DNA of 64,000 bases. It comes from Phycisphaerales bacterium Planc_01. Its GTDB lineage: Bacteria; Planctomycetota; Phycisphaerae; Sedimentisphaerales; Anaerobacaceae. Shown in pieces: positions 1-64,000 of this stretch. The stretch is from positions 1 to 64,000 of the forward strand of contig LVBB01000128.1 of the NCBI GenBank assembly GCA_001603075.1, written 5' to 3'. The notes below the pieces were generated by a model, which was not told the DNA's origin, did no database searches, and saw only the letters and a program-made list of their open reading frames with translations. Position 1 is the stretch's first letter. Each line of letters begins with the position of its first letter. Position numbers and translations under genes: made by a program.

Positions 1-24
1 TCATTCGCCCCTGCCGCGCCGGTG

Positions 25-1476
25 TCAGACGACGTAGGTCGAGGCGGAGGTTTCGCCGCCCCGGCCGGTCCAGTTGGTATGGAAGAACTCGCCTCGCGGC
101 TTGTCCACCCGCTCGTACGTGTGCGCGCCGAAGTAGTCGCGCTGCGCCTGGAGCAGGTTCGCCGGCAGACGGGCGTGACGGTACCCGTCGAAGTACGCCA
201 GCGCCGTGCTGATGGCGGGGATGGGAATGCCCAGTTCGACCGCCGTCATCGCCACACGACGCCAGGAGGCCTGGGCTTTCTGCATCGCCTTCTTGAAGAA
301 CGGATCAAGCAGCAGGTTCGTCAGATCGGGATTGTTGTCAAAGGCCTCCTTGATCTTGCCGAGGAAGGCCGAGCGGATGATGCAGCCGCCGCGCCACATC
401 AGGGCGATGCCGCCGTAGTTGAGGTTCCACTGGTGCTCGGCCGCCGCCGCACGCATCAGTTGATAGCCCTGGGCATAGCTGACGATCTTGGCTGCATAGA
501 GGGCGTGACGCAGGTCTGTGAGGAACGCCTTCTTGTCGCCCTGGAACTTTGTCTTCGGGCCGGAGAGGATCTTCGAGGCCGCGACGCGCTCGTCCTTCAG
601 TGCCGACAGGCACCGTGCGAACACCGCCTCGGCGATCAGCGTCAGCGGCTGGCCCAGGTCCAGCGCCTCGATGGCGGTCCACTTGCCCGTGCCCTTTTGA
701 CCGGCGGTGTCGAGGATCAGATCGATAACGGCCTTGCCGTTCTCATCCTTGTAAGCCAGGATGTCACGCGTGATCTCGATCAGGTAGGAATCCAGTTCGC
801 CCTTGTTCCATGTGGCGAACGCCTTGTGCATTTCCTCGTTGGTCATGCCGAGACCTTCTTTCATCATCTGATAGGTCTCGCAGATCATCTGCATGTCACC
901 GTATTCGATTCCGTTGTGGACCATCTTGACGAAGTGGCCGGCGCCGTTCTCGCCGACCCAGTCGCAGCAGGGCTCGCCGTCGTCGGTCTTGGCGCAGATC
1001 GACTGGAAGATGGGTTTGACCGCAGGCCAGGCCTTGGGCGATCCGCCGGGCATCATGGACGGCCCCAGCAGGGCGCCCTCTTCGCCTCCGGAGACGCCGG
1101 TGCCGATGTAGAGCATGCCTTTGCCCTCGACGTAGGCGGTCCGCCGGATCGTGTCGGGGAAGTGGCTGTTGCCGCCGTCGATGACGATGTCGCCCTTTTC
1201 CAGGTGCGGCAGGACCGCATCAATGAACTGATCGACCGGCGCGCCGGCCTTGACCATCAGCATCACCTTGCGCGGCTTCTTGAGGTTTGCCGTCAGCTCG
1301 TCGATCGAACGGCAGCCGATGATCTTCTTGCCCTTGGCCCGACCGTTGACGAAGTCGTCCACCTTCGAGACGGTCCGATTGAAGCAGGCGACCGTGAAGC
1401 CCTTGCTCTCCATGTTCAGGATCAGGTTCTCACCCATGACGGCCAGACCGATCACGCCAATATCCGCTTTCGCCAT
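25..1476 (-). CDS. gnd: 6-phosphogluconate dehydrogenase, decarboxylating
   Basis: This 483-residue cytosolic enzyme oxidatively decarboxylates 6-phosphogluconate to ribulose 5-phosphate in the oxidative pentose phosphate pathway. The N-terminus carries the nucleotide-binding fingerprint (GLAVMGENLILNM, residues about 10-22). The substrate-binding GVSGGEEGA stretch follows near residue 130, and the catalytic lysine lies in GHFVKMVHNGIEYGDMQ near residue 185. The length matches the long dimeric form of the family. The ATG is preceded by an AAAGGAG ribosome binding site. The gene stands alone and is divergent from the SIR2-like gene. The family call is secure; cofactor preference (NADP or NAD) cannot be read from sequence by eye. 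Confidence 0.97.
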   Translation of the reverse strand: MAKADIGVIGLAVMGENLILNMESKGFTVACFNRTVSKVDDFVNGRAKGKKIIGCRSIDELTANLKKPRKVMLMVKAGAPVDQFIDAVLPHLEKGDIVIDGGNSHFPDTIRRTAYVEGKGMLYIGTGVSGGEEGALLGPSMMPGGSPKAWPAVKPIFQSICAKTDDGEPCCDWVGENGAGHFVKMVHNGIEYGDMQMICETYQMMKEGLGMTNEEMHKAFATWNKGELDSYLIEITRDILAYKDENGKAVIDLILDTAGQKGTGKWTAIEALDLGQPLTLIAEAVFARCLSALKDERVAASKILSGPKTKFQGDKKAFLTDLRHALYAAKIVSYAQGYQLMRAAAAEHQWNLNYGGIALMWRGGCIIRSAFLGKIKEAFDNNPDLTNLLLDPFFKKAMQKAQASWRRVAMTAVELGIPIPAISTALAYFDGYRHARLPANLLQAQRDYFGAHTYERVDKPRGEFFHTNWTGRGGETSASTYVV

Positions 1477-1828
1477 GATGCCGCGCTCCTTTGCTCGATA
1501 TCCGGTTGCTGGTTCCTGCCCATCCTACGTCCACCCGCCCGGTGCGTTCACCCCCGCCCCGCACCATGCGGGCAAACCATTCTCGCGATTTCCTCCGCCC
1601 ACGCAAGCCAAATCCCCCCCAACCCCGATTCTCCACTGGTTCTGGGCTTTGCCGTCCTCCAGGCCCTCTTGTCTTCCTGAGCGTCAGCGAAGGACCTGGG
1701 CCATCGAGCCGAAGGCAACATCAGCTTGCAGGACCGACCTGCCACCTGATATACTCCCCCGGAGAGACTCGGAACTGTCCAGAGCAGGGTGTGCGTTTAC
1801 GCGCCTATTCGATGAGGAACGAATTGCC
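1477..1828. other. intergenic region between gnd and the SIR2-like gene
   Basis: A 352-base gap separates the divergent gnd and SIR2-like genes. I see no convincing gene here; open frames crossing it have no recognisable protein features. It contains a probable extended -10 promoter for the SIR2-like gene at about 1747-1755. The 5' untranslated region of that gene would be roughly 65 bases. Confidence 0.6.
1726..1755 (+). promoter_or_regulatory. probable extended -10 promoter of the SIR2-like gene
   Basis: TATACT at 1750-1755 matches the -10 consensus at five of six positions and is preceded by TG one base upstream (1747-1748), the extended -10 pattern. A weak -35 (TTGCAG, 1726-1731) lies 18 bases upstream. 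Predicted transcription would begin near 1762, about 67 bases before the ATG at 1829. This is inferred from sequence only. Confidence 0.45.
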
Positions 1829-2824
1829 ATGATCGAGAAGCGAACCGTTTTCGTGCTTGGCGCCGGTGCCAGTTGCCCGTATGGGTTCCCTACGGCGAGG
1901 GGGCTCAGATCGGACATCATCGCAAACTTCGTGTCCAGATATAAGAAGCTGCTCACCGATCGTGAAGGTCTTGGTGTTGCTGGAATCAACAGCGGATATC
2001 CGCGTCTCGAAGACGGTCGTGATTTCGAAAAACGCTTTGACCGGTCCAGCACCGAATCAGTGGACCTCTTTCTCGCGAGGAACCCTGCGCTCGCCGAGAT
2101 CGGAAAGATGGCCATTTGCATGAGCATCCTCTTCGCGGAGCAGAATAGTCACTTCAGAGAACGCGTCAAGGATCCGAACCAGGATTGGTACTTCTACCTG
2201 TTCAGCAGGCTGTCGCGAGATCTTACTGACAGGAGTGGCCTTCAGGAGCTCAGCAAGAACAACGTCGCGTTTGTCACATTCAACTATGACCGTTCACTCG
2301 AACACTTCCTCTATGAGAGCGTTTTGAACAGTTTCGAGGAAGCTGATCCAACGACAGTAGCCGAACAGGTCAACAGACTGGTTACCATACATGTATACGG
2401 AGCGCTTGCACCATTGGATTGGCAGGTCACTGATCCGCAGAACGCACCCGAATATGGCAAGTACGGGGCATTGCCCCACCTCAACTTGCCTGCAGTGGCG
2501 GACAACCTGCACATTGTCCATGAGAAGAAGGAGAATCCGAACATCGAAAAGGCGCGGGAGCGAATCTCGAAGGCGGATCGCATCTTCTTCCTTGGCTTTG
2601 GCTATGCGAAGGAGAACTTGGAGGCTCTCGGACTGCCTGAAGTGCTGCAGCCGATGCAGCGCATCTACGGGACCGGCATGGGCTGGACGCAGAAGGAGAT
2701 TCATGGGATTACCAATCAGCTTGGAATAGGCTTGGGCCACAGCGAAAAAGACAGGCCAAACAGGTCCAGCCAAGTGCAGATCAGGGATTGTGACTGCGTG
2801 GCGTTGCTGCGGGAGTTTCTCTGA
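1829..2824 (+). CDS. SIR2-like domain protein, putative NAD-consuming defence effector
   Basis: A 331-residue protein without signal peptide or membrane segment. It shows the layout of the SIR2-like family found in phage-defence loci: a nucleotide-binding GAGAS at residues 11-15, a TFNYD-type motif at about 150-154, and a distal FLGFGYAKENL segment near 253-263. Relatives hydrolyse NAD+ when triggered by infection; that activity is inferred, not shown. At the place where sirtuins usually have catalytic His before Gly, this protein reads HVYG (188-191), so Tyr occupies that slot. The ATG at 1829 has GAGGAA upstream; the open frame continues further 5' but reads as non-coding. It is followed 22 bases later by a DUF3800 gene. 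Base composition is lower in GC than the neighbours, suggesting transfer. Confidence 0.8.
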   Translation: MIEKRTVFVLGAGASCPYGFPTARGLRSDIIANFVSRYKKLLTDREGLGVAGINSGYPRLEDGRDFEKRFDRSSTESVDLFLARNPALAEIGKMAICMSILFAEQNSHFRERVKDPNQDWYFYLFSRLSRDLTDRSGLQELSKNNVAFVTFNYDRSLEHFLYESVLNSFEEADPTTVAEQVNRLVTIHVYGALAPLDWQVTDPQNAPEYGKYGALPHLNLPAVADNLHIVHEKKENPNIEKARERISKADRIFFLGFGYAKENLEALGLPEVLQPMQRIYGTGMGWTQKEIHGITNQLGIGLGHSEKDRPNRSSQVQIRDCDCVALLREFL

Positions 2825-2846
2825 ACCGCCTGGCGAGGCATGCGAT

Positions 2847-3710
2847 ATGAGTTGGCTGTTGTTTCTTGACGAGAGTGGGCACGATCGGCGGACTATGCCT
2901 TATGAAGTCCATGGCGGGTTCGCGATCCATGCATCGAAGCTGTGGCCATTCATCTCGGCCGTGAAGACGCTGGAACAGTGCACGTTTGGAGCGCACCTTC
3001 ATCAATTTGGTTCGGAGCTCAAGGGTTCCCGACTCCTCGATAAGGACCGATTCGAGTGGGAGCGTCAGGGGCCACGCATGGACGATGCGTCACGTCGCAA
3101 ACATGCGCTCAATTTCCTGAACAACGGCAAGCAGGGGCGAACGCCGAGGCGAGATGAGTTCACAGCATATGGCCAGGCTTGCATTCATGTAGCCGAAGGT
3201 GTCATCCAATTGCTTGCCAGTCACGACGCGAAGGTATTCGCTGCGGCAATACCCCATTTGCCGAGACCGAAGACGATGCTTGAGGACTTCTTGCGGAAGG
3301 ACCTGGTATTCTTGCTGGAGCGGTATTTCTATTTTCTCGAGTCATGGCGTGAAATGGGCTTGCTGGTGATGGATGGTTCCGAAAAGCAGGCGGACCGGAA
3401 GCTTGTTCGACGAATGGAATCGTATTTCACACGAACCACGCATGGGCGGCAGCGCACACAGTGGATTGTGCCTGTGCCGATGTTCGTCGAATCGGATATG
3501 GCCTATGGTGTGCAGGTCGCGGACCTGTGCATCTACTGCCTGAATTGGGGCTGGCGATTGCCAGAGATGACTCAGCCTGTGCGCCCGGAGATTGAGCTAT
3601 TCGCATGGCTCATCAAGAACATCATCTGGCATGGCGAGGGGTGTCGTGAGGGAAAGGTCTTCAAGACACACGGCGCATTCTACGTTTCAGATCCCTACGA
3701 GGCCCGGTGA
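2847..3710 (+). CDS. DUF3800 family protein, putative RNase H-fold nuclease
   Basis: This 287-residue soluble protein has the hallmarks of DUF3800. FLDESG sits at the extreme N-terminus (residues 6-11, acidic D8 and E9), a central VMDGSEKQ block lies at 174-181 with D176, and the C-terminal VQVADL motif is at 222-227 with D226. These acidic residues fit the proposed metal-binding site of the family, predicted to adopt an RNase H-like fold. No activity is established for the family that I can name. The ATG at 2847 is chosen because GGCGAGG lies just upstream and the FLDESG motif then falls at its usual place. It is co-directional with and 22 bases from the SIR2-like gene, so the two probably form one unit. 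Confidence 0.8.
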   Translation: MSWLLFLDESGHDRRTMPYEVHGGFAIHASKLWPFISAVKTLEQCTFGAHLHQFGSELKGSRLLDKDRFEWERQGPRMDDASRRKHALNFLNNGKQGRTPRRDEFTAYGQACIHVAEGVIQLLASHDAKVFAAAIPHLPRPKTMLEDFLRKDLVFLLERYFYFLESWREMGLLVMDGSEKQADRKLVRRMESYFTRTTHGRQRTQWIVPVPMFVESDMAYGVQVADLCIYCLNWGWRLPEMTQPVRPEIELFAWLIKNIIWHGEGCREGKVFKTHGAFYVSDPYEAR

Positions 3711-3897
3711 GCGCAAAAAAAGAGGAGACAACGCGTTCGGGGCCACCGTAGCAGCCCCTTGGCTGAGTCTCCACATATAATATCGTCTTAATTCCCTTGT
3801 TGTTCAAGTCCAATCTTCAGAATTCTGGGTTCCCGAACAGTCTGATAACACCCCAATTCATGTATACTCTTTTATGACAATGGTTTGCGGGTGTCCA

Positions 3898-4231
3898 TCA
3901 GAGGAAGCGGGTGCGGGTGGACCAGAGGCCGAGGGCGGGGTTGGAGATGTAGAAGATGGTTTCGCCATCGACGGCGTTGAAGCCGTCTTTGAGTTTCTTG
4001 GGGTCGTACTTGGCCATCATCTTCCCGAGGTCGGTGTAGCGGAAGTTGACGCTTTCGATCTGCTCTTGGGTCAGGCGGCCCGGGCAGTAGGTGACGCGGA
4101 AGCGGCCCTCGGTCGAGCCGTGGATCAGGTGGGCGGCGGCGCTGAGGTTGGCGCGAAGGTTCTCGTTCTCGGCGACCAGTTGCAGGACGCGGTCGGTGCC
4201 GGCGTAACCGTACTTGCCCCACGATCGGTGC
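3898..4231 (-). pseudogene. truncated gene remnant, C-terminal part of an unidentified enzyme
   Basis: On the minus strand about 110 residues read as genuine protein, including segments AAHLIHGSTEGRFRVTYCPG and IFYISNPALGLW, ending at a TGA at 3898-3900. Upstream of roughly position 4231 the same frame turns into low-quality sequence and runs into the 3' end of the esterase gene, with no start codon or ribosome site in a sensible place. The simplest reading is a 5'-deleted remnant of a larger gene. The tail resembles, from memory and weakly, the C-terminus of lactate-racemase-like (DUF2088) proteins; I would not rely on that. The 5' boundary is approximate. Confidence 0.5.
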
Positions 4232-4331
4232 TCCGAGCGTTGGGCGACGTTATTGTCGCGATTTGCCGCGCCCCTGCAAGTCAAATCCCGCGTGACCCGA
4301 GCATCGTGACTCGGCTGACCGATCACGGCTT

Positions 4332-5525
4332 TCACCAGTTCCAGGGCAGGGGGGCGTCGGAGGCGACGGCGTGGGCCGGGCGCGGGTGCCCGGCGTTGAA
4401 GACGTAGAGATCCTCGATTTTCTCGATGACGACAGGGGTCTCGTCGATGCGGCCGTCGGGCCCGATCACGTCGGCCAGCGACAGGCCCAGATGGTTGGCG
4501 AGAAACCTGTAGGCCCCGATCCGCTTGGACCAGCCGTAGTCGTGGCCCTCGTCGGGCAGGTGCCAGTTCTCCACACGGGATTCGGCCCCGTACAGGCGAT
4601 ACACGTTCCGGATGTAGGGGAACTCGACGTCAGGTGTGTTCTTCGTCCAGTCCTGGCCGTTGGAGACGATCAACTGCGGACGCGGGGCGGCCATCGCCGC
4701 GATGTCGGTGTTGTTCGTTTCATGGAAGCGGCTCTTGTGAACGGGCAGGCCGCTCTCGCATACGCAGCCGCCGAAGAAATGGGCCGAGACCATCACGACG
4801 GGGACCGAGACCGCGATGCGATCGTCCACCGCCGTCAGCAGGAACGTCTGCGTGCCACCGCCGGAGGCCCCGGTGATGGCGATCCGGGACGAATCAACGT
4901 CCGCTCTCGTACAGAGGTAGTCCAGCAAGCGAATGCTGTTCCAGAGCTGTATCTTCAGCGCATCGGGCCGTCGGTGTTCCCAGCCGGCGTTGGCCCAGTC
5001 GCCGTAGCCGACCATGTCGTAGGACAGCACGATGGCCCCCATACGGGCCAGCGTCCCGCATCGCTTTTGCATATCGGGACGAAACCGGCCATAGTCTTCA
5101 CGACTGCTCCAGTGCCCATGTGAACAAAGAACCGCCGGGAACGGCCCGGCGCCGGCGTTCGGGCGATAGAGGCTGCCGGTGACGAAGACGCCGGGCAGGC
5201 TCTCGATGGCGATGTTCTCGACGGTGTAGTCGTCGTATTGCCGCAGGTTCCGGATGATCGGGTTCAGCGCGCATTTTTGGGGCAGGGGCAACAGCCCCGC
5301 GCCGCGCAGAATGGCCTCGCGATTGGTCCGGGCCCGCTGTTGCCATTCGGCGAGGTTCGAATATGTCTGGGCAAACCGCGCCAGTTGTACCTTCGCCTCT
5401 TCCTCGGTCTGGTAGTTGCCCACGCAGAGTTGCGGTTCATCTGTATCCTGGGCCGTGACCGGTCCGTTCAGCAGCATCACCACAACAAACACGCCGGTCA
5501 GGCTGTTGCGCACTCGTCGTTGCAT
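4332..5525 (-). CDS. secreted alpha/beta hydrolase, acetyl xylan esterase-like
   Basis: A 397-residue exported esterase-type hydrolase, probably removing acyl groups from polysaccharides. A signal peptide ends near residue 25 (hydrophobic VFVVVMLLNGPVTAQ). The nucleophile elbow GASGGG places Ser at 221; D292 in SNGQDWT and H328 in DEGHDY fit the other triad members. The region SHGHWSSREDYGR near 135 fits the oxyanion loop. The ATG at 5525 is preferred over an ATG 11 codons upstream because AGGAGA lies directly before it. It follows the heparinase-type lyase by 36 bases on the same strand, suggesting co-transcription and joint action on a polysaccharide. Confidence 0.82.
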   Translation of the reverse strand: MQRRVRNSLTGVFVVVMLLNGPVTAQDTDEPQLCVGNYQTEEEAKVQLARFAQTYSNLAEWQQRARTNREAILRGAGLLPLPQKCALNPIIRNLRQYDDYTVENIAIESLPGVFVTGSLYRPNAGAGPFPAVLCSHGHWSSREDYGRFRPDMQKRCGTLARMGAIVLSYDMVGYGDWANAGWEHRRPDALKIQLWNSIRLLDYLCTRADVDSSRIAITGASGGGTQTFLLTAVDDRIAVSVPVVMVSAHFFGGCVCESGLPVHKSRFHETNNTDIAAMAAPRPQLIVSNGQDWTKNTPDVEFPYIRNVYRLYGAESRVENWHLPDEGHDYGWSKRIGAYRFLANHLGLSLADVIGPDGRIDETPVVIEKIEDLYVFNAGHPRPAHAVASDAPLPWNW

Positions 5526-5561
5526 CGTTTCGTCTCCTTTGATGGTCTGGGGATCCACTTG

Positions 5562-7427
5562 TCACCACTGTGCCAGCGGTTTGATCTCGGGGATGCCGGC
5601 CTGCTGTCCATCGGCCCGGACAGGTGCGAACAGGACGGCGATACGCACGTCGCCCTGCGCATCGGCCAGCCGGGCCAGCAGACGCTTGACTCCTTTGTTC
5701 GTCCTCTGGGGCGGCTCCTGCTCGGCCGAGCCGACCGTGAACGCCGCTCCTGCAGGGCTCAGAAGTCGCACGACAAGCTCCTTGCCATCGAGTTTCAATC
5801 TGGCGACCGAACCGTCCTCGATCCGAATGTCCGCATCGGTCGTCATGCCCCAGACCACGTCGCACGGCTTCTCGATGGCGAACTCGTCCTGGACGAGCAC
5901 CGCCCTCCGGCTGCCAACCATCTTCACGCCGCGAGAAGCGGACTTGGCGAACCTGGCATATGCCTGCGTCAGATCGACGATCGCAGAAGGATCGGTCTCG
6001 TTCATCTTCGTGCTGGTGAAGGTCGATTTGGCCAGGGCGTCCTGGTCCTCGCCGCCCAGCATACAGATGTTGTGGCTGGCTGAATTCAGCCGGTGATACG
6101 ACCAGCGTTGTCCTCCCGGCCGGCTCTCCCAGTAGCCGGGCAGGTTGTAGTTGTCGGCGCCAAGATCGCGGGCCCAGCGGACGCCGAGGGCGTCCAGCTC
6201 GAAGTTGCCGAGATCGAGATGCCCGTGATTGACCTGGTTGTAGCCCGCCTTGATCCCGACGAAGAGCGCGTCGGGGTCGTCCCAGGCGCTTCGCATCGTG
6301 ACGACCTCGACCGGACCGCGAAAGTAGCGGTCGAGCTGGCGTCGGGCGGCACTGGCCCGCGGCTTGGCCGTGTACCAGACGAGATGGGCCGCACTGGCCG
6401 GTCGCCTGGCAATCTCCTCGTGCTCGGCGTATGCGTACAGCGGATTGTGAAACGTGCGGGCCAGCCAGAACATGCAGGCCATCGGTCGGCGGGCACTGCG
6501 CTCTCCGACATCGGCCAGGTTCAGGTACAGGCCGGTGGGCCCCGTTGTGTGGATCGGGAAATCTCCGGCCTTCGAGAGGCCTTCGACGTCGAGCAGTCCG
6601 AACGTGCTGCCCAGCGCCGTATCGAGAGCCGTCAGCCCGTACGCCGTATAATGCGTCGCATAGCTCCAGTAGCCCGGCCCTTCGCCCCAGGCGCCGTCGG
6701 GCGCGTAGGTCTTCAGCGCCAGAGGCAGCGACTCGACGGCCGCCGGGACGATCCGCTCGGCATAGCTCGGCTCGATGTCGGCGATGGCGAGGGCCCCCAC
6801 GATCATCCCGCCGTTGCAGACCTGGTTCCAGTTGTGATCGCTCCGAGCCCACCAGCCGTTGGATTCGTACACCTTCAGACCGGGCTCCAGGCCCTTCTCG
6901 ATCAGGGCCCGAACGATCGTGGCCCTTGTATCGGGGTCGAGATACGCGTGCAGCCAGTCGTACCCAACGCCCACCGCATGGCTCATCTCGGCCGTATCGA
7001 GGAAGTGCGAAGGGTTCCAATCCGGAAATGCACAGACCTCCAGGAGATTCGCCCTGGCCTTGGCGGCATAGCGTTCGTCGCCGGTCCAGCGATAGGCCAG
7101 GGCCAGAGAGTAGATGCGACGCAGGCAATCCCGACTGACGCTGAGCAGACGCGGTCCGACCTTCTCATACACCAGCGGCGGCCTCTTCAGACACGCCTCG
7201 GCGTCGGCACGCACGTCGTCCCAGCATTTCTGCAGAGCCGAGTCCTCCACCATCGCCGCCCTGAGCCACATCAGGTCTTTGTCCTTGAGCATGAGTCTGG
7301 GATGGCCCTTGTCCAATGAGGTGAGGAAATCGTCAGCAACGACGGTTGGTTGCGCCACGGCGCCGACCGCCAGAACAAGCGAAGCGGCCAGAGAGAGGAT
7401 CAGAAAATCAGACGTGCGTTTCATCAC
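5562..7427 (-). CDS. heparinase II/III family polysaccharide lyase, secreted
   Basis: A 621-residue protein with an N-terminal signal peptide (LILSLAASLVLAVGAVAQ, cleavage near residue 25). An alpha-helical toroid region follows, with DWLHAYLDPDTRATIV near 158 and SDHNWNQVCNGG near 200. The C-terminal beta-sheet domain begins at about residue 370 with GYNQVNHGHLDLGNFELDALG, the signature of heparinase II/III-type lyases. Members cleave uronic-acid-containing glycans (heparin-like, alginate or oligouronides) by beta-elimination; the substrate here cannot be assigned. First gene of a two-gene unit with the downstream esterase. Length is usual for PL15/PL17-like relatives. Confidence 0.88.
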   Translation of the reverse strand: MMKRTSDFLILSLAASLVLAVGAVAQPTVVADDFLTSLDKGHPRLMLKDKDLMWLRAAMVEDSALQKCWDDVRADAEACLKRPPLVYEKVGPRLLSVSRDCLRRIYSLALAYRWTGDERYAAKARANLLEVCAFPDWNPSHFLDTAEMSHAVGVGYDWLHAYLDPDTRATIVRALIEKGLEPGLKVYESNGWWARSDHNWNQVCNGGMIVGALAIADIEPSYAERIVPAAVESLPLALKTYAPDGAWGEGPGYWSYATHYTAYGLTALDTALGSTFGLLDVEGLSKAGDFPIHTTGPTGLYLNLADVGERSARRPMACMFWLARTFHNPLYAYAEHEEIARRPASAAHLVWYTAKPRASAARRQLDRYFRGPVEVVTMRSAWDDPDALFVGIKAGYNQVNHGHLDLGNFELDALGVRWARDLGADNYNLPGYWESRPGGQRWSYHRLNSASHNICMLGGEDQDALAKSTFTSTKMNETDPSAIVDLTQAYARFAKSASRGVKMVGSRRAVLVQDEFAIEKPCDVVWGMTTDADIRIEDGSVARLKLDGKELVVRLLSPAGAAFTVGSAEQEPPQRTNKGVKRLLARLADAQGDVRIAVLFAPVRADGQQAGIPEIKPLAQW

Positions 7428-7488
7428 GGTCCTTTCAACGTGGCGACAGCCGATAGCGACCTCAAGGCCCCTGGTGATATCACTTCAC

Positions 7489-7518
7489 CTTATAGAGAAG
7501 ACATGATGGAGAATGCAA
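7489..7518 (-). promoter_or_regulatory. possible promoter of the lyase-esterase unit
   Basis: Reading the minus strand, TATAAG (7494-7489) matches the -10 consensus at five positions. An 18-base spacer separates it from a weak TTGCAT (7518-7513). It lies about 60 bases before the lyase start. Only the -10 is convincing. Confidence 0.3.
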
Positions 7519-7561
7519 GACAAATCCCCGTTGCCGTACGCCCTGACACCACCCCACGGCA

Positions 7562-7590
7562 TTGACAGGGCGGATCCGGCGGCCTATGAT
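7562..7590 (+). promoter_or_regulatory. sigma-70-type promoter of nagB
   Basis: TTGACA (7562-7567, perfect -35) and TATGAT (7585-7590, five of six) are separated by exactly 17 bases. Transcription would begin near 7597. An ATG at 7586 falls inside the -10, so it cannot be the nagB start; this supports the GTG at 7625. Confidence 0.7.
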
Positions 7591-7624
7591 CGCGTTGAAT
7601 CGCAAACCGATTGAGGAGTTCGCT

Positions 7625-8371
7625 GTGAACAGAGCCGTCTACAAGAGCAAGGACGACATGGGGGCCGCCGCCGGCAGCACCGCCGCTGGCGCCATCCGAC
7701 GGGCCATCGCCGACAAGAACCAGGCCAACATCATCCTCGCTACCGGCGCCAGTCAGTTCGAGATGCTCGAGCAACTGACCGTCTCCGACGCGATCGACTG
7801 GTCGAAGGTCACGATGTTCCATCTCGATGAGTACATCGGCCTGGGGCGCGACCACCCCGCCAGCTTCCGCAAATACCTTCAGGAGCGTTTCGTCGACAAA
7901 GTCGGCGCGCTCCAGGCCGTGCACTTCGTCAATGGCGATGCAGCGGACCCCGCCGCCGAGTGCGACCGGCTCGGCGACCTGATCCGCGCCCATCCGATCG
8001 ATGTCGCCTGCGTGGGGATCGGAGAGAACGGCCATCTGGCGTTCAATGATCCGCCCGCCGACTTCGAGACCGAGCAGCCGTATCTGGTCGTCGATCTCGA
8101 CGAACGCTGCCGGCAGCAGCAGCTCGGCGAAGGCTGGTTCGCGTCGCTGAAGGCCGTTCCCTCGCAAGCCATCTCGATGAGCATTCAGCAGATCCTCAAG
8201 AGTCGCAAGATCGTTGTCACCGTTCCGGACCGACGCAAAGCCGAGGCCGTCCGCAACACGCTGGAGGGCCCCGTGACGCCCCGATGTCCGGCGTCGATCC
8301 TCCAGCGGCACGAGCACTGTTCCATCTTCCTCGATGAAGCGGCCGCTTCGATGCTGTCGGTGAACTCGTGA
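7625..8371 (+). CDS. nagB: glucosamine-6-phosphate deaminase
   Basis: A 248-residue cytosolic enzyme converting glucosamine 6-phosphate to fructose 6-phosphate and ammonia. Motifs are HLDEY (66-70), which holds the proton-transfer acid, and [13 protein letters not shown] (131-143), which holds the active-site His at 137. A phosphate-binding ATGAS lies near residue 39. The GTG start at 7625 is chosen because GAGGAG lies seven bases upstream and the alternative ATG at 7586 sits inside the promoter. The stop overlaps or nearly abuts the following deacetylase gene, so the two form an amino-sugar catabolic unit. The length is normal for the family. Confidence 0.92.
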
Positions 8372-8385
8372 CGGGCGGTGGAATC

Positions 8386-9363
8386 ATGGAAATCCCGGGA
8401 CTGATCGATCTCCAGGTCAACGGCTACAAGGGCGTGGATTTCTCCGGCGCCCATCTGAGCGAAGAGGACGTCGTTCGCACCTGCGGCGCGCTGCTCGACG
8501 CGGGGACCACCGCCTTTCTTGCCACGCTGATCACCAGCCCGACGGAGACCTACGAGCGGAACCTGCCGCTGATTGCGAAAGCCGCGCGAACGGCCGAGTG
8601 CCAGGGCCGTCTCCTCGGCATCCATCTCGAAGGGCCGTTTCTCTCGCCCGTCGAAGGCGCCAGGGGCGCGCACAACCCCGAATGGATGAGGGCCCCGAGC
8701 ATCGAATACCTCGACCGGCTCATCGCGTGGGCCGATGGGACCATCAGGATGCTGACAGTAGCGGGCGACCTCGACGGCGTCGAAGAGCTGATCCGTCACG
8801 CCGCGAAGCAGGGGATCGTCGTCTCGCTCGGCCACCACATGGCCAACGAAGACCAGCTCAAGCGATGTGCGGCCGCCGGAGCCAAGGCGCTGACCCATCT
8901 GGGCAATGGCGTCGGCGCGATGCTGCCCCGCCACGACAACCCCATCTGGGCGGGCCTGGCCAACGACGATCTCGTGGCCACGATCATCCCGGACGGCCAC
9001 CATCTGCCCCCTTCGCTGCTCAAGACGATCCTGCGGGCCAAGAGCCCGGCCAATTGCATTGCCGTCAGCGACGCCTCGGAGCTGGCGGGCCTGGCTCCCG
9101 GCCGATACCAGTCCATGGGGGCCGAGGTCGTGCTCGACCCGACGGGCCGTCTCTACAATCCAGCGACCGGGTACATGGCGGGCTCCTCGGCGACCCTTCT
9201 GGCGTGTATGAACCATCTCGCCTCGTTGAATCTGGTCACGTATCGAGAGCTGGTATCTATGGCTTTCGACAATCCGCTCCGGCTGCTCGGAATCGACCGA
9301 CGACAGATCCGTCGTGACAAGATCGTCCTGTACGACCAGAGGCGTCGCCTCTTCACCGTCTAA
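8386..9363 (+). CDS. nagA: N-acetylglucosamine-6-phosphate deacetylase-like amidohydrolase
   Basis: About 325 residues of an amidohydrolase barrel that removes the acetyl group from N-acetylglucosamine 6-phosphate before NagB acts. It opens with [13 protein letters not shown] (the Q-x-N form of the first metal site, as in Escherichia coli NagA). HLEGPF lies near residue 88, SLGHH near 147, and the catalytic Asp in VSDAS near 229. The usual THLFNAM stretch is THLGNGV here, a small divergence. The N-terminal beta-sandwich half seen in longer NagA proteins is missing, so the protein is short for the family. An alternative GTG at 8368 overlaps the nagB stop and could be the real start. Confidence 0.85.
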
Positions 9364-9401
9364 GCGCCATCGGGACATCCTGCAACTACAGAGGAGTGAC
9401 C

Positions 9402-11807
9402 ATGAGAAGTCACATCGTTCGGTTCGCCGTGCTCACATTCGCCATCTGCACCGTCTCTGTCGGTGTCGCAAGCGACGGCGGGCCATCCGATATGAAACTG
9501 TGGTACGCCGAACCGGCTCAAACGTGGACCTACGCCTTGCCTGTAGGCAACGGACGACTCGGGGCGATGGTGTTCGCAGGCACGGCCGAGGCGCGATACC
9601 AGCTCAACGAGGACTCTCTCTGGTGTGGCCGGCCGCACGACTACGCCCAGGACGGCGCGGCCCAATACCTCCCCGAAATCCGCCGGCTGCTGCTCGAAGG
9701 CAAACCGCGAGAGGCTGAGCAACTGGCGATGGAGCGTTTCATGTCGTCGCCGTTGCGTCAGGTTCCCTATCAACCGTTCGGCGACCTGACGCTGCGCTTC
9801 CCCGGACACGAGAATGCGGAGAGCTACTATCGCGAGCTGGACCTCGACACCGCCGTGGCCACCACGACCTATCGGGTCGATGGCGTGACCTATACGCGAC
9901 AGACCTTCGCCAGCTTTCCGGATCAAGTGGTTGTAGTCCGGATTTCGTGTGACGAGCCCGGTGCGCTGAGTTTCACCGCGGCGCTGACCAGCCCCAACGC
10001 CGATGTGCGGACGCAGAAGGTGGACGACCGGACGCTGGCGATCCTCGGACGGGCCCGCGATTTCGAGGTGCAGGGAACCAAGGAGGTGATCCCCGGCGCC
10101 GTGCGGTTCGAAGGCCGCTGTCAGATTCGAGTCAACGGCGGCCGGGCCACCGTGAACGATGAACAGATCCGGGTCGAGAGCGCCCACGCCGCGACGCTGA
10201 CGATCGCCATGGCCACCAACGTCAGGAGCTATAAGGACCTCTCGGCCGATCCGGGGAAGCGCTGCGCCGAGGCACTCCGCAGAGCCGCCGAGAAGACGCC
10301 GCGACAGTTGCGCAACGCCCACGTGGCCGATCACCAGTCGCTGTTCCGGCGTGTGACGCTCGATCTGGGCCCGGCGCGGACGACGGACCTGCCCACAGAT
10401 CGGCGCGTGCTGAAGTATGCCGAGAAGGAAGACCCGCAGTTGGCGACCCTGTTCTTCCAGTATGGCCGCTATCTGATGATCGCCAGCTCGCGGACCGGTG
10501 GCCAGCCCGCCAACCTTCAGGGACTCTGGAACGAGAGCACCAGCCCGCCGTGGGACAGCAAGTACACGGTCAACATCAACACCGAGATGAACTACTGGCT
10601 GACCGAGCCGACGAATCTGGCCGAGTGCGGCCGCCCGCTGTTCGATGCCCTGGTGGAGATCGCCGAGTCGGGCCGATCCACCGCACGAAAGCACTACGAC
10701 GCCCCCGGCTGGGTGCTGCACCACAACTTCGACCTCTGGCGCGGCACGGCGCCGATCAACGCCTCGAACCACGGCATCTGGCCCACCGGCGGCGCGTGGC
10801 TCTGCCAGCACCTGTGGTGGCACTATGTCTACGGCGGCGACAGGCAATTCCTCCGCGAACGGGCGTATCCCCTGATGAAAGGGGCGGCCGAGTTCTTCGT
10901 CGAAACGCTGATCGAAGACCCGCGAAGCGAGAAACGATGGCTGATCAGCGGGCCCAGCAACAGCCCCGAGATCGGCGGGCTGGTCATGGGTCCGACGATG
11001 GATCATCAGATCATTCGCCGTCTCTTCGCCAACACCGCTGAGGCGGCGCGCCTGCTGGGCGTCGATGAGGAGTTCGCGACGAAGCTCGACGCCTTGCGCG
11101 TTCGCATCGCGCCGAACCAAATCGGCCGGCACGGCCAGCTCCAGGAATGGCTCGAAGACAAGGACGATCCGAAGAACGAGCATCGCCACGTTTCGCACCT
11201 GTGGGGCCTGTTCCCCGGCAGCGAGATCTCGGTCGATACGCCCGAATTGCTCGACGCCGCGAAACAGTCGTTGATCTTTCGCGGCGACGGCGGCACCGGC
11301 TGGAGCCGGGCGTGGAAGATCAACTTCTGGGCCCGCCTGCTTGACGGCGACCACGCCCACCGGATGCTCAAGCACCTTCTGACGCTGACCGACTCGCCGC
11401 TGACCGACTACAAAGGCGGGGGCGTGTACGGCAATCTCTTCGACGCCCATCCGCCGTTCCAGATCGACGGCAACTTCGGCGCCGCCAGCGGCATCGCCGA
11501 GATGCTCATGCAAAGCCACCGGCGCGACCCGGAAGGCCGCTATATCATCGAGCTGCTGCCGGCCCTGCCGTGCGCCTGGCCCGACGGCCGGGTCGCCGGC
11601 CTGCGGGCACGCGGCGGTTTCACACTTGACATCGCGTGGAAAAATGGTATGCTCGCCGAAGCAATCGTCAAGAGCCCAAGTGGCCGCTCGTGCATCGTTC
11701 GGTACGGAGAAAGAACGGTGCAGATCGAGCCCGGCGCCGGAGGCGTCAGGCTGGACGGGGCCCTGCAAGGGCCAGTGGGTTCGGATCAGGACAGACAAGG
11801 AGGTTGA
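9402..11807 (+). CDS. glycoside hydrolase family 95 protein, alpha-L-fucosidase type, secreted
   Basis: An 801-residue exported glycosidase. After a signal peptide ([17 protein letters not shown], to about residue 25) comes the GH95 N-terminal beta-sandwich with [19 protein letters not shown] and [14 protein letters not shown]. The (alpha/alpha)6 catalytic barrel contains [20 protein letters not shown] near 440 and [16 protein letters not shown] near 465. A C-terminal part has [16 protein letters not shown] near 690. Characterised members invert alpha-1,2-L-fucosyl or related galactosyl linkages. GAGGAG precedes the ATG. It lies 38 bases after nagA, and its grouping with nagAB suggests use of fucosylated, N-acetylglucosamine-containing glycans. 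Confidence 0.92.
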
Positions 11808-12036
11808 TGGCATCTCATACGTTCATCTCTGCGCCGTTTGTAGTGTGCCCGTAAGGGCTGCTCCCACAGAAAGACAATAGCGCATCACGGCGTCACTACG
11901 AACGTACGACGCGGTGCGGACCGCGCACCGACACGAGATCACCATCCACCGACGGCAGAAGGGTAATGGAAAGGAGGATTGGCACAGAGTACGGGCGAAC
12001 GATGATGCGCCCCTACAATCCGCTTAGGAGAGGGTG

Positions 12037-12072
12037 ATGAGAAGGGAACCTCAGGAGGAAACCTTCACCTAA
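12037..12072 (+). CDS. possible 11-codon upstream leader ORF
   Basis: An ATG at 12037 preceded by GGAGAGG opens an 11-residue frame (MRREPQEETFT) closed by TAA at 12070-12072. The stop is 15 bases before the ATG of the repeat protein and just before its own AAAAGGAG site. The spacing suits translational coupling or a leader peptide. Composition alone cannot prove that it is translated. Confidence 0.3.
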   Translation: MRREPQEETFT

Positions 12073-12087
12073 GAAAAGGAGAACGAA

Positions 12088-12876
12088 ATGAAACGGATTT
12101 CTATTCTGGTCGCCGTCGTGGCGCTGGCGCCGGCGGTGGGGCACGGGAACATCCATCGCTCGGAGCGCTACCAGGTTCGTTACAGTCCCTATGCCTTCAA
12201 CTACCGCAATTCAGGCCTGATTCCGGGCGGGGTCAAGTACTCGCCGCATGTGTTCAACGCACGCAACACGGGGCTGGCCTATGAGGGCGTACGCTATACG
12301 CCGCACGCTTTCAACTACCGCAGTGCCGGTCTTGTCGTCGATTATCACCTGTGGCATGCGCCGTGTTGCGTGCCGTGCCCAGTCATTGAGGTGCACGCAG
12401 CGCCTCAGGGCACATCATCCGGTCGCGCCAGGCGTCGCCCGCCCGTCTACCGGGGACCATCGGCTTCGACGCAGAGGTTGCACGAGATTCGGCAGACCGA
12501 CGGCGAGCAGACCGTTCGCCGGTACCTTCAGGCCCAGGGGCTGGACGACGTCCGTATCGATCGTCGGCTGAACGTCGAGAACAGGACCGCGGGCGCCGCC
12601 TTCGTTCTGCGTGACAGGAACCTTGTCGTGCGGTACACCAATCCCGAGATCATGGAGTCGTTGGCCGCTGAGGGCACAGGCTGGGCGAAGGCCATCGAAC
12701 GCTACGAAGAGAGCTGGGAGGCCTTTGCCGAGGATTTCGAGGCCCGTGGCGGAACCGTCTACTACGTCGATGCGTCCGAGCCCGACCAGATCGTCGCGGC
12801 GCTGGCCGCCTGCCACGAACTGGCCCCCCCTCCAGGTTCCGGACAGGCCACGATGGTTGCCAGAGCCGAGCGATAG
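12088..12876 (+). CDS. exported protein with three tandem 19-residue Y-[ST]-P-x-x-F-N repeats
   Basis: A 262-residue protein of unknown function. A signal peptide (ILVAVVALAPAVGHG) ends near residue 20. Residues 30-48, 49-67 and 68-86 are three tandem 19-residue repeats with the pattern V-[RK]-Y-[ST]-P-x-x-F-N-x-R-x-[STA]-G-L. A short Cys-rich segment (CCVPCP) follows near 93. A charged linker leads to a C-terminal domain of about 150 residues with TVRRYLQAQGLDDVRIDRRL and a helical WAKAIERYEESWEAFAEDFE stretch. I do not recognise the family. A strong AAAAGGAG precedes the ATG. It is monocistronic, between the GH95 gene and the convergent scpB gene. Confidence 0.75.
   Translation: MKRISILVAVVALAPAVGHGNIHRSERYQVRYSPYAFNYRNSGLIPGGVKYSPHVFNARNTGLAYEGVRYTPHAFNYRSAGLVVDYHLWHAPCCVPCPVIEVHAAPQGTSSGRARRRPPVYRGPSASTQRLHEIRQTDGEQTVRRYLQAQGLDDVRIDRRLNVENRTAGAAFVLRDRNLVVRYTNPEIMESLAAEGTGWAKAIERYEESWEAFAEDFEARGGTVYYVDASEPDQIVAALAACHELAPPPGSGQATMVARAER
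12175..12345 (+). repeat. three tandem 57-base coding repeats
   Basis: Units at 12175-12231, 12232-12288 and 12289-12345 each encode 19 residues with a shared Y-[ST]-P-x-x-F-N-x-R motif. They are similar in protein but diverged in DNA, which suggests old duplication kept by selection on the protein. Confidence 0.75.
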
Positions 12877-12901
12877 GGTAGGTTCTTGACCGGCGCGTTG
12901 G

Positions 12902-13699
12902 CTAATCGGGCTTCTTGAGCTCTTCGGCCTTCGGGAGGTCTTTGAGGGAGTTGAGGCCGAAGACTTCGAGGAATTTCTTGGTTGTGCCGTAGAGCATGGG
13001 CCGGCCGAGGATTTCGGCGCGCCCGACGATTTTGACCAGGCCCTTGTACATGAGGCTGCGGATCACCTCGCCGACGGCCACGCCGCGAATGGCTTCGATG
13101 TCCACGCGGATCACGGGCTGCTTGTACGCGATGATGGCCAGCGTTTCCATCGCCGCCGGGCTGAGCTTGTTGTCGCTGCGCACCTTCAGCATCTTCTTAA
13201 GCCATGTGTTGTAGGCTGGCAGCGTCAGCATCTGATTCCCGCCGGCGATCTGCTCGATGCGAAAGGCGTTGTGGTTCCGCTCGTATTTCTCGTTGAGCGA
13301 CTCAATGCAGTCGCGGACCTGCTTGGTCGTGCTCTCGACGATGCCCGCCAGGCGGCTGTCGCTCAGCGGCTCTTCGCTGGCGAACAGGATCGCCTCGATC
13401 ACCGACTCGACAGTCGGCGTCGATTCTGCGTCGTCGGCCGGCGGAGCTTCATTCTCCAAGTCGGTGGGTTCTGTCTCGTCAGCGGTTTCCTCGACCTCGT
13501 CGGCGTCTTGCGGTTCTCCGATGCCATCGACCGAGAATTCGACTTCGATCCTCTCGGGCGTTTGAGGCTCGGCCTCGTCACACGGCACGTTGCCGTCCAC
13601 CTCGTCGGCCACTGACGGCTCCGCCTCGGCTGATTCATTGATCTCGTCGAGGGTCTCTTGCGGCTCTTCGGCGAGTGTCTGTCTCGTCTCTTGCGTCAT
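12902..13699 (-). CDS. scpB: segregation and condensation protein B
   Basis: A 265-residue subunit of the SMC-ScpAB condensin complex for chromosome organisation. The first 95 or so residues are a strongly acidic, probably disordered tail unusual for the family. The conserved double winged-helix core follows: VESVIEAILFASEEPLS, LSPAAMETLAIIAYKQPVIR, IRGVAVGEVIRSLMYKGLV and GRPMLYGTTKKFLEVFGL. The chosen ATG at 13699 overlaps the stop of the NIF3 gene as ATGA and has GGAAGA just before it, implying translational coupling. Another ATG four codons upstream is possible. No scpA gene is visible in the window. Last gene of the long minus-strand run. Confidence 0.9.
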   Translation of the reverse strand: MTQETRQTLAEEPQETLDEINESAEAEPSVADEVDGNVPCDEAEPQTPERIEVEFSVDGIGEPQDADEVEETADETEPTDLENEAPPADDAESTPTVESVIEAILFASEEPLSDSRLAGIVESTTKQVRDCIESLNEKYERNHNAFRIEQIAGGNQMLTLPAYNTWLKKMLKVRSDNKLSPAAMETLAIIAYKQPVIRVDIEAIRGVAVGEVIRSLMYKGLVKIVGRAEILGRPMLYGTTKKFLEVFGLNSLKDLPKAEELKKPD

Positions 13700-14808
13700 A
13701 TGTTCTTCCATGTGAACGGGTCCGCATCCTTCCTGCTGATCCGAACGGCCACCGGCTTGATCCGGTCCTTCAACTTCCGGGCCAGCTTCTTGAGCATGAA
13801 CCGCTCGGAGACCGTGTGGCTCAGGCACAGGCAGGTCAGCCCGGCTTCCTGGGCGGCCAGCGCCTCGTGGTGCTTCAGTTCGCCCGTCAGGTACAGGTCG
13901 GCTCGGTTGGCAATCACCGTGTGGAGGATCGTGCCACAGGTCCCGGCGCACACCGCCGCAGTTCGGACCAGCCGTTTCGAATCGCCCACCAGCCCCACCG
14001 CCTTGGCGCCGGTCTGCTTCTTGACCCGCTCGATGAGTCGGGCGACCTTCGCCGGCTGGGCCAACGCGCCGAAGCGGCCCAAGCCAAACCGGCTTCCATA
14101 ACCGAAAAGCCGGAAAATGTCAAACGCGGGCATCTCGTAGGGATGGGCCTGCTTCATCGCATCCACGACGGCGTCGAGCTTCTCGGCCGGCACGATGGTC
14201 TCGAAACGCATCTCGTGGACCGCCTCGCGTCGGCCTCGTTTGCCGATCGCCGGATGGGCCCCTTCCAGCGGCAGGAACGTCCCGGTTCCGTCCGTGCCGA
14301 AGCCGCAATTGCGATAGTTCCCCATCGCGCCGGCTCCGGCGGCGAAGATCGCGTTGGCCACCTTGTCCATGGCATCGACCGGCACGAACACCACGAGCTT
14401 GTAGTTCTCCTGTGGGGAATACTCGACGTAATCGCCCAGTGGCCTGGCGTCGACGATCCCGAGCATGTCGGCCAGGCCGTCGTTGACGCCCCCGACCACC
14501 GCATCGAGAGCCGTATGGATCGAGAAGACCGCGATATTCGAGCGGATCAGCTCGTAAACCACCTGTGTCGGGCCATCCGCGAGGACCCGCTTCAGTCCGT
14601 CCCAGATGACCGGGTGGTAGCTGACGATGAGATCCGTCTTGAGCGCCCTGGCCTCGGCGACGACGGCCTTGGTCACGTCGATGGTCAGCAGCACGTTCTG
14701 AATCCGGCGTTCGGGATCGCCCACGAGCAGGCCCACATTGTCCCAGCTCTGAGCCAGGCCCAAAGGCGCGATCTGCTCGACCGCGCCGGCCATGTCCTTG
14801 ACCTTCAT
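13696..14808 (-). CDS. NIF3 / YqfO family dinuclear metal-centre protein
   Basis: About 370 residues. The two NIF3 halves bind a di-metal site: the N-terminal half has SWDNVGLLVGDP and VSYHPVIWDG, and the C-terminal half contains VGLVGDSKRL and LTGELKHHEALAAQEAGLTCL. Between them sits the PII-like insert (YKLVVFVPVDAMDKVANAIF to HPYEMPAFDIFRL), typical of the long YqfO form. Biochemical role of the family is unsettled. The ATG at 14808 overlaps the preceding aminotransferase stop as ATGA and follows GGAGAC, so I prefer it to the ATG five codons upstream. Coupled at both ends to its neighbours. Confidence 0.88.
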   Translation of the reverse strand: MKVKDMAGAVEQIAPLGLAQSWDNVGLLVGDPERRIQNVLLTIDVTKAVVAEARALKTDLIVSYHPVIWDGLKRVLADGPTQVVYELIRSNIAVFSIHTALDAVVGGVNDGLADMLGIVDARPLGDYVEYSPQENYKLVVFVPVDAMDKVANAIFAAGAGAMGNYRNCGFGTDGTGTFLPLEGAHPAIGKRGRREAVHEMRFETIVPAEKLDAVVDAMKQAHPYEMPAFDIFRLFGYGSRFGLGRFGALAQPAKVARLIERVKKQTGAKAVGLVGDSKRLVRTAAVCAGTCGTILHTVIANRADLYLTGELKHHEALAAQEAGLTCLCLSHTVSERFMLKKLARKLKDRIKPVAVRISRKDADPFTWKNI

Positions 14809-15668
14809 TCTCGTCTCCGGCATTCGTCTTCGATGGTTTGCAGGAACCTCTCTCGCAGTCGCATGGTGATCGGCCCGACCTTTCCGTCCCCGACGGTGTG
14901 CCGCTCGACACGCACCGCGGGCAGGACCTCCATAACGACATTGGTCAGGAAGATTTCGTCGGCCTCCAGCACATCAGCGATGTGCAGGTCCTTCTCGATC
15001 AGTTCGATGGATTCGTCGCCGGCAATTTGGCAGACCGCCCGTCTCGCTATGCCTGCCAGCACCGGCGTCGCCAGCGAAGGGGTGTAGAGCACGCCGTCTT
15101 TCACGAGAAAGACGTTGCTGATGCATCCCTCCGCCAGCCGATTGTCCGTCGTGAACCAGAGGGCCTCGGCGGCCTCTCTCTGTCTCGCCAGGGTCAGCGC
15201 CAGCAGCCGGGGATAGTAGTTCGTGGTCTTGTGGCCGCAGATAGGTTCTGTGGTGTTCTGTCGATACGGACACAGCACCACCATCACGCCGGTCTGATAA
15301 TACTCGCTCGGATAGCGTTGCAGATGGGTCGCCGTGATCAGCAGCGTGGGCGACGCCTGTTCGATGGTCTCGGCAATCGGGCCGTTTGTCAGCGTCAGTC
15401 GCAGCCGGGCGTCGGCCAGTTCGTTGGCGGCGAGGACCTCGCAGGTGGCCTTGGTGAGCGAGTCTCTGTCGAACGCGTGATGGATCGAGAGGGCCTCGGC
15501 GCTGGCCAGGAGCCTCTCGATATGTTCTTCCAGTCGAAAGACGATCCCGTTGCGGCTCCGCATCGTCTCGAACAGACCTGCACCATACAGCAGGCCGCTG
15601 TCCCGAACGGACACATGAGCCTGCTCAACCTCGACCAGCTTGTCGTTGAGAAACACCTTTTCCGCCAT
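14805..15668 (-). CDS. pabC: class IV aminotransferase, probable aminodeoxychorismate lyase
   Basis: A 287-residue pyridoxal-phosphate enzyme of fold type IV. SVRDSGLLYGAGLFETMR lies near residue 22, the catalytic Lys is in CGHKTTNYYPRLLAL near 147, and RLAEGCISNVFLVKDG follows near 178. The family includes aminodeoxychorismate lyase and branched-chain aminotransferases. The direct neighbourhood with pabB, 29 bases upstream, argues for the lyase that releases p-aminobenzoate and pyruvate. A separate branched-chain aminotransferase of the same fold occurs at 57835. Two adjacent ATG codons (15671 and 15668) are possible; GAGG spacing slightly favours the second. The 3' end overlaps the NIF3 gene. 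Confidence 0.8.
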   Translation of the reverse strand: MAEKVFLNDKLVEVEQAHVSVRDSGLLYGAGLFETMRSRNGIVFRLEEHIERLLASAEALSIHHAFDRDSLTKATCEVLAANELADARLRLTLTNGPIAETIEQASPTLLITATHLQRYPSEYYQTGVMVVLCPYRQNTTEPICGHKTTNYYPRLLALTLARQREAAEALWFTTDNRLAEGCISNVFLVKDGVLYTPSLATPVLAGIARRAVCQIAGDESIELIEKDLHIADVLEADEIFLTNVVMEVLPAVRVERHTVGDGKVGPITMRLRERFLQTIEDECRRRE

Positions 15669-15699
15669 CATGCCTCACGATGCGGACGAACGTTTCCGT

Positions 15700-17151
15700 T
15701 CACGATTTCTGCACGGCATCGATCCCGGCAAGAAGGGCCCTTGCCTTGACGACCGTCTCCTGCCACTCAGCCTCCGGGTCCGAATCGGCGACGATTCCCC
15801 CTCCGGTCTGGACGAAGGCCTTGCGGGCAGCGATGATAACCGTTCGGATGGCGATGTTCAAGCAGGCAGTGCCATCGAGACCGATAAAGCCGATGCTGCC
15901 GGTATAGACGCCCCGGGCGGTCGGCTCGAATTCGTCGATGATCTCCATTGCGCGGATCTTCGGGGCCCCCGTGATGGACCCGCCGGGAAACATGGCCCTC
16001 AGGATCTCGCTGAGGCGAGTTCCCCCGTTCAGCCGGCCGCCGACCGTGGCCACCGCGTGGAAGACGGTCGGATAGGCCTCGATCGTTCGGGGCTGGACAA
16101 CGCGTCGCGTCCCTGGCCGGCAGATGCGGGCCACGTCGTTTCGCTCGAGGTCCACGATCATGTTCAGCTCGGCTTTCTCCTTTTCGCTCGACCGCAGTTC
16201 GTCGCGGTTTCGGCGATTAGCCGCAACGCTTCGCGGATCGTTGCCGCTCTGGCGCGGCCGGGTGCCCTTGATTGGCTTCGTTTCGATCCAGCCGTTGTCG
16301 ATGCGGAGGAACAACTCGGGCGAGGCACTGACGAACTGGAATCCGTCTGCATCGACGAAGGCCGCATAGGGGCTGGAGTTGTATCGGTTCTGCCAGTGAA
16401 ACAGCTCGATGGGCCGGCCTGCGAAAGGGCGTTCGAAGCGATGCGAGAGGTTGACCTGATAAACCTCTCCGTCCCCGATGTACCGCTGGATCCGTGCAAC
16501 CGCCCGCAGGTACGGGCCTTCGCCAATGTTGTCTGCGATCTCGGACGTATCGAGGTGTTCGATATCGGCTGCCGGCGGGCAGGGTATATCTATGTCCTGC
16601 GCTTCATCCAGCAGCCGCTCCAGAGTCTCGATCTTCTCCTGGGGCGATTGGCGGTCGTCGGGCAACTCCAACGCGACGAGCCAGAACGCGTCCTCTCGAT
16701 GATCGTAGGCCAGGAAGCGGTCATAGAAGCACAGCCGGATCAGGGGCAAGGCGAGGTCGTTGACGGCCCTGCAGGGCAGTCGTTCGATGTACCTGCCCAA
16801 CTCGTAGCTCAGGTGACCGATCCAGCCCCCACGGAACAGGCCGTCAGGCAAACCCGCTGCCCCTCTGTGAAGTGTATATCTGGCAAGGGCGGTTTCGAGC
16901 TTTTCGAAGGGCTCTTCGCCGCCTTCTATGAACTCGAAGGTCTCCTTCGGTTCGGCGGCCCAGTAGCTGAACCGGGGGCCATCGACGACGGCGGCATTCG
17001 CCCCCAGGATCGACGCCGACCGTCGTCTGGCGAAGACCTCACTGATCGCGGGCAGTGGCACCGCGGTGCGGATCGTGCGAGCGTGGAGCGTGCAGGGGAT
17101 GCGAGAATCCGTGGCAGAGGTGATTTCCGAAGGGCAGAATCGAGTGTCCAT
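15700..17151 (-). CDS. pabB: aminodeoxychorismate synthase component I
   Basis: A 483-residue chorismate-utilising enzyme that converts chorismate plus ammonia to 4-amino-4-deoxychorismate for folate synthesis. Conserved blocks are SASPELFLRI, ETKPIKGTRPR, LNMIVDLERNDVARIC and FPGGSITGAPKIRAMEIIDE, in family order. The PIKGTRPR form of the motif distinguishes PabB-type enzymes from isochorismate synthases; anthranilate synthase component I is the main alternative. The adjacent class IV aminotransferase supports PabB. No glutamine amidotransferase partner (pabA/trpG) is in the window. It lies 7 bases after the DUF6504 gene in the same direction. Confidence 0.9.
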   Translation of the reverse strand: MDTRFCPSEITSATDSRIPCTLHARTIRTAVPLPAISEVFARRRSASILGANAAVVDGPRFSYWAAEPKETFEFIEGGEEPFEKLETALARYTLHRGAAGLPDGLFRGGWIGHLSYELGRYIERLPCRAVNDLALPLIRLCFYDRFLAYDHREDAFWLVALELPDDRQSPQEKIETLERLLDEAQDIDIPCPPAADIEHLDTSEIADNIGEGPYLRAVARIQRYIGDGEVYQVNLSHRFERPFAGRPIELFHWQNRYNSSPYAAFVDADGFQFVSASPELFLRIDNGWIETKPIKGTRPRQSGNDPRSVAANRRNRDELRSSEKEKAELNMIVDLERNDVARICRPGTRRVVQPRTIEAYPTVFHAVATVGGRLNGGTRLSEILRAMFPGGSITGAPKIRAMEIIDEFEPTARGVYTGSIGFIGLDGTACLNIAIRTVIIAARKAFVQTGGGIVADSDPEAEWQETVVKARALLAGIDAVQKS

Positions 17152-17158
17152 GGCCCGC

Positions 17159-17488
17159 CTATCGAACCGGCTCTTGCGAGCGGACGGTGTACAGCCACCA
17201 GCGTTTCCTGTTCTGTTGTTTCGATCGGGCCTGCCGCTCGAAGTAGATCGTCATTTCGGGGCCCTCGGCCGTGCGAACCCTGTACCAGTGCTTTCGCAGA
17301 TACATCTCCGGGCTTCCGCTGCGACAGGGCCCATCCTCCTTCCACGCCTCGATGACCTCGGCGACGGTATAGTGCTGGTCTCTCCAGGTGAACTGCTTCG
17401 GCAATCCCGGCTCGCCCCGGGTCATCCCCGCCGCATCGAATGTGCCTGCTGTCGGCTGGATCGGTTCGCTGACAAATCGCTCGGGCAT
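17159..17488 (-). CDS. DUF6504-like small protein
   Basis: A 109-residue soluble protein. The middle contains TWRDQHYTVAEVIEAWKEDG followed by WYRVRTAEGPEMTIYFERQ. This is a compact strand-rich layout resembling DUF6504 proteins, which are found near polymerase or nucleotide genes in other bacteria. The function is unknown. The ATG at 17488 follows GGGAGGG at suitable spacing; an in-frame GTG seven codons earlier overlaps that site and is rejected. It sits between deoC and pabB in a tightly packed run. Confidence 0.6.
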   Translation of the reverse strand: MPERFVSEPIQPTAGTFDAAGMTRGEPGLPKQFTWRDQHYTVAEVIEAWKEDGPCRSGSPEMYLRKHWYRVRTAEGPEMTIYFERQARSKQQNRKRWWLYTVRSQEPVR

Positions 17489-17519
17489 CACGATACCCTC
17501 CCAGGCCACCGCGACGGTC

Positions 17520-18239
17520 TCATCGGCGTGCGGCCCGCAACTCTTCCACGATGGCGATCCCGGCCGATGTGCCGATCCGCTCGGCGCCCGCCTCGATCAT
17601 GGCGATGGCCTGCTGTGCCGTCCGGATGCCGCCGGAGGCTTTGATCTTGTACCGCGACGAGGTCTCCCTCATCAGGCGGATGTCCTCTATGGTCGCGCCG
17701 CCGGCCGGATGCAGCCCCGTGCTGGTCTTGACGAAATCCGCGCCGACCTGTTCGGCCGCCCGACACGCAAGCACCTTCTGCTCGGTCGTCAGCGCCGCCG
17801 ATTCGATGATGACCTTCAGCAGCACCGGCGGTCGCATGGCCCGGCAAGCATTCCACACCGCCTGCAACTGATGCAGCAGGTAGCGCGTGTCCCCTTCGAC
17901 AATGGCGGCCAGGTCGGCGACCATGTCGATCTCATCGGCCCCATCGTGGATCGCCTCCTTCGTTTGGGCGACCTTGGCCTTGGTGGTGTCGGCCCCAAGC
18001 GGGAAACCCACGACCGATGCCACGTGGACCCCACTGCCGTGCAGCCTCTCCGCCGCCGTCGAAACCCATCGTCCGTTGACGCAGACGGCGCAGAAGCCAT
18101 AACGCACTGCCTCATCGCACAGTTGCAGGATCTGCTCCCGGGTCGCCTCCGCCTTCAGCAGTGTATGATCGATCCGCCGAGCCATTTCTTCACTCGACTG
18201 GTTCGCGTCCTTTGGAGATGTCTGTGATTCAACAGTCAT
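17520..18239 (-). CDS. deoC: deoxyribose-phosphate aldolase
   Basis: A 239-residue class I aldolase that cleaves 2-deoxyribose 5-phosphate to glyceraldehyde 3-phosphate and acetaldehyde in deoxynucleoside catabolism. It begins the conserved part with RRIDHTLLKAEAT (about 21-33), then CAVCVNGRWV. The Schiff-base Lys lies in ADFVKTSTGLHPAGGAT near residue 170 and the second active-site Lys in YKIKASGGIRT near 200. The first ATG has no clear ribosome site; an ATG 18 codons in could also be used. Its location downstream of a protein with a deoxyribosyltransferase-like domain (18946-20028) hints at shared deoxyribose chemistry. Confidence 0.93.
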   Translation of the reverse strand: MTVESQTSPKDANQSSEEMARRIDHTLLKAEATREQILQLCDEAVRYGFCAVCVNGRWVSTAAERLHGSGVHVASVVGFPLGADTTKAKVAQTKEAIHDGADEIDMVADLAAIVEGDTRYLLHQLQAVWNACRAMRPPVLLKVIIESAALTTEQKVLACRAAEQVGADFVKTSTGLHPAGGATIEDIRLMRETSSRYKIKASGGIRTAQQAIAMIEAGAERIGTSAGIAIVEELRAARR

Positions 18240-18256
18240 GATGGTAATGCCGCAAA

Positions 18257-18469
18257 TCAGACCATCTTTCTTTCTCTGGCAACGCCATGGTACGCCAAGG
18301 CCAGGACCGCCGCAAGTCTCACTGTGTCAGCGACAGTGACAAGAGTCTCGTCACGACCGTCCATCCGGAAACGGAGGCTTCTCAGCGAGCAGTCTGCCGA
18401 TTTCCCGCCGGATGCGGCGGACTTCAGGTCGTTCTCCGCCTTTGCCATCCATTCGCCCGCGACGATCAT
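18257..18469 (-). pseudogene. degraded HEPN-domain gene
   Basis: The frame begins like a HEPN toxin (GEWMAKAENDLKSAA) but then departs from the family. The expected FHAQQ-x-x-EK-x-LKA helix and the catalytic R-x4-6-H motif are absent. The encoded protein is only about 70 residues against the usual 120-140. The frame after the departure reads as unrelated sequence. It begins 7 bases after the nucleotidyltransferase stop, the normal MNT-HEPN arrangement. Probably a deletion or frameshift remnant. The start is approximate; ATG at 18469 follows GACGAGG. Confidence 0.6.
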
Positions 18470-18476
18470 GGCCTCG

Positions 18477-18809
18477 TCATTGCCGCGCATACAGGACTTG
18501 CCCTCCATGTGCGGCAGGGTGCTCGATCGTGCCTACGGTGTCTTTGCGCCACTGAAACTCTTCGGGTCGGCTTACCACGATGTCCTTGGGGATGTGGACA
18601 TCGTGCAACGCCATCCTGATCTCAAGCTGCTTGGCCCTTTTCGAGCCTTCTACGGGCATTACCACGAGCAGGTCTACGTCGCTGTCCGGTCCTGCCTGAC
18701 CGCGAGCGTGCGAGCCGAAGAGTATGATCTGGTCCGGGGCGAAGTCTGTGATGATTCGCCGGACCATACGACGAATCATCTGCTTCACCGAGTCTTGTGC
18801 TCTGACCAT
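18477..18809 (-). CDS. MNT-type nucleotidyltransferase, antitoxin of an MNT-HEPN pair
   Basis: A 110-residue minimal nucleotidyltransferase. GSHARGQAGPDSDVDLLVVM (about residues 28-47) supplies the G-S-x10-D-x-D catalytic signature, with a third acidic position in KDIVVSRPEEF. Members AMPylate and neutralise a partner HEPN ribonuclease. The C-terminus (KDTVGTIEHPA) is the normal family end, so this gene looks intact while its partner does not. The ATG at 18809 starts MVRAQDSVKQMIRR. It sits between the kinase-like fusion gene and deoC, facing the same way. Confidence 0.8.
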   Translation of the reverse strand: MVRAQDSVKQMIRRMVRRIITDFAPDQIILFGSHARGQAGPDSDVDLLVVMPVEGSKRAKQLEIRMALHDVHIPKDIVVSRPEEFQWRKDTVGTIEHPAAHGGQVLYARQ

Positions 18810-18945
18810 GTCGTGTCTTCCTTGCACAGTGGCAATGACGTTGGCCGCCCACCTCTCCGACCTGCCACAAGGATACACGGCAAAGCGACCGTTGGCAATG
18901 ATTCACGTTCCCATGCGTTGCGGGATCAACGCGCAAGAACCAGGG

Positions 18946-20028
18946 CTATGGTACGGGGTGGCGGTTCTCGAAGAAGGTCAGCGCCTCGGCGACGGTGCGG
19001 AAGACGGCGTTGGCGGTCTGGGTGATGAAGACGGAGGGGTGCTGCTGGGCGGTCCAGATGACGTAGACCTCCTTGGCGGCTTCGTGGGCGTGCTGGAGCT
19101 CGCGTTCGACGCCGCTGCTGATGGCGGCCCGCCCGTCGGACATTGCGGGAATGAAGCTGACGATCATGTCGGCCTGGTCGATGAGCAGAAAATCGCGGGC
19201 GTAAATCTGGCTGTTGATGTCCCGCTCGATCTGGAGGACCTCCTCGGCGCTGAGCCGGATCTGCCGGCCGCCGACTTCCACGTCGATGTGGTCCCGGCCC
19301 TCCCGTTTGGCACGAGCGGCATGCAGCGGGAGAACGGCTTCTTCCAGATCGCCCGGGTCGAAGCAGATGAAGTGCCGCTTCATCTGCGAGCGAAAACGGT
19401 GAATCTCGGCCAGCACGGTGTCCATCTCGGCCACCGCCGTCATCGGGAAACTCAGATAGGCCTTCTGGACGTGACGCTCGAAGGCGAGCCGATAGAACGT
19501 CTCTGTCGTGTCCGCCTCGACGCCGCGGGCCAGGCAGTAGAAAGGAGCCGTCTCGTCAATCCCCTTGCAGAGCATCTCGGTGCTGATGATCTCCTCTTCG
19601 CGCCAGACGATCAGGTCCTTGAGCGTGTGTTCGACGGCGCGATGCTCCAACAGCCGCTGGTGCATCGTGGTGACGCCGTCGATCAGGCAGACGTACATGT
19701 CGGCGCCGAGCTGCCGCATCTGGTCGAAATCGACAGCCGGGAAGAGCCCGTGCCGCCAGCGGAATGTGGCGTGAGTGTTGACGATCAGATTCGGAGCCTG
19801 GCGGGCCTTGGCGAGGATGTCCTTGAACACGCTGCGACGCAGCGAGTGCAGCCGCTTGAGGGAGATATCGAGAATCTTGCCGGGCGGGATATCGGGCGCC
19901 TCGGCGTACATCATATCGCCGACGTTGCACAGCAACACCTCGTTGCCGTTTCGCGCGGCGATGCGGCAGACCGTCTCCAGGTAGCTCTTCTTGTCCAGGC
20001 CCACCATTCCTGTGACGACGACGATCAT
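18946..20028 (-). CDS. adenylate-kinase-like P-loop protein fused to a deoxyribosyltransferase-like domain
   Basis: A 360-residue cytosolic protein. The N-terminus (VVVTGMVGLDKKSYLETV) is a P-loop-like strand-loop-helix resembling archaeal-type adenylate kinases. In the loop GMVGLDKKS, Asp stands where the second glycine of a Walker A motif is expected. LLCNVGDMMYAEA near 33 and LIVNTHATFRWRHG near 81 continue that resemblance. The last 110 residues (ADMIVSFIPAMSDGRAAISS, then GVERELQHAHEA and KEVYVIW) look like the nucleoside 2-deoxyribosyltransferase fold. The substrate is unknown. The gene follows prfA by 55 bases, where prmC would be common, and lies upstream of deoC. The domain reading is by eye only. 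Confidence 0.6.
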   Translation of the reverse strand: MIVVVTGMVGLDKKSYLETVCRIAARNGNEVLLCNVGDMMYAEAPDIPPGKILDISLKRLHSLRRSVFKDILAKARQAPNLIVNTHATFRWRHGLFPAVDFDQMRQLGADMYVCLIDGVTTMHQRLLEHRAVEHTLKDLIVWREEEIISTEMLCKGIDETAPFYCLARGVEADTTETFYRLAFERHVQKAYLSFPMTAVAEMDTVLAEIHRFRSQMKRHFICFDPGDLEEAVLPLHAARAKREGRDHIDVEVGGRQIRLSAEEVLQIERDINSQIYARDFLLIDQADMIVSFIPAMSDGRAAISSGVERELQHAHEAAKEVYVIWTAQQHPSVFITQTANAVFRTVAEALTFFENRHPVP

Positions 20029-20083
20029 ACGCTCCCGTTGGATGCCCCCGTTCCGCCGCCGGTCGCCCAGTGCGTCCGAGGTC

Positions 20084-21172
20084 TCAAAGGTTCTTCAATC
20101 GCTGCTGCCGGTCGTAGTCGCGGATCGCCGCGATCAATTCTTCCATGTCGCCGGCGAGGATTCGATCCAGGCTGTACAGCGACAGATTGATGCGATGGTC
20201 CGTGACGCGATTCTGCGGAAAGTTGTACGTCCGGATCTTCGACGAGCGGTCGCCCGAGCCGATCATCGTCTTGCGCTGGGAGTCCCGCTCGGCGCGACGC
20301 TGACTCTCGTACAGTTCGTAGAGGCGGCTTCGCAGCAGCCGCCAGGCCTTCGCCCGGTTCTTGTGCTGGCTCTTCTCGTCCTGCATGCTGACCGTGATGC
20401 CGGTGGGGATGTGTTCGAGCTTGATGGCGCTGCTGACCTTGTTGACGTTCTGTCCGCCGGGGCCGCTGGATCGGCAAACGTGCTCGATCACGTCGTCCGG
20501 ATTGATCTCGACGTCCACCTCCTCCGGCTCGGGAAGCACCGCGACCGTGGCGGCTGAGGTGTGGATGCGCCCCTGCGATTCCGTCTCGGGAACGCGCTGG
20601 ACCCGGTGGCCGCCGCCTTCATAGCCCAGTTCCACCCACACGCCTTCGCCCTTGACGCTGAAGATCACCTCTCGAAATCCACCCATTTCCGACGGGCTGA
20701 AGTCGAGCTGCTCGACCTTCCAGCGGCGGCCGTCGGCGTATCGCGTATACATGCCGTAGAGATCTCGTGCAAACAGCGCGGCCTCTTCGCCCCCGGTGCC
20801 GGCCCGGATCTCCAGGATGACCGCGTCGATTTGCAGGTCGTCGGCCATGACCAGGGTATTCTGCATCTCTTCGAGCAACTGTTCCTTGCGGGCGTTCAGT
20901 TGTTCGAGCTCCTCTTCGGCCAGTGCCTTGAGGTCCGGCTCGATCGTCCCGTCGTGAAGCATCTGCGCGGCCTCCTCGGCGCCGGCCGCGGCTTTCATGT
21001 AGTCGCGGTACTTGCTCACCATGGCGCGGAGTTTGCCCTGCTCCTTGGACAGGGCGACCAGCCGGGTCGGGTCCTTGGCTATGGCCGGTTCGGAGATCAG
21101 CGACTCGATCTCGCGGTACCGCGCGTCAATCTGGCCGAGCTTCGTCAGGACACTGTCTTGTGTGTTGCCCAT
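20084..21172 (-). CDS. prfA: peptide chain release factor 1
   Basis: A 362-residue factor that recognises UAA and UAG stop codons on the ribosome. The peptidyl-hydrolysis GGQ lies in [20 protein letters not shown] near residue 235. The stop-codon-reading tripeptide is PET in [15 protein letters not shown], the RF1 P-x-T form rather than the RF2 SPF form. Length is standard. The residue after GGQ is N rather than the more usual H, a tolerated variant. It is downstream of rpmE and followed by the kinase-like fusion gene. Confidence 0.96.
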
Positions 21173-21255
21173 TGGTTCTGCGGGTCAGGAGGTGAGCTTG
21201 GTCTCAGGCGGCTTGACCGCCCGCGCATACGTACGCGGCGCCGCAATGGCGAAAA

Positions 21256-21287
21256 GCTCCCGTCCCATGGCGGGACGGCAGGGGAGC
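21256..21287 (-). other. intercistronic hairpin between rpmE and prfA
   Basis: CGTCCC (21261-21266) pairs with GGGACG (21272-21277), extended outward by GCTCC (21256-21260) with GGAGC (21283-21287) across a small bulge. No U-run follows, so it is not a classical terminator. It could stabilise the rpmE message or moderate read-through into prfA. Confidence 0.4.
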
Positions 21288-21309
21288 ATGCACCGCGCGC
21301 CGCGTCCGG

Positions 21310-21543
21310 CTAAGACTGCGCGTCTTTGGGGCTCTTCTTGATGTACGACGTTCCGTACTTCTTCTGGAATCGCTCGATTCGACCGGCAGTATCGACGAAC
21401 TTCTGCTTGCCGGTATAGAACGGATGACACATCGAGCAGATTTCCGCGTGGATCTCCTTCGAGGTGCTACGGGTCTCGAAGGTGGCGCCGCAGCCGCAAT
21501 GCACGACGACCTTGTGGTACTGTGGATGTATGTCTTTCTTCAT
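21310..21543 (-). CDS. rpmE: 50S ribosomal protein L31, zinc-binding form
   Basis: A 77-residue ribosomal protein. It begins [20 protein letters not shown] and continues to [20 protein letters not shown], giving the Cys ligands (CGC and CSMC) of the zinc-containing C+ type rather than the zinc-free paralogue. A short charged tail ends KKSPKDAQS. The ATG at 21543 is preceded by GGGAG. First gene of the minus-strand run rpmE-prfA and onward; a good promoter lies just upstream. Confidence 0.95.
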
Positions 21544-21577
21544 AAGAACGGACTCCCGAACAGACTCGAAACCCAAC

Positions 21578-21605
21578 ATTGTAATGGCAAGGCCGTAGAT
21601 TTCAA
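21578..21605 (-). promoter_or_regulatory. promoter of rpmE
   Basis: On the minus strand TTGAAA (21605-21600, five of six) and TACAAT (21583-21578, five of six) are separated by 16 bases. Transcription would start near 21570, about 27 bases before the rpmE ATG. Confidence 0.55.
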
Positions 21606-21652
21606 GAGAAATTTGTCGTCGATCAGGACCGGTCGCCGATATTTCCAGCGGC

Positions 21653-21681
21653 TTGTCTGCGAAGTGCCGGAACGGTAAAAT
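21653..21681 (+). promoter_or_regulatory. promoter of the DUF1573-cytochrome-T2SS operon
   Basis: TTGTCT (21653-21658) and TAAAAT (21676-21681, five of six) are separated by exactly 17 bases. Transcription would start near 21688, giving a leader of about 43 bases before the ATG at 21731. Confidence 0.5.
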
Positions 21682-21730
21682 AGGCCCCCAAGAGCGACCG
21701 GAACGTTCAACAGGTTTGGGAGTAGACAAA

Positions 21731-22885
21731 ATGACTGAGAACACGGCTGTCTGTCATCGAAGGACGACTCTGCTGCCTCTCGTTGGCCTGGCGACGGCGT
21801 TCGCCATGCTCCTGGCGTGCCAGTTGGGTTGCCGGGAGGAATCGTCGGGATCCCAGGCTCCGGTTACCGAGACCGAGGTCAAGATCACCCGGGTGGTTCC
21901 CCGCGAGCCGCCGGCGGCGGCCGAGGGCGCAGAAACCGACCCGCCCGAGATGGTGGAGATCGCCAATCCTCACGTTGGCAACGCTCCACGGATTGTGATG
22001 ACGTCGGTCGAGCACGATTTCGGAGAAATCGGCCCGGACACCTCGCACAAGGCCGAATTCCCCTTCACCAATGGGGGTACGGCCCCGCTGCGGATCACGC
22101 AGGTTCGGAGCTGTTGCGGCGTGGTGACCAAAGGGGTTAAGCCCGGCCAGGAATACGCCCCGGGCCGGGGTGGGGTCCTTGAGATCGACTACCGCGCCAC
22201 CAGCCAGCCGGGATCGATGCGACGGAATCTCTACATCCAATCCAACGATCCGGCCCAGGGCCTTGTGACGCTGACCATCACGGCCACGATCAAGCCGCGG
22301 GTGCATTTCGAGCCTTCGACCCTCAAGCTGTTTCTCAGGCAGGACAACGCCGGGGCCGGCGACATCACCCTGGCCAGCCTCGACGGACGGCCGTTTGCGA
22401 TCACCGGTTTCCGGACCACCGCCACGGCACTCCGGGCCGACTTCGATCCGAGTGTCGAGGCGACCGAGTTCGTCCTCAAGCCCATCGCGGACATCGAGAA
22501 GCTCAAGAGCAATCTTCGCGGCCAGATCAGCATCGACCTGACGCATCCGGAGTGCCGCAATGTCCGTATTCTATATGACGTCCTGCCCGAATATACGGTC
22601 AACCCGCCGACCATCATGCTGTTCAATCTTAAGGCGACTCAGCCTGTGGAGCGGGAGATCTGGGTGCTGAGCAACTACCAGGACGATTTCGAGATCGAAA
22701 GCGTCTCCTCGCAGAAGGGCATTGTGACGCTCGTGAGCAAGGCGAAGATCCAGAATCGCTATCAACTGACGCTTCGGATTACGCCTCCGCCGGCCGAAGG
22801 CGAGCGAGCCGTCCTGTCCGATTTGATCGAAGTGAAGATCAAGGACGGCGAGACGTTGGCCGTTCAATGCCGGGGCTTCTATTGA
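21731..22885 (+). CDS. DUF1573 domain lipoprotein
   Basis: A 384-residue exported protein. The N-terminal hydrophobic stretch [14 protein letters not shown] ends in a lipobox-like LLAC, suggesting a lipid-anchored periplasmic protein. A DUF1573 domain follows: [19 protein letters not shown] near 97, with [20 protein letters not shown] carrying the family double Cys. The rest is further immunoglobulin-like beta-sandwich sequence. DUF1573 proteins have no assigned activity. The start follows the promoter. The cytochrome gene follows at once, its GTG start using GAGGAGG at this gene's end, so the two are translationally close. Confidence 0.82.
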
Positions 22886-22899
22886 GGAGGCCGACTGTC

Positions 22900-24246
22900 G
22901 TGTCGATCCATGACGCATCCATCGGTCGAGCAAGCGTAACGTTCGTGTTGATAAGTCTTTGCGTGCTGGTCGGTGGTCTTTCCTGTCCCGATGATGCGCC
23001 GCGGTCGCCTGTGTCGAGTCGGACCGAGGACGCCGGCGAGGTGTCCGTGTTCTTTACGGGCAGCGAGCTTGGCGCCCTGAAGCCTTGCGGCTGCTCGGGC
23101 GGCCAACTGGGCGGATTGTCCAAACGGGCCGCCATCTTCGATCGGGTGCCGGCTGCCGGACGGGTGGCCGTCGATACCGGGACCCTCGTCGCCGGTACAG
23201 GCGAGCAGGACCTGATCAAGTTTCGGATCCTCTTCGAAGCCTTCCGGCTTCTCGAATACGACGTGGTGCACCTGACCGACGAGGACGTGGAAACCGCACG
23301 GACGCTCGGTCTGTCGGCCCCTCAGAACGGCCCCTTCGCCGTCATCGGCACCCCGTGGGAGCCGGACCGAAACGATCCTCCGACCGGCTTCGTCAAGCGA
23401 CGGATCGCCCGGGACCGCGAGGTCGCCGCCCGTTTGCTCTCTGTGGATGCCCGGAAGGATCGGCCGGAGTCGGCGGCCGAGCTGTTTGCCCATCCGGCGG
23501 GCGAATATGAAGTCAATATCCTGATCCTGCGGAACGCCGACGCCGAATCCCGTCGCATCTGGGCCGAATCGGCCCGGGCCGATTGTCTGGTCGTGCCATC
23601 GGAATCCGACGAGCCTCGGATCTACAGCGAGCCCGGCGAGCGACCCCTGGTCTTTGCGGTTGCCCGATTGGGGCGGTACGTCAGCCGCCTGAGGGTCCGA
23701 TTTCCCGGGCCGGGGACCGAGCCCGTACTGTTCCTCGAAGACATCCCTGTGGAGGAAACACTTGCCGACGACGGGGCCCTGGTGAACCTGTACCGGCAAT
23801 ACCAGGAGCTTGTCCGACGCAGCGAACTGCTCGAGAAATACCCGCGCATCCCCCTGCCGGAGGGCTTGCAGTATGTCGGCTCCCAGGCCTGCCAGTCGTG
23901 CCACAGCTATGAACACGCCGCCTGGAGCGAAAAAGCCCACGCCGATGCCTTCGCCACGCTCGTGCGGGTTGGTTCGGACCGCGATCCGGAGTGCGTGATC
24001 TGCCACGTGATCGGCATGGATCGTGAAAGCGGCTTCATTTCAGAACAAAAAACGCCGCATCTGAAGGATGTCGGCTGCGAAAACTGCCATGGGCCGGGCT
24101 CTGAGCACGTCCGCAACGCCGGCTGGACGGCGACAGCCGAGCCGAAGATGTCCTGCCTGGACTGCCACACGCCCGAGCACAGCAGCGGGTACGCCGGCAA
24201 CGAGGCCGAGTATCTGGAAAAAATCAAGCATTGGAGGGAACCGTAG
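22900..24246 (+). CDS. tetraheme cytochrome c with N-terminal metallophosphatase-like region
   Basis: A 448-residue exported protein. A hydrophobic N-terminus ending GGLSC may be a lipoprotein signal. Residues about 45-310 resemble the calcineurin-like/UshA fold of cytochrome-linked proteins (VSVFFTGSELGALKPCGCSG), but metal ligands look incomplete. The C-terminal part has four CxxCH heme sites: CQSCH (331), CVICH (365), CENCH (393) and CLDCH (419). Cytochrome c554-type relatives transfer electrons in the periplasm. The GTG start at 22900 has GAGGAGG upstream, and the frame open further upstream overlaps the DUF1573 gene. It precedes the T2SS genes directly. Confidence 0.8.
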   Translation: MSIHDASIGRASVTFVLISLCVLVGGLSCPDDAPRSPVSSRTEDAGEVSVFFTGSELGALKPCGCSGGQLGGLSKRAAIFDRVPAAGRVAVDTGTLVAGTGEQDLIKFRILFEAFRLLEYDVVHLTDEDVETARTLGLSAPQNGPFAVIGTPWEPDRNDPPTGFVKRRIARDREVAARLLSVDARKDRPESAAELFAHPAGEYEVNILILRNADAESRRIWAESARADCLVVPSESDEPRIYSEPGERPLVFAVARLGRYVSRLRVRFPGPGTEPVLFLEDIPVEETLADDGALVNLYRQYQELVRRSELLEKYPRIPLPEGLQYVGSQACQSCHSYEHAAWSEKAHADAFATLVRVGSDRDPECVICHVIGMDRESGFISEQKTPHLKDVGCENCHGPGSEHVRNAGWTATAEPKMSCLDCHTPEHSSGYAGNEAEYLEKIKHWREP

Positions 24247-24287
24247 GTCGCGCACCGTGTCAAAACACCAAGGAGAAAAGGTGGCCT

Positions 24288-25271
24288 ATGGTAAGCACAT
24301 TGCGCATAACGTCGGTAGTGGCAATCCTCGTGGCGGGCTTGGTGTTGGTCCTGGTGGCCGGACCGAGATCGCTGGTCCCGAACCTTCTGGTGGGTTTTGC
24401 CATGCGAAATGACCCGGAGATCGAACGCATCGTCGGCGAGCCCAGCGTGGTCGAAGCGTGGGTGAAGACCCATGGCGAAAGCCCCCAGAGCGGGCAGGAC
24501 ACCACGCCTCCGCTGGTTCGAGAGGCAGAGGCCTTCAAAAACATTCTCGATCCGCCTCCGGCCCCGGTCAGTGCGACGGCCAAGCAGGCTCCGACGGCCG
24601 CCAAGCCCCGGCCCGTGGCCAAACCGGTGCCGTCTTCCGCGAAGTTCGACCTCGTCGGTACGACCGTTAGTGTGGCCAACAGCTTCGCTTACGTGCGTCT
24701 TCCGGACAAGACCTATCGCTGGGTACGGGAGGGAGACGAAATCGGACATCTGCGCATCAAGGAGGTTCGGAATGGATCGATCGTATGCTGGGACGGCCAT
24801 GCCGACGTCGAGATGGTCACCGAATCCGTCCCGGTCACGTCCAGCCTTCTCGAAGTGGGTGGTTCGACCGCCCCACAGGCCGATTCTCGTGCCGCTGTCG
24901 TTGTACCGGCCGACGGCCGCATTACAGGCCAGCCGGGTGGGCGGCCTTGGGCGTCCGAATCGGCGGTCGCTGAAGGCGACGGCCAAATGAACGAACAGGA
25001 GCAACAGGAGGTGGGAGACCTCATCGGCCGGCTCCGGGAACTCCAGAAGAGCGTCTCATCGACGCCGGATCCCAATTCGACGCCCGAGGATGCCGATGAG
25101 GCGGTCAAGAAACTGATGGCCGAGTACAGATCGTCTCGCGTCAGTCCTGAAGAAGCCGAGAAAGTCGAGGATCTGGGCAGGGAATTGAATGAGTCCGTTG
25201 CCCCTTCTCCGGCCGACAAGCTCAGCGAAGTGCGGCGAAAACTCAATATTCCTCGCGTCATTCGAAAATAA
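24288..25271 (+). CDS. GspC-like inner-membrane protein of the T2SS
   Basis: A 327-residue protein with one N-terminal membrane anchor (ITSVVAILVAGLVLVLVAG, about 7-25). A Pro/Ala-rich linker follows. A short beta domain comes next (FDLVGTTVSVANSFAYVRL, then RWVREGDEIGHLRIKEV, about 123-170), reminiscent of the PilP/GspC homology region that touches the secretin. The last 100 residues are charged and helical. Its place immediately before gspD supports a GspC role. The sequence similarity is weak, so this is position-weighted. AAGGAG lies about 14 bases before the ATG. Confidence 0.55.
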   Translation: MVSTLRITSVVAILVAGLVLVLVAGPRSLVPNLLVGFAMRNDPEIERIVGEPSVVEAWVKTHGESPQSGQDTTPPLVREAEAFKNILDPPPAPVSATAKQAPTAAKPRPVAKPVPSSAKFDLVGTTVSVANSFAYVRLPDKTYRWVREGDEIGHLRIKEVRNGSIVCWDGHADVEMVTESVPVTSSLLEVGGSTAPQADSRAAVVVPADGRITGQPGGRPWASESAVAEGDGQMNEQEQQEVGDLIGRLRELQKSVSSTPDPNSTPEDADEAVKKLMAEYRSSRVSPEEAEKVEDLGRELNESVAPSPADKLSEVRRKLNIPRVIRK

Positions 25272-25747
25272 TCTTCTCGGTCCTTGCCCGCCCCTTCTCG
25301 GACCCTTCGGGACGTCCTTTCCACTACTTCGAGTCTCCGTCGTCGAGCGACCGTCGGGCGCCCGACGCGCCATGCCGCCGGCCACACGATTATCGGGTAT
25401 AGCGGATTGGATTGTCCCGTCGCGCGCCTTTGGCGGGCCCGCACTTCGGGCATGCGATTGCCGCCGGTGCGGTCGGTTCCCGATGCCAGTGCTGCCACCG
25501 CTGTTTTTTGTGGGCCGAGTGGGAACTTCCGGTCTTCTGCAATGTCTGAATAGGTGGGATTGGGTGTGTTCGAGCCGGCTTGCCGAGCAGGTGGGCCGTG
25601 GTTCTTTGCACAGCCACCGTCGAACGTCGGCTGGTTGGACCGGACGATCCGCTCCAGACAGGTTGGCGTCGGCTTTCTTGACGTAGAAGACACCGTTGTC
25701 TTTGAAGTAGCATGGAGAAGGGTGATTTTGATGCGGGGTAATGAGCG
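25272..25747. other. 476-base gap between the gspC-like gene and gspD
   Basis: No convincing gene. Two short frames end near the gspD start: a 65-codon frame (25554-25751) whose TGA overlaps the gspD ATG as ATGA, and a nine-codon ATG frame at 25712-25741. Neither resembles a known protein. A TTGACG at about 25679 is not followed by a good -10. The length is unusual inside an otherwise compact operon. Confidence 0.4.
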
Positions 25748-28700
25748 ATGACGGAACGGCATTTCTCGAGTAAGAGGCGTCACAACGCACTGTTTGCGGT
25801 TCTCCTTGGCCTCTGCATGCTGTGCAATGGACCCTTGTCGGCTTCCGGCCAAGGCGTCCCGTCCGGGGGAACCGATCATCGGTTCATTTCCCTGACCCAC
25901 ATCTCTCCCGATCGCGCCAGGGAGTTCCTCTCGAGACTCAACCTGGCGACCGCCTCCCGCATGCCGGGGACCGATGCCCTGCTGGTGACGGCTGGGCCGG
26001 AGGACCTTCAGAAGGCGGTGGCCCTTCTGGGGCTTGTCGATGCCCCAGGCGACTTCGAGGTGCGACAGATCGGGCCGATGTCCAGCGACCGGGGTCTGCC
26101 GTCCAACGAGCGAATTGCCGCCGCCGTAGGCAGCATCTGCATCGGAAGCTTTACCCATCCTCCGCTTCAGACGGGTATGGCCAAGGCCATCGTCGATGTA
26201 CACAACGGTTCGATCTGGGCCATTGCGCCAATCTTCCAACTCCAGGACATCGTCCTTGCCGTCGAGCTGGGACCGCAGGTGCTGGAACAGCGAAAGGCCT
26301 CGTCCGGCCAGGGCGTCGCGGGCGTCGTTCCGACGACAGCCGGCGAACCGAATCTTGCCGCACAGGGTCCGAGAACATCATCGCCGGCCTGGTCCGGGGT
26401 CTCGGCCAATCAGGCCGATTCAGAAAAGATCATCCTGCCCGACGACATGCAGCGCAAGCTCCTCGAGACGCGTCTGTGGGCCAGTGAACTGAGCGTTGAT
26501 CGCGCGGGAACGTCCAACATCGGGCTGCTGCCCGCTCGTCTGCTCGAAGCCGAGCGCCACCCTCTGGCTCTGGACCTGGCGTTGGGACAGGCCGACGTCA
26601 ATTCGGCCTCGGTGCCGCTTGCGGATTCAGCCGCCGGTGTCGCCCAGGGGCCCGGAAGAGAGTCTTTGCTGCGGCCCGGGCAGATCGTGCCGGCCCAAGT
26701 CAGTTCGGCCGGTCGCGCCGGTGTGCCGCAGCCGTCGAGCCAGACGTCGCCGTCCGCCCCCGCCGCAAGCGGATATGAATGGGCGGCCTTGTCGGAGGAC
26801 GACCGCATCGTCGATTTGAACCTGCCCGAGAGGCTCCCGGTGATCCAGTTATTGGACCTCGTCGCCAAGTACATGAATCTGGATTACATCTACGACCCCG
26901 CCAAGATCACGGGGGAAGTGACACTCAAGTTAAATGGCGACCTGCGTGGGTCGATGAAGGTGAAGGATCTGTATCTTCTTCTGGAGTCCGTGCTGAAGTT
27001 TCAGAATCTCGTCATGACGCGACACAAAGGCAATATCGTCACGATCGTCCCGGTCACCGAGGCGCTCGACGTCGACCCCGGGCTTGTGGGTCCCGGTGGG
27101 CGGGCGGTGGAGGCCGGCGACGTGGTCGTCACGCGCGTGTTCCAGCTCCAGTACATCGACACGACCAGCGCCCAGAATCTCCTGGACAGCATGCGGCTGT
27201 CTATCGGTGTGACGCCCATTCCGGAGAGCGGGACGATGATCGTTACGGCCTATGCCCATCGGATGGCGCGGATCGAGCAGTTGCTGAGCATGGTGGATCG
27301 GCCGGGCGAGCCACGCCGATTCCGCTTCCGTCAGCTCCGGTACACCATGGCGATGAGCCTGGCGGAGAAGGTCAAGGCCCTGGCCGAACAGCTTGAAAGC
27401 GTTTCGGTGACGGTGGGCACCGATCAGACGGGCGCCACGCCGCCGAAGCTCGCGGGTGAATCCGAGGTGGCCTATCGTCAGAGGTTGACTCGTCTGCGGG
27501 CCCAGCAGGCGGCCCAGGCGACGGCGGCGGCCCGAGCGGCCGGCGGCGCGACGCCGACGGAGACGACGGCCAAGCCCGGCGTGTATCTGGACGCCGACGA
27601 ACGAACCAATCGCATTCTCATGATCGGTGTCAAGGATCAGTTGGACCTCGTCGAGGACCTGATTGATTCACTGGATGTCGAGCAGCAGGACCTGCGTTCG
27701 ATGAAGCTCTATCGGATTCGACACGTTGACGCCGAAGAGGTTCGCAGCAAGCTGCGGGAACTGGGGATCATCACGACACTGCCGGAGACGGGCACCGCCG
27801 GTCGCCTCACGGGCCAGCCGCGCGCGACCGGGCAGCAAACCGCTGCACAGCAGGCGGCCGCCGCGGCTGCGGCAGCCAGAGCGGCGGCAGCCGTCAGCCC
27901 GACGGCGGCAGGCATGACGCCGGAAGTGGACGAGAAGGGACCGGTCGGCGAGCCCCAGGTCGTGGTGGTCGAAGCCACCAACTCGCTGCTCGTCAATGCC
28001 ACCGCCGAACAGCATGCCCGGATCGAGACCATCATCAGCTTCGTGGACAGTGAGACGCACGAGGACGAAATCCCGTATCGGATCTATCCCCTCGAGAACT
28101 CCTCGCCCGGCCACCTGGCCGAGGTGTTCCAGAGTCTGATCCAGGAGACGACGGAGTATCAGGACCCCGAAGGCAAGATCCAGACGAGCGTCACCAAACG
28201 GCGCGAGCAGGAGATCACCATCGTTCCCGATCCCAATACGTACTCGCTGATCGTGTACGCCAGCAAGAAGAACCAGGAGTGGATCTCGAATCTGGTCAAG
28301 CAACTGGACAAGCGTCGACCGCAGGTCCTGATCGACGTGACCCTGGTGGAGATCACCAAGACCGATGCGTTCAACTACGATCTCAACGTGATTCACAGCA
28401 TTCCCGACCTGGCGTACACGTCGGGCCTGACCGGGGGGATTGCCGAGGGCGTCACGTCGGGAACGATTCTGGACCGACTGGCGCAGAGCGACCGCAGTCA
28501 GTTCGCCGATTTCCAGTGGACCGGCGACAACTTCCGGGCGTTCTACGGCGACAAGCACATCAACGCCTTGCTGACGGCCATGCAGTCCAAGAACTACGGG
28601 CGCGTGCTCGCCAAGCCGAAAATCCTGGTCAACGACAACGAGCCGGGTGAAATCAAGACGACCGACACAACCTACGTCGAGAAGACCTCGTCGATCCCCG

Positions 28701-29254
28701 TCAGTTCGGGCGGCGCGGGCACCGACACCACGCTGATTCAGACGGCCACCGATTACACGCCGTATGAGGCCGGCATCACGCTGAACATCACGCCGCACAT
28801 CAGCGAGGGGGACCTGTTGCGTCTCAACATCAAGCTCGTCCGCTCCGATTTCACGAGTGAAGACCCGAAGAAGCCGCCGAACACGACGGCCAGCGAACTC
28901 AATACCGCCGTGACCGTACCGGATGGAAGCACGATCATCCTCGGTGGATTGCTCAAGCTCAATCAGAACAAGGGAGGCAAGAAGGTCCCGATCCTGGGCG
29001 ATATCCCGCTGGTCGGCGGCCTGTTCCGAGGCGTGAGCAATTCCGACCGGGAGAGCAAGCTGTACATCTTCGTCAAGGCCGAAGTGATTCGACCCGATCT
29101 GGCCAACGGCCGCGCCATGCAGGAACTGGAGCGGCTCAGCGAGCGGAACCGGCTGGCCTTCGAGCAGCATGAGAAGGAGTTTCAGAATTACCAGAACTGG
29201 CCCGGGATCAAGTCGAAACCGGTCCAGCCGGAACGAGTCCTCGAAGCCCAATAG
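25748..29254 (+). CDS. gspD: type II secretion system secretin
   Basis: A 1168-residue outer-membrane secretin, much longer than the usual 650-750. A signal peptide (LFAVLLGLCMLCNGPLSASG) is followed by about 320 residues of unassigned sequence. An N0-like domain begins near 352 (DRIVDLNLPERLPVIQLLDL), followed by repeated N1-type ring domains. These are separated by Ala/Gln-rich low-complexity segments near 580 and 700. The C-terminal secretin domain starts near 935 and contains LAKPKILVNDNEPGEIKTTD and VPDGSTIILGGLLKLNQNKG (about 1057). The channel passes folded substrates across the outer membrane. First of the tightly spaced gspD to gspM series. Confidence 0.93.
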   Translation: MTERHFSSKRRHNALFAVLLGLCMLCNGPLSASGQGVPSGGTDHRFISLTHISPDRAREFLSRLNLATASRMPGTDALLVTAGPEDLQKAVALLGLVDAPGDFEVRQIGPMSSDRGLPSNERIAAAVGSICIGSFTHPPLQTGMAKAIVDVHNGSIWAIAPIFQLQDIVLAVELGPQVLEQRKASSGQGVAGVVPTTAGEPNLAAQGPRTSSPAWSGVSANQADSEKIILPDDMQRKLLETRLWASELSVDRAGTSNIGLLPARLLEAERHPLALDLALGQADVNSASVPLADSAAGVAQGPGRESLLRPGQIVPAQVSSAGRAGVPQPSSQTSPSAPAASGYEWAALSEDDRIVDLNLPERLPVIQLLDLVAKYMNLDYIYDPAKITGEVTLKLNGDLRGSMKVKDLYLLLESVLKFQNLVMTRHKGNIVTIVPVTEALDVDPGLVGPGGRAVEAGDVVVTRVFQLQYIDTTSAQNLLDSMRLSIGVTPIPESGTMIVTAYAHRMARIEQLLSMVDRPGEPRRFRFRQLRYTMAMSLAEKVKALAEQLESVSVTVGTDQTGATPPKLAGESEVAYRQRLTRLRAQQAAQATAAARAAGGATPTETTAKPGVYLDADERTNRILMIGVKDQLDLVEDLIDSLDVEQQDLRSMKLYRIRHVDAEEVRSKLRELGIITTLPETGTAGRLTGQPRATGQQTAAQQAAAAAAAARAAAAVSPTAAGMTPEVDEKGPVGEPQVVVVEATNSLLVNATAEQHARIETIISFVDSETHEDEIPYRIYPLENSSPGHLAEVFQSLIQETTEYQDPEGKIQTSVTKRREQEITIVPDPNTYSLIVYASKKNQEWISNLVKQLDKRRPQVLIDVTLVEITKTDAFNYDLNVIHSIPDLAYTSGLTGGIAEGVTSGTILDRLAQSDRSQFADFQWTGDNFRAFYGDKHINALLTAMQSKNYGRVLAKPKILVNDNEPGEIKTTDTTYVEKTSSIPVSSGGAGTDTTLIQTATDYTPYEAGITLNITPHISEGDLLRLNIKLVRSDFTSEDPKKPPNTTASELNTAVTVPDGSTIILGGLLKLNQNKGGKKVPILGDIPLVGGLFRGVSNSDRESKLYIFVKAEVIRPDLANGRAMQELERLSERNRLAFEQHEKEFQNYQNWPGIKSKPVQPERVLEAQ

Positions 29255-29287
29255 ACAGGAAGACCGGATACGCAGGCAGCCAAGTCT

Positions 29288-30994
29288 ATGAAGAACTTGT
29301 TGATACAGACAGCGCAACGGACGGGACTGGTCAAGGTCGAACAACTGACCAGCTTCCTGGACCAGAACGCCGGGCAGGGACGCCTCGACGAGGTGCTGCT
29401 CAGTTGCCCGTACTTTACCGAAGACGTGGTGCTCAAGCTGTTTGCCGAGTCCCTGGGCTGGGAGTATTTGCCGGAGATCTCGGAGAAGTCCGTTCCTCGC
29501 GAATTCATCGAATCCGTTCCACCGATGTATGCCCAGCACCATTTCCTGATCGGCATCAAGTCGGAGGACAGCAACGGCGAGCTGACCGTCGTCCTGTCCC
29601 GCCCACTGGACGCCAACGTGCTGGACAACGTCTCGAAGATGACGGGGATGCCGGTCAAGCCGGCGGTGGCGACGCGGGCGGCCATCACGGCGGTGATCGA
29701 CGTCGCCTACGAGCAGCGCAACACGGTGATCGAAGAGGTCGCCGAAGAGCTGGACTCGCAGAACCTCGATCAACTCGTCGACGAGGTCTCGGCCTCCGAC
29801 GACCTGCTCGACGTGGTCAACCGCCCGCCGGTGATCCGGCTGGTCAACGACATTCTGTTCCGCGCCCTTCAGTTGCGGGCCAGCGATATTCACGTGCACC
29901 CGTACGAGACCAAGATCCAGATTCGCTATCGGATCGACGGCATCCTGTATGACGTGCTGACGCTGAACCGCAACGTACTGCCGTTGATTACCTCTCGCAT
30001 CAAGGTCATGGCGGGGATGGACATCGCCGAGCGCCGGATGCCGCAGGACGGCCGGTCCAGCGTGCGGCTCGGGCAGCGCGAGGTGGACCTCCGCGTGAGC
30101 ACCGTCCCGACCAGTTTCGGCGAGCGCAGCGTGCTGCGTCTGCTCGACAAGAGCACGGGCGTGTTCGCCCTGGAGGAACTGGGGTTGTGGCCGGAGGACC
30201 TCAAGAAGCTCGATGCGCTGCTGCATCGCGCTCACGGCGTGATCTTCGTGACCGGCCCGACCGGCAGCGGCAAGAGCACAAGTCTCTATGCCTATCTGAA
30301 TCGAATCAACTCGGCCGAGAAGAATGTTCTGACGATCGAAGACCCCATCGAGTATCAGCTTGAAGGCATCAGCCAGATCCAGGTCGCCAGCAAGAAGGGC
30401 ATGACGTTCGCCACCTCGCTTCGGCACGTCCTGCGTCAGGACCCGGACGTGATCATGGTCGGCGAGGTCCGCGACATCGAGACGGCCCGCATGGCGATCC
30501 AGTCGTCGCTGACGGGCCATTTGGTCTTCAGCACGCTCCACACGAACGATTCGGCCGGCGCGGTGAGCCGTCTGCTGGACCTGGGTGTCGAGCCTTATCT
30601 GGTCAGTTCGTCGCTGATTGCGATCATCGCACAGCGGCTGGTGCGTCGCGTCTGTCCCGACTGCAAGCGGCCGATGACGCCGGCGCCCCACGAACTGAGA
30701 GACCTCGGGCTCGAATCGGTCGAAGAGCATAAGGATGCGAAGTTCTTCGTCGGCGAGGGCTGCTCGCGGTGTTTCCAGACGGGCTATCGCGGGCGAACGG
30801 GCATCTATGAGGTGATGCTCATCAGCGAGTCGATCCAGGAGATGATCTACCGGCAGGAAACGGCCGGACAGATCAAGAGGCTGGCCGTCCAGGCGGGCAT
30901 GCAGACGTTACGTATGGACGGGGCCCGCAAGGTCCTGGCCGGGATCACGACGGTCTCGGAGGTTCTGAGAGTGACCCAGGCCGACGTATCGTAG
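29288..30994 (+). CDS. gspE: type II secretion ATPase GspE
   Basis: A 568-residue cytoplasmic hexameric ATPase that powers pseudopilus assembly. It has an N-terminal MshEN-like domain (about 1-150), then FRALQLRASDIHVHPYE. Walker A is GPTGSGKST near 322. The Asp box follows in VLTIEDPIEYQLEG, Walker B in RQDPDVIMVGEVRD, and the His box in FSTLHTNDSAGAVSRLLDLG. A zinc-binding loop with CPDCKRP and CSRCF (about 456 and 495) is typical of GspE/PilB. It lies 33 bases after gspD. Confidence 0.95.
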   Translation: MKNLLIQTAQRTGLVKVEQLTSFLDQNAGQGRLDEVLLSCPYFTEDVVLKLFAESLGWEYLPEISEKSVPREFIESVPPMYAQHHFLIGIKSEDSNGELTVVLSRPLDANVLDNVSKMTGMPVKPAVATRAAITAVIDVAYEQRNTVIEEVAEELDSQNLDQLVDEVSASDDLLDVVNRPPVIRLVNDILFRALQLRASDIHVHPYETKIQIRYRIDGILYDVLTLNRNVLPLITSRIKVMAGMDIAERRMPQDGRSSVRLGQREVDLRVSTVPTSFGERSVLRLLDKSTGVFALEELGLWPEDLKKLDALLHRAHGVIFVTGPTGSGKSTSLYAYLNRINSAEKNVLTIEDPIEYQLEGISQIQVASKKGMTFATSLRHVLRQDPDVIMVGEVRDIETARMAIQSSLTGHLVFSTLHTNDSAGAVSRLLDLGVEPYLVSSSLIAIIAQRLVRRVCPDCKRPMTPAPHELRDLGLESVEEHKDAKFFVGEGCSRCFQTGYRGRTGIYEVMLISESIQEMIYRQETAGQIKRLAVQAGMQTLRMDGARKVLAGITTVSEVLRVTQADVS

Positions 30995-31075
30995 GGTCGG
31001 CCTTTGGGCCGGCCGGGCGTCGACGCGACGTGGACGGTTCAAGGATTTCACGAGTTTTGACGGTCAGAGTATCGT

Positions 31076-32293
31076 ATGCCGAGATATCAATACACGGCGA
31101 TCGCCGCAGGGGGCAAGAAGGTCAAAGGGACGATCACCGCCGAGAGTCCCTACGCCGCCCGCAAGCAACTGCGCATGCGCAGCGTTCACCCCTCGTCTGT
31201 TGCCGAGATCTCCTCGGCCGCTCAGGGCCAGCGACTCCTGCTCTCCTCGCTTCGCAAGGTCAGCAAGTCGCAGATCGTCGACTTCACCAAGCAACTGGCC
31301 ACACTGCTCAACTCGGGCATCAAACTGACGGAAGCCCTGTCGGTCCTGACGCTTCAGACTTCGGATCATCGGTTCAAGACGGCGCTGACCGAGATTCGCG
31401 ACCGCGTCGTGACCGGCGAGTCGTTCACCGACGCCCTGAGTGAGTATCGCGACTACTTCGATGTGATCTACGTCGCGATGGTGCGGGTCGGCGAGGTCAC
31501 CGGCACGCTGGGCGGCAGCCTTCGGACCATCGCCAATTTCATGGAGAAACGCCAGCGAGTCGAGGCGAAGGTCATCACCGCGATGATCTACCCGATCGTG
31601 CTGATCTGCTTCTGTCTTCTGGCCGTCCTGATCCTCACGACCCAGGTCATCCCGAAGATCGGCGCGCAGATCGAGCGGGCCGGACAGGAACTGCCCTGGA
31701 TCACGGCGCAACTGATGAATTTCAGCCACATCGTCATGAGCTGGTGGATTCTGGTCATCCTCGCCGGATTGGCGGCGATCGTCCTGGCCTTCCGCAAGAT
31801 CTTCAGCACGGAACGCGGCGCGTATCTGCGGGACAAGTTCCTCCTGTCTCTGCCGTTCTTCGGGCCCCTGATCAAGCAGCGCGTGGTGGCCCGTTTCGCC
31901 TCGACGCTTTCGACGCTGATCGGCTCGGGACTGGCGATGGCCGAGTCGCTTCGCGTGGTGGCCGAAACGACGGGCAACAGTCTGATGAAGCGGGCGATCC
32001 AGCACGCCCGAGAGCGCATCCTCGCCGGTGCGGATATCGCCGCGCCGTTGCGCGACAGCGGTGTGATCGATCCGGCCATCGCTCATATGGTGGCTGTCGG
32101 CGAGAAGAGCGGCGAGCTGGAGACGATGCTCAAGAGCATCAGCGAGAACCTCGAGTCCTCCACCGACGTAGTGATAGAGCGTCTCAGTGCCGCGGTGGAG
32201 CCGGTGATCATCATTTTCATGGCGGGTGTCGTCGGCGTGATCGCCTACGCCACCATCCTGCCGATCTTACGAATCTCCGTAGTGAACTTTTAG
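31076..32293 (+). CDS. gspF: type II secretion inner-membrane platform protein GspF
   Basis: A 405-residue integral membrane protein anchoring the assembly ATPase. It has two T2SSF domains of about 120 residues, each starting with FTKQLATLLNSGIKLTEAL-type sequence (the second is RFASTLSTLIGSGLAMAESL). Membrane helices lie near 165-195, 220-240 and at the C-terminus (VIIIFMAGVVGVIAYATILP). The N-terminus MPRYQYTAIAAGGKKVKGTI is characteristic. It lies 81 bases after gspE. Confidence 0.95.
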   Translation: MPRYQYTAIAAGGKKVKGTITAESPYAARKQLRMRSVHPSSVAEISSAAQGQRLLLSSLRKVSKSQIVDFTKQLATLLNSGIKLTEALSVLTLQTSDHRFKTALTEIRDRVVTGESFTDALSEYRDYFDVIYVAMVRVGEVTGTLGGSLRTIANFMEKRQRVEAKVITAMIYPIVLICFCLLAVLILTTQVIPKIGAQIERAGQELPWITAQLMNFSHIVMSWWILVILAGLAAIVLAFRKIFSTERGAYLRDKFLLSLPFFGPLIKQRVVARFASTLSTLIGSGLAMAESLRVVAETTGNSLMKRAIQHARERILAGADIAAPLRDSGVIDPAIAHMVAVGEKSGELETMLKSISENLESSTDVVIERLSAAVEPVIIIFMAGVVGVIAYATILPILRISVVNF

Positions 32294-32315
32294 TGTGTAC
32301 AGGAGTGGATGGATT

Positions 32316-32756
32316 ATGAAGGAGAGCAGAAAGCGACAAGTCCGAACCGGTTTTACGATGGTCGAGCTCATGGCCGTCCTGATCATTCTCGGACTGCTGG
32401 CGGGCGTCGTGGTCAAGAATTTCGTCGGGCAGACCGAGCGGGCGAAGGTCACGACCACCAAGGCCAGTCTGCGGCAGTTGGCCAGCGCCGTCAACCAGTT
32501 CTACATGGACACGAATCGCTATCCCACCGAGGATGAGGGACTGTACGCCCTGATCGAACCGCCGTCCGACGTTCAGAATTTCCAGCCCGGCGGCTACCTC
32601 GATACGACGGATGTTCCCACCGACGGCTGGGGCAACGAGTTCATCTACGAACTGTATCCCGAGAGCGGCAAGCCGTTCGTCATCAAGAGCCTCGGGGCCG
32701 ACGGTCAGGACGGCGGCGAGGGCTACAATGCGGACCTGCTCAGCACCGACCGCTAA
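32316..32756 (+). CDS. gspG: major pseudopilin GspG
   Basis: A 146-residue prepilin. The class III signal has Gly12 before Phe13, with Glu17 at mature position 5 (GFTMVELMAVLIILGLLAGV). The globular part has the GspG hallmarks RYPTEDEGLYALIEPP, GWGNEFIYELYPESG and the C-terminal SLGADGQDGGEGYNADL loop that binds calcium. It forms the main shaft of the pseudopilus after processing by a prepilin peptidase not present in this window. The ATG at 32316 follows AGGAG. Confidence 0.95.
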   Translation: MKESRKRQVRTGFTMVELMAVLIILGLLAGVVVKNFVGQTERAKVTTTKASLRQLASAVNQFYMDTNRYPTEDEGLYALIEPPSDVQNFQPGGYLDTTDVPTDGWGNEFIYELYPESGKPFVIKSLGADGQDGGEGYNADLLSTDR

Positions 32757-33288
32757 TCGGATCGGCGGCTTCACGCTGATCGAGCTGATCGTCGTCCTGT
32801 CCATGCTGGCGCTGTTCGTACTGATGGCTCAGGTGAACCTGTTCGGCATGCTGCGCCGCAGCACGTTCAAGGCGCAAGTGCAGGGTTTCGTTTCGGCCAT
32901 GCAGATGGCGGCCTCGACCGCCGCCGAGACGGGGCGTCGCTACGAGGTGATCGTGGATGTCACCGAGCAGACCTACCTGCTTCGCCGGATCAGCTCGTCG
33001 AATCTGGCCGAGGTGCTCGATGAAGAGATCGTGGTCGACGGGCACTTCGGCGACAGTTGCCGCGTTTCGTACGTCGAATTCGACGACGGCACCTATGCCA
33101 ACGAGGGTCGTGCCAAGTTTCGCGCAGGGCATTCCGGCTGGCAATACGGGGGCAAGGTCGTCTTTCTCGATGAGAGCGAGCAGGTCCATACCGTCGCGGT
33201 CGGGAGGCTGACCCCGATCGTGCAAGTGCTTCCGGGCAACCCGGAACTGATGCGTCCCAAAGCCAAGGAGCAAGTGTCGTCGTTTTGA
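32728..33288 (+). CDS. gspH: minor pseudopilin GspH
   Basis: A 186-residue prepilin overlapping the gspG 3' end by 29 bases in another frame. The processing site is GGFTLIELIVVLSMLALFVL, with Glu at mature position 5. The remainder is beta-rich (RRYEVIVDVTEQTYLLRRIS), as in GspH/FimT proteins. The ATG lies after GAGGG within gspG. Assigned GspH from order and the FTLIE motif; no sequence alignment was made. Confidence 0.8.
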   Translation: MRTCSAPTANRIGGFTLIELIVVLSMLALFVLMAQVNLFGMLRRSTFKAQVQGFVSAMQMAASTAAETGRRYEVIVDVTEQTYLLRRISSSNLAEVLDEEIVVDGHFGDSCRVSYVEFDDGTYANEGRAKFRAGHSGWQYGGKVVFLDESEQVHTVAVGRLTPIVQVLPGNPELMRPKAKEQVSSF

Positions 33289-33322
33289 TTTCGGGGCTTC
33301 TTTGCAGCCCCGGCACCTGGAT

Positions 33323-34162
33323 ATGAACGCAAACCGGTCCAATTCGTTGAGCACAACGTGTGGAATGGCGCGATCCCTCCGCACGGGTGCGTTTACGCTT
33401 CTGGAGGTCATCACGTCTCTGGCCATCCTGGCTTTGGCCAGTTCGAGCGTGCTGCTCGTGATCCAGCGCTGCGTGGCCACGGCCGCCAACTCCGCCTTCC
33501 AGACGGTGGCGTTCGAGATGGCCCGTGAGAACATGGAGAAGCTCCTGGCCTCAGAGACCCTCAGCGAGCAGGTGGAATACGGCACGAGCGAGCGATATCC
33601 CAATATCACCTGGCGCACGGTAGTAGAGGCGTTTTCTGAGCCGGTGGCCGGACAGATGTGGCTTCGCGCCGTCTGCTCGGCCGAGTACACCGATGCAACC
33701 GGCCAGACCCAGACGGTCCAACTGGTTCACTGGATTACGACGCTGACCGATCAGCAGGCCGAAGAACTCCTCGATGATGAGGACCTCGAAACACTCGCCG
33801 CCGAGCAGCTTCTCGACACGGTCGAAGGGGCCGCCCGCTATGCCGGGGTCGATGCCGATACGATCGGTCAATGGGTCGAAAACGGCCTTCTCACGACCGC
33901 CGATGGCGCGTTCATCAAGCACAATCTGGACATCTATGTGCGTAGCCATGGGGACCCGACCGACGAGGAGAAAGCTCTCCAGGTCGAATCGATTGCGGCC
34001 TTGGCGCTGATGCGCCAGGAGACGGCGGGCCGGAGCGGCCGCGAAACCGACACCTCGACACCCAGCAGCGGTGTGGACCCGGCCACCGGATTACGCTATG
34101 ACGAGCTCGAGAAGATGGAGGTCCCTGAAGTCATGGAGTTGCTCAGGAGCCGGCGGAACTGA
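33323..34162 (+). CDS. gspI: minor pseudopilin GspI-like, with long C-terminal extension
   Basis: A 279-residue prepilin, about twice the usual GspI length. The N-terminal signal reads GAFTLLEVITSLAILALASS. Glu would be at mature position 5 only if processing follows Ala23 rather than Gly22, a deviation from the usual Gly at -1. The pseudopilin core ends near 140. The extension holds an acidic segment and then ARYAGVDADTIGQWVENGLL (about 170-190), which resembles a MerR/excisionase helix-turn-helix. The start is uncertain: an ATG at 33365 is also possible. The position between gspH and gspJ supports GspI. Confidence 0.72.
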   Translation: MNANRSNSLSTTCGMARSLRTGAFTLLEVITSLAILALASSSVLLVIQRCVATAANSAFQTVAFEMARENMEKLLASETLSEQVEYGTSERYPNITWRTVVEAFSEPVAGQMWLRAVCSAEYTDATGQTQTVQLVHWITTLTDQQAEELLDDEDLETLAAEQLLDTVEGAARYAGVDADTIGQWVENGLLTTADGAFIKHNLDIYVRSHGDPTDEEKALQVESIAALALMRQETAGRSGRETDTSTPSSGVDPATGLRYDELEKMEVPEVMELLRSRRN

Positions 34163-34199
34163 TCCCGAAGAACAATTGCATTGGGTTGGCGAATTCGCC

Positions 34200-35009
34200 A
34201 TGAAGACGGCATACGGACAATCGAGATACGGCCGGGGCTACTCTCTGGGAGAGATGCTCGCCGCACTGGTCATCGGGGCGATGGTGCTCACCGCCATTCT
34301 CGGGGTCTACGGCCAGGCCAACCGGGCCGCCGAAGCCGTCCTGGACCGGATCGAATCGCCCTCTCTGGCGACCGAGATCCTGCAGCGGATCGCCGAGGAC
34401 CTGGACCGGACCCTGGGCGCCGATGAAAACGTTGCGGTACAGATCCGAAACGGGTTCGACAACGGATTCGTTACCGCCGAGTTGATCGTCCGCCGCACAC
34501 TGAAAGACGCCGAGAACAAGGAGCAGACGCTCGAAGAAATCATCTGGCGGGCCGGCTACGACTACGACAGCGCCGTGCCCGGCATGGTGATCTACCGCAG
34601 TCGCACGGGAGTGGGGCTCGAGGACAAACTCCTCGACGCGCAGCGGGCAGACTGGGAGAGCAACTACACGTTCGTGCCGCTTTGCCGGGGCGTGACGTAT
34701 TTCCGGATCGAAGTGCCCCGAGGAGACGGCGCCGTGGACCGATGGCCGGGCCCGTCGGCGCCGCCTGGAGTCCGCGTGATCCTGTCGTTCGCCAAGCCGT
34801 ACGAAACCGTACGTGGCACGCTGGATGTGTTCGATGAGCAGAAGATCAGCCGGACCATCGCGGTCGACCGGGTTCGGGCGATCCGATTCGCCGCCGAGGG
34901 TTCGCAAACCAAGGCGACAGACGCCAACAACGCCGGTACGCAAGTCGAAGGTGGTTCTGGAGGCGGACGAGTCGATGTGCAGCCGATTCTGCCGACAAGA
35001 CGGAGATAG
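34200..35009 (+). CDS. gspJ: minor pseudopilin GspJ-like
   Basis: A 269-residue prepilin with processing site RGYSLGEMLAALVIGAMVL. Gly13 precedes Tyr14, and Glu18 is at mature position 5. The globular part is longer than usual for GspJ and ends in a low-complexity Gly/Arg tail. GspJ joins GspI and GspK at the pseudopilus tip in characterised systems. The ATG at 34200 lacks a strong ribosome site. It is followed immediately, with a 35-base overlap, by the gspK gene. Confidence 0.75.
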   Translation: MKTAYGQSRYGRGYSLGEMLAALVIGAMVLTAILGVYGQANRAAEAVLDRIESPSLATEILQRIAEDLDRTLGADENVAVQIRNGFDNGFVTAELIVRRTLKDAENKEQTLEEIIWRAGYDYDSAVPGMVIYRSRTGVGLEDKLLDAQRADWESNYTFVPLCRGVTYFRIEVPRGDGAVDRWPGPSAPPGVRVILSFAKPYETVRGTLDVFDEQKISRTIAVDRVRAIRFAAEGSQTKATDANNAGTQVEGGSGGGRVDVQPILPTRRR

Positions 35010-36261
35010 CGCCCGGGAACGCCGGGGTGTGATCCTGCTGGTCACGCTGGTGATCCTGGTCATCCTCTCGACGCTCGGGTATACCCTGAGCGCCCAGGTG
35101 GCCGCGCGTCGGCATCGGGACCGCTTTATCGTCGATTATGCGCAGGCCCAATACGCCTGCACCTCCGCCATGAAGTATGCCATGACTTCGCTCGCTGACC
35201 TGCAGCCCTCGGTGGTCCGCGATCCGAACGCCCCCGATTTCTCCGATGTGTTCGCCATGACCGAGCCGCAGTACCAGGAGTTGCTGGCCCAGTTGGCGGC
35301 TGAGAGGGCGATCGATGCCCGCCGGCTTTCCGGGGGCGGGACGACCAGGAATACGAGGGCAACGGATGCAAACGACCTCAACCAATATTCCGCAACGGCA
35401 TCCGTGACCATACCGGGTCCGTACGGTCCCCGCTGGCCGCTCGTGACCGAACCGGTCGAGTTCGAGATCGGCTCGGCCAAGGTGACGATCGAGATCGAGG
35501 ATGAAAACGCCAAGTACCCCCTCGGCTGGGCGCTCATCCAGGAGGAGAAGCTCAAGGCCGAGGCCGGGGCGGGGTTCGTCACGTTCTGCGAATGGATGGG
35601 CTATCGGCCCAACGAGATCCAGGGCCTCCGCGAGGACCTGGCTGCGGTGGGCAAGGTCAGACCGTTCGCCGTGGAATTCAAAGCCCTGTCGGTGGCGACC
35701 ACCGCTCCGACGAGCCTGAGGGAACGGGTGACGCGGACCTCCACGGCGGGCAGCAAGACGCCCGTACAGCGTCCCATGCGAACCACGGTGACCGTGACCG
35801 AGCAGATGGACCAGCAAAACGCGGCCTTCGCCCGGCTATTCCACAGCTCTCTGATCGATACGGAGATCTTCACGCGGCCGAGCGTTGTCAGCAGCACGCG
35901 CAACGAGTCGGCGATGAAGTACCTTGGGCTCTGGGCGACCCGACAGGTCAACATCAACACGGCCCCGCGCCACGTCCTCGAAGCGGCCCTGACCCTCGGC
36001 AGCATCGCCGATGCCCCGAAGATCGCCGATGCGATCATCCAGCGCAGGCGAGTGAAACCATTTTCGGACATTGAGGACGCCAAGAAAGACATTTTCCGCC
36101 ATGCCGCGGCCATTGAGAAATGCCAGGCCTTTCTCACGACGACCAGCACAGCCTTCACCGTGCGGGTCACGGCGGTCAGCGGGGTGGCCAGGACGGTTGC
36201 CGTGGCGGGCGTCACCAAGGACGGTCGCAAAGTAAAGCGGATCGCTGTGATATCCGACTAA
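34975..36261 (+). CDS. gspK: minor pseudopilin GspK
   Basis: A 428-residue tip pseudopilin. The N-terminal membrane segment RRGVILLVTLVILVILSTLG lacks the Glu5 residue, the known GspK exception. A large alpha domain follows, with MKYAMTSLADLQPS and, near 320, VNINTAPRHVLEAAL. That helix-hairpin-helix-like part is shared with other GspK proteins. A tail with TVAVAGVTKDGRKVKRIAV is beta-rich. The ATG at 34975 follows GGAGGCGGA and overlaps gspJ, consistent with coupled translation. Confidence 0.88.
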   Translation: MCSRFCRQDGDSARERRGVILLVTLVILVILSTLGYTLSAQVAARRHRDRFIVDYAQAQYACTSAMKYAMTSLADLQPSVVRDPNAPDFSDVFAMTEPQYQELLAQLAAERAIDARRLSGGGTTRNTRATDANDLNQYSATASVTIPGPYGPRWPLVTEPVEFEIGSAKVTIEIEDENAKYPLGWALIQEEKLKAEAGAGFVTFCEWMGYRPNEIQGLREDLAAVGKVRPFAVEFKALSVATTAPTSLRERVTRTSTAGSKTPVQRPMRTTVTVTEQMDQQNAAFARLFHSSLIDTEIFTRPSVVSSTRNESAMKYLGLWATRQVNINTAPRHVLEAALTLGSIADAPKIADAIIQRRRVKPFSDIEDAKKDIFRHAAAIEKCQAFLTTTSTAFTVRVTAVSGVARTVAVAGVTKDGRKVKRIAVISD

Positions 36262-36331
36262 GTAAGGGCCGCTTCCTGTGCGCCCTTTGGGACAGGCAAA
36301 AGGCCGTCCTGATTCTGGGAGATACTTGAGC

Positions 36332-37771
36332 ATGGAGCTACGAAAGCGTTTAGGCATATACTTAAAAAAGGATCGGGCGACCGTCGTCTGCCTCGTTCCG
36401 CACGGGGGGCAGGCCCGTCTGCTGGGGGCTTTCTCGCTCGATCTCGATGGTGACGAGCCGTCCGGACAGCAGGGGCTGGCCGACCGGATCGCACGGGCAT
36501 GCGCCGAACGGGGCCTGAAATTCACCGAGTCTGCGGTGGCCCTGGACTGCGCCCTGTTCATGCAGCACAGCGTTCACAGCGAGTTCAGCGACTATAAGAA
36601 GATCGCGGCCACCGTCCGTTTCGACGCCGAAGAGACGCTTGCCACGGACATCAGCGAGATGGCGGTGGCCTTTCGGATCGTCTCGAAGGGTCAGACTGGG
36701 GCCCATCTGGACGTGTTCACCGCACAGCGGAGCATTCTGTCCGACATCCTGCTGTCGTTGCAGAGCAACGGCATCGATCCGGTCGCGGTCAGTCCGGACG
36801 CGTGGTGCCTGTCCAGATATCTGGCCCATTACGGCACGCCGGAGGAAGGCGGTCGCGTCTATGCCCTGCTTTCGGATGCCCGCGGCTACCTGGTCGGCGC
36901 CGCCAATCAGGACGAGGTCTCCTTCACGCGGGCCTTTCCAGTGGGACCGTCACAGGACCGTAAGGCCCTGCTGACCCGCGAAACCCTGGTGACGGCGGCC
37001 TTGGGCGGTCCGGGCAGTTCTACGACCAGACTGTGCGTCCTGGACGCTTTGAACGGTGAAATGGCCTCAGAACTCGGCTCCCGCGTTCCGTTTGACGTCG
37101 AAGACTGCGACCTCGCTGCGATGGCGCAGATCGATCGCAGCGAGCTGACCGATTGCCGCAACGTCGTAGACTTCGCCATCGCCTATGGTGCCGCGCTGCC
37201 CGAGTCGGAGAAGGACAAAGGCGCCAACTTCCGCAACGATCACATGCCGTATCTGGGCAAGACCCTCAGATTGCAGAGGGCCGTCCGGTTCCTGAGCATC
37301 TCCGTGACGGTCTTGCTGTTGGCCCTCGGGGTCTATGTCCAGACGCAACTGATGCTGGTGAACCGATATCGGTCGGTACAGCGAGAGATGCTGGAGCCCG
37401 ACTATCTGGCGGTCATGCCGGGCGAAGAGAAGCTGCCGGAAACGATGCGCGCTGCGGTCCAGAAGCTCGCCAGCGCCCTGAGAAAGATCCGGGCGAACAA
37501 GGGTATCGGGGCCGATCAGGGGACCATCTCAGCCAAACTGACGATGGTGCTGCAGGCGCTCAACGCCTGCGCGGGTCAGACCGACCTGAATGTCGATACC
37601 ATTACGATCAGCGGCGCCAACATCGTCATCAGTGGCGACACTTCCAGGCGGCCCAATACGTTGAAGGTCTTTGACGCGATGGAGAAGGCCGGTCTGGCGC
37701 GCAAGAAGGAAGGCTACGTCGAGAAGGGCGGCCGTGACACGTTCACAATTACCGTTGAGCCCAAGAAGTAG
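36332..37771 (+). CDS. gspL: GspL/PilM-like T2SS inner-membrane protein
   Basis: A 479-residue protein with a cytoplasmic actin-like half (about 1-290; RLGIYLKKDRATVVCLVPHG, then SAVALDCALFMQHSV, then ALLSDARGYLVGAA). One membrane helix (VRFLSISVTVLLLALGVYV, about 317-335) and a periplasmic ferredoxin-like part follow. This is the GspL architecture that recruits GspE. Similarity is structural rather than motif-based. The ATG has GGGAG at longish spacing. The position after gspK and before a GspM-like gene supports the call. Confidence 0.7.
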   Translation: MELRKRLGIYLKKDRATVVCLVPHGGQARLLGAFSLDLDGDEPSGQQGLADRIARACAERGLKFTESAVALDCALFMQHSVHSEFSDYKKIAATVRFDAEETLATDISEMAVAFRIVSKGQTGAHLDVFTAQRSILSDILLSLQSNGIDPVAVSPDAWCLSRYLAHYGTPEEGGRVYALLSDARGYLVGAANQDEVSFTRAFPVGPSQDRKALLTRETLVTAALGGPGSSTTRLCVLDALNGEMASELGSRVPFDVEDCDLAAMAQIDRSELTDCRNVVDFAIAYGAALPESEKDKGANFRNDHMPYLGKTLRLQRAVRFLSISVTVLLLALGVYVQTQLMLVNRYRSVQREMLEPDYLAVMPGEEKLPETMRAAVQKLASALRKIRANKGIGADQGTISAKLTMVLQALNACAGQTDLNVDTITISGANIVISGDTSRRPNTLKVFDAMEKAGLARKKEGYVEKGGRDTFTITVEPKK

Positions 37772-37788
37772 GCTGGGAGCAGATCGCC

Positions 37789-38289
37789 ATGCGTGATGTA
37801 TTCAAGAACCCGATATTCTATTACGTGCTGGCCCCGATCCTCGTGGGCCTGTGGCCTCTGCTGGTCTGGGGAATGTATCTGCCGAAGGCCGAGAAGGCCT
37901 GGGAGGATGATCGGAAGCTCTATGATGAGGCCAAGACCAGTATCGTCGAGATTCTGGAGAAGGACCCGGACCGCCTGAAGATCGCTGCAGAGAGCAAGAG
38001 CCTCGGCAGGTTCACCTATGCCGAAGCGGTCGACCGCGTGGCGAATCTCTGTCGCATTCCATCGAGCAACTACACGCTCAGCACGGGGATCCCCGTCACC
38101 TCCGGGGGAAAGGAAAGCCAGCAGGCGCGGGTGAACCTGGTGGATGTCAGTATTGTCCAGGGGGCGAAATTTCTCTCGACGATCCATTCGATGTGGGTGA
38201 ACCTCAATTGCGATCGGATCCGGCTGACGAAGAAGCCGGGCATGCCCGACCGCTGGGATATGGACCTGACCTTTCAGTACTCTTACTGA
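37789..38289 (+). CDS. GspM-like small membrane protein
   Basis: A 166-residue protein with one N-terminal membrane helix (YYVLAPILVGLWPLLVWGMY, about 11-30) and a periplasmic remainder. The size, topology and place after gspL fit GspM, but no signature motif exists to confirm this. The stop codon lies inside a long palindrome (38284-38305), so the end of this gene is also the putative terminator of the operon. Confidence 0.55.
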   Translation: MRDVFKNPIFYYVLAPILVGLWPLLVWGMYLPKAEKAWEDDRKLYDEAKTSIVEILEKDPDRLKIAAESKSLGRFTYAEAVDRVANLCRIPSSNYTLSTGIPVTSGGKESQQARVNLVDVSIVQGAKFLSTIHSMWVNLNCDRIRLTKKPGMPDRWDMDLTFQYSY

Positions 38290-38322
38290 TTCGGCCGAAT
38301 CAGTAGCATACCCCAGTTTTTT
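38284..38322 (+). terminator. probable terminator spanning the gspM-like stop codon
   Basis: A 22-base perfect palindrome at 38284-38305 can form a 9-bp stem with a GGCC loop. It includes the TGA stop at 38287-38289. A run of six T follows at 38317-38322, 11 bases after the stem, farther than in a textbook intrinsic terminator. It is placed where the T2SS operon should end. Confidence 0.45.
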
Positions 38323-38688
38323 ACCGGAATAACTTCCGTCGAGGGGTGATTCCGGCGAGATCACTACATGTAGTGTTTTGCCCAGATTCACGTCTGCCGT
38401 TTGGCCAGCCCGAGCCGTTAGTGGTTCGACAAGGGCCGCCTGTGTGCGGCATCGTTGCCCCCTGTACTGAAATGCCGCTGTTTTTCTGCATTTGGGTCAA
38501 GATTTCTGCCACAAATGCATGGATTCGAGGCAAAACTTGACTAAAGTTTTCAAACCGGTTGTGTCGATATCAATAGTGATTTGAGGTTTGAGTGGGTTTC
38601 TTGAGACGCACAACATATAGTGGTTTGGATTTTTGTCGGCCGTGGATGGGGCCGTTTGTTCAGGCTTGTTTTTGGCAAGGTAGGTAAC
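38323..38688. other. intergenic region before the FlgM-like gene
   Basis: About 370 bases without a recognisable gene and visibly richer in A and T than the flanks. It contains TAAAGTTT at 38542-38549, identical to the flagellar sigma-28 -35 element, with GTCGATAT (38563-38570) as an imperfect -10. The 13-base spacing differs from the usual 11. A TTGACT at 38537 has no good -10. Confidence 0.4.
38542..38570 (+). promoter_or_regulatory. possible sigma-28-like promoter of the FlgM-like gene
   Basis: TAAAGTTT (38542-38549) matches the flagellar sigma factor -35 consensus exactly. GTCGATAT (38563-38570) matches GCCGATAA at six of eight. The spacer is 13 rather than 11 bases, so this is a suggestion only. 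Confidence 0.25.
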
Positions 38689-38967
38689 ATGCCGGATTTC
38701 GATTCCAACTGGTTCGTTCATGACGAGCACTGGGCAAATCCCCTTGAGGCGGATCTGACCCGGGACCAGGACATGGTCATGGAACAAATCCTCGACAACA
38801 TTCACAACACACCTATCGGGCAGGTGCTCAAGAAGATCGCGTCCTTGCCGGAGATTCGCCGTGAGAAGGTACTGACCCTTCGACGGCAGATTACCGAGGG
38901 CAGGTACGATCTGACCGAGCGACTCGATCTGGCGCTCGACCGAGTTCTGGAAGATCTGACCGCATAG
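38689..38967 (+). CDS. FlgM-like small protein
   Basis: A 92-residue acidic soluble protein. The last 50 residues (SLPEIRREKVLTLRRQITEG, then RYDLTERLDLALDRVLEDL) resemble the C-terminal half of FlgM anti-sigma factors: the R-x-x-K-V-x-x-L-R-x-x-I-x-x-G-x-Y pattern followed by a helix ending in L-x-x-x-L-x-D-L. FlgM holds flagellar sigma-28 in check. No flagellar gene is seen here, and the same fold occurs in other small regulators. AAGGTAGGT precedes the ATG. Confidence 0.55.
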   Translation: MPDFDSNWFVHDEHWANPLEADLTRDQDMVMEQILDNIHNTPIGQVLKKIASLPEIRREKVLTLRRQITEGRYDLTERLDLALDRVLEDLTA

Positions 38968-39135
38968 GCTGCGAAGTATCGGCGGCCGCGATCGGCTGGC
39001 TTTGGGCTGGTCGGATCGCGTGCCGGCTGTCGCCCCGTTGGGCCCGGGAGGGGGTATTCCGTTTTGGTGTCTTCTACCGGCCGGCGGTCTGTCGAAACCC
39101 GTGGTATCGGGACGCTCAGCTCCCTTCAAAGCACT

Positions 39136-40038
39136 CTACCACGGATTGTTCCCCACGACGATGCTGCTGTGGCCGGTTTCGCTCGCTACTCGGGCCCGCA
39201 AACGATCGAAATCCGCCGGGTCGGCGTGATTCGCTAATACGTACAGGGTCGATCCGCTTCCGCTGAGGCAGACGGGCCCTATGTCGAGCGATTCAAGAAT
39301 CCGTTTCAACTGCCCCAGTTCCGCGCAGACACGATAACAGCTTGTCTCCAACATATTTGCGCACATCCGCGCAAGCCGATCGATCCGGCCTTCTGCGATG
39401 TGCGTCCGGGCCGCTCGGCTCAGCCGTTCGTATTCGGGCACATCGTGGATGTAATGAGCATAAACCTTTGCCGTGGAAACGTTTATGTCTGGAAGAATCA
39501 GCAGGGCGGTGAAATCGAACCTTGTGGTCAGCGGGGCAATCTTCTCCCCTCGTCCGGTGCACAAGGCCAAGGGACCGCCGAGGAAGAAGGCGATATCGCT
39601 GCCGAGCTGCGCAGCCACATCCACCAGTTGGGAAGGCGATAGTTGCAGGTCGAAGTACCTGTTGAGGCCCGTCAGTGTGGCCGCGGCATCGCTGCTGGCG
39701 CCGCCCAGTCCCGAGCCGGCGGGGACGTTCTTGGTCAGGGTCAGGCGGACGCCTTCCGATCGGCCGGCAACGCGAAGGATTTGTTCGGCCGCCCGATAGA
39801 CGAGGTTGTCCTTCCCGTCCGGTGCCCAACAGGGGCCATCGCACACCAGCTCGATCCGATTTCCCCGGCCCGGCTGGATTCTCAACTCGTCGTACCAGTC
39901 GATCTTGGCCATCACGGTCTCGATCTCGTGGAATCCATCCGGACGCTTTCCGGCAATCAGCAGACTGAGATTCACCTTGGCCGGCGCCCGGACCAGCAGG
40001 CCCTCGGCCAGTGGCTCGAACTGTTGTGGATGCGTCAT
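39136..40038 (-). CDS. ispE: 4-diphosphocytidyl-2-C-methyl-D-erythritol kinase
   Basis: A 300-residue GHMP kinase of the non-mevalonate isoprenoid pathway, phosphorylating CDP-methylerythritol. Motif 1 is VRAPAKVNLSLLIAGKRPDG (about 16-35). The ATP-binding glycine loop is KNVPAGSGLGGASSDAAATL near 104. DIAFFLGGPLALCTGRGE follows near 150, and the C-terminal loop is VCLSGSGSTLYVLA near 263. The ATG at 40038 opens MTHPQQFEPL. It is divergent from the VTT gene. A polyprenyl synthase that would use the pathway's products is at 58698. Confidence 0.95.
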   Translation of the reverse strand: MTHPQQFEPLAEGLLVRAPAKVNLSLLIAGKRPDGFHEIETVMAKIDWYDELRIQPGRGNRIELVCDGPCWAPDGKDNLVYRAAEQILRVAGRSEGVRLTLTKNVPAGSGLGGASSDAAATLTGLNRYFDLQLSPSQLVDVAAQLGSDIAFFLGGPLALCTGRGEKIAPLTTRFDFTALLILPDINVSTAKVYAHYIHDVPEYERLSRAARTHIAEGRIDRLARMCANMLETSCYRVCAELGQLKRILESLDIGPVCLSGSGSTLYVLANHADPADFDRLRARVASETGHSSIVVGNNPW

Positions 40039-40108
40039 CGATGCCTTTCAATCCTGTCTGTTCCGTCCTGGAACCGGGCCTTGTGGCAAGCGGTTTGCGA
40101 CCGATCGG

Positions 40109-40137
40109 TTGACATTATACGCGCCGGCCCCTATCTT
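40109..40137 (+). promoter_or_regulatory. promoter of the VTT membrane protein gene
   Basis: A perfect -35 TTGACA (40109-40114), a 17-base spacer and TATCTT (40132-40137, four of six). Transcription would begin near 40144, about 27 bases before the ATG. Confidence 0.6.
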
Positions 40138-40170
40138 GTTGAGCGTTTGGAACCGAGTTGGTGGGCTTCT

Positions 40171-40836
40171 ATGGCAAATGGCGTGGCGGAACCGCAGGCG
40201 GCGAACGATGTCACCCGGTGGCATTGGCATCGACGGCTGTACAATTGGGTGCTTCACTGGGCCGAGACGAAACACGGCGTTGCTGCGCTGATCGTCATCG
40301 CCTTGACCGAACCGATCTGCGTGCCGATCCCGGCCGATATCATGGTCATCGGTCTGAGCCTGGGTCGGCCGAGGCGTGCGATCCGATACGGCCTGATCTG
40401 CGCCCTGTTCTCCGTCCTGGGCGGGACGATCGCCTTCCTGCTGGGTCTGCTGATCGGCGGCGAGAGGGTGGTGGCGTTCTTTGAGCTGATCAGTGTCGGT
40501 TCGCTCCATCTGGATCGCAAGGCAGTGCTCGCCCTGGAGATGTACGAGAAATACGATTTCTGGGCGATCTCCATCTCGGCTCTGACGCCGGTTCCCTACA
40601 TGCTCTTCAGTTGGGTCGGCGGCATGGCCGGGGTCAGCCTGACGAAGTTCGTGCTGGTCAGTCTGGTCTTTCGGACGATGCGATTCGGCTCCGAGGGCCT
40701 GCTGTTCTATTTCTTCGGGCAGAAGGCCCGGCGGATCATCGACAAATACTTCAACCTGGCCAGTATCGTGGCCATCGTCGTCCTGATGATCGTAGTCTTT
40801 CTGGTTCGCAAGCTCGGCGCGTTCTTTGCCCCATAG
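40171..40836 (+). CDS. VTT-domain (DedA/YqaA-like) membrane protein
   Basis: A 221-residue inner-membrane protein with four to five hydrophobic helices. LTEPICVPIPADIMVIGLSL (about 45-64) has the E-x-x-x-P-x-P re-entrant pattern, and PVPYMLFSWVGGMAGVSLTK (about 137-156) gives the second. SVLGGTIAFLLGLLIGG lies between them. DedA/YqaA relatives affect lipid-carrier or phospholipid flipping and membrane homeostasis. The ATG at 40171 follows a good promoter. The AMMECR1 gene starts 14 bases after its stop, likely co-transcribed. Confidence 0.82.
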   Translation: MANGVAEPQAANDVTRWHWHRRLYNWVLHWAETKHGVAALIVIALTEPICVPIPADIMVIGLSLGRPRRAIRYGLICALFSVLGGTIAFLLGLLIGGERVVAFFELISVGSLHLDRKAVLALEMYEKYDFWAISISALTPVPYMLFSWVGGMAGVSLTKFVLVSLVFRTMRFGSEGLLFYFFGQKARRIIDKYFNLASIVAIVVLMIVVFLVRKLGAFFAP

Positions 40837-40850
40837 GTACGGGTTCGGCC

Positions 40851-41417
40851 ATGAATTTCGAGCAGAGACAGATCGTGTTGCGGATTGCCAGGCAGGCGGT
40901 CGAGGCGGCTGTCGGCGGCACCGCGAGCCCATCAGTAGAGATTCCTTCCGACGATCCGGTCTTGAACGCGCATTGTGGCTGCTTCGTCACGTTGAAGAGC
41001 CGAGACCGCCTCAGGGGTTGCATCGGCCGTTTCACCGCCGACCAGCCGCTGACCCAGGTGGTCGCCGAGATGGCCAGGGCGTCGGCGACGGAGGACCCGC
41101 GCTTCCTCGGCGACCCGATCACGCCGGGCGAGTTGCATGAGATGGACGTCGAGGTCTCCGTCCTCTCGCCCCTGAAGAAAACGAACGATCCTCTGAGTCT
41201 TCGCCTGGGAATCGACGGGATCTACATCAAGAGGGGCTGTGCCTCCGGGTGCTTTCTGCCTCAGGTGGCCACGGAGACCGGCTGGACCGCCGAGGAATTT
41301 CTCTCCTGCTGCTGTTCGCACAAAGCCGGACTGGCGGCCGATGCCTGGAAGGACCCCAAGACGGAGGTCTTCCTGTTCACCGCCGAGGTGTTCGGGGCCC
41401 CGCTCAAGGGGCTGTGA
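40851..41417 (+). CDS. AMMECR1 domain protein (AmmeMemoRadiSam system A-like)
   Basis: A 188-residue soluble protein. The conserved block is SRDRLRGCIGRFTADQPL near 51-68 (the LRGCIG signature), followed by ASATEDPRFLGDPITPGEL and VEVSVLSPLKK. A KRGCASGCFLPQVATETGW stretch near 130 completes the fold. In many bacteria it is encoded with a MEMO1 dioxygenase-like protein and a radical SAM enzyme; those partners are not in this window. Reaction unknown. The ATG at 40851 gives MNFEQRQIVLRIAR. Confidence 0.9.
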   Translation: MNFEQRQIVLRIARQAVEAAVGGTASPSVEIPSDDPVLNAHCGCFVTLKSRDRLRGCIGRFTADQPLTQVVAEMARASATEDPRFLGDPITPGELHEMDVEVSVLSPLKKTNDPLSLRLGIDGIYIKRGCASGCFLPQVATETGWTAEEFLSCCCSHKAGLAADAWKDPKTEVFLFTAEVFGAPLKGL

Positions 41418-41664
41418 CGGCAACGGGGTGGTTAGAGTCGTCTCGCTCTACCCTGCATGTCGGTATTATCGGGCCCCGTGTCGATTCTGCGGCGCAATTG
41501 CACGAAAAGCAGTCCGCTCCGACGGTGGCAGTTGGTATACTTTGGTATATTGCAGTCTCGAACCGGCGGCCTCCGCGAATGGCCGGTCGTGGTGTGTCGT
41601 TGTCCCGACCGGGCGGAAGTCGCATTCCTGGGTGATAGAAGGATCCTGACACGGAGGAGAGAGT

Positions 41665-42756
41665 ATGGCTCGGAAGCTCACCATGATTGCCCTCGTGGTG
41701 GTTTTCTGTTTGGCCGGGTGTTCGCCGTCCCGGCATGCGCCCGCGGAATCTCCCGATGGTGCTGGGGCAGGCGACGCCCACGTCCTGACGATGGAGCGTC
41801 TGCGAAGCGAGAGCCTTCCGGCCCTTCAGTCGGTGGAGCTCTGGGACAACCCATACGGCCCGGGTCTGAAGCTGACCACCGACCACTACTGCATCTTCAC
41901 TACGCTCCTCGAACCGCTGCTGCTCCGCACCCTTCCGGGTTATGTCGAATCGGCCTACTGGGCCTACAACGACCAGTTGCCGCAGCCGATCGAGACGGTG
42001 GCCCAATTCGACATCTACCTGTTCGCCCACCGCCAGCAATGGGAGAGCTTCACGCACGCCTTCGCCGGCGACCAGGCGGCGGTCTTCTGCCGGATCAAGA
42101 CGGGCGCCTACTATCTCAATGGGGCCTGCGTGGTGTATGATATCGGCCGCAGACGAACGCTGTCGGCGATCGGGCACGAAGGATGGCATCAGTTCAACAA
42201 TCGGCATTTCAAGTACCGCCTGCCGAGCTGGCTGGACGAAGGCATTGCCATGCTGTTCGAGACCTGCACGTATGAGAATGGGATGTACTCGTTCGATGCG
42301 GCCCGCAATTACCCACGGCTCGGGGCCCTCAGTGAGACCCTGATGAATGGCAAGCAGATGCGGCTTGGCGAACTGATCGCGACCAGTCCGGGCGAGGTCC
42401 TCGCTACCGACGAGAACGAGGCGGTTATGGCGTTCTACAGCCAGTCCTATGCGCTCGTACGGTTTCTGCGCGAGGCCGATCACGGCAAGCGCGTGACCCG
42501 CTACCATCGGCTCTTGTGGGATGGCATGCTGGGGCAGTGGCCCCTCGACCCGGATGCGAGCCGGACCGCCGAAGACCGCAATCTGCCCAGGACCGTCCAA
42601 TGGAATCGTGTCGTGGGGCCGCGATTGTTCGAACGGTATGTCGGAAGCGACTTCGATCGCCTGGAGCAGGAATACTCGCTTTTCTGCCATCGGATCGTCG
42701 GAGGGGTGGCGTTCGTTCGGGCCGACGACGGAGACGTGACCAGGAACGCTCGGTGA
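41665..42756 (+). CDS. DUF1570-like lipoprotein with a zinc-peptidase HExxH motif
   Basis: A 363-residue lipoprotein. The signal peptide MIALVVVFCLAGC ends in a lipobox (LAGC, Cys at 19). The putative metallopeptidase core has HEGWH at 171-175, followed by RLPSWLDEGIAMLFE, where E192 could be the third metal ligand, a gluzincin-like arrangement. The remainder has long helices (YSQSYALVRFLREADHGKRV). DUF1570 proteins are common in Planctomycetota; substrates are unknown. The ATG is preceded by GGAGAGAG. The stop overlaps a GTG at the start of the maf frame. Confidence 0.72.
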   Translation: MARKLTMIALVVVFCLAGCSPSRHAPAESPDGAGAGDAHVLTMERLRSESLPALQSVELWDNPYGPGLKLTTDHYCIFTTLLEPLLLRTLPGYVESAYWAYNDQLPQPIETVAQFDIYLFAHRQQWESFTHAFAGDQAAVFCRIKTGAYYLNGACVVYDIGRRRTLSAIGHEGWHQFNNRHFKYRLPSWLDEGIAMLFETCTYENGMYSFDAARNYPRLGALSETLMNGKQMRLGELIATSPGEVLATDENEAVMAFYSQSYALVRFLREADHGKRVTRYHRLLWDGMLGQWPLDPDASRTAEDRNLPRTVQWNRVVGPRLFERYVGSDFDRLEQEYSLFCHRIVGGVAFVRADDGDVTRNAR

Positions 42757-42785
42757 GACGCAGGGAAGAGAAGGATGGCGGCGGC

Positions 42786-43379
42786 ATGGATGACTCAACG
42801 GCACGAATGATCCTGGCCTCCGCTTCACCTCGCCGCAGGGACCTTCTGACCCAGGCGGGATATGCATTCGATGTGGTTCCCTCAGACATCGACGAAGAGG
42901 CATTCTCCGCCGACGGGCACAGCCCGGCACAATACGCCCAGGTCCTGGCCCTGGCCAAGGCGCGAAGCGTCGCGCCGCGATACCCCGACCGCATCGTGCT
43001 CGGCGCCGACACGATCGTCGATTGCGAAGGCGAGATCATCGGCAAGCCCGTCGACGAGGCCGACGCCGAACGGATCACCAGGAAGCTTTTCAGCCGGCCC
43101 CACGAGGTGATCACCAGCCTGGCCCTGCTCCGGCTGGCCGACCGCGTCGAGATCGTCCGCTCCGAGGTCACAACCGTTTATCCTCGCCAGCTCAACGACC
43201 AGCAGATCGCTGCCCACATCGCCGGCCGCACGTGGGAAGGCAAGGCCGGCGCCTACGGCATCCAGGAAACCGGCGACGAGTTCGTCGAGCGCATCGACGG
43301 CAGCTTCACCAACGTCATGGGCCTGCCCATGGAACTGCTCCAGCAGTTGCTCGCGAGAGTCCTGCACGGTTCACGGTGA
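42786..43379 (+). CDS. maf: Maf-like nucleotide pyrophosphatase
   Basis: A 197-residue enzyme that hydrolyses non-canonical or pyrimidine nucleoside triphosphates to monophosphates. It has the N-terminal ILASASPRRRDLLTQAGYAF motif, the catalytic GADTIVDCEGEIIGKPVDEADA loop (Asp near 73), and the C-terminal EGKAGAYGIQETGDEFVERI to GSFTNVMGLP stretch. The sequence fits the YhdE-type subgroup specific for dTTP/UTP, but specificity is not claimed. The ATG at 42786 is preferred; an in-frame GTG at 42753 overlapping the previous stop is the alternative. Confidence 0.92.
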   Translation: MDDSTARMILASASPRRRDLLTQAGYAFDVVPSDIDEEAFSADGHSPAQYAQVLALAKARSVAPRYPDRIVLGADTIVDCEGEIIGKPVDEADAERITRKLFSRPHEVITSLALLRLADRVEIVRSEVTTVYPRQLNDQQIAAHIAGRTWEGKAGAYGIQETGDEFVERIDGSFTNVMGLPMELLQQLLARVLHGSR

Positions 43380-43399
43380 TGCGCCGGTTCGGCCCGGGG

Positions 43400-44293
43400 C
43401 TACCACTTGAAGTAGCAGGCGTAGTGGCGATAGAGCAGGCCGATGGCGCGCATGGCGACGATGGCGACGACCTGGACCAGCAGGTTCAGGGCCAGGTGCA
43501 GGGCGGTGGCGGTCGGGCCGGCGCCGGTGTATTGAGCGGCCTGCGTCTGGAGGAAGCAGGCGGCTGCCAGGAGCACGACGCACGTCACGTACGGTGCGAA
43601 GGCGTGCATCACCGGGACGAGCAGATAATCCGGGCGTAACAGCGCGATGTCTTTGCCCACGGCGGTGGTCAGGATGGCGGCCGGAAACGCGAACAGGCCC
43701 AGAACGAAGAAGAATTGCAGGAGAAGGTATGCAGGGCCGACGCCCGACCCGAAATTGGTCAGTGTGATCCCCGAATCCTGGAACAGCCACATTGCGATGA
43801 AGAAGGGCAGTTCGACGAAGGCCAGCGTCAGACCGAAGGTCAGAAGCGGGGCGATGACGTACCATAGAAACGTGATGGAGGTCCCCAGATAGATCTCCGG
43901 GAGCGTGTCTTCATCGAAGGCGGTCTGGTAAATCACGTTGAGGTAGAATCCGAACAGCCATCCCCAGATGAGAAAATCCACGACGTAGTTCAGACAGCAG
44001 GCCTGGGCGAGGAAGAATCGGAAGCAGACGACTGCCGCGACGAAGACCAAGGTCGTCGCATTCCCGGGGTCGGTGAACAGCTTGAAGTTGCCCACGAAGA
44101 CGGCGCGATAGAAGCCGGGGACGGGTTCCGGCGGCTGCTCGGGTTCCGCCGCGACCTTCTCGGGTTTCTTGAAACTCTGGGCGGGGATGAGGAACTTCTG
44201 CCCGCACGTCAGGCATCGCGCCCGTCGGCCGGCGTGCTTGCTGTCGAACGCGATCAACGCGCCGCACTTCGGACAGTTGAACTCAATCGTCAT
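43400..44293 (-). CDS. zinc-ribbon multi-pass membrane protein
   Basis: A 297-residue protein. The N-terminus has a zinc ribbon (CPKC at 7-10 and CLTC at 27-30), a short Pro/Glu-rich linker, and then at least six hydrophobic helices, including TLVFVAAVVCFRFFLAQACC and VVLLAAACFLQTQAA. Such proteins are frequent in Planctomycetota; function unknown. The ATG at 44293 is preferred to a TTG two codons upstream. It lies 45 bases after pilT in the same direction and faces the maf gene convergently. Confidence 0.7.
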   Translation of the reverse strand: MTIEFNCPKCGALIAFDSKHAGRRARCLTCGQKFLIPAQSFKKPEKVAAEPEQPPEPVPGFYRAVFVGNFKLFTDPGNATTLVFVAAVVCFRFFLAQACCLNYVVDFLIWGWLFGFYLNVIYQTAFDEDTLPEIYLGTSITFLWYVIAPLLTFGLTLAFVELPFFIAMWLFQDSGITLTNFGSGVGPAYLLLQFFFVLGLFAFPAAILTTAVGKDIALLRPDYLLVPVMHAFAPYVTCVVLLAAACFLQTQAAQYTGAGPTATALHLALNLLVQVVAIVAMRAIGLLYRHYACYFKW

Positions 44294-44344
44294 TCTCAAG
44301 CGAACCCAGGCGGCTGCCCGTCCGACACAAGGGAACCGCAGTGA

Positions 44345-45481
44345 CTACCCTCGCTGCATGCAGTCCACGAAGGCCTTCAGGTCGTTGGCCCATTTCTGGG
44401 CTTCGAGCAGATCGATGGTCTCGTCTTTGACGAGCATGGACAAGTGCTTTTCCATCGTGATCATCTTCTCATCCTGTCGGTCGCGCGTCTTGGTCTGGAG
44501 TTGCGAGTAGAGCTGCTCGATCTTGCCGGTGCGGATCAGGTTGGCGCAGGCGTAGTTGTTGTTGAGAATCTCCATCGCGACGACGCGTCCCTGGCCGTTC
44601 TTGCGCGGCACGAGCTTCTGGCAGAGAATGTAGGCCAGGCCGAGCGAAAGCTGGTTGCGGACTTCGGATTGGCGGCCCTCCGGGAAGTAGTCGAGGATGC
44701 GCGTCACCGATCCGGTGACGTCGCGGGTGTGCAGTGTCGAGAAGACCAGGTGTCCCGTCTCGGCGGCCATCAGGGTCATGGCGATGGTCTCGGCGTCGCG
44801 CATCTCGCCGACGAAAATGACGTCCGGGTCTTCCCGCATCATCTCTTTGAGGCCGTCCTGAAAGGACCGCACGTCGCGGCCGACCTCGCGCTGCGAGACG
44901 ATCGAGTACTTCTGCTGGAAGATATACTCGATCGGGTCCTCGACGGAGAAGATGCGGTAGGCGTTCTTCTCGCTGATGCGTCCGATGAGAGAGGCGATCG
45001 TGGTGGACTTGCCGGCGCCGGTGATCCCGGTCAACAGGACGAGTCCCTGCTTGAGATTGATGATATCGTGCCAGACGTCGTTGGGAAAGCCGATCTCCTC
45101 GACGGCCGGTACATCGAGCGACAGGGCCCGAATGGCGGCGGCGATCCCGTCGTTCTCCCGGAAGACGTTGATGCGGAACTGAAGCGAGCCGAGCCGGTAG
45201 GAGCAGTCGACGCTGTGCTGGGTCTGGAGCTTGGAGACGTTGTGCTGGCGGAGCAGGGGAAAGATGAGCTGCTTGGCCAGTTCGGGCGTCACGTTGGGGC
45301 CCTTGAGCTTGACGAGATTGCCGTCGATGCGGTAGGCCGGCGGCGCGTTGACCTTGATGTGCAGGTCGGAGACCCGCATCGCGCCGTGCTCCTCGAAGTA
45401 CTTGAGCATGTCCAGGATGCTGTACTTGCCCAGATTCTCAGTCGGGTAGACCTTGGCGGCCGGGGAGTATTCTTCCGTCAT
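44345..45481 (-). CDS. pilT: PilT-type twitching-motility ATPase
   Basis: A 378-residue cytosolic ATPase of the retraction type. It contains Walker A GITGAGKSTT near 165, the Asp-box EDPIEYIFQQKYSIVSQREV, Walker B REDPDVIFVGEMRDAETIAM, the His box FSTLHTRDVTGSVTRILDYF and the C-terminal LIRTGKIEQLYSQLQ that marks PilT/PilU. An N-terminal SDLHIKVNAPPAYRIDGNL fits the family. The ATG at 45481 follows GGAGA with good spacing; an ATG four codons earlier is possible. It lacks adjacent pilin genes, so it may serve type IV pili encoded elsewhere. Confidence 0.92.
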   Translation of the reverse strand: MTEEYSPAAKVYPTENLGKYSILDMLKYFEEHGAMRVSDLHIKVNAPPAYRIDGNLVKLKGPNVTPELAKQLIFPLLRQHNVSKLQTQHSVDCSYRLGSLQFRINVFRENDGIAAAIRALSLDVPAVEEIGFPNDVWHDIINLKQGLVLLTGITGAGKSTTIASLIGRISEKNAYRIFSVEDPIEYIFQQKYSIVSQREVGRDVRSFQDGLKEMMREDPDVIFVGEMRDAETIAMTLMAAETGHLVFSTLHTRDVTGSVTRILDYFPEGRQSEVRNQLSLGLAYILCQKLVPRKNGQGRVVAMEILNNNYACANLIRTGKIEQLYSQLQTKTRDRQDEKMITMEKHLSMLVKDETIDLLEAQKWANDLKAFVDCMQRG

Positions 45482-45654
45482 ATCGTTCTCCATCGTGTTC
45501 GCTCGATCCTCCGAATCCGACCCAAGCGCCCATGGACAAGCGGCCGCACCAATCCCGGACCCGCGTCTGCGCCTTTGTTGGAGAGGTGACTACAGTATAC
45601 AACGGCGACGACTCCAGGGGAAGGCCGATCAGAGGGCAATGAAGGCGGGCGGCC

Positions 45655-45945
45655 CTATCGTTTGCCGGCGCCGGCGTTGCCCTTCCTGAGCCAGTCCTGG
45701 AGATTGGCGGCGAGGATCTCGATGTCCTTGGAGGCCAGGATGTGCTCGGCGAGCGTTGCCGGGATGCCCAGCTTGGTCATGGCCTGTTCGACGCGCTTCC
45801 AGAGGCGGTCGCGTTTGGTCTGCGTGTCGGCCAGGTACAATTCGGTGACGAGTTCCTGGAGCTTGGCGAGCATGATCGTATCGAGGTTCCTGTAGTACCC
45901 CGAAATGATGTTCTGTTGGTGTGGCGTGTAGTCCTGTCGGGCCAT
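45655..45945 (-). CDS. small helical protein of unknown function
   Basis: A 96-residue soluble, highly helical protein beginning MARQDYTPHQQNIISGYYRN and ending in a basic Gly-rich tail. The middle (LQELVTELYLADTQTKRDRL, then WKRVEQAMTKLGIP) is amphipathic. I recognise no family. The ATG at 45945 follows GGATGA. It lies 170 bases upstream of pilT on the same strand and is divergent from lptD. Its steady codon usage supports a real gene. Confidence 0.6.
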   Translation of the reverse strand: MARQDYTPHQQNIISGYYRNLDTIMLAKLQELVTELYLADTQTKRDRLWKRVEQAMTKLGIPATLAEHILASKDIEILAANLQDWLRKGNAGAGKR

Positions 45946-46080
45946 ATTCGTCATCCGTTTCAAGGCATTTGCGTGTGGTCGATTGTGTTTCGACGGGCCC
46001 TTTCTATCGCATCGGATCGGCCCGATCAAGAGGCCTCGCGGCGGGCCGGGGTTTTTGCTGGCGTTGTCGTAGAGGCAGGC

Positions 46081-46086
46081 TATAAT
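46081..46086 (+). promoter_or_regulatory. -10 element of a probable lptD promoter
   Basis: TATAAT at 46081-46086 is a perfect -10. The best -35 (TTGCTG at 46055) is 20 bases away, too far for a normal spacer. Start of transcription would be near 46093, about 53 bases before the lptD ATG. Confidence 0.4.
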
Positions 46087-46145
46087 TTCGGCCAGACATA
46101 AGTCACGCAGGATGCCCAAGTTGTTGTTTATGAGACCATCGCAGG

Positions 46146-49100
46146 ATGCGATACCGTCTATCGATCGTAGCTGTGTTGTTGTGGATGCTGCCGTTGTCGG
46201 CGTCGGCCGGCCGGGAGAACGCTCCCGCCGGGACGCCGGGCGAGTCGGCGTCGGCACAGCCGCGATTGCTTGTTCAGGACCTTGGCATCGTCACCCAGGA
46301 TCTGCTGCGCCAGCAGAGTGGGACCGGACAGCATCTGCTGGTTTGTCGGGAAGGTTTCCAGGCGGCGGTGGCGACCCTGGACCTTTCGGCCCCGAGTGCC
46401 GTGGTACGGATCGATGCGGAAGGTGCCGATGCCGAGGACCCCGCACCCACCCGATACCGGGTCTATATCTATCTGAGCGGCTCGATCTCAGAGGAGCAGA
46501 CGGCCGCCCTGCAGAACGCCGGCCTGAGGGTGGCATCCGTCGAACAAGGCAGGGCCGCCGTGCTCAGGTTCGATCTTGACGGCGAGGTCTTCGTCGTCGC
46601 CGAAAAAAGTGAGACGGGCAGCCCGCAGGGGTTGCTGCTATACAGGCGGGCCCTCGACGCCTTCGAGTCGGCCGATCTCGACGCTCTGTCCGAGTCCGAC
46701 TCGTCCAGAGCGCGGGGCGCCGCAGCGCTTCTTGGCCCGCGTCGGGCCGATCCTGAGGCCGGGCAGACGCTCAGTTGGGCGCCCATGACCGACCTGCCTC
46801 TGACCGTCGAGATTACGACGGAAGCTGGCGTCGAAGTGACTACCATCATGGGGCGGGTTTATGCATGGTGGCAGCAGCAGGACCCACAGGGGGCCGGTTC
46901 GACGGTTTACGAGATGGAGGCCGACAATCTCGTTCTCTGGCGATATCCGAAGGACGCCGATCGTGTGGGGACCGATACGTTGCCGGGGCGGCGGCAGGGG
47001 GTCGGGGAGATTTACGTCAGCGGCGACGTTCATGTCCGCCAAGGCCAGCGGACCATTCGTGCCAACGAGTTGTATTACGATCTGCGCCGCCAGCGTGGGC
47101 TCATTGACGATGCCGTGATGAAGACGTTCGATTCGGTGCGGAACATCCCCGTCTATATTCGTGCCAATCGGCTCAAGCAGGTGGCGGCGAACGAATTCGA
47201 AGCCCACGGCGTCACCATAACGACGAGCGAGTTCCACACGCCTCAGTTGTCGGCCACCGCTGAGACGGTGCGCGTCGTTGACCGGGTGGCGGAGGATGAA
47301 CGGGCCGACGCCGCCTCTGCCGATGCCGGCTTTGACGTGCAGATGGACGGTGTTCGCTTCAAGTATTATGACACCACGATCTTCGGTCTGCCCTCGCTGC
47401 GGCCGAATCTCCAGCGGCCCGACGTGCCCATCCGATCGGCACGGGTCGGTCAGAGCCGGACATACGGGGTCTCTGTCGAGACGCAGTGGTTCCTCAGTCG
47501 CATCCTCGGGCTGCGCGAGCCGGAGGGCACCGACAGCACGCTCTCGGTAGACTACTATGACAAGCGAGGGGTCGGAGGCGGGGTCGATATCGAGTACGAA
47601 CGAGAGGACTACTTCGGTAAATTCCTCGGCTACGCCATCGACGACGACGGGACCGACCGGCTCAGCCGGTCCCAGAAGGACGTCGAGTTCTCCGAGGATG
47701 TCCGCGGGCGGGTGAAGTTTCAGCATCGCCACTTCCTGCCCTTCGGATGGCAACTGACGGCCGAGGCCAGCTATCTGTCCGATCAGAATTTTCTGCAACA
47801 GTATTATCGCAGCGAATTCAACGTCGGAAAAGAGCAGGAGACGGTGCTGCACCTCAAGCGGATCGAGAACAACTGGGGCCTGTCTCTTCTGGGCAAGGCC
47901 CGGATCAACGATTTCCTCGACAAGGTCGAGGAGATGCCGACGGCCCAGTTCCACTGGACCGGCCAGTCGTTCTTCCAGGACCGCTTGACGTTCTACAGCG
48001 GCAATCAGATCAGCCGGTATCGCTATCTCTACAGTGAAGAGGCCCCTTCGAGAGGCTCGGAGGAGTTCTTCATGTACACGATGACCCGCAACGAGATCGA
48101 CATGCCGCTGACGGTGGGCCGGTCGAAGGTCGTGCCTTTTGTGGCCGGTACGTTTGCCTATGAGGATGGCGGAGGGTTCGGTTCGGCGCTGGACGACTCG
48201 CTCGTTGAGCGGCAGGACACGCTGTGGCTCGGCGAAGGCGGCGTGCGGATGTCGGCGCCGCCGTTCTGGCGGGTCTACCCGAACGTCCGGTCCCGGTTCT
48301 GGGATCTGGACCAGCTTCGGCATGTGGTCAGCCCTCAGCTCACCGCGGTGGCGTATACACAAAGCCACCGGGCCGGCGAGCAACGGGATGTCCTGGATCT
48401 CGGCATCTACCAGCGCTGGCAGACCAAGCGGGGGCCGGGGGGGCCGGACGGCCGCAGGACGGTCGATTGGCTCAAGCTGGATCTGGATTTCGTGTGGGTC
48501 AACGATTCGGCCGATGCCGGCGCCGGACCCGACCGGATCCTCTGGAACCAGCCGTTCATCCCCCTGACGAACCCCTCGGGCAGCGTGCTGCTGCCGCAGG
48601 ACCGACGGGCCACGGGCCTGTTCGGGCCGCGCCGCAACTACATCGGGGCCGATGCCGTGCTGCGGCTCACCGACACCACATCCATCCTGGCCGACGCGCA
48701 CTACGACATGCAGAGCGGCGTCTTCGGGCAGGTCGATGTGGGGTTCTCCCGCCTGTGCTGGCCCAATCTGAGCTACTACGTGGGCAGCCGCTACCTGCGA
48801 CGCGTCGTCAGCGGGCGGGAGAGGGGCTCCAACGCCGTTACCTTCGCCGCCACCTACGTGATCGATCCCAGATACACCGCAGTTTTCTCACAGCAGTACG
48901 ATTTTGACTATGGCCAGAGCACCCGAAGTGATATAACGTTGATTCGCAGATACCATCGGATGAATCTGGCGATGACGCTCAGCGCCGATGAATCGCTCGA
49001 CGAACAGAGCTTCGTGGTCAGTCTCTGGCCGCAGGGTGTGCCGGAGCTGGCTTTTGGCCTGCGCCGGTACATGGAGCTGGGGGCGTCGGAGATGTACTGA
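46146..49100 (+). CDS. lptD: LPS-assembly outer-membrane protein LptD
   Basis: A 984-residue outer-membrane barrel that inserts lipopolysaccharide into the outer leaflet. A signal peptide ends near residue 22. Residues about 25-270 are an extra N-terminal region of unclear fold. The OstA/LptA-like beta-jelly-roll then appears (VGEIYVSGDVHVRQGQRTIR, ELYYDLRRQRGLIDDAVM, about 283-330). The C-terminal half is the LptD barrel with many aromatic strands (SLSVDYYDKRGVGGGVDIEY and beyond). The ATG at 46146 follows a weak ribosome site. The presence of LptD implies an LPS-bearing outer membrane. Confidence 0.85.
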   Translation: MRYRLSIVAVLLWMLPLSASAGRENAPAGTPGESASAQPRLLVQDLGIVTQDLLRQQSGTGQHLLVCREGFQAAVATLDLSAPSAVVRIDAEGADAEDPAPTRYRVYIYLSGSISEEQTAALQNAGLRVASVEQGRAAVLRFDLDGEVFVVAEKSETGSPQGLLLYRRALDAFESADLDALSESDSSRARGAAALLGPRRADPEAGQTLSWAPMTDLPLTVEITTEAGVEVTTIMGRVYAWWQQQDPQGAGSTVYEMEADNLVLWRYPKDADRVGTDTLPGRRQGVGEIYVSGDVHVRQGQRTIRANELYYDLRRQRGLIDDAVMKTFDSVRNIPVYIRANRLKQVAANEFEAHGVTITTSEFHTPQLSATAETVRVVDRVAEDERADAASADAGFDVQMDGVRFKYYDTTIFGLPSLRPNLQRPDVPIRSARVGQSRTYGVSVETQWFLSRILGLREPEGTDSTLSVDYYDKRGVGGGVDIEYEREDYFGKFLGYAIDDDGTDRLSRSQKDVEFSEDVRGRVKFQHRHFLPFGWQLTAEASYLSDQNFLQQYYRSEFNVGKEQETVLHLKRIENNWGLSLLGKARINDFLDKVEEMPTAQFHWTGQSFFQDRLTFYSGNQISRYRYLYSEEAPSRGSEEFFMYTMTRNEIDMPLTVGRSKVVPFVAGTFAYEDGGGFGSALDDSLVERQDTLWLGEGGVRMSAPPFWRVYPNVRSRFWDLDQLRHVVSPQLTAVAYTQSHRAGEQRDVLDLGIYQRWQTKRGPGGPDGRRTVDWLKLDLDFVWVNDSADAGAGPDRILWNQPFIPLTNPSGSVLLPQDRRATGLFGPRRNYIGADAVLRLTDTTSILADAHYDMQSGVFGQVDVGFSRLCWPNLSYYVGSRYLRRVVSGRERGSNAVTFAATYVIDPRYTAVFSQQYDFDYGQSTRSDITLIRRYHRMNLAMTLSADESLDEQSFVVSLWPQGVPELAFGLRRYMELGASEMY

Positions 49101-49226
49101 GACCCGGCTTTGCCGTCGGATTCGAGCGCTTCAATGGGGTTGGGGCCTCTCGGGCCGCTGTCGGGATCGTCGAAAACGGAATCCGGATGACTTTGACTGG
49201 TTTGGACACTATGTAAGGAGCAGACT

Positions 49227-50171
49227 ATGCCGTTAGTCAACACCAAAAAGATGTTCGAGATGGCCTATAAGAATGGCTACGCCATCGGTGCGTTCAACGT
49301 CAACAACATGGAGATCACGCAGGGGATCGTTCAGGCGATCGCCGAAGAGAAGGCGCCCCTGATCCTCCAAATCTCCCGCGGCGCGAGGGAGTATGCCAAG
49401 AACAGCTATCTCAAGGCCATCATTGACGTTGTGGTCAAAGAGAACCCGGACATCCCTGTTGCCATAAACCTTGACCACGGCGATACTTTCGAGACCTGCA
49501 AGGAGTTCGTGGACGACGGATTCACCTCGATCATGATCGACGGTTCACACCTGCCCTTCGAAGAGAACATTGCTATCACGAAGAAAGTGGTTGAGTACGC
49601 TCATCCTCGCGGCGTCGTTGTCGAGGCCGAACTTGGGCAGCTTGGTGGGATTGAAGAGGACGTCGTCGGCGTTGATGACGTCAGCAAACACATCGCCGAC
49701 CCCGACCAGGCGGTGGAGTTTGTCGAGAAGAGCGGGTGCGATTCGCTGGCCATTGCCTGCGGGACCAGCCACGGGGCGTACAAGTTCAAGACCGCACCAA
49801 CGCTGGCGTTCGACGTAATAGAAGAAATCGGTCGCAGGCTGCCGGGCTTCCCGCTGGTGATGCACGGCTCCAGCAGCGTGCTGAAGGAGTTCAAAGACCT
49901 GATCAACAAGTACGGCGGCAAGATGCCCGATGCCATGGGGGTTCCCGAGGAGATGGTGACCAAGGCCTCCAAGATGGCCATGTGCAAGGTCAACATCGAC
50001 ACCGACCTGCGAATGGCCCTGACGGCCAAGATTCGCCAGGTCTTCGCCGAGAAACCGGCGGAGTTCGACCCGCGCAAGTATCTGGGACCGGGCCGCGACG
50101 CCATTCGCGAAATGGTCCGCCACAAACTCCATGTCCTCGGCTGTGCCGGCAAGGCGCAGGAGTGCCTGTAG
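49227..50171 (+). CDS. fba: class II fructose-bisphosphate aldolase
   Basis: A 314-residue zinc-dependent aldolase of glycolysis and gluconeogenesis. Metal-binding His residues fall at 84 (INLDHGDT), 182 (GTSHGAYKF) and 213 (VMHGSSSV), and the loop GSHLPFEENI near 106 is typical. It begins MPLVNTKKMFEMAYKNGYAI. TAAGGAG precedes the ATG at good distance. A strong hairpin follows the stop, making the gene probably monocistronic. Codon usage is less GC-biased than the neighbours, as expected for a highly expressed gene. A tagatose-bisphosphate aldolase is the only plausible alternative. Confidence 0.95.
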   Translation: MPLVNTKKMFEMAYKNGYAIGAFNVNNMEITQGIVQAIAEEKAPLILQISRGAREYAKNSYLKAIIDVVVKENPDIPVAINLDHGDTFETCKEFVDDGFTSIMIDGSHLPFEENIAITKKVVEYAHPRGVVVEAELGQLGGIEEDVVGVDDVSKHIADPDQAVEFVEKSGCDSLAIACGTSHGAYKFKTAPTLAFDVIEEIGRRLPGFPLVMHGSSSVLKEFKDLINKYGGKMPDAMGVPEEMVTKASKMAMCKVNIDTDLRMALTAKIRQVFAEKPAEFDPRKYLGPGRDAIREMVRHKLHVLGCAGKAQECL

Positions 50172-50198
50172 AGGCGTGGGCGATAACCTTCGTATCTG

Positions 50199-50236
50199 GC
50201 CGGCGATCCCGGACCGGTGGGTCCGGGATCGCCGGC
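50199..50236 (+). terminator. long hairpin after fba
   Basis: A 17-bp perfect stem (50199-50215 with 50220-50236) and a four-base loop follow the fba stop. Only a weak T-rich stretch (TTC) comes after it. It probably terminates transcription or protects the 3' end of the message. Confidence 0.55.
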
Positions 50237-50298
50237 GGGTTCATTGTGTGGACTTCCTCGTTGCGGCCGGGGTCTCCAATAGCTGAAAGGAACGGTCA

Positions 50299-52638
50299 GT
50301 GATAACCCAAGAACCAAGAGGGCCTTCGTCGGGCTCGCGTCGTGACGAAAGCAAGGCCTGGCGAGCCCGCGTTGGGAACCTGGTCCTGCTCTCGTGCACG
50401 TTGACCCTGGTTCTCTCCGGTTGGTTTGGCGACTACCGTTGCTCGGCTCAGTCGGGCCGACCGGTTGCCTCCGGCGCGGGGACGACCGGCGAAAACAGGG
50501 CGGGCGCCGAGGGTACACAGGTCGATCCTGTCCGTGAGGCCTGCAAGCGGATCTACCAGGGTCTGTTCGACGAGGCCGAGGAGTGGATCCAGAAGGCCAG
50601 GGTCTCCCACGGCCGGCGAGCCGAACAGCTCGAACAGATCGTCCGAGAATACAGGCAGATCGATGAACGACGCCGGGCGGCCCGCGCCGAGGCATACGCC
50701 GAGCAACTGACCAAGCTGGAAGGACTCAAGGCGGTTGTGGACCTTTCGCGAATCGATCCCCCACCGGTGGCCGAGATCGATGAGGACTCGCTGGTGCTGG
50801 CGGACGATGAACCCAACGAGCCCAACGACGTTACGGACGTTCTGGCGGTGCTCGTCAAGGCGAGGGAATTCGCCAACGAGCAGCAGAAGACAGCCTTGCT
50901 GGCCGATCCGTTCGTCCAGAAGGTCCTTCAGGTCAGCATCGACCGCAGCGTGATTCTCGAGGCCGAGGGCAAGTGGCTTGACGCCTATGCGGGATACTAC
51001 TACTGGCTGCAGGCCATCGATCCGAACAATCGCGGCTATTCGGACCACGCCGAGGAGCTTCTGGACAAGGCCGGCGTCGCCGGGTCGTTCCAGGACAGCC
51101 CCTGCGAAACCCGCACGGAGCGCTTCGAGGGTGTCGAAGAGCGGATGTTCGAGCGGGCCATGGATGCCCTGAGCCTGCACTATGTCAACAGTATCGATTA
51201 CGTTCAGATGGCGACCGAGGCCATCAGACGCTGCGACCACCTGGCCCAGGTGCTGGTGATCGCCGGCGCCCGCGATCCGAACGCCGCCGGCTCGTTCCCG
51301 GCGCCGGCGCCCGAGAAGGTGACGGCCTGGTCGGTGGCCTTGACGGGCCTGCGAGAGGATGTCGAGTCCCGGGCACAGAACTTCGGCAAGGATGATTTTC
51401 TGGCCGTCCTGAAGAAGGCCCTGTCGCTGAACGATGCGACGGTGCAACTGCCGCGTCGGCCGCTCATCGCCCACTTCGCCGAAGCGGCGCTCAAGACGCT
51501 CGATCCGTACACCGTCATGGTCTGGCCGCGACAGGTGCAGGACTTCGAGAAGATGATGATGAATGAATTCTCAGGCATCGGGATCGAAATCTCCAAACCG
51601 CGGGGATTGCTGACCATCGCCAGTCTGCTGCCCGATACGCCCGCGTACCGCGCGGGCCTGGACGCCGGCGATGTAATTGAGGCCGTCGACGGCGTTCCCA
51701 CCAAGGACATGAGTCTGACGTGCGCCGTCAAGAAGATCACCGGGCCCAAGGGAACGAGCGTGACTCTGGCGGTCAAGCGGCCGTTGGAGGACAAGGCCGA
51801 GGAGATCACGATCACGCGGGACCGCATCATCGTGCCCACCATTCGCGGCTGGCAGAGAACCGAAGCCGGGACATGGCTGCACGTGGTCGATCCGACGAGC
51901 CAGGTCGGCTACGTGCGGATCACGAGCTTCTCCGGCGAGACATCCGCCGACTTCGAGACCGTGCTGCGCGAGCTGGAGGCGCAGGGGCTCAAGGGGCTGA
52001 TCGTCGATCTTCGTTTCAACACCGGCGGGCTCCTCGACAGCGCCGTCAAGATCGTGGACAAGTTCGTCCGCGAAGGTCTGATCGTGCGGACGCAACCGAA
52101 GATGGGGATGATCCCCAGCTACGAGTATGCCCATCGCCGGGGGACGCATCCGGACTATCCGCTGGTGATCCTGATCAATTCGAGCAGCGCCAGCGCCTCG
52201 GAGATCGTCGCCGGCGCGCTGGGCGACCCGAAGCACGAGCGGGCCGTTCTCGTGGGCAGCCGCACCCACGGCAAGGGGAGCGTTCAGGGCATCACGCACT
52301 ATCCCGGCGGCGGCGCCCAGTTGAAATACACCATGGCCTACTACCACCTTCCCTCCGGGCAGCGCGTCAAGAGCCGCGAGGCGGTCGAGAAGGAAGGGGG
52401 CAAGGACTGGGGGGTCGGTCCGGATGTCGAGATCAAACTCAACAGCAACGAGTTGAAGGCCATGATCGATGTGCAGAGGGACAACGACGTTCTCGTCCAG
52501 TCGGCCCGCGATGAGCACGGTGATTCCTACAAGAAACGCACGCTGGAAGAGACGCTCGCTGCCGATCCGCAATTGGCGGTGGGCCTGCTGGTCGTCAGGG
52601 CCCGGCTGATCGAGGCCGATGCACCGGCGATGAACTGA
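50299..52638 (+). CDS. S41 family C-terminal processing peptidase with PDZ domain
   Basis: A 779-residue serine protease. An N-terminal hydrophobic segment (NLVLLSCTLTLVLSGWFG, about 28-45) acts as signal or anchor. Residues 60-370 form a helical region with TPR-like composition. A PDZ domain follows (GIGIEISKPRGLLTIASLLP, then AYRAGLDAGDVIEAVDGVP). The S41 catalytic domain has Ser632 in NSSSASASEIVAGALGD and Lys659 in THGKGSVQ, the Ser-Lys dyad of tail-specific proteases. It probably trims periplasmic substrates. The GTG start follows AAAGGA. lysS begins 29 bases later. Confidence 0.9.
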   Translation: MITQEPRGPSSGSRRDESKAWRARVGNLVLLSCTLTLVLSGWFGDYRCSAQSGRPVASGAGTTGENRAGAEGTQVDPVREACKRIYQGLFDEAEEWIQKARVSHGRRAEQLEQIVREYRQIDERRRAARAEAYAEQLTKLEGLKAVVDLSRIDPPPVAEIDEDSLVLADDEPNEPNDVTDVLAVLVKAREFANEQQKTALLADPFVQKVLQVSIDRSVILEAEGKWLDAYAGYYYWLQAIDPNNRGYSDHAEELLDKAGVAGSFQDSPCETRTERFEGVEERMFERAMDALSLHYVNSIDYVQMATEAIRRCDHLAQVLVIAGARDPNAAGSFPAPAPEKVTAWSVALTGLREDVESRAQNFGKDDFLAVLKKALSLNDATVQLPRRPLIAHFAEAALKTLDPYTVMVWPRQVQDFEKMMMNEFSGIGIEISKPRGLLTIASLLPDTPAYRAGLDAGDVIEAVDGVPTKDMSLTCAVKKITGPKGTSVTLAVKRPLEDKAEEITITRDRIIVPTIRGWQRTEAGTWLHVVDPTSQVGYVRITSFSGETSADFETVLRELEAQGLKGLIVDLRFNTGGLLDSAVKIVDKFVREGLIVRTQPKMGMIPSYEYAHRRGTHPDYPLVILINSSSASASEIVAGALGDPKHERAVLVGSRTHGKGSVQGITHYPGGGAQLKYTMAYYHLPSGQRVKSREAVEKEGGKDWGVGPDVEIKLNSNELKAMIDVQRDNDVLVQSARDEHGDSYKKRTLEETLAADPQLAVGLLVVRARLIEADAPAMN

Positions 52639-52667
52639 CGGGTGGGCCGATTGCGGAAGGCTGGACG

Positions 52668-54140
52668 TTGACGAGTCAAAGCGATACAGACAAGTTCGAG
52701 CAGCAGAGACAGGACAAGATCGAAAAGCTCGCGGCCCTGGGGATCGACCCTCACGGTTCGCGCTACGACCAGGTCGAGCCGGCCGAGTCGATCAAAGCGC
52801 GATTCCAGGACGAACAGGAAGGCCAGCAGGCGCGCTGCGCCGGACGGATCGTTCTGTTCCGCGACATCGGCAAGCTGATCTTCATCACCCTGCGGGACCG
52901 CAGCGGCACCATTCAGGTCGGACTGAGCAAGAGCATCCTGAAGGACCAGTGGCCGCTGGCCAAGCTGCTCGATCTGGGCGACCTCATCGGCGCCGCCGGT
53001 CCGCTCGGCAGGACCCGCACCGGCGAGATCACCATTTGGGTCGAAGAGAACGGCCTGACGTTCCTGAGCAAGTGCCTTTCGCAGCCGCCGGAGAAGTTCC
53101 ACGGACTGGCCGACATCGACCAGCGCTATCGCCAGCGGTATGTGGACCTGTGGGCCAATCCGGAGGTCATGGAGCGGTTCAAGAAACGAAGCGCCATCAT
53201 CGCCACCATCCGCCAGTTCCTCGAAGCCAGGGGCTTTCTCGAAGTCGAGACGCCCATGATGCAGGCCATCGCCGGCGGGGCGGCCGCCAAGCCGTTCATC
53301 ACGCATCACAACAGTCTCGACCTCGATCTGTACCTTCGCATTTCGCCCGAACTGTTCCTCAAACGCCTGCTCGTCGGCGGGTTGGAGCGGGTCTTCGAGA
53401 TCAATCGCAGTTTCCGCAACGAAGGACTCAGCCGGCGGCACAATCCCGAATTCACCATGATCGAGGTCTATCAGGCGTACGGTGACTACAACGTCATGAT
53501 GGACCTGACCGAGGAGCTGATCGGCTCGTGTGTGGCCGCTCATTGCAGTGATGCGACCGTCAAGTTCGGCGATCTCGACGTCCATCTGGCGCGGCCGTGG
53601 CGACGAGCCCGGTATGCCGATCTGCTCAAGGAGCACAGCGGCTGTGACATCGACGATATCGACGCCGTCCGCCGCAAGGCCCGCGCGCTGGAGCTGGACG
53701 AATCCGCGATGGACGATGCCGTCGTGGTCAACGAGGTGTTCGAGGCGACCGTCGAGGATGCGCTGATCGATCCGACGTTCGTCCTGGACTACCCCGCGAT
53801 CCTTTGCCCGCTCACGAAGCGCAGCAAGACCGATCCGCGATACGCCGAGCGCTTCGAACTGTTCATCGCCGGCATGGAGCTGGCCAACGCCTATACGGAG
53901 TTGAACGACCCGGCCCAGCAATATGAGAACTTCCTCGTGCAGCTCAAGGGGCAGGAAGACACGATGGCCACGATGGACACCGATTTCATCAAGGCCCTGA
54001 AGTACGGGATGCCGCCGGCCGGCGGGCTGGGGATCGGAATCGACCGGCTGGTGATGATTCTGACCGGCGCGACGACGATCCGCGACGTCATCCTGTTCCC
54101 GCACCTGAAGCCGGTGGACGCGCCGACGGCGGACTCGTAG
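52668..54140 (+). CDS. lysS: lysyl-tRNA synthetase, class II
   Basis: A 490-residue enzyme that charges tRNA-Lys. The N-terminal OB-fold anticodon-binding domain includes GRIVLFRDIGKLIFITLRDR (about 57-76). The class II core has RYVDLWANPEVMERF, FLEVETPMMQAIAGGAAAKP, motif 2 FRNEGLSRRHNPEFTMIEVY and motif 3 GLGIGIDRLVMILTG near the end. The TTG start at 52668 is supported by GGAAGG a few bases upstream and a normal N-terminus. It is followed closely by the Lol-type permease genes. Confidence 0.95.
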   Translation: MTSQSDTDKFEQQRQDKIEKLAALGIDPHGSRYDQVEPAESIKARFQDEQEGQQARCAGRIVLFRDIGKLIFITLRDRSGTIQVGLSKSILKDQWPLAKLLDLGDLIGAAGPLGRTRTGEITIWVEENGLTFLSKCLSQPPEKFHGLADIDQRYRQRYVDLWANPEVMERFKKRSAIIATIRQFLEARGFLEVETPMMQAIAGGAAAKPFITHHNSLDLDLYLRISPELFLKRLLVGGLERVFEINRSFRNEGLSRRHNPEFTMIEVYQAYGDYNVMMDLTEELIGSCVAAHCSDATVKFGDLDVHLARPWRRARYADLLKEHSGCDIDDIDAVRRKARALELDESAMDDAVVVNEVFEATVEDALIDPTFVLDYPAILCPLTKRSKTDPRYAERFELFIAGMELANAYTELNDPAQQYENFLVQLKGQEDTMATMDTDFIKALKYGMPPAGGLGIGIDRLVMILTGATTIRDVILFPHLKPVDAPTADS

Positions 54141-54212
54141 TCTGCGGCGCAGAGCTTGGAGACAGCGGTCCGATGCGGACCGAGCGTGCGATTGCAGTAT
54201 CCAGGTGTCTCG

Positions 54213-55556
54213 ATGTTGAAACTGTTCCTCTGGCTGAGGTACCTCCGAAAGCGGCGGATCATCTTCCTGAGCATTGCAGCCGTGGCGCTGTCGGTCTCGC
54301 TGCTGATCGTGGTGGCCAGCCTGTTCACCGGATTCATCAACGCCTTCGAGCGCAGCGCCGTCGAGATGCTCGGCGACGTGGTGATCGCTCCGCCGGACAT
54401 GCCGATCCACGGATATACCCGGCTCGTCGAGCGGCTCGAACAGATGGATATCGTCGAGGCCGCTACCGGAACGCTATCCACCCAGGGGCTGCTGAACGTC
54501 GGGATCGGAAACGTCCGGCCGGTCAGCGTCTGGGGGATCGAGCCCGGTTCTCGGGCTCACGTTACCGGATTCAAAGATGCCTTGCTGCGTCAGCGGCACC
54601 TGTCGGGAGCACCGTCGTTCGACGTTCCCGGGATGCCGGAGGCGGCCGGAGGGTTCGTCGGGATCGGCGTCGTGGCGGAGGCCGACCCGAACACGGACGA
54701 GTACGACCAGGCCGCCGTCCTCAAGGAGATGCTCGGCCAGCGGGTCGTGATCACCACCGGAGCGCCGCCTGACGACGCGGATTCGGACCGGACGCCGAGA
54801 CGCAAGCTCCTGCCATTCCACATTGCCGACATCGTCTTCACGGGCGTGCACGACCTCGACACCGGTTTCGTCTACGTTCCGATCGAGGCCCTTGCCGACG
54901 TGCTTTATCCGGGCGAGGACGCCCCGGCTACGACGATCAACATCAGGCTCATACCCGGGACCGATCCGGCCCTGGCGGTGGCCGAGATTCGCGGCCTGTG
55001 GGATGTCTTCGCCGAGCGGCAACTGGGCTGGAGCGAGTATCTGCGGAGGACGGCGACCCAGATCGTCACGGCACGCGAGATGCAGCGCCGCTACGTCGAG
55101 GAGATCCGCAAGCAGATGGGTGTGCTCCTGCTGATCTTCGGCGTCGTCAGCTTCACGGTCGTCGTGCTGGTCTTCTGCATCTTCTATATGATCGTCCGCC
55201 TCAAGCAGCGCGACATCGCCATCCTCAAGAGTTGCGGCGCCGCCAGCGTTTCGGTGGCCTGGATCTTCCTCGGTTTCGGCATGACCGTCGGGGTCGTCGG
55301 CGCCGCCATCGGGGCCGTCGGCGGCTATGCGATCACGAAGAATATCAACTCGATCGAAGAGGCGATCCGCGTGCTCTTCGGACTGAAGCTGTGGAGCAGC
55401 AGCGTGTACATGTTCGCGCGAATCCCGAACGAGGTGGACTGGGCGTCCGCGCTGCCGATCGTCGCACTGGCGATTGGGGCCGCGGCGATTGGGGCCCTGA
55501 CGCCCGCCATCGTTGCGGCCCTGACGCGACCGGTCGAGGTCCTGCGCTATGAGTGA
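54213..55556 (+). CDS. FtsX-like ABC permease, LolC/LolE type
   Basis: A 447-residue inner-membrane permease. It starts MLKLFLWLRYLRKRRIIFLS with a first membrane helix (about 15-40). A large periplasmic MacB-like domain follows, and three C-terminal helices lie near 305-345, 355-380 and 410-440, including FGVVSFTVVVLVFCIFYMIV. This is the architecture of lipoprotein-releasing permeases, which hand lipoproteins from the inner membrane to a chaperone. A second similar permease and an ATPase follow, so a heterodimer is likely. The first ATG of the open frame, 19 codons upstream, lacks protein-like sequence and is rejected. Confidence 0.85.
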   Translation: MLKLFLWLRYLRKRRIIFLSIAAVALSVSLLIVVASLFTGFINAFERSAVEMLGDVVIAPPDMPIHGYTRLVERLEQMDIVEAATGTLSTQGLLNVGIGNVRPVSVWGIEPGSRAHVTGFKDALLRQRHLSGAPSFDVPGMPEAAGGFVGIGVVAEADPNTDEYDQAAVLKEMLGQRVVITTGAPPDDADSDRTPRRKLLPFHIADIVFTGVHDLDTGFVYVPIEALADVLYPGEDAPATTINIRLIPGTDPALAVAEIRGLWDVFAERQLGWSEYLRRTATQIVTAREMQRRYVEEIRKQMGVLLLIFGVVSFTVVVLVFCIFYMIVRLKQRDIAILKSCGAASVSVAWIFLGFGMTVGVVGAAIGAVGGYAITKNINSIEEAIRVLFGLKLWSSSVYMFARIPNEVDWASALPIVALAIGAAAIGALTPAIVAALTRPVEVLRYE

Positions 55557-55574
55557 GGCCGTTGCCTGTGCAGA

Positions 55575-56918
55575 ATGTATAAGCTGACGCTGATAATCCG
55601 GTACCTGCTCAAGCGACGCATCACGCATTTCGCGGTGCTGACGGTCGCGTTGTGCGTGTTCATCGTCGTCGTGGTGATGACGGTGATGAACGGCCTGGTC
55701 GGCCAGTTCAAGCAGAAGAACCACGACTTCGTCGGCGACTGCGTGGTTGGCACCAAGTCGCTCGTCGGGTTCCCTTACTACGAAGAGCTGATGGACGATC
55801 TCGAACGCATCGAGTGCGTCGAGGCTGTCTCGCCTGTGGTCAAGAACTACGCGCTGCTCCGCCCACAGTACGACCGCGAGCAATACGTCGAGCTGCTCGG
55901 CGTCGATCCGGTCCGGCACAGCCGGGTCACGAACTTCGCGCAGACCCTCGGCTATCATGCCGACGACCCGGCCAATGCCTTTGTCCCTGTCTACGAGCCG
56001 AACGCCTTGGGATGCGTCCTGGGGATCGACCTGGTTCTGTGGCGGGACGCCCGCAGCCAGTACACCCATGACGCCCGCCCGCGCAGAGCGGCCTTTTCGC
56101 TGACCTGCTTCCCGCTCAACGCCCGAGGCGCCCCGGCCATGGCCGGAACGACCGTTGTGAGCAATCGGCAGTTCTACTACAGCGACAATTCGCACAGCGG
56201 CATCGCCCGCGTCGACGGCTCGACGGTCTACATCCCGCTGGAGCAGGCCCAGTCGCTCTGCATGGCCGGGCAGCGAAGGAGAGTCAGTGCCGTCCACATC
56301 AAGTTCCGCCCCGGCACCGACCTTCGCGTCGGCGTCGAGGAGGTGCGCGGGCTGTGGGGTCAGTTCAAACAGAAGCGAATCGATGCCCCCGACGGCCGGC
56401 TCCTGGAGACGGTGACGGTCGAGGATTGGAAGGAATATCGCCGGGCCTTCATCGCTCCGATGGAGAAGGAAGAGACGCTGATGAGCGTCATGTTCGGCTT
56501 CGTCGGGATCACGACGGTCTTCATTGTGTTCGTGGTCTTCTACATGATCGTCAGTCACAAGACCAGGGACGTCGGTGTGCTCAAGAGCGTCGGAGCCTCC
56601 TGCGCCGGCGTGATGGGGCTGTTTTCGGGCTTCGCCTTCGTGGTGGGCCTGCTGGGCTCGGTGGCGGGTATCGCGGGCGGCTGGCTGTTTCTCGCCAGGA
56701 TCAACCGCATTGAAGAGTGGCTCTATCAGCGGTTCGGATTCCAACTCTGGGATCGGACCATCTATGCGATCGGTGAGATCCCGCACGAGGTGCGAGTGCA
56801 CACGCTGGCGGTCATCGCGCTTTTCGCGATTGTGGCCTGTCTGATCGGCGCGCTGGTCCCTGCCTACAGTGCGGCGCGTCTGCGGCCGGTCGAGACGCTT
56901 CACGGCGGTCGAACGTGA
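55575..56918 (+). CDS. FtsX-like ABC permease, second subunit
   Basis: A 447-residue paralogue of the preceding permease with the same topology. The N-terminal helix includes RRITHFAVLTVALCVFIVVV. A periplasmic domain follows, then C-terminal helices near 310-335 (MFGFVGITTVFIVFVVFYMI), 345-370 and 405-435. It starts 18 bases after the first permease gene. The two subunits and the ATPase at 57055 make a Lol-like release system; a MacB-type efflux pump is the alternative. The start ATG follows a weak ribosome site. Confidence 0.85.
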   Translation: MYKLTLIIRYLLKRRITHFAVLTVALCVFIVVVVMTVMNGLVGQFKQKNHDFVGDCVVGTKSLVGFPYYEELMDDLERIECVEAVSPVVKNYALLRPQYDREQYVELLGVDPVRHSRVTNFAQTLGYHADDPANAFVPVYEPNALGCVLGIDLVLWRDARSQYTHDARPRRAAFSLTCFPLNARGAPAMAGTTVVSNRQFYYSDNSHSGIARVDGSTVYIPLEQAQSLCMAGQRRRVSAVHIKFRPGTDLRVGVEEVRGLWGQFKQKRIDAPDGRLLETVTVEDWKEYRRAFIAPMEKEETLMSVMFGFVGITTVFIVFVVFYMIVSHKTRDVGVLKSVGASCAGVMGLFSGFAFVVGLLGSVAGIAGGWLFLARINRIEEWLYQRFGFQLWDRTIYAIGEIPHEVRVHTLAVIALFAIVACLIGALVPAYSAARLRPVETLHGGRT

Positions 56919-57054
56919 CGGCCGGGCAGTCCCGGTCCGGCCGAGGGATTTGCGGTTTTGCTTGTGGCGGCGGGAGAAATCCGCTATAGAAGGGCGGCCC
57001 GGCCGACGCTCTTGCGCGCCGGCGGCGGGTCGATTCAGTGCAAGTGAAGTCCAT

Positions 57055-57753
<699 letters not shown>

Positions 57754-57834
57754 GCTGTCGACGACGATGGTGTGGCCGGGCCGGCCGGCCCGCTCGATTC
57801 GGCCGCAATGGACTTGGAGGCATGAGATTCGCGT

Positions 57835-58701
57835 ATGGCGTTGAAGATTTGGATGAACGCAGGTCTCGTCGATGAAGCCGATGCCAAGGTCTCCGTGTTC
57901 GATCACGGACTTCTCTACGGCGACGGCGTGTTCGAGGGCATCCGCGTGTACGACGGAATGATCTTCGAGTTGGCGGCCCACATCAAGAGGCTGTTCGATT
58001 CGGCCCAGGTCATCCGTCTGCCGATTGCGATGGGCCGCGACGAACTCGCACAGGCCGTCGAGACGACCGTCAGGGCCAACGGCATCGGCGACGGATACGT
58101 CCGCCTCATCGTCACCCGGGGCACAGGAACCCTGGGCCTGAACCCGCTGATCTGCAAGAACAGCAATCTCATCATCATCGCCGACACGATTCAGCTTTAC
58201 CCTGAGGAATTGTACGAGAAGGGCATGCGGATCGTCAGTGCCACGACGCGGCGCACCCACCCGCTGGCCTTCCCGTCGCAGGTCAAGAGCCTCAACTATC
58301 TGAACAACATCATGGCCAAGATCGAGGCCCTCGACAGCGGCGTGCCGGAAGCGATCATGTACAACCAGGAGGGATTCGTCGCCGAGGCGACCGGCGACAA
58401 CGTCTTCATCGTGCGCGACGGCGTCGTTCTGACGCCGCCCATCGAAGCCGGTGGCCTGGCGGGGATCACGCGCGCCGTGGTCATGCGACTGGCGCGCGAG
58501 CAGGGGATTCAGGTCGTCGAGAAGAACCTGACGCGATACGACCTCTACGTGTGTGACGAGCTCTTCCTGACCGGCACGGCCGCCGAGGTCATCGGCATCG
58601 TGGAGATCGACGGACGTCACATCGGCGAAGGCAAGCCCGGACCGATCACGCGTCTCCTGCGAGAGACATTCGACAACTACGCGCGGGGAAAAGGGCAGTG
58701 A
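57835..58701 (+). CDS. ilvE: branched-chain amino acid aminotransferase
   Basis: A 288-residue class IV aminotransferase making leucine, isoleucine and valine from their keto acids. It has VSVFDHGLLYGDGVFEGIRV near 20-39, the catalytic Lys in FPSQVKSLNYLNNIMAKIEA near 146, EGFVAEATGDNVFIVRDGVV near 178 and AGITRAVVMRLAREQG. The long conserved VKSLNYLNN and the EGIR pattern favour IlvE over D-amino acid aminotransferase. The ATG is 82 bases after the ATPase gene; the polyprenyl synthase GTG overlaps its stop. Confidence 0.9.
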   Translation: MALKIWMNAGLVDEADAKVSVFDHGLLYGDGVFEGIRVYDGMIFELAAHIKRLFDSAQVIRLPIAMGRDELAQAVETTVRANGIGDGYVRLIVTRGTGTLGLNPLICKNSNLIIIADTIQLYPEELYEKGMRIVSATTRRTHPLAFPSQVKSLNYLNNIMAKIEALDSGVPEAIMYNQEGFVAEATGDNVFIVRDGVVLTPPIEAGGLAGITRAVVMRLAREQGIQVVEKNLTRYDLYVCDELFLTGTAAEVIGIVEIDGRHIGEGKPGPITRLLRETFDNYARGKGQ

Positions 58702-59741
58702 CCGCCCCTCTCCGGCGCGCCGGCCGCAAGTTGGAATCGCCGATCGACATGAACGCAATCGAACATACGCCCTGGCAGGACATTCCCTCATTTCGGTCGG
58801 TGGATGCGGAGCTCAAGCAGGTGGCTGAGCGGATTCACCGTTCGCTCTCGGCGCCCGACTGGGCCGCTGAGCTGGCTCCGATGCTCGATCACTTCATCAC
58901 GCGCGGCGGCAAGATGATTCGGCCCGCCCTCGTTCTGCTGGCCGGGCGGTGTTTCGGGCCGGTGACACAGAAGCATGTCGATGTCTCGGCCATGATGGAA
59001 ATGATCCACGGTGCGACGCTGCTCCACGATGACGTTGTGGACGACGGCCTGACGCGCCGTGGCGGACCTACGGTCAACGCCGTTTGGGGCAACGAGTCGG
59101 CCGTTCTGCTGGGCGACTTCGTCCTGAGCCAGGTCTTCAAGATGACCGTGGATCTCGATCCGTCTCTGGCCGCCGTCGTTGCGCAGACGGCCGTTTGCGT
59201 CTGTGAAGGCGAGCTGCGGCAGGTGGCCCAGAGGCGCAACCGGCAACTGACCGAGCCCGAGTACATCAGCATCATCACGGACAAGAGCGCGGCGTTCTTC
59301 AGTGGGTGCTGTCGGATCGGTGCGCTGCTGTCACAAGCCCCCAACGACCAGGTCGAGGCGCTGGCGCGCTACGGCCTGAACGCGGGAATCGCCTTTCAGA
59401 TCGAGGACGACCTGCTCGATATCACCGGCGAGGAATTCGAAACAGGCAAAACCCCGCAGCGCGACGTCACCAAGAGCAAGCTGACCCTGGCGATCATCCA
59501 CCTGCTCGGCGCCGTCGGCCCCTCATTGCGCCCCGAAGTGCTCGCCCTGCTGGACGATCCTTCCGCGTCGCGCGACGAACTGAAACAAATGCTCGATTGC
59601 CACGGAAGTTTGGACTACGCACGTCGGTGTGCCGGTCGGTACGTGACGGCGGCGATCGAGGCGCTGGCGCCGGTCCCCGATTGTCACGCAAAGGAGGCTC
59701 TCGCGGAGACCGCCCGCTTTGTGGCGGACAGGAGAGCGTAA
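58698..59741 (+). CDS. polyprenyl diphosphate synthase
   Basis: A 347-residue trans-isoprenyl chain elongase, probably making the quinone or carrier side chain. The first Asp-rich motif DDVVD is at 111-115 (ATLLHDDVVDDGLTRRGGPT) and the second DDLLD at about 233-237 (IAFQIEDDLLDITGEEF). KMIRPALVLLAG near 72 and FVLSQVFKM fit the long-chain family. Chain length cannot be given. The GTG at 58698 overlaps the ilvE stop and follows GGGAAAAGG; an ATG at 58749 is the alternative. Confidence 0.92.
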   Translation: MTAPLRRAGRKLESPIDMNAIEHTPWQDIPSFRSVDAELKQVAERIHRSLSAPDWAAELAPMLDHFITRGGKMIRPALVLLAGRCFGPVTQKHVDVSAMMEMIHGATLLHDDVVDDGLTRRGGPTVNAVWGNESAVLLGDFVLSQVFKMTVDLDPSLAAVVAQTAVCVCEGELRQVAQRRNRQLTEPEYISIITDKSAAFFSGCCRIGALLSQAPNDQVEALARYGLNAGIAFQIEDDLLDITGEEFETGKTPQRDVTKSKLTLAIIHLLGAVGPSLRPEVLALLDDPSASRDELKQMLDCHGSLDYARRCAGRYVTAAIEALAPVPDCHAKEALAETARFVADRRA

Positions 59742-59759
59742 GAGGTGGTGACAGGCCGC

Positions 59760-60635
59760 TCAGCGGCCGGGGAGGAAGCGGGACGGGGCAATGGCTGCGC
59801 CGAAGCCGAAGACCCACGAGTCGCTCGTGTACTGACCCTCGATCCAGCAGTTCGTCCCGCCCGACACCTGCCAGATCGCTCCGAAGTGGACGCCCGCCTG
59901 AGAGCTCTCTTCGATGTCTCCGGACGATGCGAAGCTTCCCGTGGGTAGGCCGTCCGTAAAGGTCTGGCCGCGGCGGTCGAAACTGCCTCGCACGAACTGG
60001 ACGAACGGTCCGGCCCAGAAGCGGAAAGTGTCGATCTGATAGGTGGCGGCCAGTCCCGCCTGCACGTGCCAGAAATCGGCGTCAGCGCTGCCCGAGACGC
60101 TTGAGCCGGGCACCGCGGGATCGGACCACGAGAATCGGTCCTTGGCCGGGTCCAGCCAGGTCACCTGCGTCGTCCCGCCGAACTGCCAGGGACCCCAGTA
60201 GCAGAAGGTCGCCCGGGTTCCGAAACCGCAGGCCAGGCCATAGTCGCCGTCATAGCGAAACCGCTCGGGGCCGGCGGAAAAAGGGGCTGTCCGGACCACC
60301 GCATGGTCCCGCGCGTCGGCTGCGCCGACTCGAACGAAGAGGTCCCAGTTGTCGCAGACGCCGTAAGCAAGGTTCGCGAAGACCATCCGACTGGTGAGGC
60401 CTTCGAGGTCGATGAACTCGGCACCGTAGGCGGCCTCGTCGCCCTCAGGCCGGTTCAGGCGGGTGCCGTGGGCCTTCAGTCCTGTTTGGGCATAGCCGTA
60501 CTCGATGCCGACGCTCCACTGGCTCTCCTCCAGGATGGCGATCGGCGGGCCCATCACGCCGGCGCCCTGTGCGGCCGGGCCCGACAAGACGATCAGGCCC
60601 AGGGCAACGCCCAGAATGCCTTGCCTCGTCTTCAT
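59760..60635 (-). CDS. predicted outer-membrane beta-barrel protein
   Basis: A 291-residue exported protein. A signal peptide (ILGVALGLIVLSGPAAQG, cleavage near 24) is followed by alternating short strands rich in aromatic and Gly residues (WSVGIEYGYAQTGLKAHG, FANLAYGVCDNWDLFVRVGA, GVHFGAIWQVSGG), ending in FGFGAAIAPSRFLPGR. The layout suggests a small barrel porin or adhesin. No family recognised. The ATG at 60635 follows AAAGGAT; 22 codons of frame upstream are not protein-like. It converges with the polyprenyl synthase gene. Confidence 0.65.
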   Translation of the reverse strand: MKTRQGILGVALGLIVLSGPAAQGAGVMGPPIAILEESQWSVGIEYGYAQTGLKAHGTRLNRPEGDEAAYGAEFIDLEGLTSRMVFANLAYGVCDNWDLFVRVGAADARDHAVVRTAPFSAGPERFRYDGDYGLACGFGTRATFCYWGPWQFGGTTQVTWLDPAKDRFSWSDPAVPGSSVSGSADADFWHVQAGLAATYQIDTFRFWAGPFVQFVRGSFDRRGQTFTDGLPTGSFASSGDIEESSQAGVHFGAIWQVSGGTNCWIEGQYTSDSWVFGFGAAIAPSRFLPGR

Positions 60636-60823
60636 ACGCGAATCCTTTCTCGTCAACAGACGCATCCGTTCACCTCCCTGTGCGTCGGCCGGTGCGTGCA
60701 CGACGCACGTACGACATACGGCGTCGCATCGTTGCCCAGCGAAGTCTACCGGACACCCGGGCTGCCGTCAAGTGAGCGTCACGCATGACATCAAGGGCGC
60801 CTCGTGCGGTTTCGAGGAGGCAT

Positions 60824-60857
60824 AAAAAAAAGCTGCGAGTCATCTCGACTCGCAGCT
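60824..60857 (-). terminator. intrinsic terminator of the ompW-like gene
   Basis: An 11-bp perfect stem (60831-60841 with 60847-60857) with a five-base loop. On the minus strand a run of eight U follows (60831-60824). It lies about 55 bases after the stop of the barrel gene at 60912. Confidence 0.9.
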
Positions 60858-60911
60858 CGGCATTCAGAATTCCAGAGATTCCGATTGGTTCGGTTCTCCG
60901 ACCTCCCTGTC

Positions 60912-61439
60912 CTACTTGAACTGATGGATCAGACCGACGAACAGCCCGTGACCATCGTCCACGTAGTCGTCGATGTCACCACTCCACATGTGGTACTGAT
61001 ACTCGACGAAGAAATCGTTGTAGGCGTTCAGCTCGTACCGCAGACCAACCAGGGGACCCCAGAGGACGCCGTCACCATCGTCGTCACCTGTATCGAAATT
61101 CGCCCACATGACCTGAGCACCGATGTAGGGCACCCACTGGTTCGTCGGCATGAAGTGGTACTTGACGCGGCCGCCGACCGCCCAGATGTCGAGGTCAGAG
61201 CCACCGAACTCGGTCCACGCGCCAAGAGCAGCGCCCTGAACCTGAACGTTGTCGGTCACGAAGTAGCCGATGCCGGCCGACAGGAAGAAGACATCAACGT
61301 CGTCCATGTCCCCTTCACCGTTCTGCTTCATCCACGCGCCGAGCGCGTCCAGTTCCGTGTCACCCTTCTGTACCGCGGCGAACGACACGCTGCCGACAGC
61401 CAAACAACCTACCAAAGACAGAATCAACCAACGCTTCAT
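60912..61439 (-). CDS. small outer-membrane beta-barrel protein, OmpW/OmpA-barrel-like
   Basis: A 175-residue exported protein. A signal peptide (LILSLVGCLAVGSVSFA, cleavage near 22) is followed by an eight-stranded-barrel pattern: VFFLSAGIGYFVTDNVQVQG, VKYHFMPTNQWVPYIGAQVM and LVGLRYELNAYNDFFVEYQY, with acidic turns (DTGDDDGDGV) that may bind calcium. It ends in a terminal Phe-containing strand (GLFVGLIHQFK), as barrel proteins do. GAAAGGGAAG precedes the ATG. It has its own terminator, so it is monocistronic. Confidence 0.75.
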   Translation of the reverse strand: MKRWLILSLVGCLAVGSVSFAAVQKGDTELDALGAWMKQNGEGDMDDVDVFFLSAGIGYFVTDNVQVQGAALGAWTEFGGSDLDIWAVGGRVKYHFMPTNQWVPYIGAQVMWANFDTGDDDGDGVLWGPLVGLRYELNAYNDFFVEYQYHMWSGDIDDYVDDGHGLFVGLIHQFK

Positions 61440-62150
61440 GATACTTCCCTTTCAATGACTTCACTCACAATGGCTTTCTGGTCAGCCAACTACAACCACA
61501 CGACAAAAAAAACTCTCAAGCCCGTCTCCATACCTGGCCTGTCTCTCACTCGCATCTCAACACTTCTCCTGACCATAGACTCCATACCGTGTCCGTCGGT
61601 ATCTGTAGAAGTTTATCGGCAGAGAGGCCGAAATCAAATAAAAAAAAGCCGGCGCCGCTACAATTTTTGCCGTTCGCACGACCTCGCCGGCCCTCCATTG
61701 TCACCAATCAAGGTGAGAAATCAAGTGCTTCTTCCAGGAACCGTGCCGGGCTGTGACGTATGTCGTTTCTTTAAGATCCGCCGATCACAGAGGTTATACT
61801 GCCGCTCCGGACGCGGATCGCCGGACGCGGCGTGCGCCGGGCGGTCGTGTCGAACGTTCAACACCGTCCTGGCGGTTCGGAGCCTTCCCCTCTTCGGTTA
61901 GCTGGGAGACATGGATGCTTTGGATATCTAAGAAAGCTGCTCTTGAAATTCCTGATTTGAACGGCGCGGCGCCGCGCGCCGACTCCGTGACATCGGAGCG
62001 TCGCTCGATGTGACGAACCGCGATCGTCGCGTGACGCGCAGCTTGTGAAACGCGCGCGGTCGTGGATTGAAGAGTCTGTGCAGATTCCCCAGTTCCTCCT
62101 CCGGAGAGGGCGGCATCTTATGTGTTTCACAAAACGATGTGCGAATCCTT
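61440..62150. other. long intergenic region between the barrel gene and rarA
   Basis: About 700 bases without a protein I can support. It holds the 5' leader of the minus-strand barrel gene, an inverted repeat with an adjacent A-run at 61640-61691, and near its end the rarA promoter. No tRNA, 6S, SRP or tmRNA pattern was recognised by eye, though a small RNA could be missed. Confidence 0.45.
61640..61691 (-). terminator. terminator-like hairpin upstream of the barrel gene
   Basis: GCCGGCG (61648-61654) pairs with CGCCGGC (61685-61691) across a 30-base loop. On the minus strand the stem is followed directly by eight U (61647-61640). It lies 200 bases upstream of the barrel gene in the same direction, so it could end a small RNA or be a leader attenuator. 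The large loop lowers confidence. Confidence 0.35.
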
Positions 62151-62179
62151 TCGACATCGACGTCGGTCGCGCCTATAAT
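62151..62179 (+). promoter_or_regulatory. promoter of rarA
   Basis: TCGACA (62151-62156, five of six), a 17-base spacer, and a perfect TATAAT (62174-62179). The predicted start of transcription, seven bases after the -10, is at or next to the A of the ATG at 62187, which implies a leaderless message. Confidence 0.65.
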
Positions 62180-62186
62180 GGACGTG

Positions 62187-63593
62187 ATGCGTGATGAAAG
62201 AGTCGATCAAAACCTGTTCGCGTCCACAGAAGCGGCTCACCTGAAGTCGGCCGCGCCGCTGGCGTCGCGGATGCGTCCGAGAATCCTTTCGGAGTTCGTC
62301 GGGCAACGGCATTTTCTCGCGCCGGGCAAACTGCTGGCGCGCATGCTGGCGGCCGACCGGTTGAGCAGTCTGATCTTCTACGGCCCGCCGGGCGTCGGCA
62401 AGACGTCTCTGGCTTCGGTCATCGCGCGCCACACACGCGCGAGATTTCGATACCTCAGCGCACCGGCCGCGACGGTCAAAGACATGCGCGACGTGCTGGT
62501 CGAGGCGCGCGATCGGCTGGCCACCGGGGCGGGTCGAACGGTTCTCTTCATCGACGAAATCCACCGCTTCAATCGCGCGCAGCAGGACGTACTGCTCGAC
62601 GACGTCGAGTCGGGCGTCATCGTCCTGATCGGCGCGACCACGGAGAACCCGTACTTCTCCGTGAACGGACCGCTGATCTCGCGCAGCACGGTATTTCGGT
62701 TCGAGCCGCTGTCGGTCGATGAGATCGTGCAGTTGCTCGAGTGGGCGCTTCGCGATGTGGAACGCGGACTGGGTGCGCTGGCGGTGGCGGCCGAGCCGGC
62801 GGCGCTGCGCTTTCTGGCGGAGATGGCCGACGGCGACGGACGCAAGGCCCTTACGGCTCTGGAGGTCGGCGTGCGGTCGCAGGCCGGCGGCGCCGAGGAT
62901 GGGCCGATAACATTCGATCTAAGCGTGGCGAAAGAGTCGATTCAGGAGAAGGCTGTCGCCTACGACGATACAGGGGATAGCCATTACGACCTGGCCAGCG
63001 CCCTGCAGAAGAGTATGCGCGGCTCGGACCCCGATGCGACGGTCTACTGGCTGGCTCGCATGCTCGCCGGGGGCGAGGACGTGCGATTCGTGGCCAGGCG
63101 GATCGCGGTCTGTGCTGCAGAAGACGTCGGGAATGCCGATCCGATGGCCACGGTCCTGGCCGCCGCGGCCGTGCAGATCGCCGAATTCGTCGGTTTGCCC
63201 GAGGCCCAGTTGGTTCTGGCCCAGGCGGCTGTGTATATCGCCTGCGCTCCGAAATCCAACGCCTGCGCCGCGGCGATCTGGAAGGCGATGGACGACGTCA
63301 AGACCAGGCCGACACGAGCGGTGCCGGGCCATCTGAAGGATTCGCACTATGCGGCGGCGAAGAAGGCGGGGATCGGGGCCGCCTACAAGTACCCGCACGA
63401 TTTCCCCGATGGTTTCGTCGCCCAGGAATACCTGCCGGGGCCGCCCGAGCGATACTACGTTCCCAAGAACACCGGGTACGAAAAAACGATAGGCCGCTGT
63501 TTACAGGAACTGCAAAGGCTGTTAGATAGTACCAGGACGGTTGAGCGTCCGGCAACCCACGGGAATCAGGGGGCTATGGATGGACAAGGTTGA
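62187..63593 (+). CDS. rarA: replication-associated recombination protein A
   Basis: A 468-residue AAA+ ATPase acting at stalled replication forks. The N-terminus QNLFASTEAAHLKSAAPLA to RMRPRILSEFVGQRHFL is typical. Walker A is GPPGVGKTS (66-74), Walker B VLFIDEIHRFNRAQQD and sensor 1 LIGATTENPYFSVN. The C-terminal MgsA/RarA region has DATVYWLARMLAGGEDVRF and HLKDSHYAAAKKAGIG. The ATG at 62187 is chosen because the nearby ATG at 62178 overlaps the -10 of the promoter. The 5-formyltetrahydrofolate cyclo-ligase gene overlaps its 3' end by 14 bases. Confidence 0.93.
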   Translation: MRDERVDQNLFASTEAAHLKSAAPLASRMRPRILSEFVGQRHFLAPGKLLARMLAADRLSSLIFYGPPGVGKTSLASVIARHTRARFRYLSAPAATVKDMRDVLVEARDRLATGAGRTVLFIDEIHRFNRAQQDVLLDDVESGVIVLIGATTENPYFSVNGPLISRSTVFRFEPLSVDEIVQLLEWALRDVERGLGALAVAAEPAALRFLAEMADGDGRKALTALEVGVRSQAGGAEDGPITFDLSVAKESIQEKAVAYDDTGDSHYDLASALQKSMRGSDPDATVYWLARMLAGGEDVRFVARRIAVCAAEDVGNADPMATVLAAAAVQIAEFVGLPEAQLVLAQAAVYIACAPKSNACAAAIWKAMDDVKTRPTRAVPGHLKDSHYAAAKKAGIGAAYKYPHDFPDGFVAQEYLPGPPERYYVPKNTGYEKTIGRCLQELQRLLDSTRTVERPATHGNQGAMDGQG

Positions 63594-64000
63594 GCTGCGC
63601 CGCCAATTGCAGAACCGCCTGCTTTCCATGCCGGATCAGCAGCGTCAGGACAAGAGCCGAAAGGCGTGCCGCCACCTGATCGCCACCGAGCGATTTCAGG
63701 AGGCCTCGACCATTATGATGTTTCTGTCGCTGCCGCACGAGGTGGACACCTCGGAGGCGATCCTGCATGCCTGGCAGATGGGCAAGACGGTGGCCGTGCC
63801 GAAGATTTCGTGGCAGCAGCGTCATATGATTCCCGTGGGCATCAACTCGCTGGAGACGGGGTTTTCGACCGGGGCGATGGGGTTGCGAAATCCCGTCGAC
63901 GGCGTGCCGATCCCGTTCGACCAGATCGACCTGGTTGTCTCTCCGGGACTGGGCTACGATCGTCGGGGCAATCGGCTGGGTCGTGGGGGTGCGTTTTACG
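63580..64000 (+). CDS. 5-formyltetrahydrofolate cyclo-ligase, cut by the window end
   Basis: The first 140 codons of a cytosolic enzyme converting 5-formyltetrahydrofolate to 5,10-methenyltetrahydrofolate with ATP. It begins MDKVELRRQLQNRLLSMPDQ and contains IMMFLSLPHEVDTSEAI, KTVAVPKISWQQRHMIPV and the start of the glycine-rich motif GLGYDRRGNRLGRGGAFY. The window ends before the C-terminus. The ATG at 63580 overlaps the rarA stop by 14 bases and follows GGGGG; an ATG four bases upstream is out of frame. Confidence 0.92.
   Translation, partial: MDKVELRRQLQNRLLSMPDQQRQDKSRKACRHLIATERFQEASTIMMFLSLPHEVDTSEAILHAWQMGKTVAVPKISWQQRHMIPVGINSLETGFSTGAMGLRNPVDGVPIPFDQIDLVVSPGLGYDRRGNRLGRGGAFY

Follow-up and report, generated by a model that had tools for sequence, protein, structure and literature searches.

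A minor pseudopilin encoded in a planctomycete type II secretion system (T2SS) gene cluster carries a winged helix-turn-helix (wHTH) domain that, as judged by profile comparison and predicted structure, is homologous to the N-terminal DNA-binding domain of the phage terminase small subunit (TerS). The gene occupies positions 33323-34162 of the window (the whole stretch of DNA that was analysed, 64,000 nucleotides in length), and its product is genuinely a modular pseudopilin, restricted to one lineage, with a domain of the phage-terminase type. The history that we regard as probable is that a phage TerS-type wHTH was captured once into gspI and then lost repeatedly, that its ability to bind DNA has most likely disappeared, and that it now contacts a protein.

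Gene context and pseudopilin identity

The genes of the cluster follow one another in the order gspD, E, F, G, H, the HTH-bearing gspI-like gene, J, K, L and a GspM-like frame, where the names H, J, K and M are given from weak model matches, the prepilin motif or gene order:

25748-29254, forward strand: gspD secretin, 1168 amino acids (Secretin and Secretin_N)
29288-30994, forward strand: gspE ATPase (T2SSE, E = 1.3e-137)
31076-32293, forward strand: gspF (T2SSF)
32319-32756, forward strand: gspG major pseudopilin (T2SSG, E = 1.7e-29)
32611-33288, forward strand: open reading frame containing a gspH-like pseudopilin with a provisional start (N_methyl; TIGR01708 at E = 2.4e-4, under its cut-off)
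33323-34162, forward strand: gspI-like minor pseudopilin gene with the HTH insert, 279 amino acids, ATG at 33323, stop codon ending at 34162 (prepilin motif, cluster position, fold match to XcpV and EpsI)
34200-35009, forward strand: gspJ-like pseudopilin (prepilin motif, with N_methyl under its cut-off, and gene order; without a GspJ model match)
34813-36261, forward strand: open reading frame containing a gspK-like gene (T2SSK, E = 2e-4, 22.1 bits against a cut-off of 24.2)
36326-37771, forward strand: gspL (T2SSL, E = 1.5e-6; TIGR01709, E = 5.3e-9)
37789-38289, forward strand: gspM-like, by position in the gene order, without a family match

The secretin displays four Secretin_N stretches, the best at residues 778-859, and a Secretin match at residues 944-1115.

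The gspI-like gene is placed between gspH and gspJ, which are themselves named by the prepilin motif and gene order with weak model matches. The reading frame and its HTH-like motif lie where a preliminary description of this DNA had put them, and the call of a GspI pseudopilin made there is backed by the gsp cluster, the prepilin motif and the fold match to XcpV and EpsI: the product is a GspI-like minor pseudopilin of a planctomycete T2SS. Its parts are:

33386-33409, forward strand: prepilin cleavage motif GA/FTLLEV, with the cut expected before the Phe encoded at 33392; Ala at −1, Glu at +5
33392-33748, forward strand: mature pilin core, consisting of the N-terminal helix (mature residues 3-53) and β-strands (to mature residue 118), from the AlphaFold2 model and the matches to 5bw0_F and 2ret_A
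33749-33808, forward strand: helical linker from the pilin core to the HTH (mature residues 120-139), partly of low confidence (AlphaFold2 pLDDT of 66 for 121-130 and 84 for 131-140)
33809-33964, forward strand: predicted winged HTH domain of the phage TerS type, residues 163-214
33833-33892, forward strand: the motif of the preliminary description, ARYAGVDADTIGQWVENGLL, residues 171-190, spanning part of helix 1, the turn and the recognition helix
33950-34024, forward strand: post-wing segment, approximately residues 210-234, aligning to the start of the TerS helical region (hhalign)
34076-34159, forward strand: C-terminal tail DPxTGLxYxELxxM..., kept among domain-bearing GspI proteins, with a clear match in one of 24 tested domain-less GspI proteins

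A class III prepilin signal, GA/FTLLEVITSLAILALASSSVLLVI, is present, with Glu at +5 and a hydrophobic helix behind it (mature residues 3-53). The processing site had been described as odd for having Ala at −1 if Glu is to be at +5. Both residues are as described, but the arrangement is not odd: Ala stands at −1 in 46 and Gly in 37 of 83 unique orthologues (86 unique rows less three with an incomplete or shifted N-terminus), and prepilin peptidase cuts at glycine or alanine according to the available part of PMC3244431. For the window protein, the N_methyl model gives 17.1, short of its cut-off of 21.2; 21 of 27 members match this model at E ≤ 1.

An AlphaFold2 model of the whole protein (62-sequence alignment; mean pLDDT 86.8, pTM 0.48) comprises the pilin core, a partly weak helical linker, a confident second domain, a poorly defined stretch and a helical tail; given the pTM, the model does not fix how the HTH domain is placed relative to the pilin. 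The core superimposes on XcpV (5bw0_F) with a Z score of 9.0 and an rmsd of 2.3 over 82 residues, and on 5vtm_V and EpsI (2ret_A) with Z scores of 8.8. The curated GspI model TIGR01707 gives 14.6 bits (E = 0.036) against a cut-off of 44.35, and the ComGE, PilV and ComGF models give about 20 bits. Foldseek searches with the whole model and with the domain alone returned no match at E ≤ 0.001.

The tail was sought with a profile in 24 of the 26 domain-less GspI rows (one of the other two is open at a contig end and one has an ambiguous base). One domain-less protein, L038, scored 19.8 bits, where the highest of 1200 shuffles was 9.8; L116 (8.5), L028 (4.3), L108 (2.8) and L037 (2.6) fell between the shuffled 95% point (1.6) and that maximum, and the remainder were at shuffled levels or unreported. 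Insertion of the HTH between the core and an old conserved tail is therefore only partly supported.

The inserted domain and its fold

Predicted alone, the domain has a pLDDT of 91.8 and consists of helices at 9-16, 20-28 and 41-49 with short strand pairs; in the whole-protein model, the pLDDT of its blocks is 94-96. The top three structures retrieved by VIA-align are DNA-binding domains of TerS proteins (7lxs, Z = 6.7; 7lwr, 6.5; 7lw0, 6.5), followed by mycobacteriophage Xis (4j2n, 6.0), SoxR (5.7), BldC (5.7) and CbpM (3ucs_B, 5.6), with lambda gpNu1 (1j9i, 5.4) lower down. Because Z differences of less than 1 are ties, the leading TerS structures are tied with those that follow them, such as Xis, and the fold alone reads as an excisionase/MerR/TerS-type winged helix.

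The HTH signal of the single sequence is weak: TIGR01764 (‘excise’) matches the window protein at E = 0.074, and Pfam gave no HTH match to it. In the family, HTH_17 and TIGR01764 are each matched by 20 of 27 orthologues at E ≤ 1, with best E-values of 1.8e-4 and 2.3e-5, respectively. These matches, the match to a TerS described below (E = 2.7e-11) and the predicted fold show that the HTH signal is beyond chance and is carried by the family. Matches to phrog_2658 and DUF2680 were judged to be chance.

The insert is, in its predicted structure, a genuine wHTH of the excisionase/MerR-like superfamily. An HTH-like insert after the pilin core had been proposed from the motif, and it has held up on both counts on which it was to be checked, as structure prediction returns HTH geometry (Z scores of 5-6.7) and the same insert is present in close homologues. 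The likeness to the excisionase/MerR pattern is right as to the superfamily but not as to the nearest relatives, which are TerS proteins.

Relation to the terminase small subunit

Over residues 157-228, the window protein matches a protein encoded at a second locus of a genome of the same family, G024 (E = 2.7e-11). This protein, P0002, is a phrog_57 terminase small subunit (E = 2e-14), as is P0003 of genome G020 (1.1e-12), and the gene that follows it in G024 encodes a phrog_15 terminase large subunit (E = 2e-146). A TerS from a viral contig, L120, is 83% identical to that of G024 and again precedes a phrog_15 gene (E = 1.1e-145); L120, L121, L152 and L153 all belong to phrog_57 with E-values of 2.4e-14 or better. 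In the phylum sample, two proteins from another planctomycete family (L183 and L185) are phrog_57 TerS with E-values of 4.3e-18 and 4.7e-21. G024 also encodes a domain-bearing GspI (L021) besides its phage-type TerS/TerL pair (L031:4733-5224), so that possible donor and recipient types occur together in it.

A profile of the GspI domain, run over 61 genomes, gives 74.8 bits to the G024 TerS and 34.1 bits to the G020 TerS, with all other non-GspI proteins at 25 bits or less. The viral-contig TerS proteins score 59-70 bits and seven further viral loci 31-61, whereas the non-TerS HTH proteins examined reach at most 28 bits per match, one two-HTH protein summing to 42. A generic excisionase/MerR origin was set aside on this comparison (59-75 bits for close TerS against at most 42). 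The match at one viral locus, L155, which by eye is sugar-dehydratase-like, was judged to be chance.

In an hhalign comparison of 58 GspI segments (two of 60 left out) with 11 TerS segments, the two families align with a probability of 99.5 over 78 columns at 37% identity, from AAEQ(I/L)(I/L) ahead of the HTH to the first helical segment behind it. Taken alone, the wHTH gives a score of 107.7, where 60 column shuffles reach no more than 14.3; for the post-wing segment alone, the score is 14.6 and the highest of 60 shuffles 12.8, and the segment ahead of the wHTH, taken alone, gives no signal; the homology thus likely reaches past the wing into the TerS helical region, though the signal there is modest. 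The best GspI/TerS pair is identical at 30 of 49 positions, and the window's own domain is identical to the same TerS at 20 of 49.

By sequence, the PDB yields the TerS structures 7lwr (0.012), 7lw0 (0.044) and 1j9i (0.065), with Xis gp37 and lac repressor at similar E-values; its top row, the designed repeat protein 8etq (E = 0.0016), is a sum of five 2.8-bit pieces and was taken as chance, and a profile of the whole protein found no match among PDB sequences. Phage-record searches gave weak matches. Single members match phrog_2474 in 55 of 55 cases and phrog_57 in 45 of 55, and the window's own domain matches them at E = 1.7e-4 and 0.16, respectively. As these PHROG matches do not separate TerS from excisionase/MerR proteins, the TerS link is drawn from the profile scores, the profile-profile alignment and the trees, and by these the GspI wHTH is homologous to the N-terminal DNA-binding domain of TerS.

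The rest of TerS, which comprises the oligomerisation and large-subunit-binding region, is absent from the GspI-like protein: the homology ends after 78 columns and the remainder is pilin core and tail. Consequently, the GspI-like protein is not a terminase but shares a domain with one. No large terminase gene lies beside the gspI-like gene, whose neighbours are gsp genes. By eye, an extra N-terminal segment (like VEIAEKQRHLYLLERVKNN) precedes the wHTH in several of the TerS frames L032:4038-4709, L120:2857-3489, L121:2818-3477, L162 and L164-L166, and is absent from others.

Distribution, gain and loss of the domain

A GspI-like protein is present in 56 of 61 genomes, and within the window's family 27 of 37 genomes have a match to the domain profile in a frame of GspI size, as against none of the 24 genomes outside it. 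Across the order, 69 of 161 genomes match the domain profile at E ≤ 1e-4, and 66 of them, all from the window's family, do so with 70 bits or more in a frame 226-371 residues long; the sequences inspected were the 60 unique domain-bearing GspI proteins and ten of the loci from this order-wide search. In a sample of 392 genomes of the phylum, seven match, and only the window's own genome exceeds 28.2 bits; at most 16 candidates were scored per genome here, and genomes with more may hold further matches. A scan of named genomes yielded 97 relatives, of which 80 were kept, and these are labelled as planctomycete groups save two ‘uncultured bacterium’ records.

The GspI set of 117 rows reduces to 86 unique sequences, 60 with the domain and 26 without. 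The tree built from the pilin core (84 rows, two being left out for an incomplete N-terminus) calls for eight changes in the presence of the domain, at least four of which are forced by well-supported branches; for instance, the domain-less L103 groups with the domain-bearing L085 and L081 at 98/94 and 99/87. In trees of the domain itself (60 GspI with 6 TerS; 39 GspI with 11 TerS), a branch with 99/98 support sets all GspI copies apart from TerS. The simplest story is that the domain was gained in the ancestor of the family, probably once, and lost several times. Several gains may also account for the core tree, which is compatible with them, but the domain tree has the GspI copies on one side. 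The repeated losses show that the domain is not essential to secretion in general.

Loss of the DNA-binding surface

The recognition helix of TerS reads R-T-I-R-R-W, and the commonest letters at the same positions of GspI are E-T-I-E-Q-W. Because one of the viral scans searched for a pattern that included RTIRRW, selection partly accounts for the conserved arginines in the TerS proteins that it found; L031, L032, L152 and L153, which came from searches that did not fix the motif, all have RTIRRW. At the TerS arginine positions 17, 20 and 21, only 3, 7 and 10 of 60 GspI domains have a basic residue, the usual residues being Glu, Asp, Gln or Asn, and in 41 of the 60 all three positions are non-basic. 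The window's own recognition helix, DADTIGQWVENGL, carries a net charge of −3 and is not basic.

Over 49 aligned columns, the net charge ranges from −11 to −1 in the 60 GspI domains and from −2 to +7 in 11 TerS domains, the −2 being that of the viral TerS L153/L159. The net charge per residue of GspI is −0.099 in the core, −0.136 in the domain and −0.100 in the tail. The whole of GspI is therefore acidic, not the domain alone, and the charge shift may be a general adaptation of an exported protein. Taken together, the substitutions suggest that the GspI wHTH probably no longer binds DNA; with a recognition helix that is mostly acidic or neutral, the domain most likely contacts a protein instead.

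Possible function and alternative readings

Combining the trees with the distribution, we propose that gspI acquired a TerS-type segment from a phage on a single occasion, in the ancestor of one family, and that several lineages later lost it. From the topology of prepilins, the domain would face the periplasm, and it would lie near the tip of the pseudopilus if GspI sits there as in known systems, in which GspI is located at the tip. The same scaffold most likely now serves to contact a protein, which could be a substrate of secretion or an adjacent part of the T2SS, for example the secretin. A more specific version of this proposal, which we hold tentatively and with somewhat less than even confidence, is that the secretion machine took over the domain with which phages recognise DNA for packaging and remodelled it into a head, at the tip of the pseudopilus, that recognises cargo or the secretin; GspI would then be modular, and a terminase domain would have been re-used outside DNA packaging.

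The domain is under purifying selection: its dN/dS is about 0.16-0.33 in five close pairs, and 8 of 27 invariant columns of an alignment of 27 domain-bearing rows (A1) fall within mature residues 147-189. These figures bear on the most serious competitor of a protein-contacting domain, namely that the insert is a tolerated C-terminal decoration, a folded spacer without a ligand in a naturally variable tail. We regard such a decoration as rather unlikely. It would account for the repeated losses, for the Glu/Pro/Asn-rich or Gly-Asp repeat linkers that several domain-less relatives have in the same region, and for the amino-acid identities of the five close pairs, in which the domain changes faster than the core in three, equally fast in one and more slowly in one. 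A spacer sits poorly, however, with the invariant columns, with dN/dS well below 1 in all five pairs and with the 66 genomes, out of 161 in the order, that have a matching frame. Dispensability itself does not discriminate, as it is expected for the recognition of a subset of substrates but equally for a dispensable decoration. Another reading grants that the relation to TerS is real and reverses or reroutes the transfer, with phages taking the domain from gspI or both parties taking it from a third HTH family. This is improbable to our minds, even though GspI and TerS form two sides of one branch with a weak rooting and generic HTH families score as well as terminase families in the single-sequence PHROG comparison (55 of 55 for phrog_2474, 45 of 55 for phrog_57). 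The GspI form occurs in one bacterial family only (in the survey of 161 genomes of the order and the sample of 392 genomes of the phylum with at most 16 candidates each), whereas TerS with such an N-terminal domain is found in solved lambda-type terminases and in another planctomycete family (L183, L185); moreover, when the tree is rooted with generic HTHs, GspI falls inside TerS (forks at 83-86%, the outgroup not forming one clade), which weakly argues for transfer from TerS to GspI.

Least likely of all, in our estimate, is that, outside the cytoplasm, the HTH has remained a binder of DNA or of some other polyanion, with the pseudopilus serving DNA uptake or the holding of extracellular DNA. 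The wHTH geometry is predicted to be intact and some basic residues persist, namely Lys or Arg at position 37 in 56 of 60 domains, a basic residue at positions 44 and 45 in 24 and 21 of 60, and at least one at positions 17, 20 or 21 in 19 of 60; against these stand the 41 domains with none at the latter positions and net charges of −1 to −11. ComEC is encoded in the window's genome, but with 23 of 27 genomes that carry the domain and 32 of 34 that do not encoding it, it shows no link, and DNA uptake was set aside as a role; the gspI-like gene lies in a gsp cluster, with no competence gene noticed beside it by eye. Of the two roles offered in the preliminary description, DNA binding for uptake is unlikely and not supported, as most of the 60 recognition helices have lost their basic residues and ComEC shows no link, and the repurposed protein-binding module fits better.

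To our knowledge, the recognition of folded substrates by the T2SS is an open question, and the tip formed by the I, J and K pseudopilins is an obvious site for such recognition. A compact domain of known fold that one lineage grafted onto GspI and sister species lost again offers a clean test of which secreted proteins depend on it, and the proposed history suggests that a domain of phage packaging shifted from recognising DNA towards another task in a cell-envelope machine.

Comparison with known systems

The window protein shares with the T2SS GspI proteins XcpV and EpsI the class III signal, the hydrophobic helix, the pilin fold (5bw0, 2ret) and the place in the gsp gene order, but is longer by about 130 residues, which include a folded domain, and scores only 14.6 bits with the curated gspI model (cut-off 44.35). 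In the part of PMC8179133 available, GspI and GspJ are termed nonmodular, and modular pilins are described as pilins onto which modules are grafted for presentation. The type IV pilins PilB (with a vWA domain) and PilC (with a lectin domain) are a precedent in that they present a functional module at the filament; they differ in that no HTH or terminase module is named, the term ‘helix-turn-helix’ being absent from the main text of that source as available.

With the Nu1-type TerS proteins (lambda gpNu1 1j9i, 7lw0, 7lwr, 7lxs; phrog_57), GspI has the wHTH in common and homology over about 78 columns, but it is without the rest of TerS and an adjoining large terminase, is exported and has a mostly acidified recognition helix. 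The Xis (TIGR01764) and MerR families share the superfamily fold and motif (4j2n, Z = 6.0; SoxR, Z = 5.7; TIGR01764 in 20 of 27) and have lower domain-profile scores, at most 42 bits for non-TerS HTH proteins and otherwise at most 28, against 59-75 for close TerS. A precedent for a MerR-like wHTH used on protein is CbpM (structural match 3ucs_B, Z = 5.6), which, according to the available part of PMC4063869, has a MerR-like fold without DNA-contact residues and binds a J-domain; CbpM itself is no pilin: it dimerises through a coiled coil and regulates the co-chaperone CbpA. In the open-licence literature, we found no report of a pseudopilin or GspI with an HTH domain, or of a terminase domain re-used outside DNA packaging; PMC5131608 applies ‘helix-turn-helix’ solely to ComEA.

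Long C-terminal extensions also occur in HTH-less GspI proteins of the order (L034:1947-2864, L035:2502-3455, L117:1501-2325 and L119:1501-3237), and those of L034, L117 and L119 resemble one another by eye. Pfam gave no family for L034 and L117, and only DUF2802 for L035 (E = 0.0013, under the cut-off). In L119:1501-3237, GspI and GspJ form one frame of 579 residues via an ambiguous base, which is probably an assembly artefact and not a fusion. The GspI C-terminus may be a general grafting site in the order. At the place of the HTH of its relatives, the domain-less GspI L036:2041-2751 has a Gly/Asp repeat (DDGGGT).
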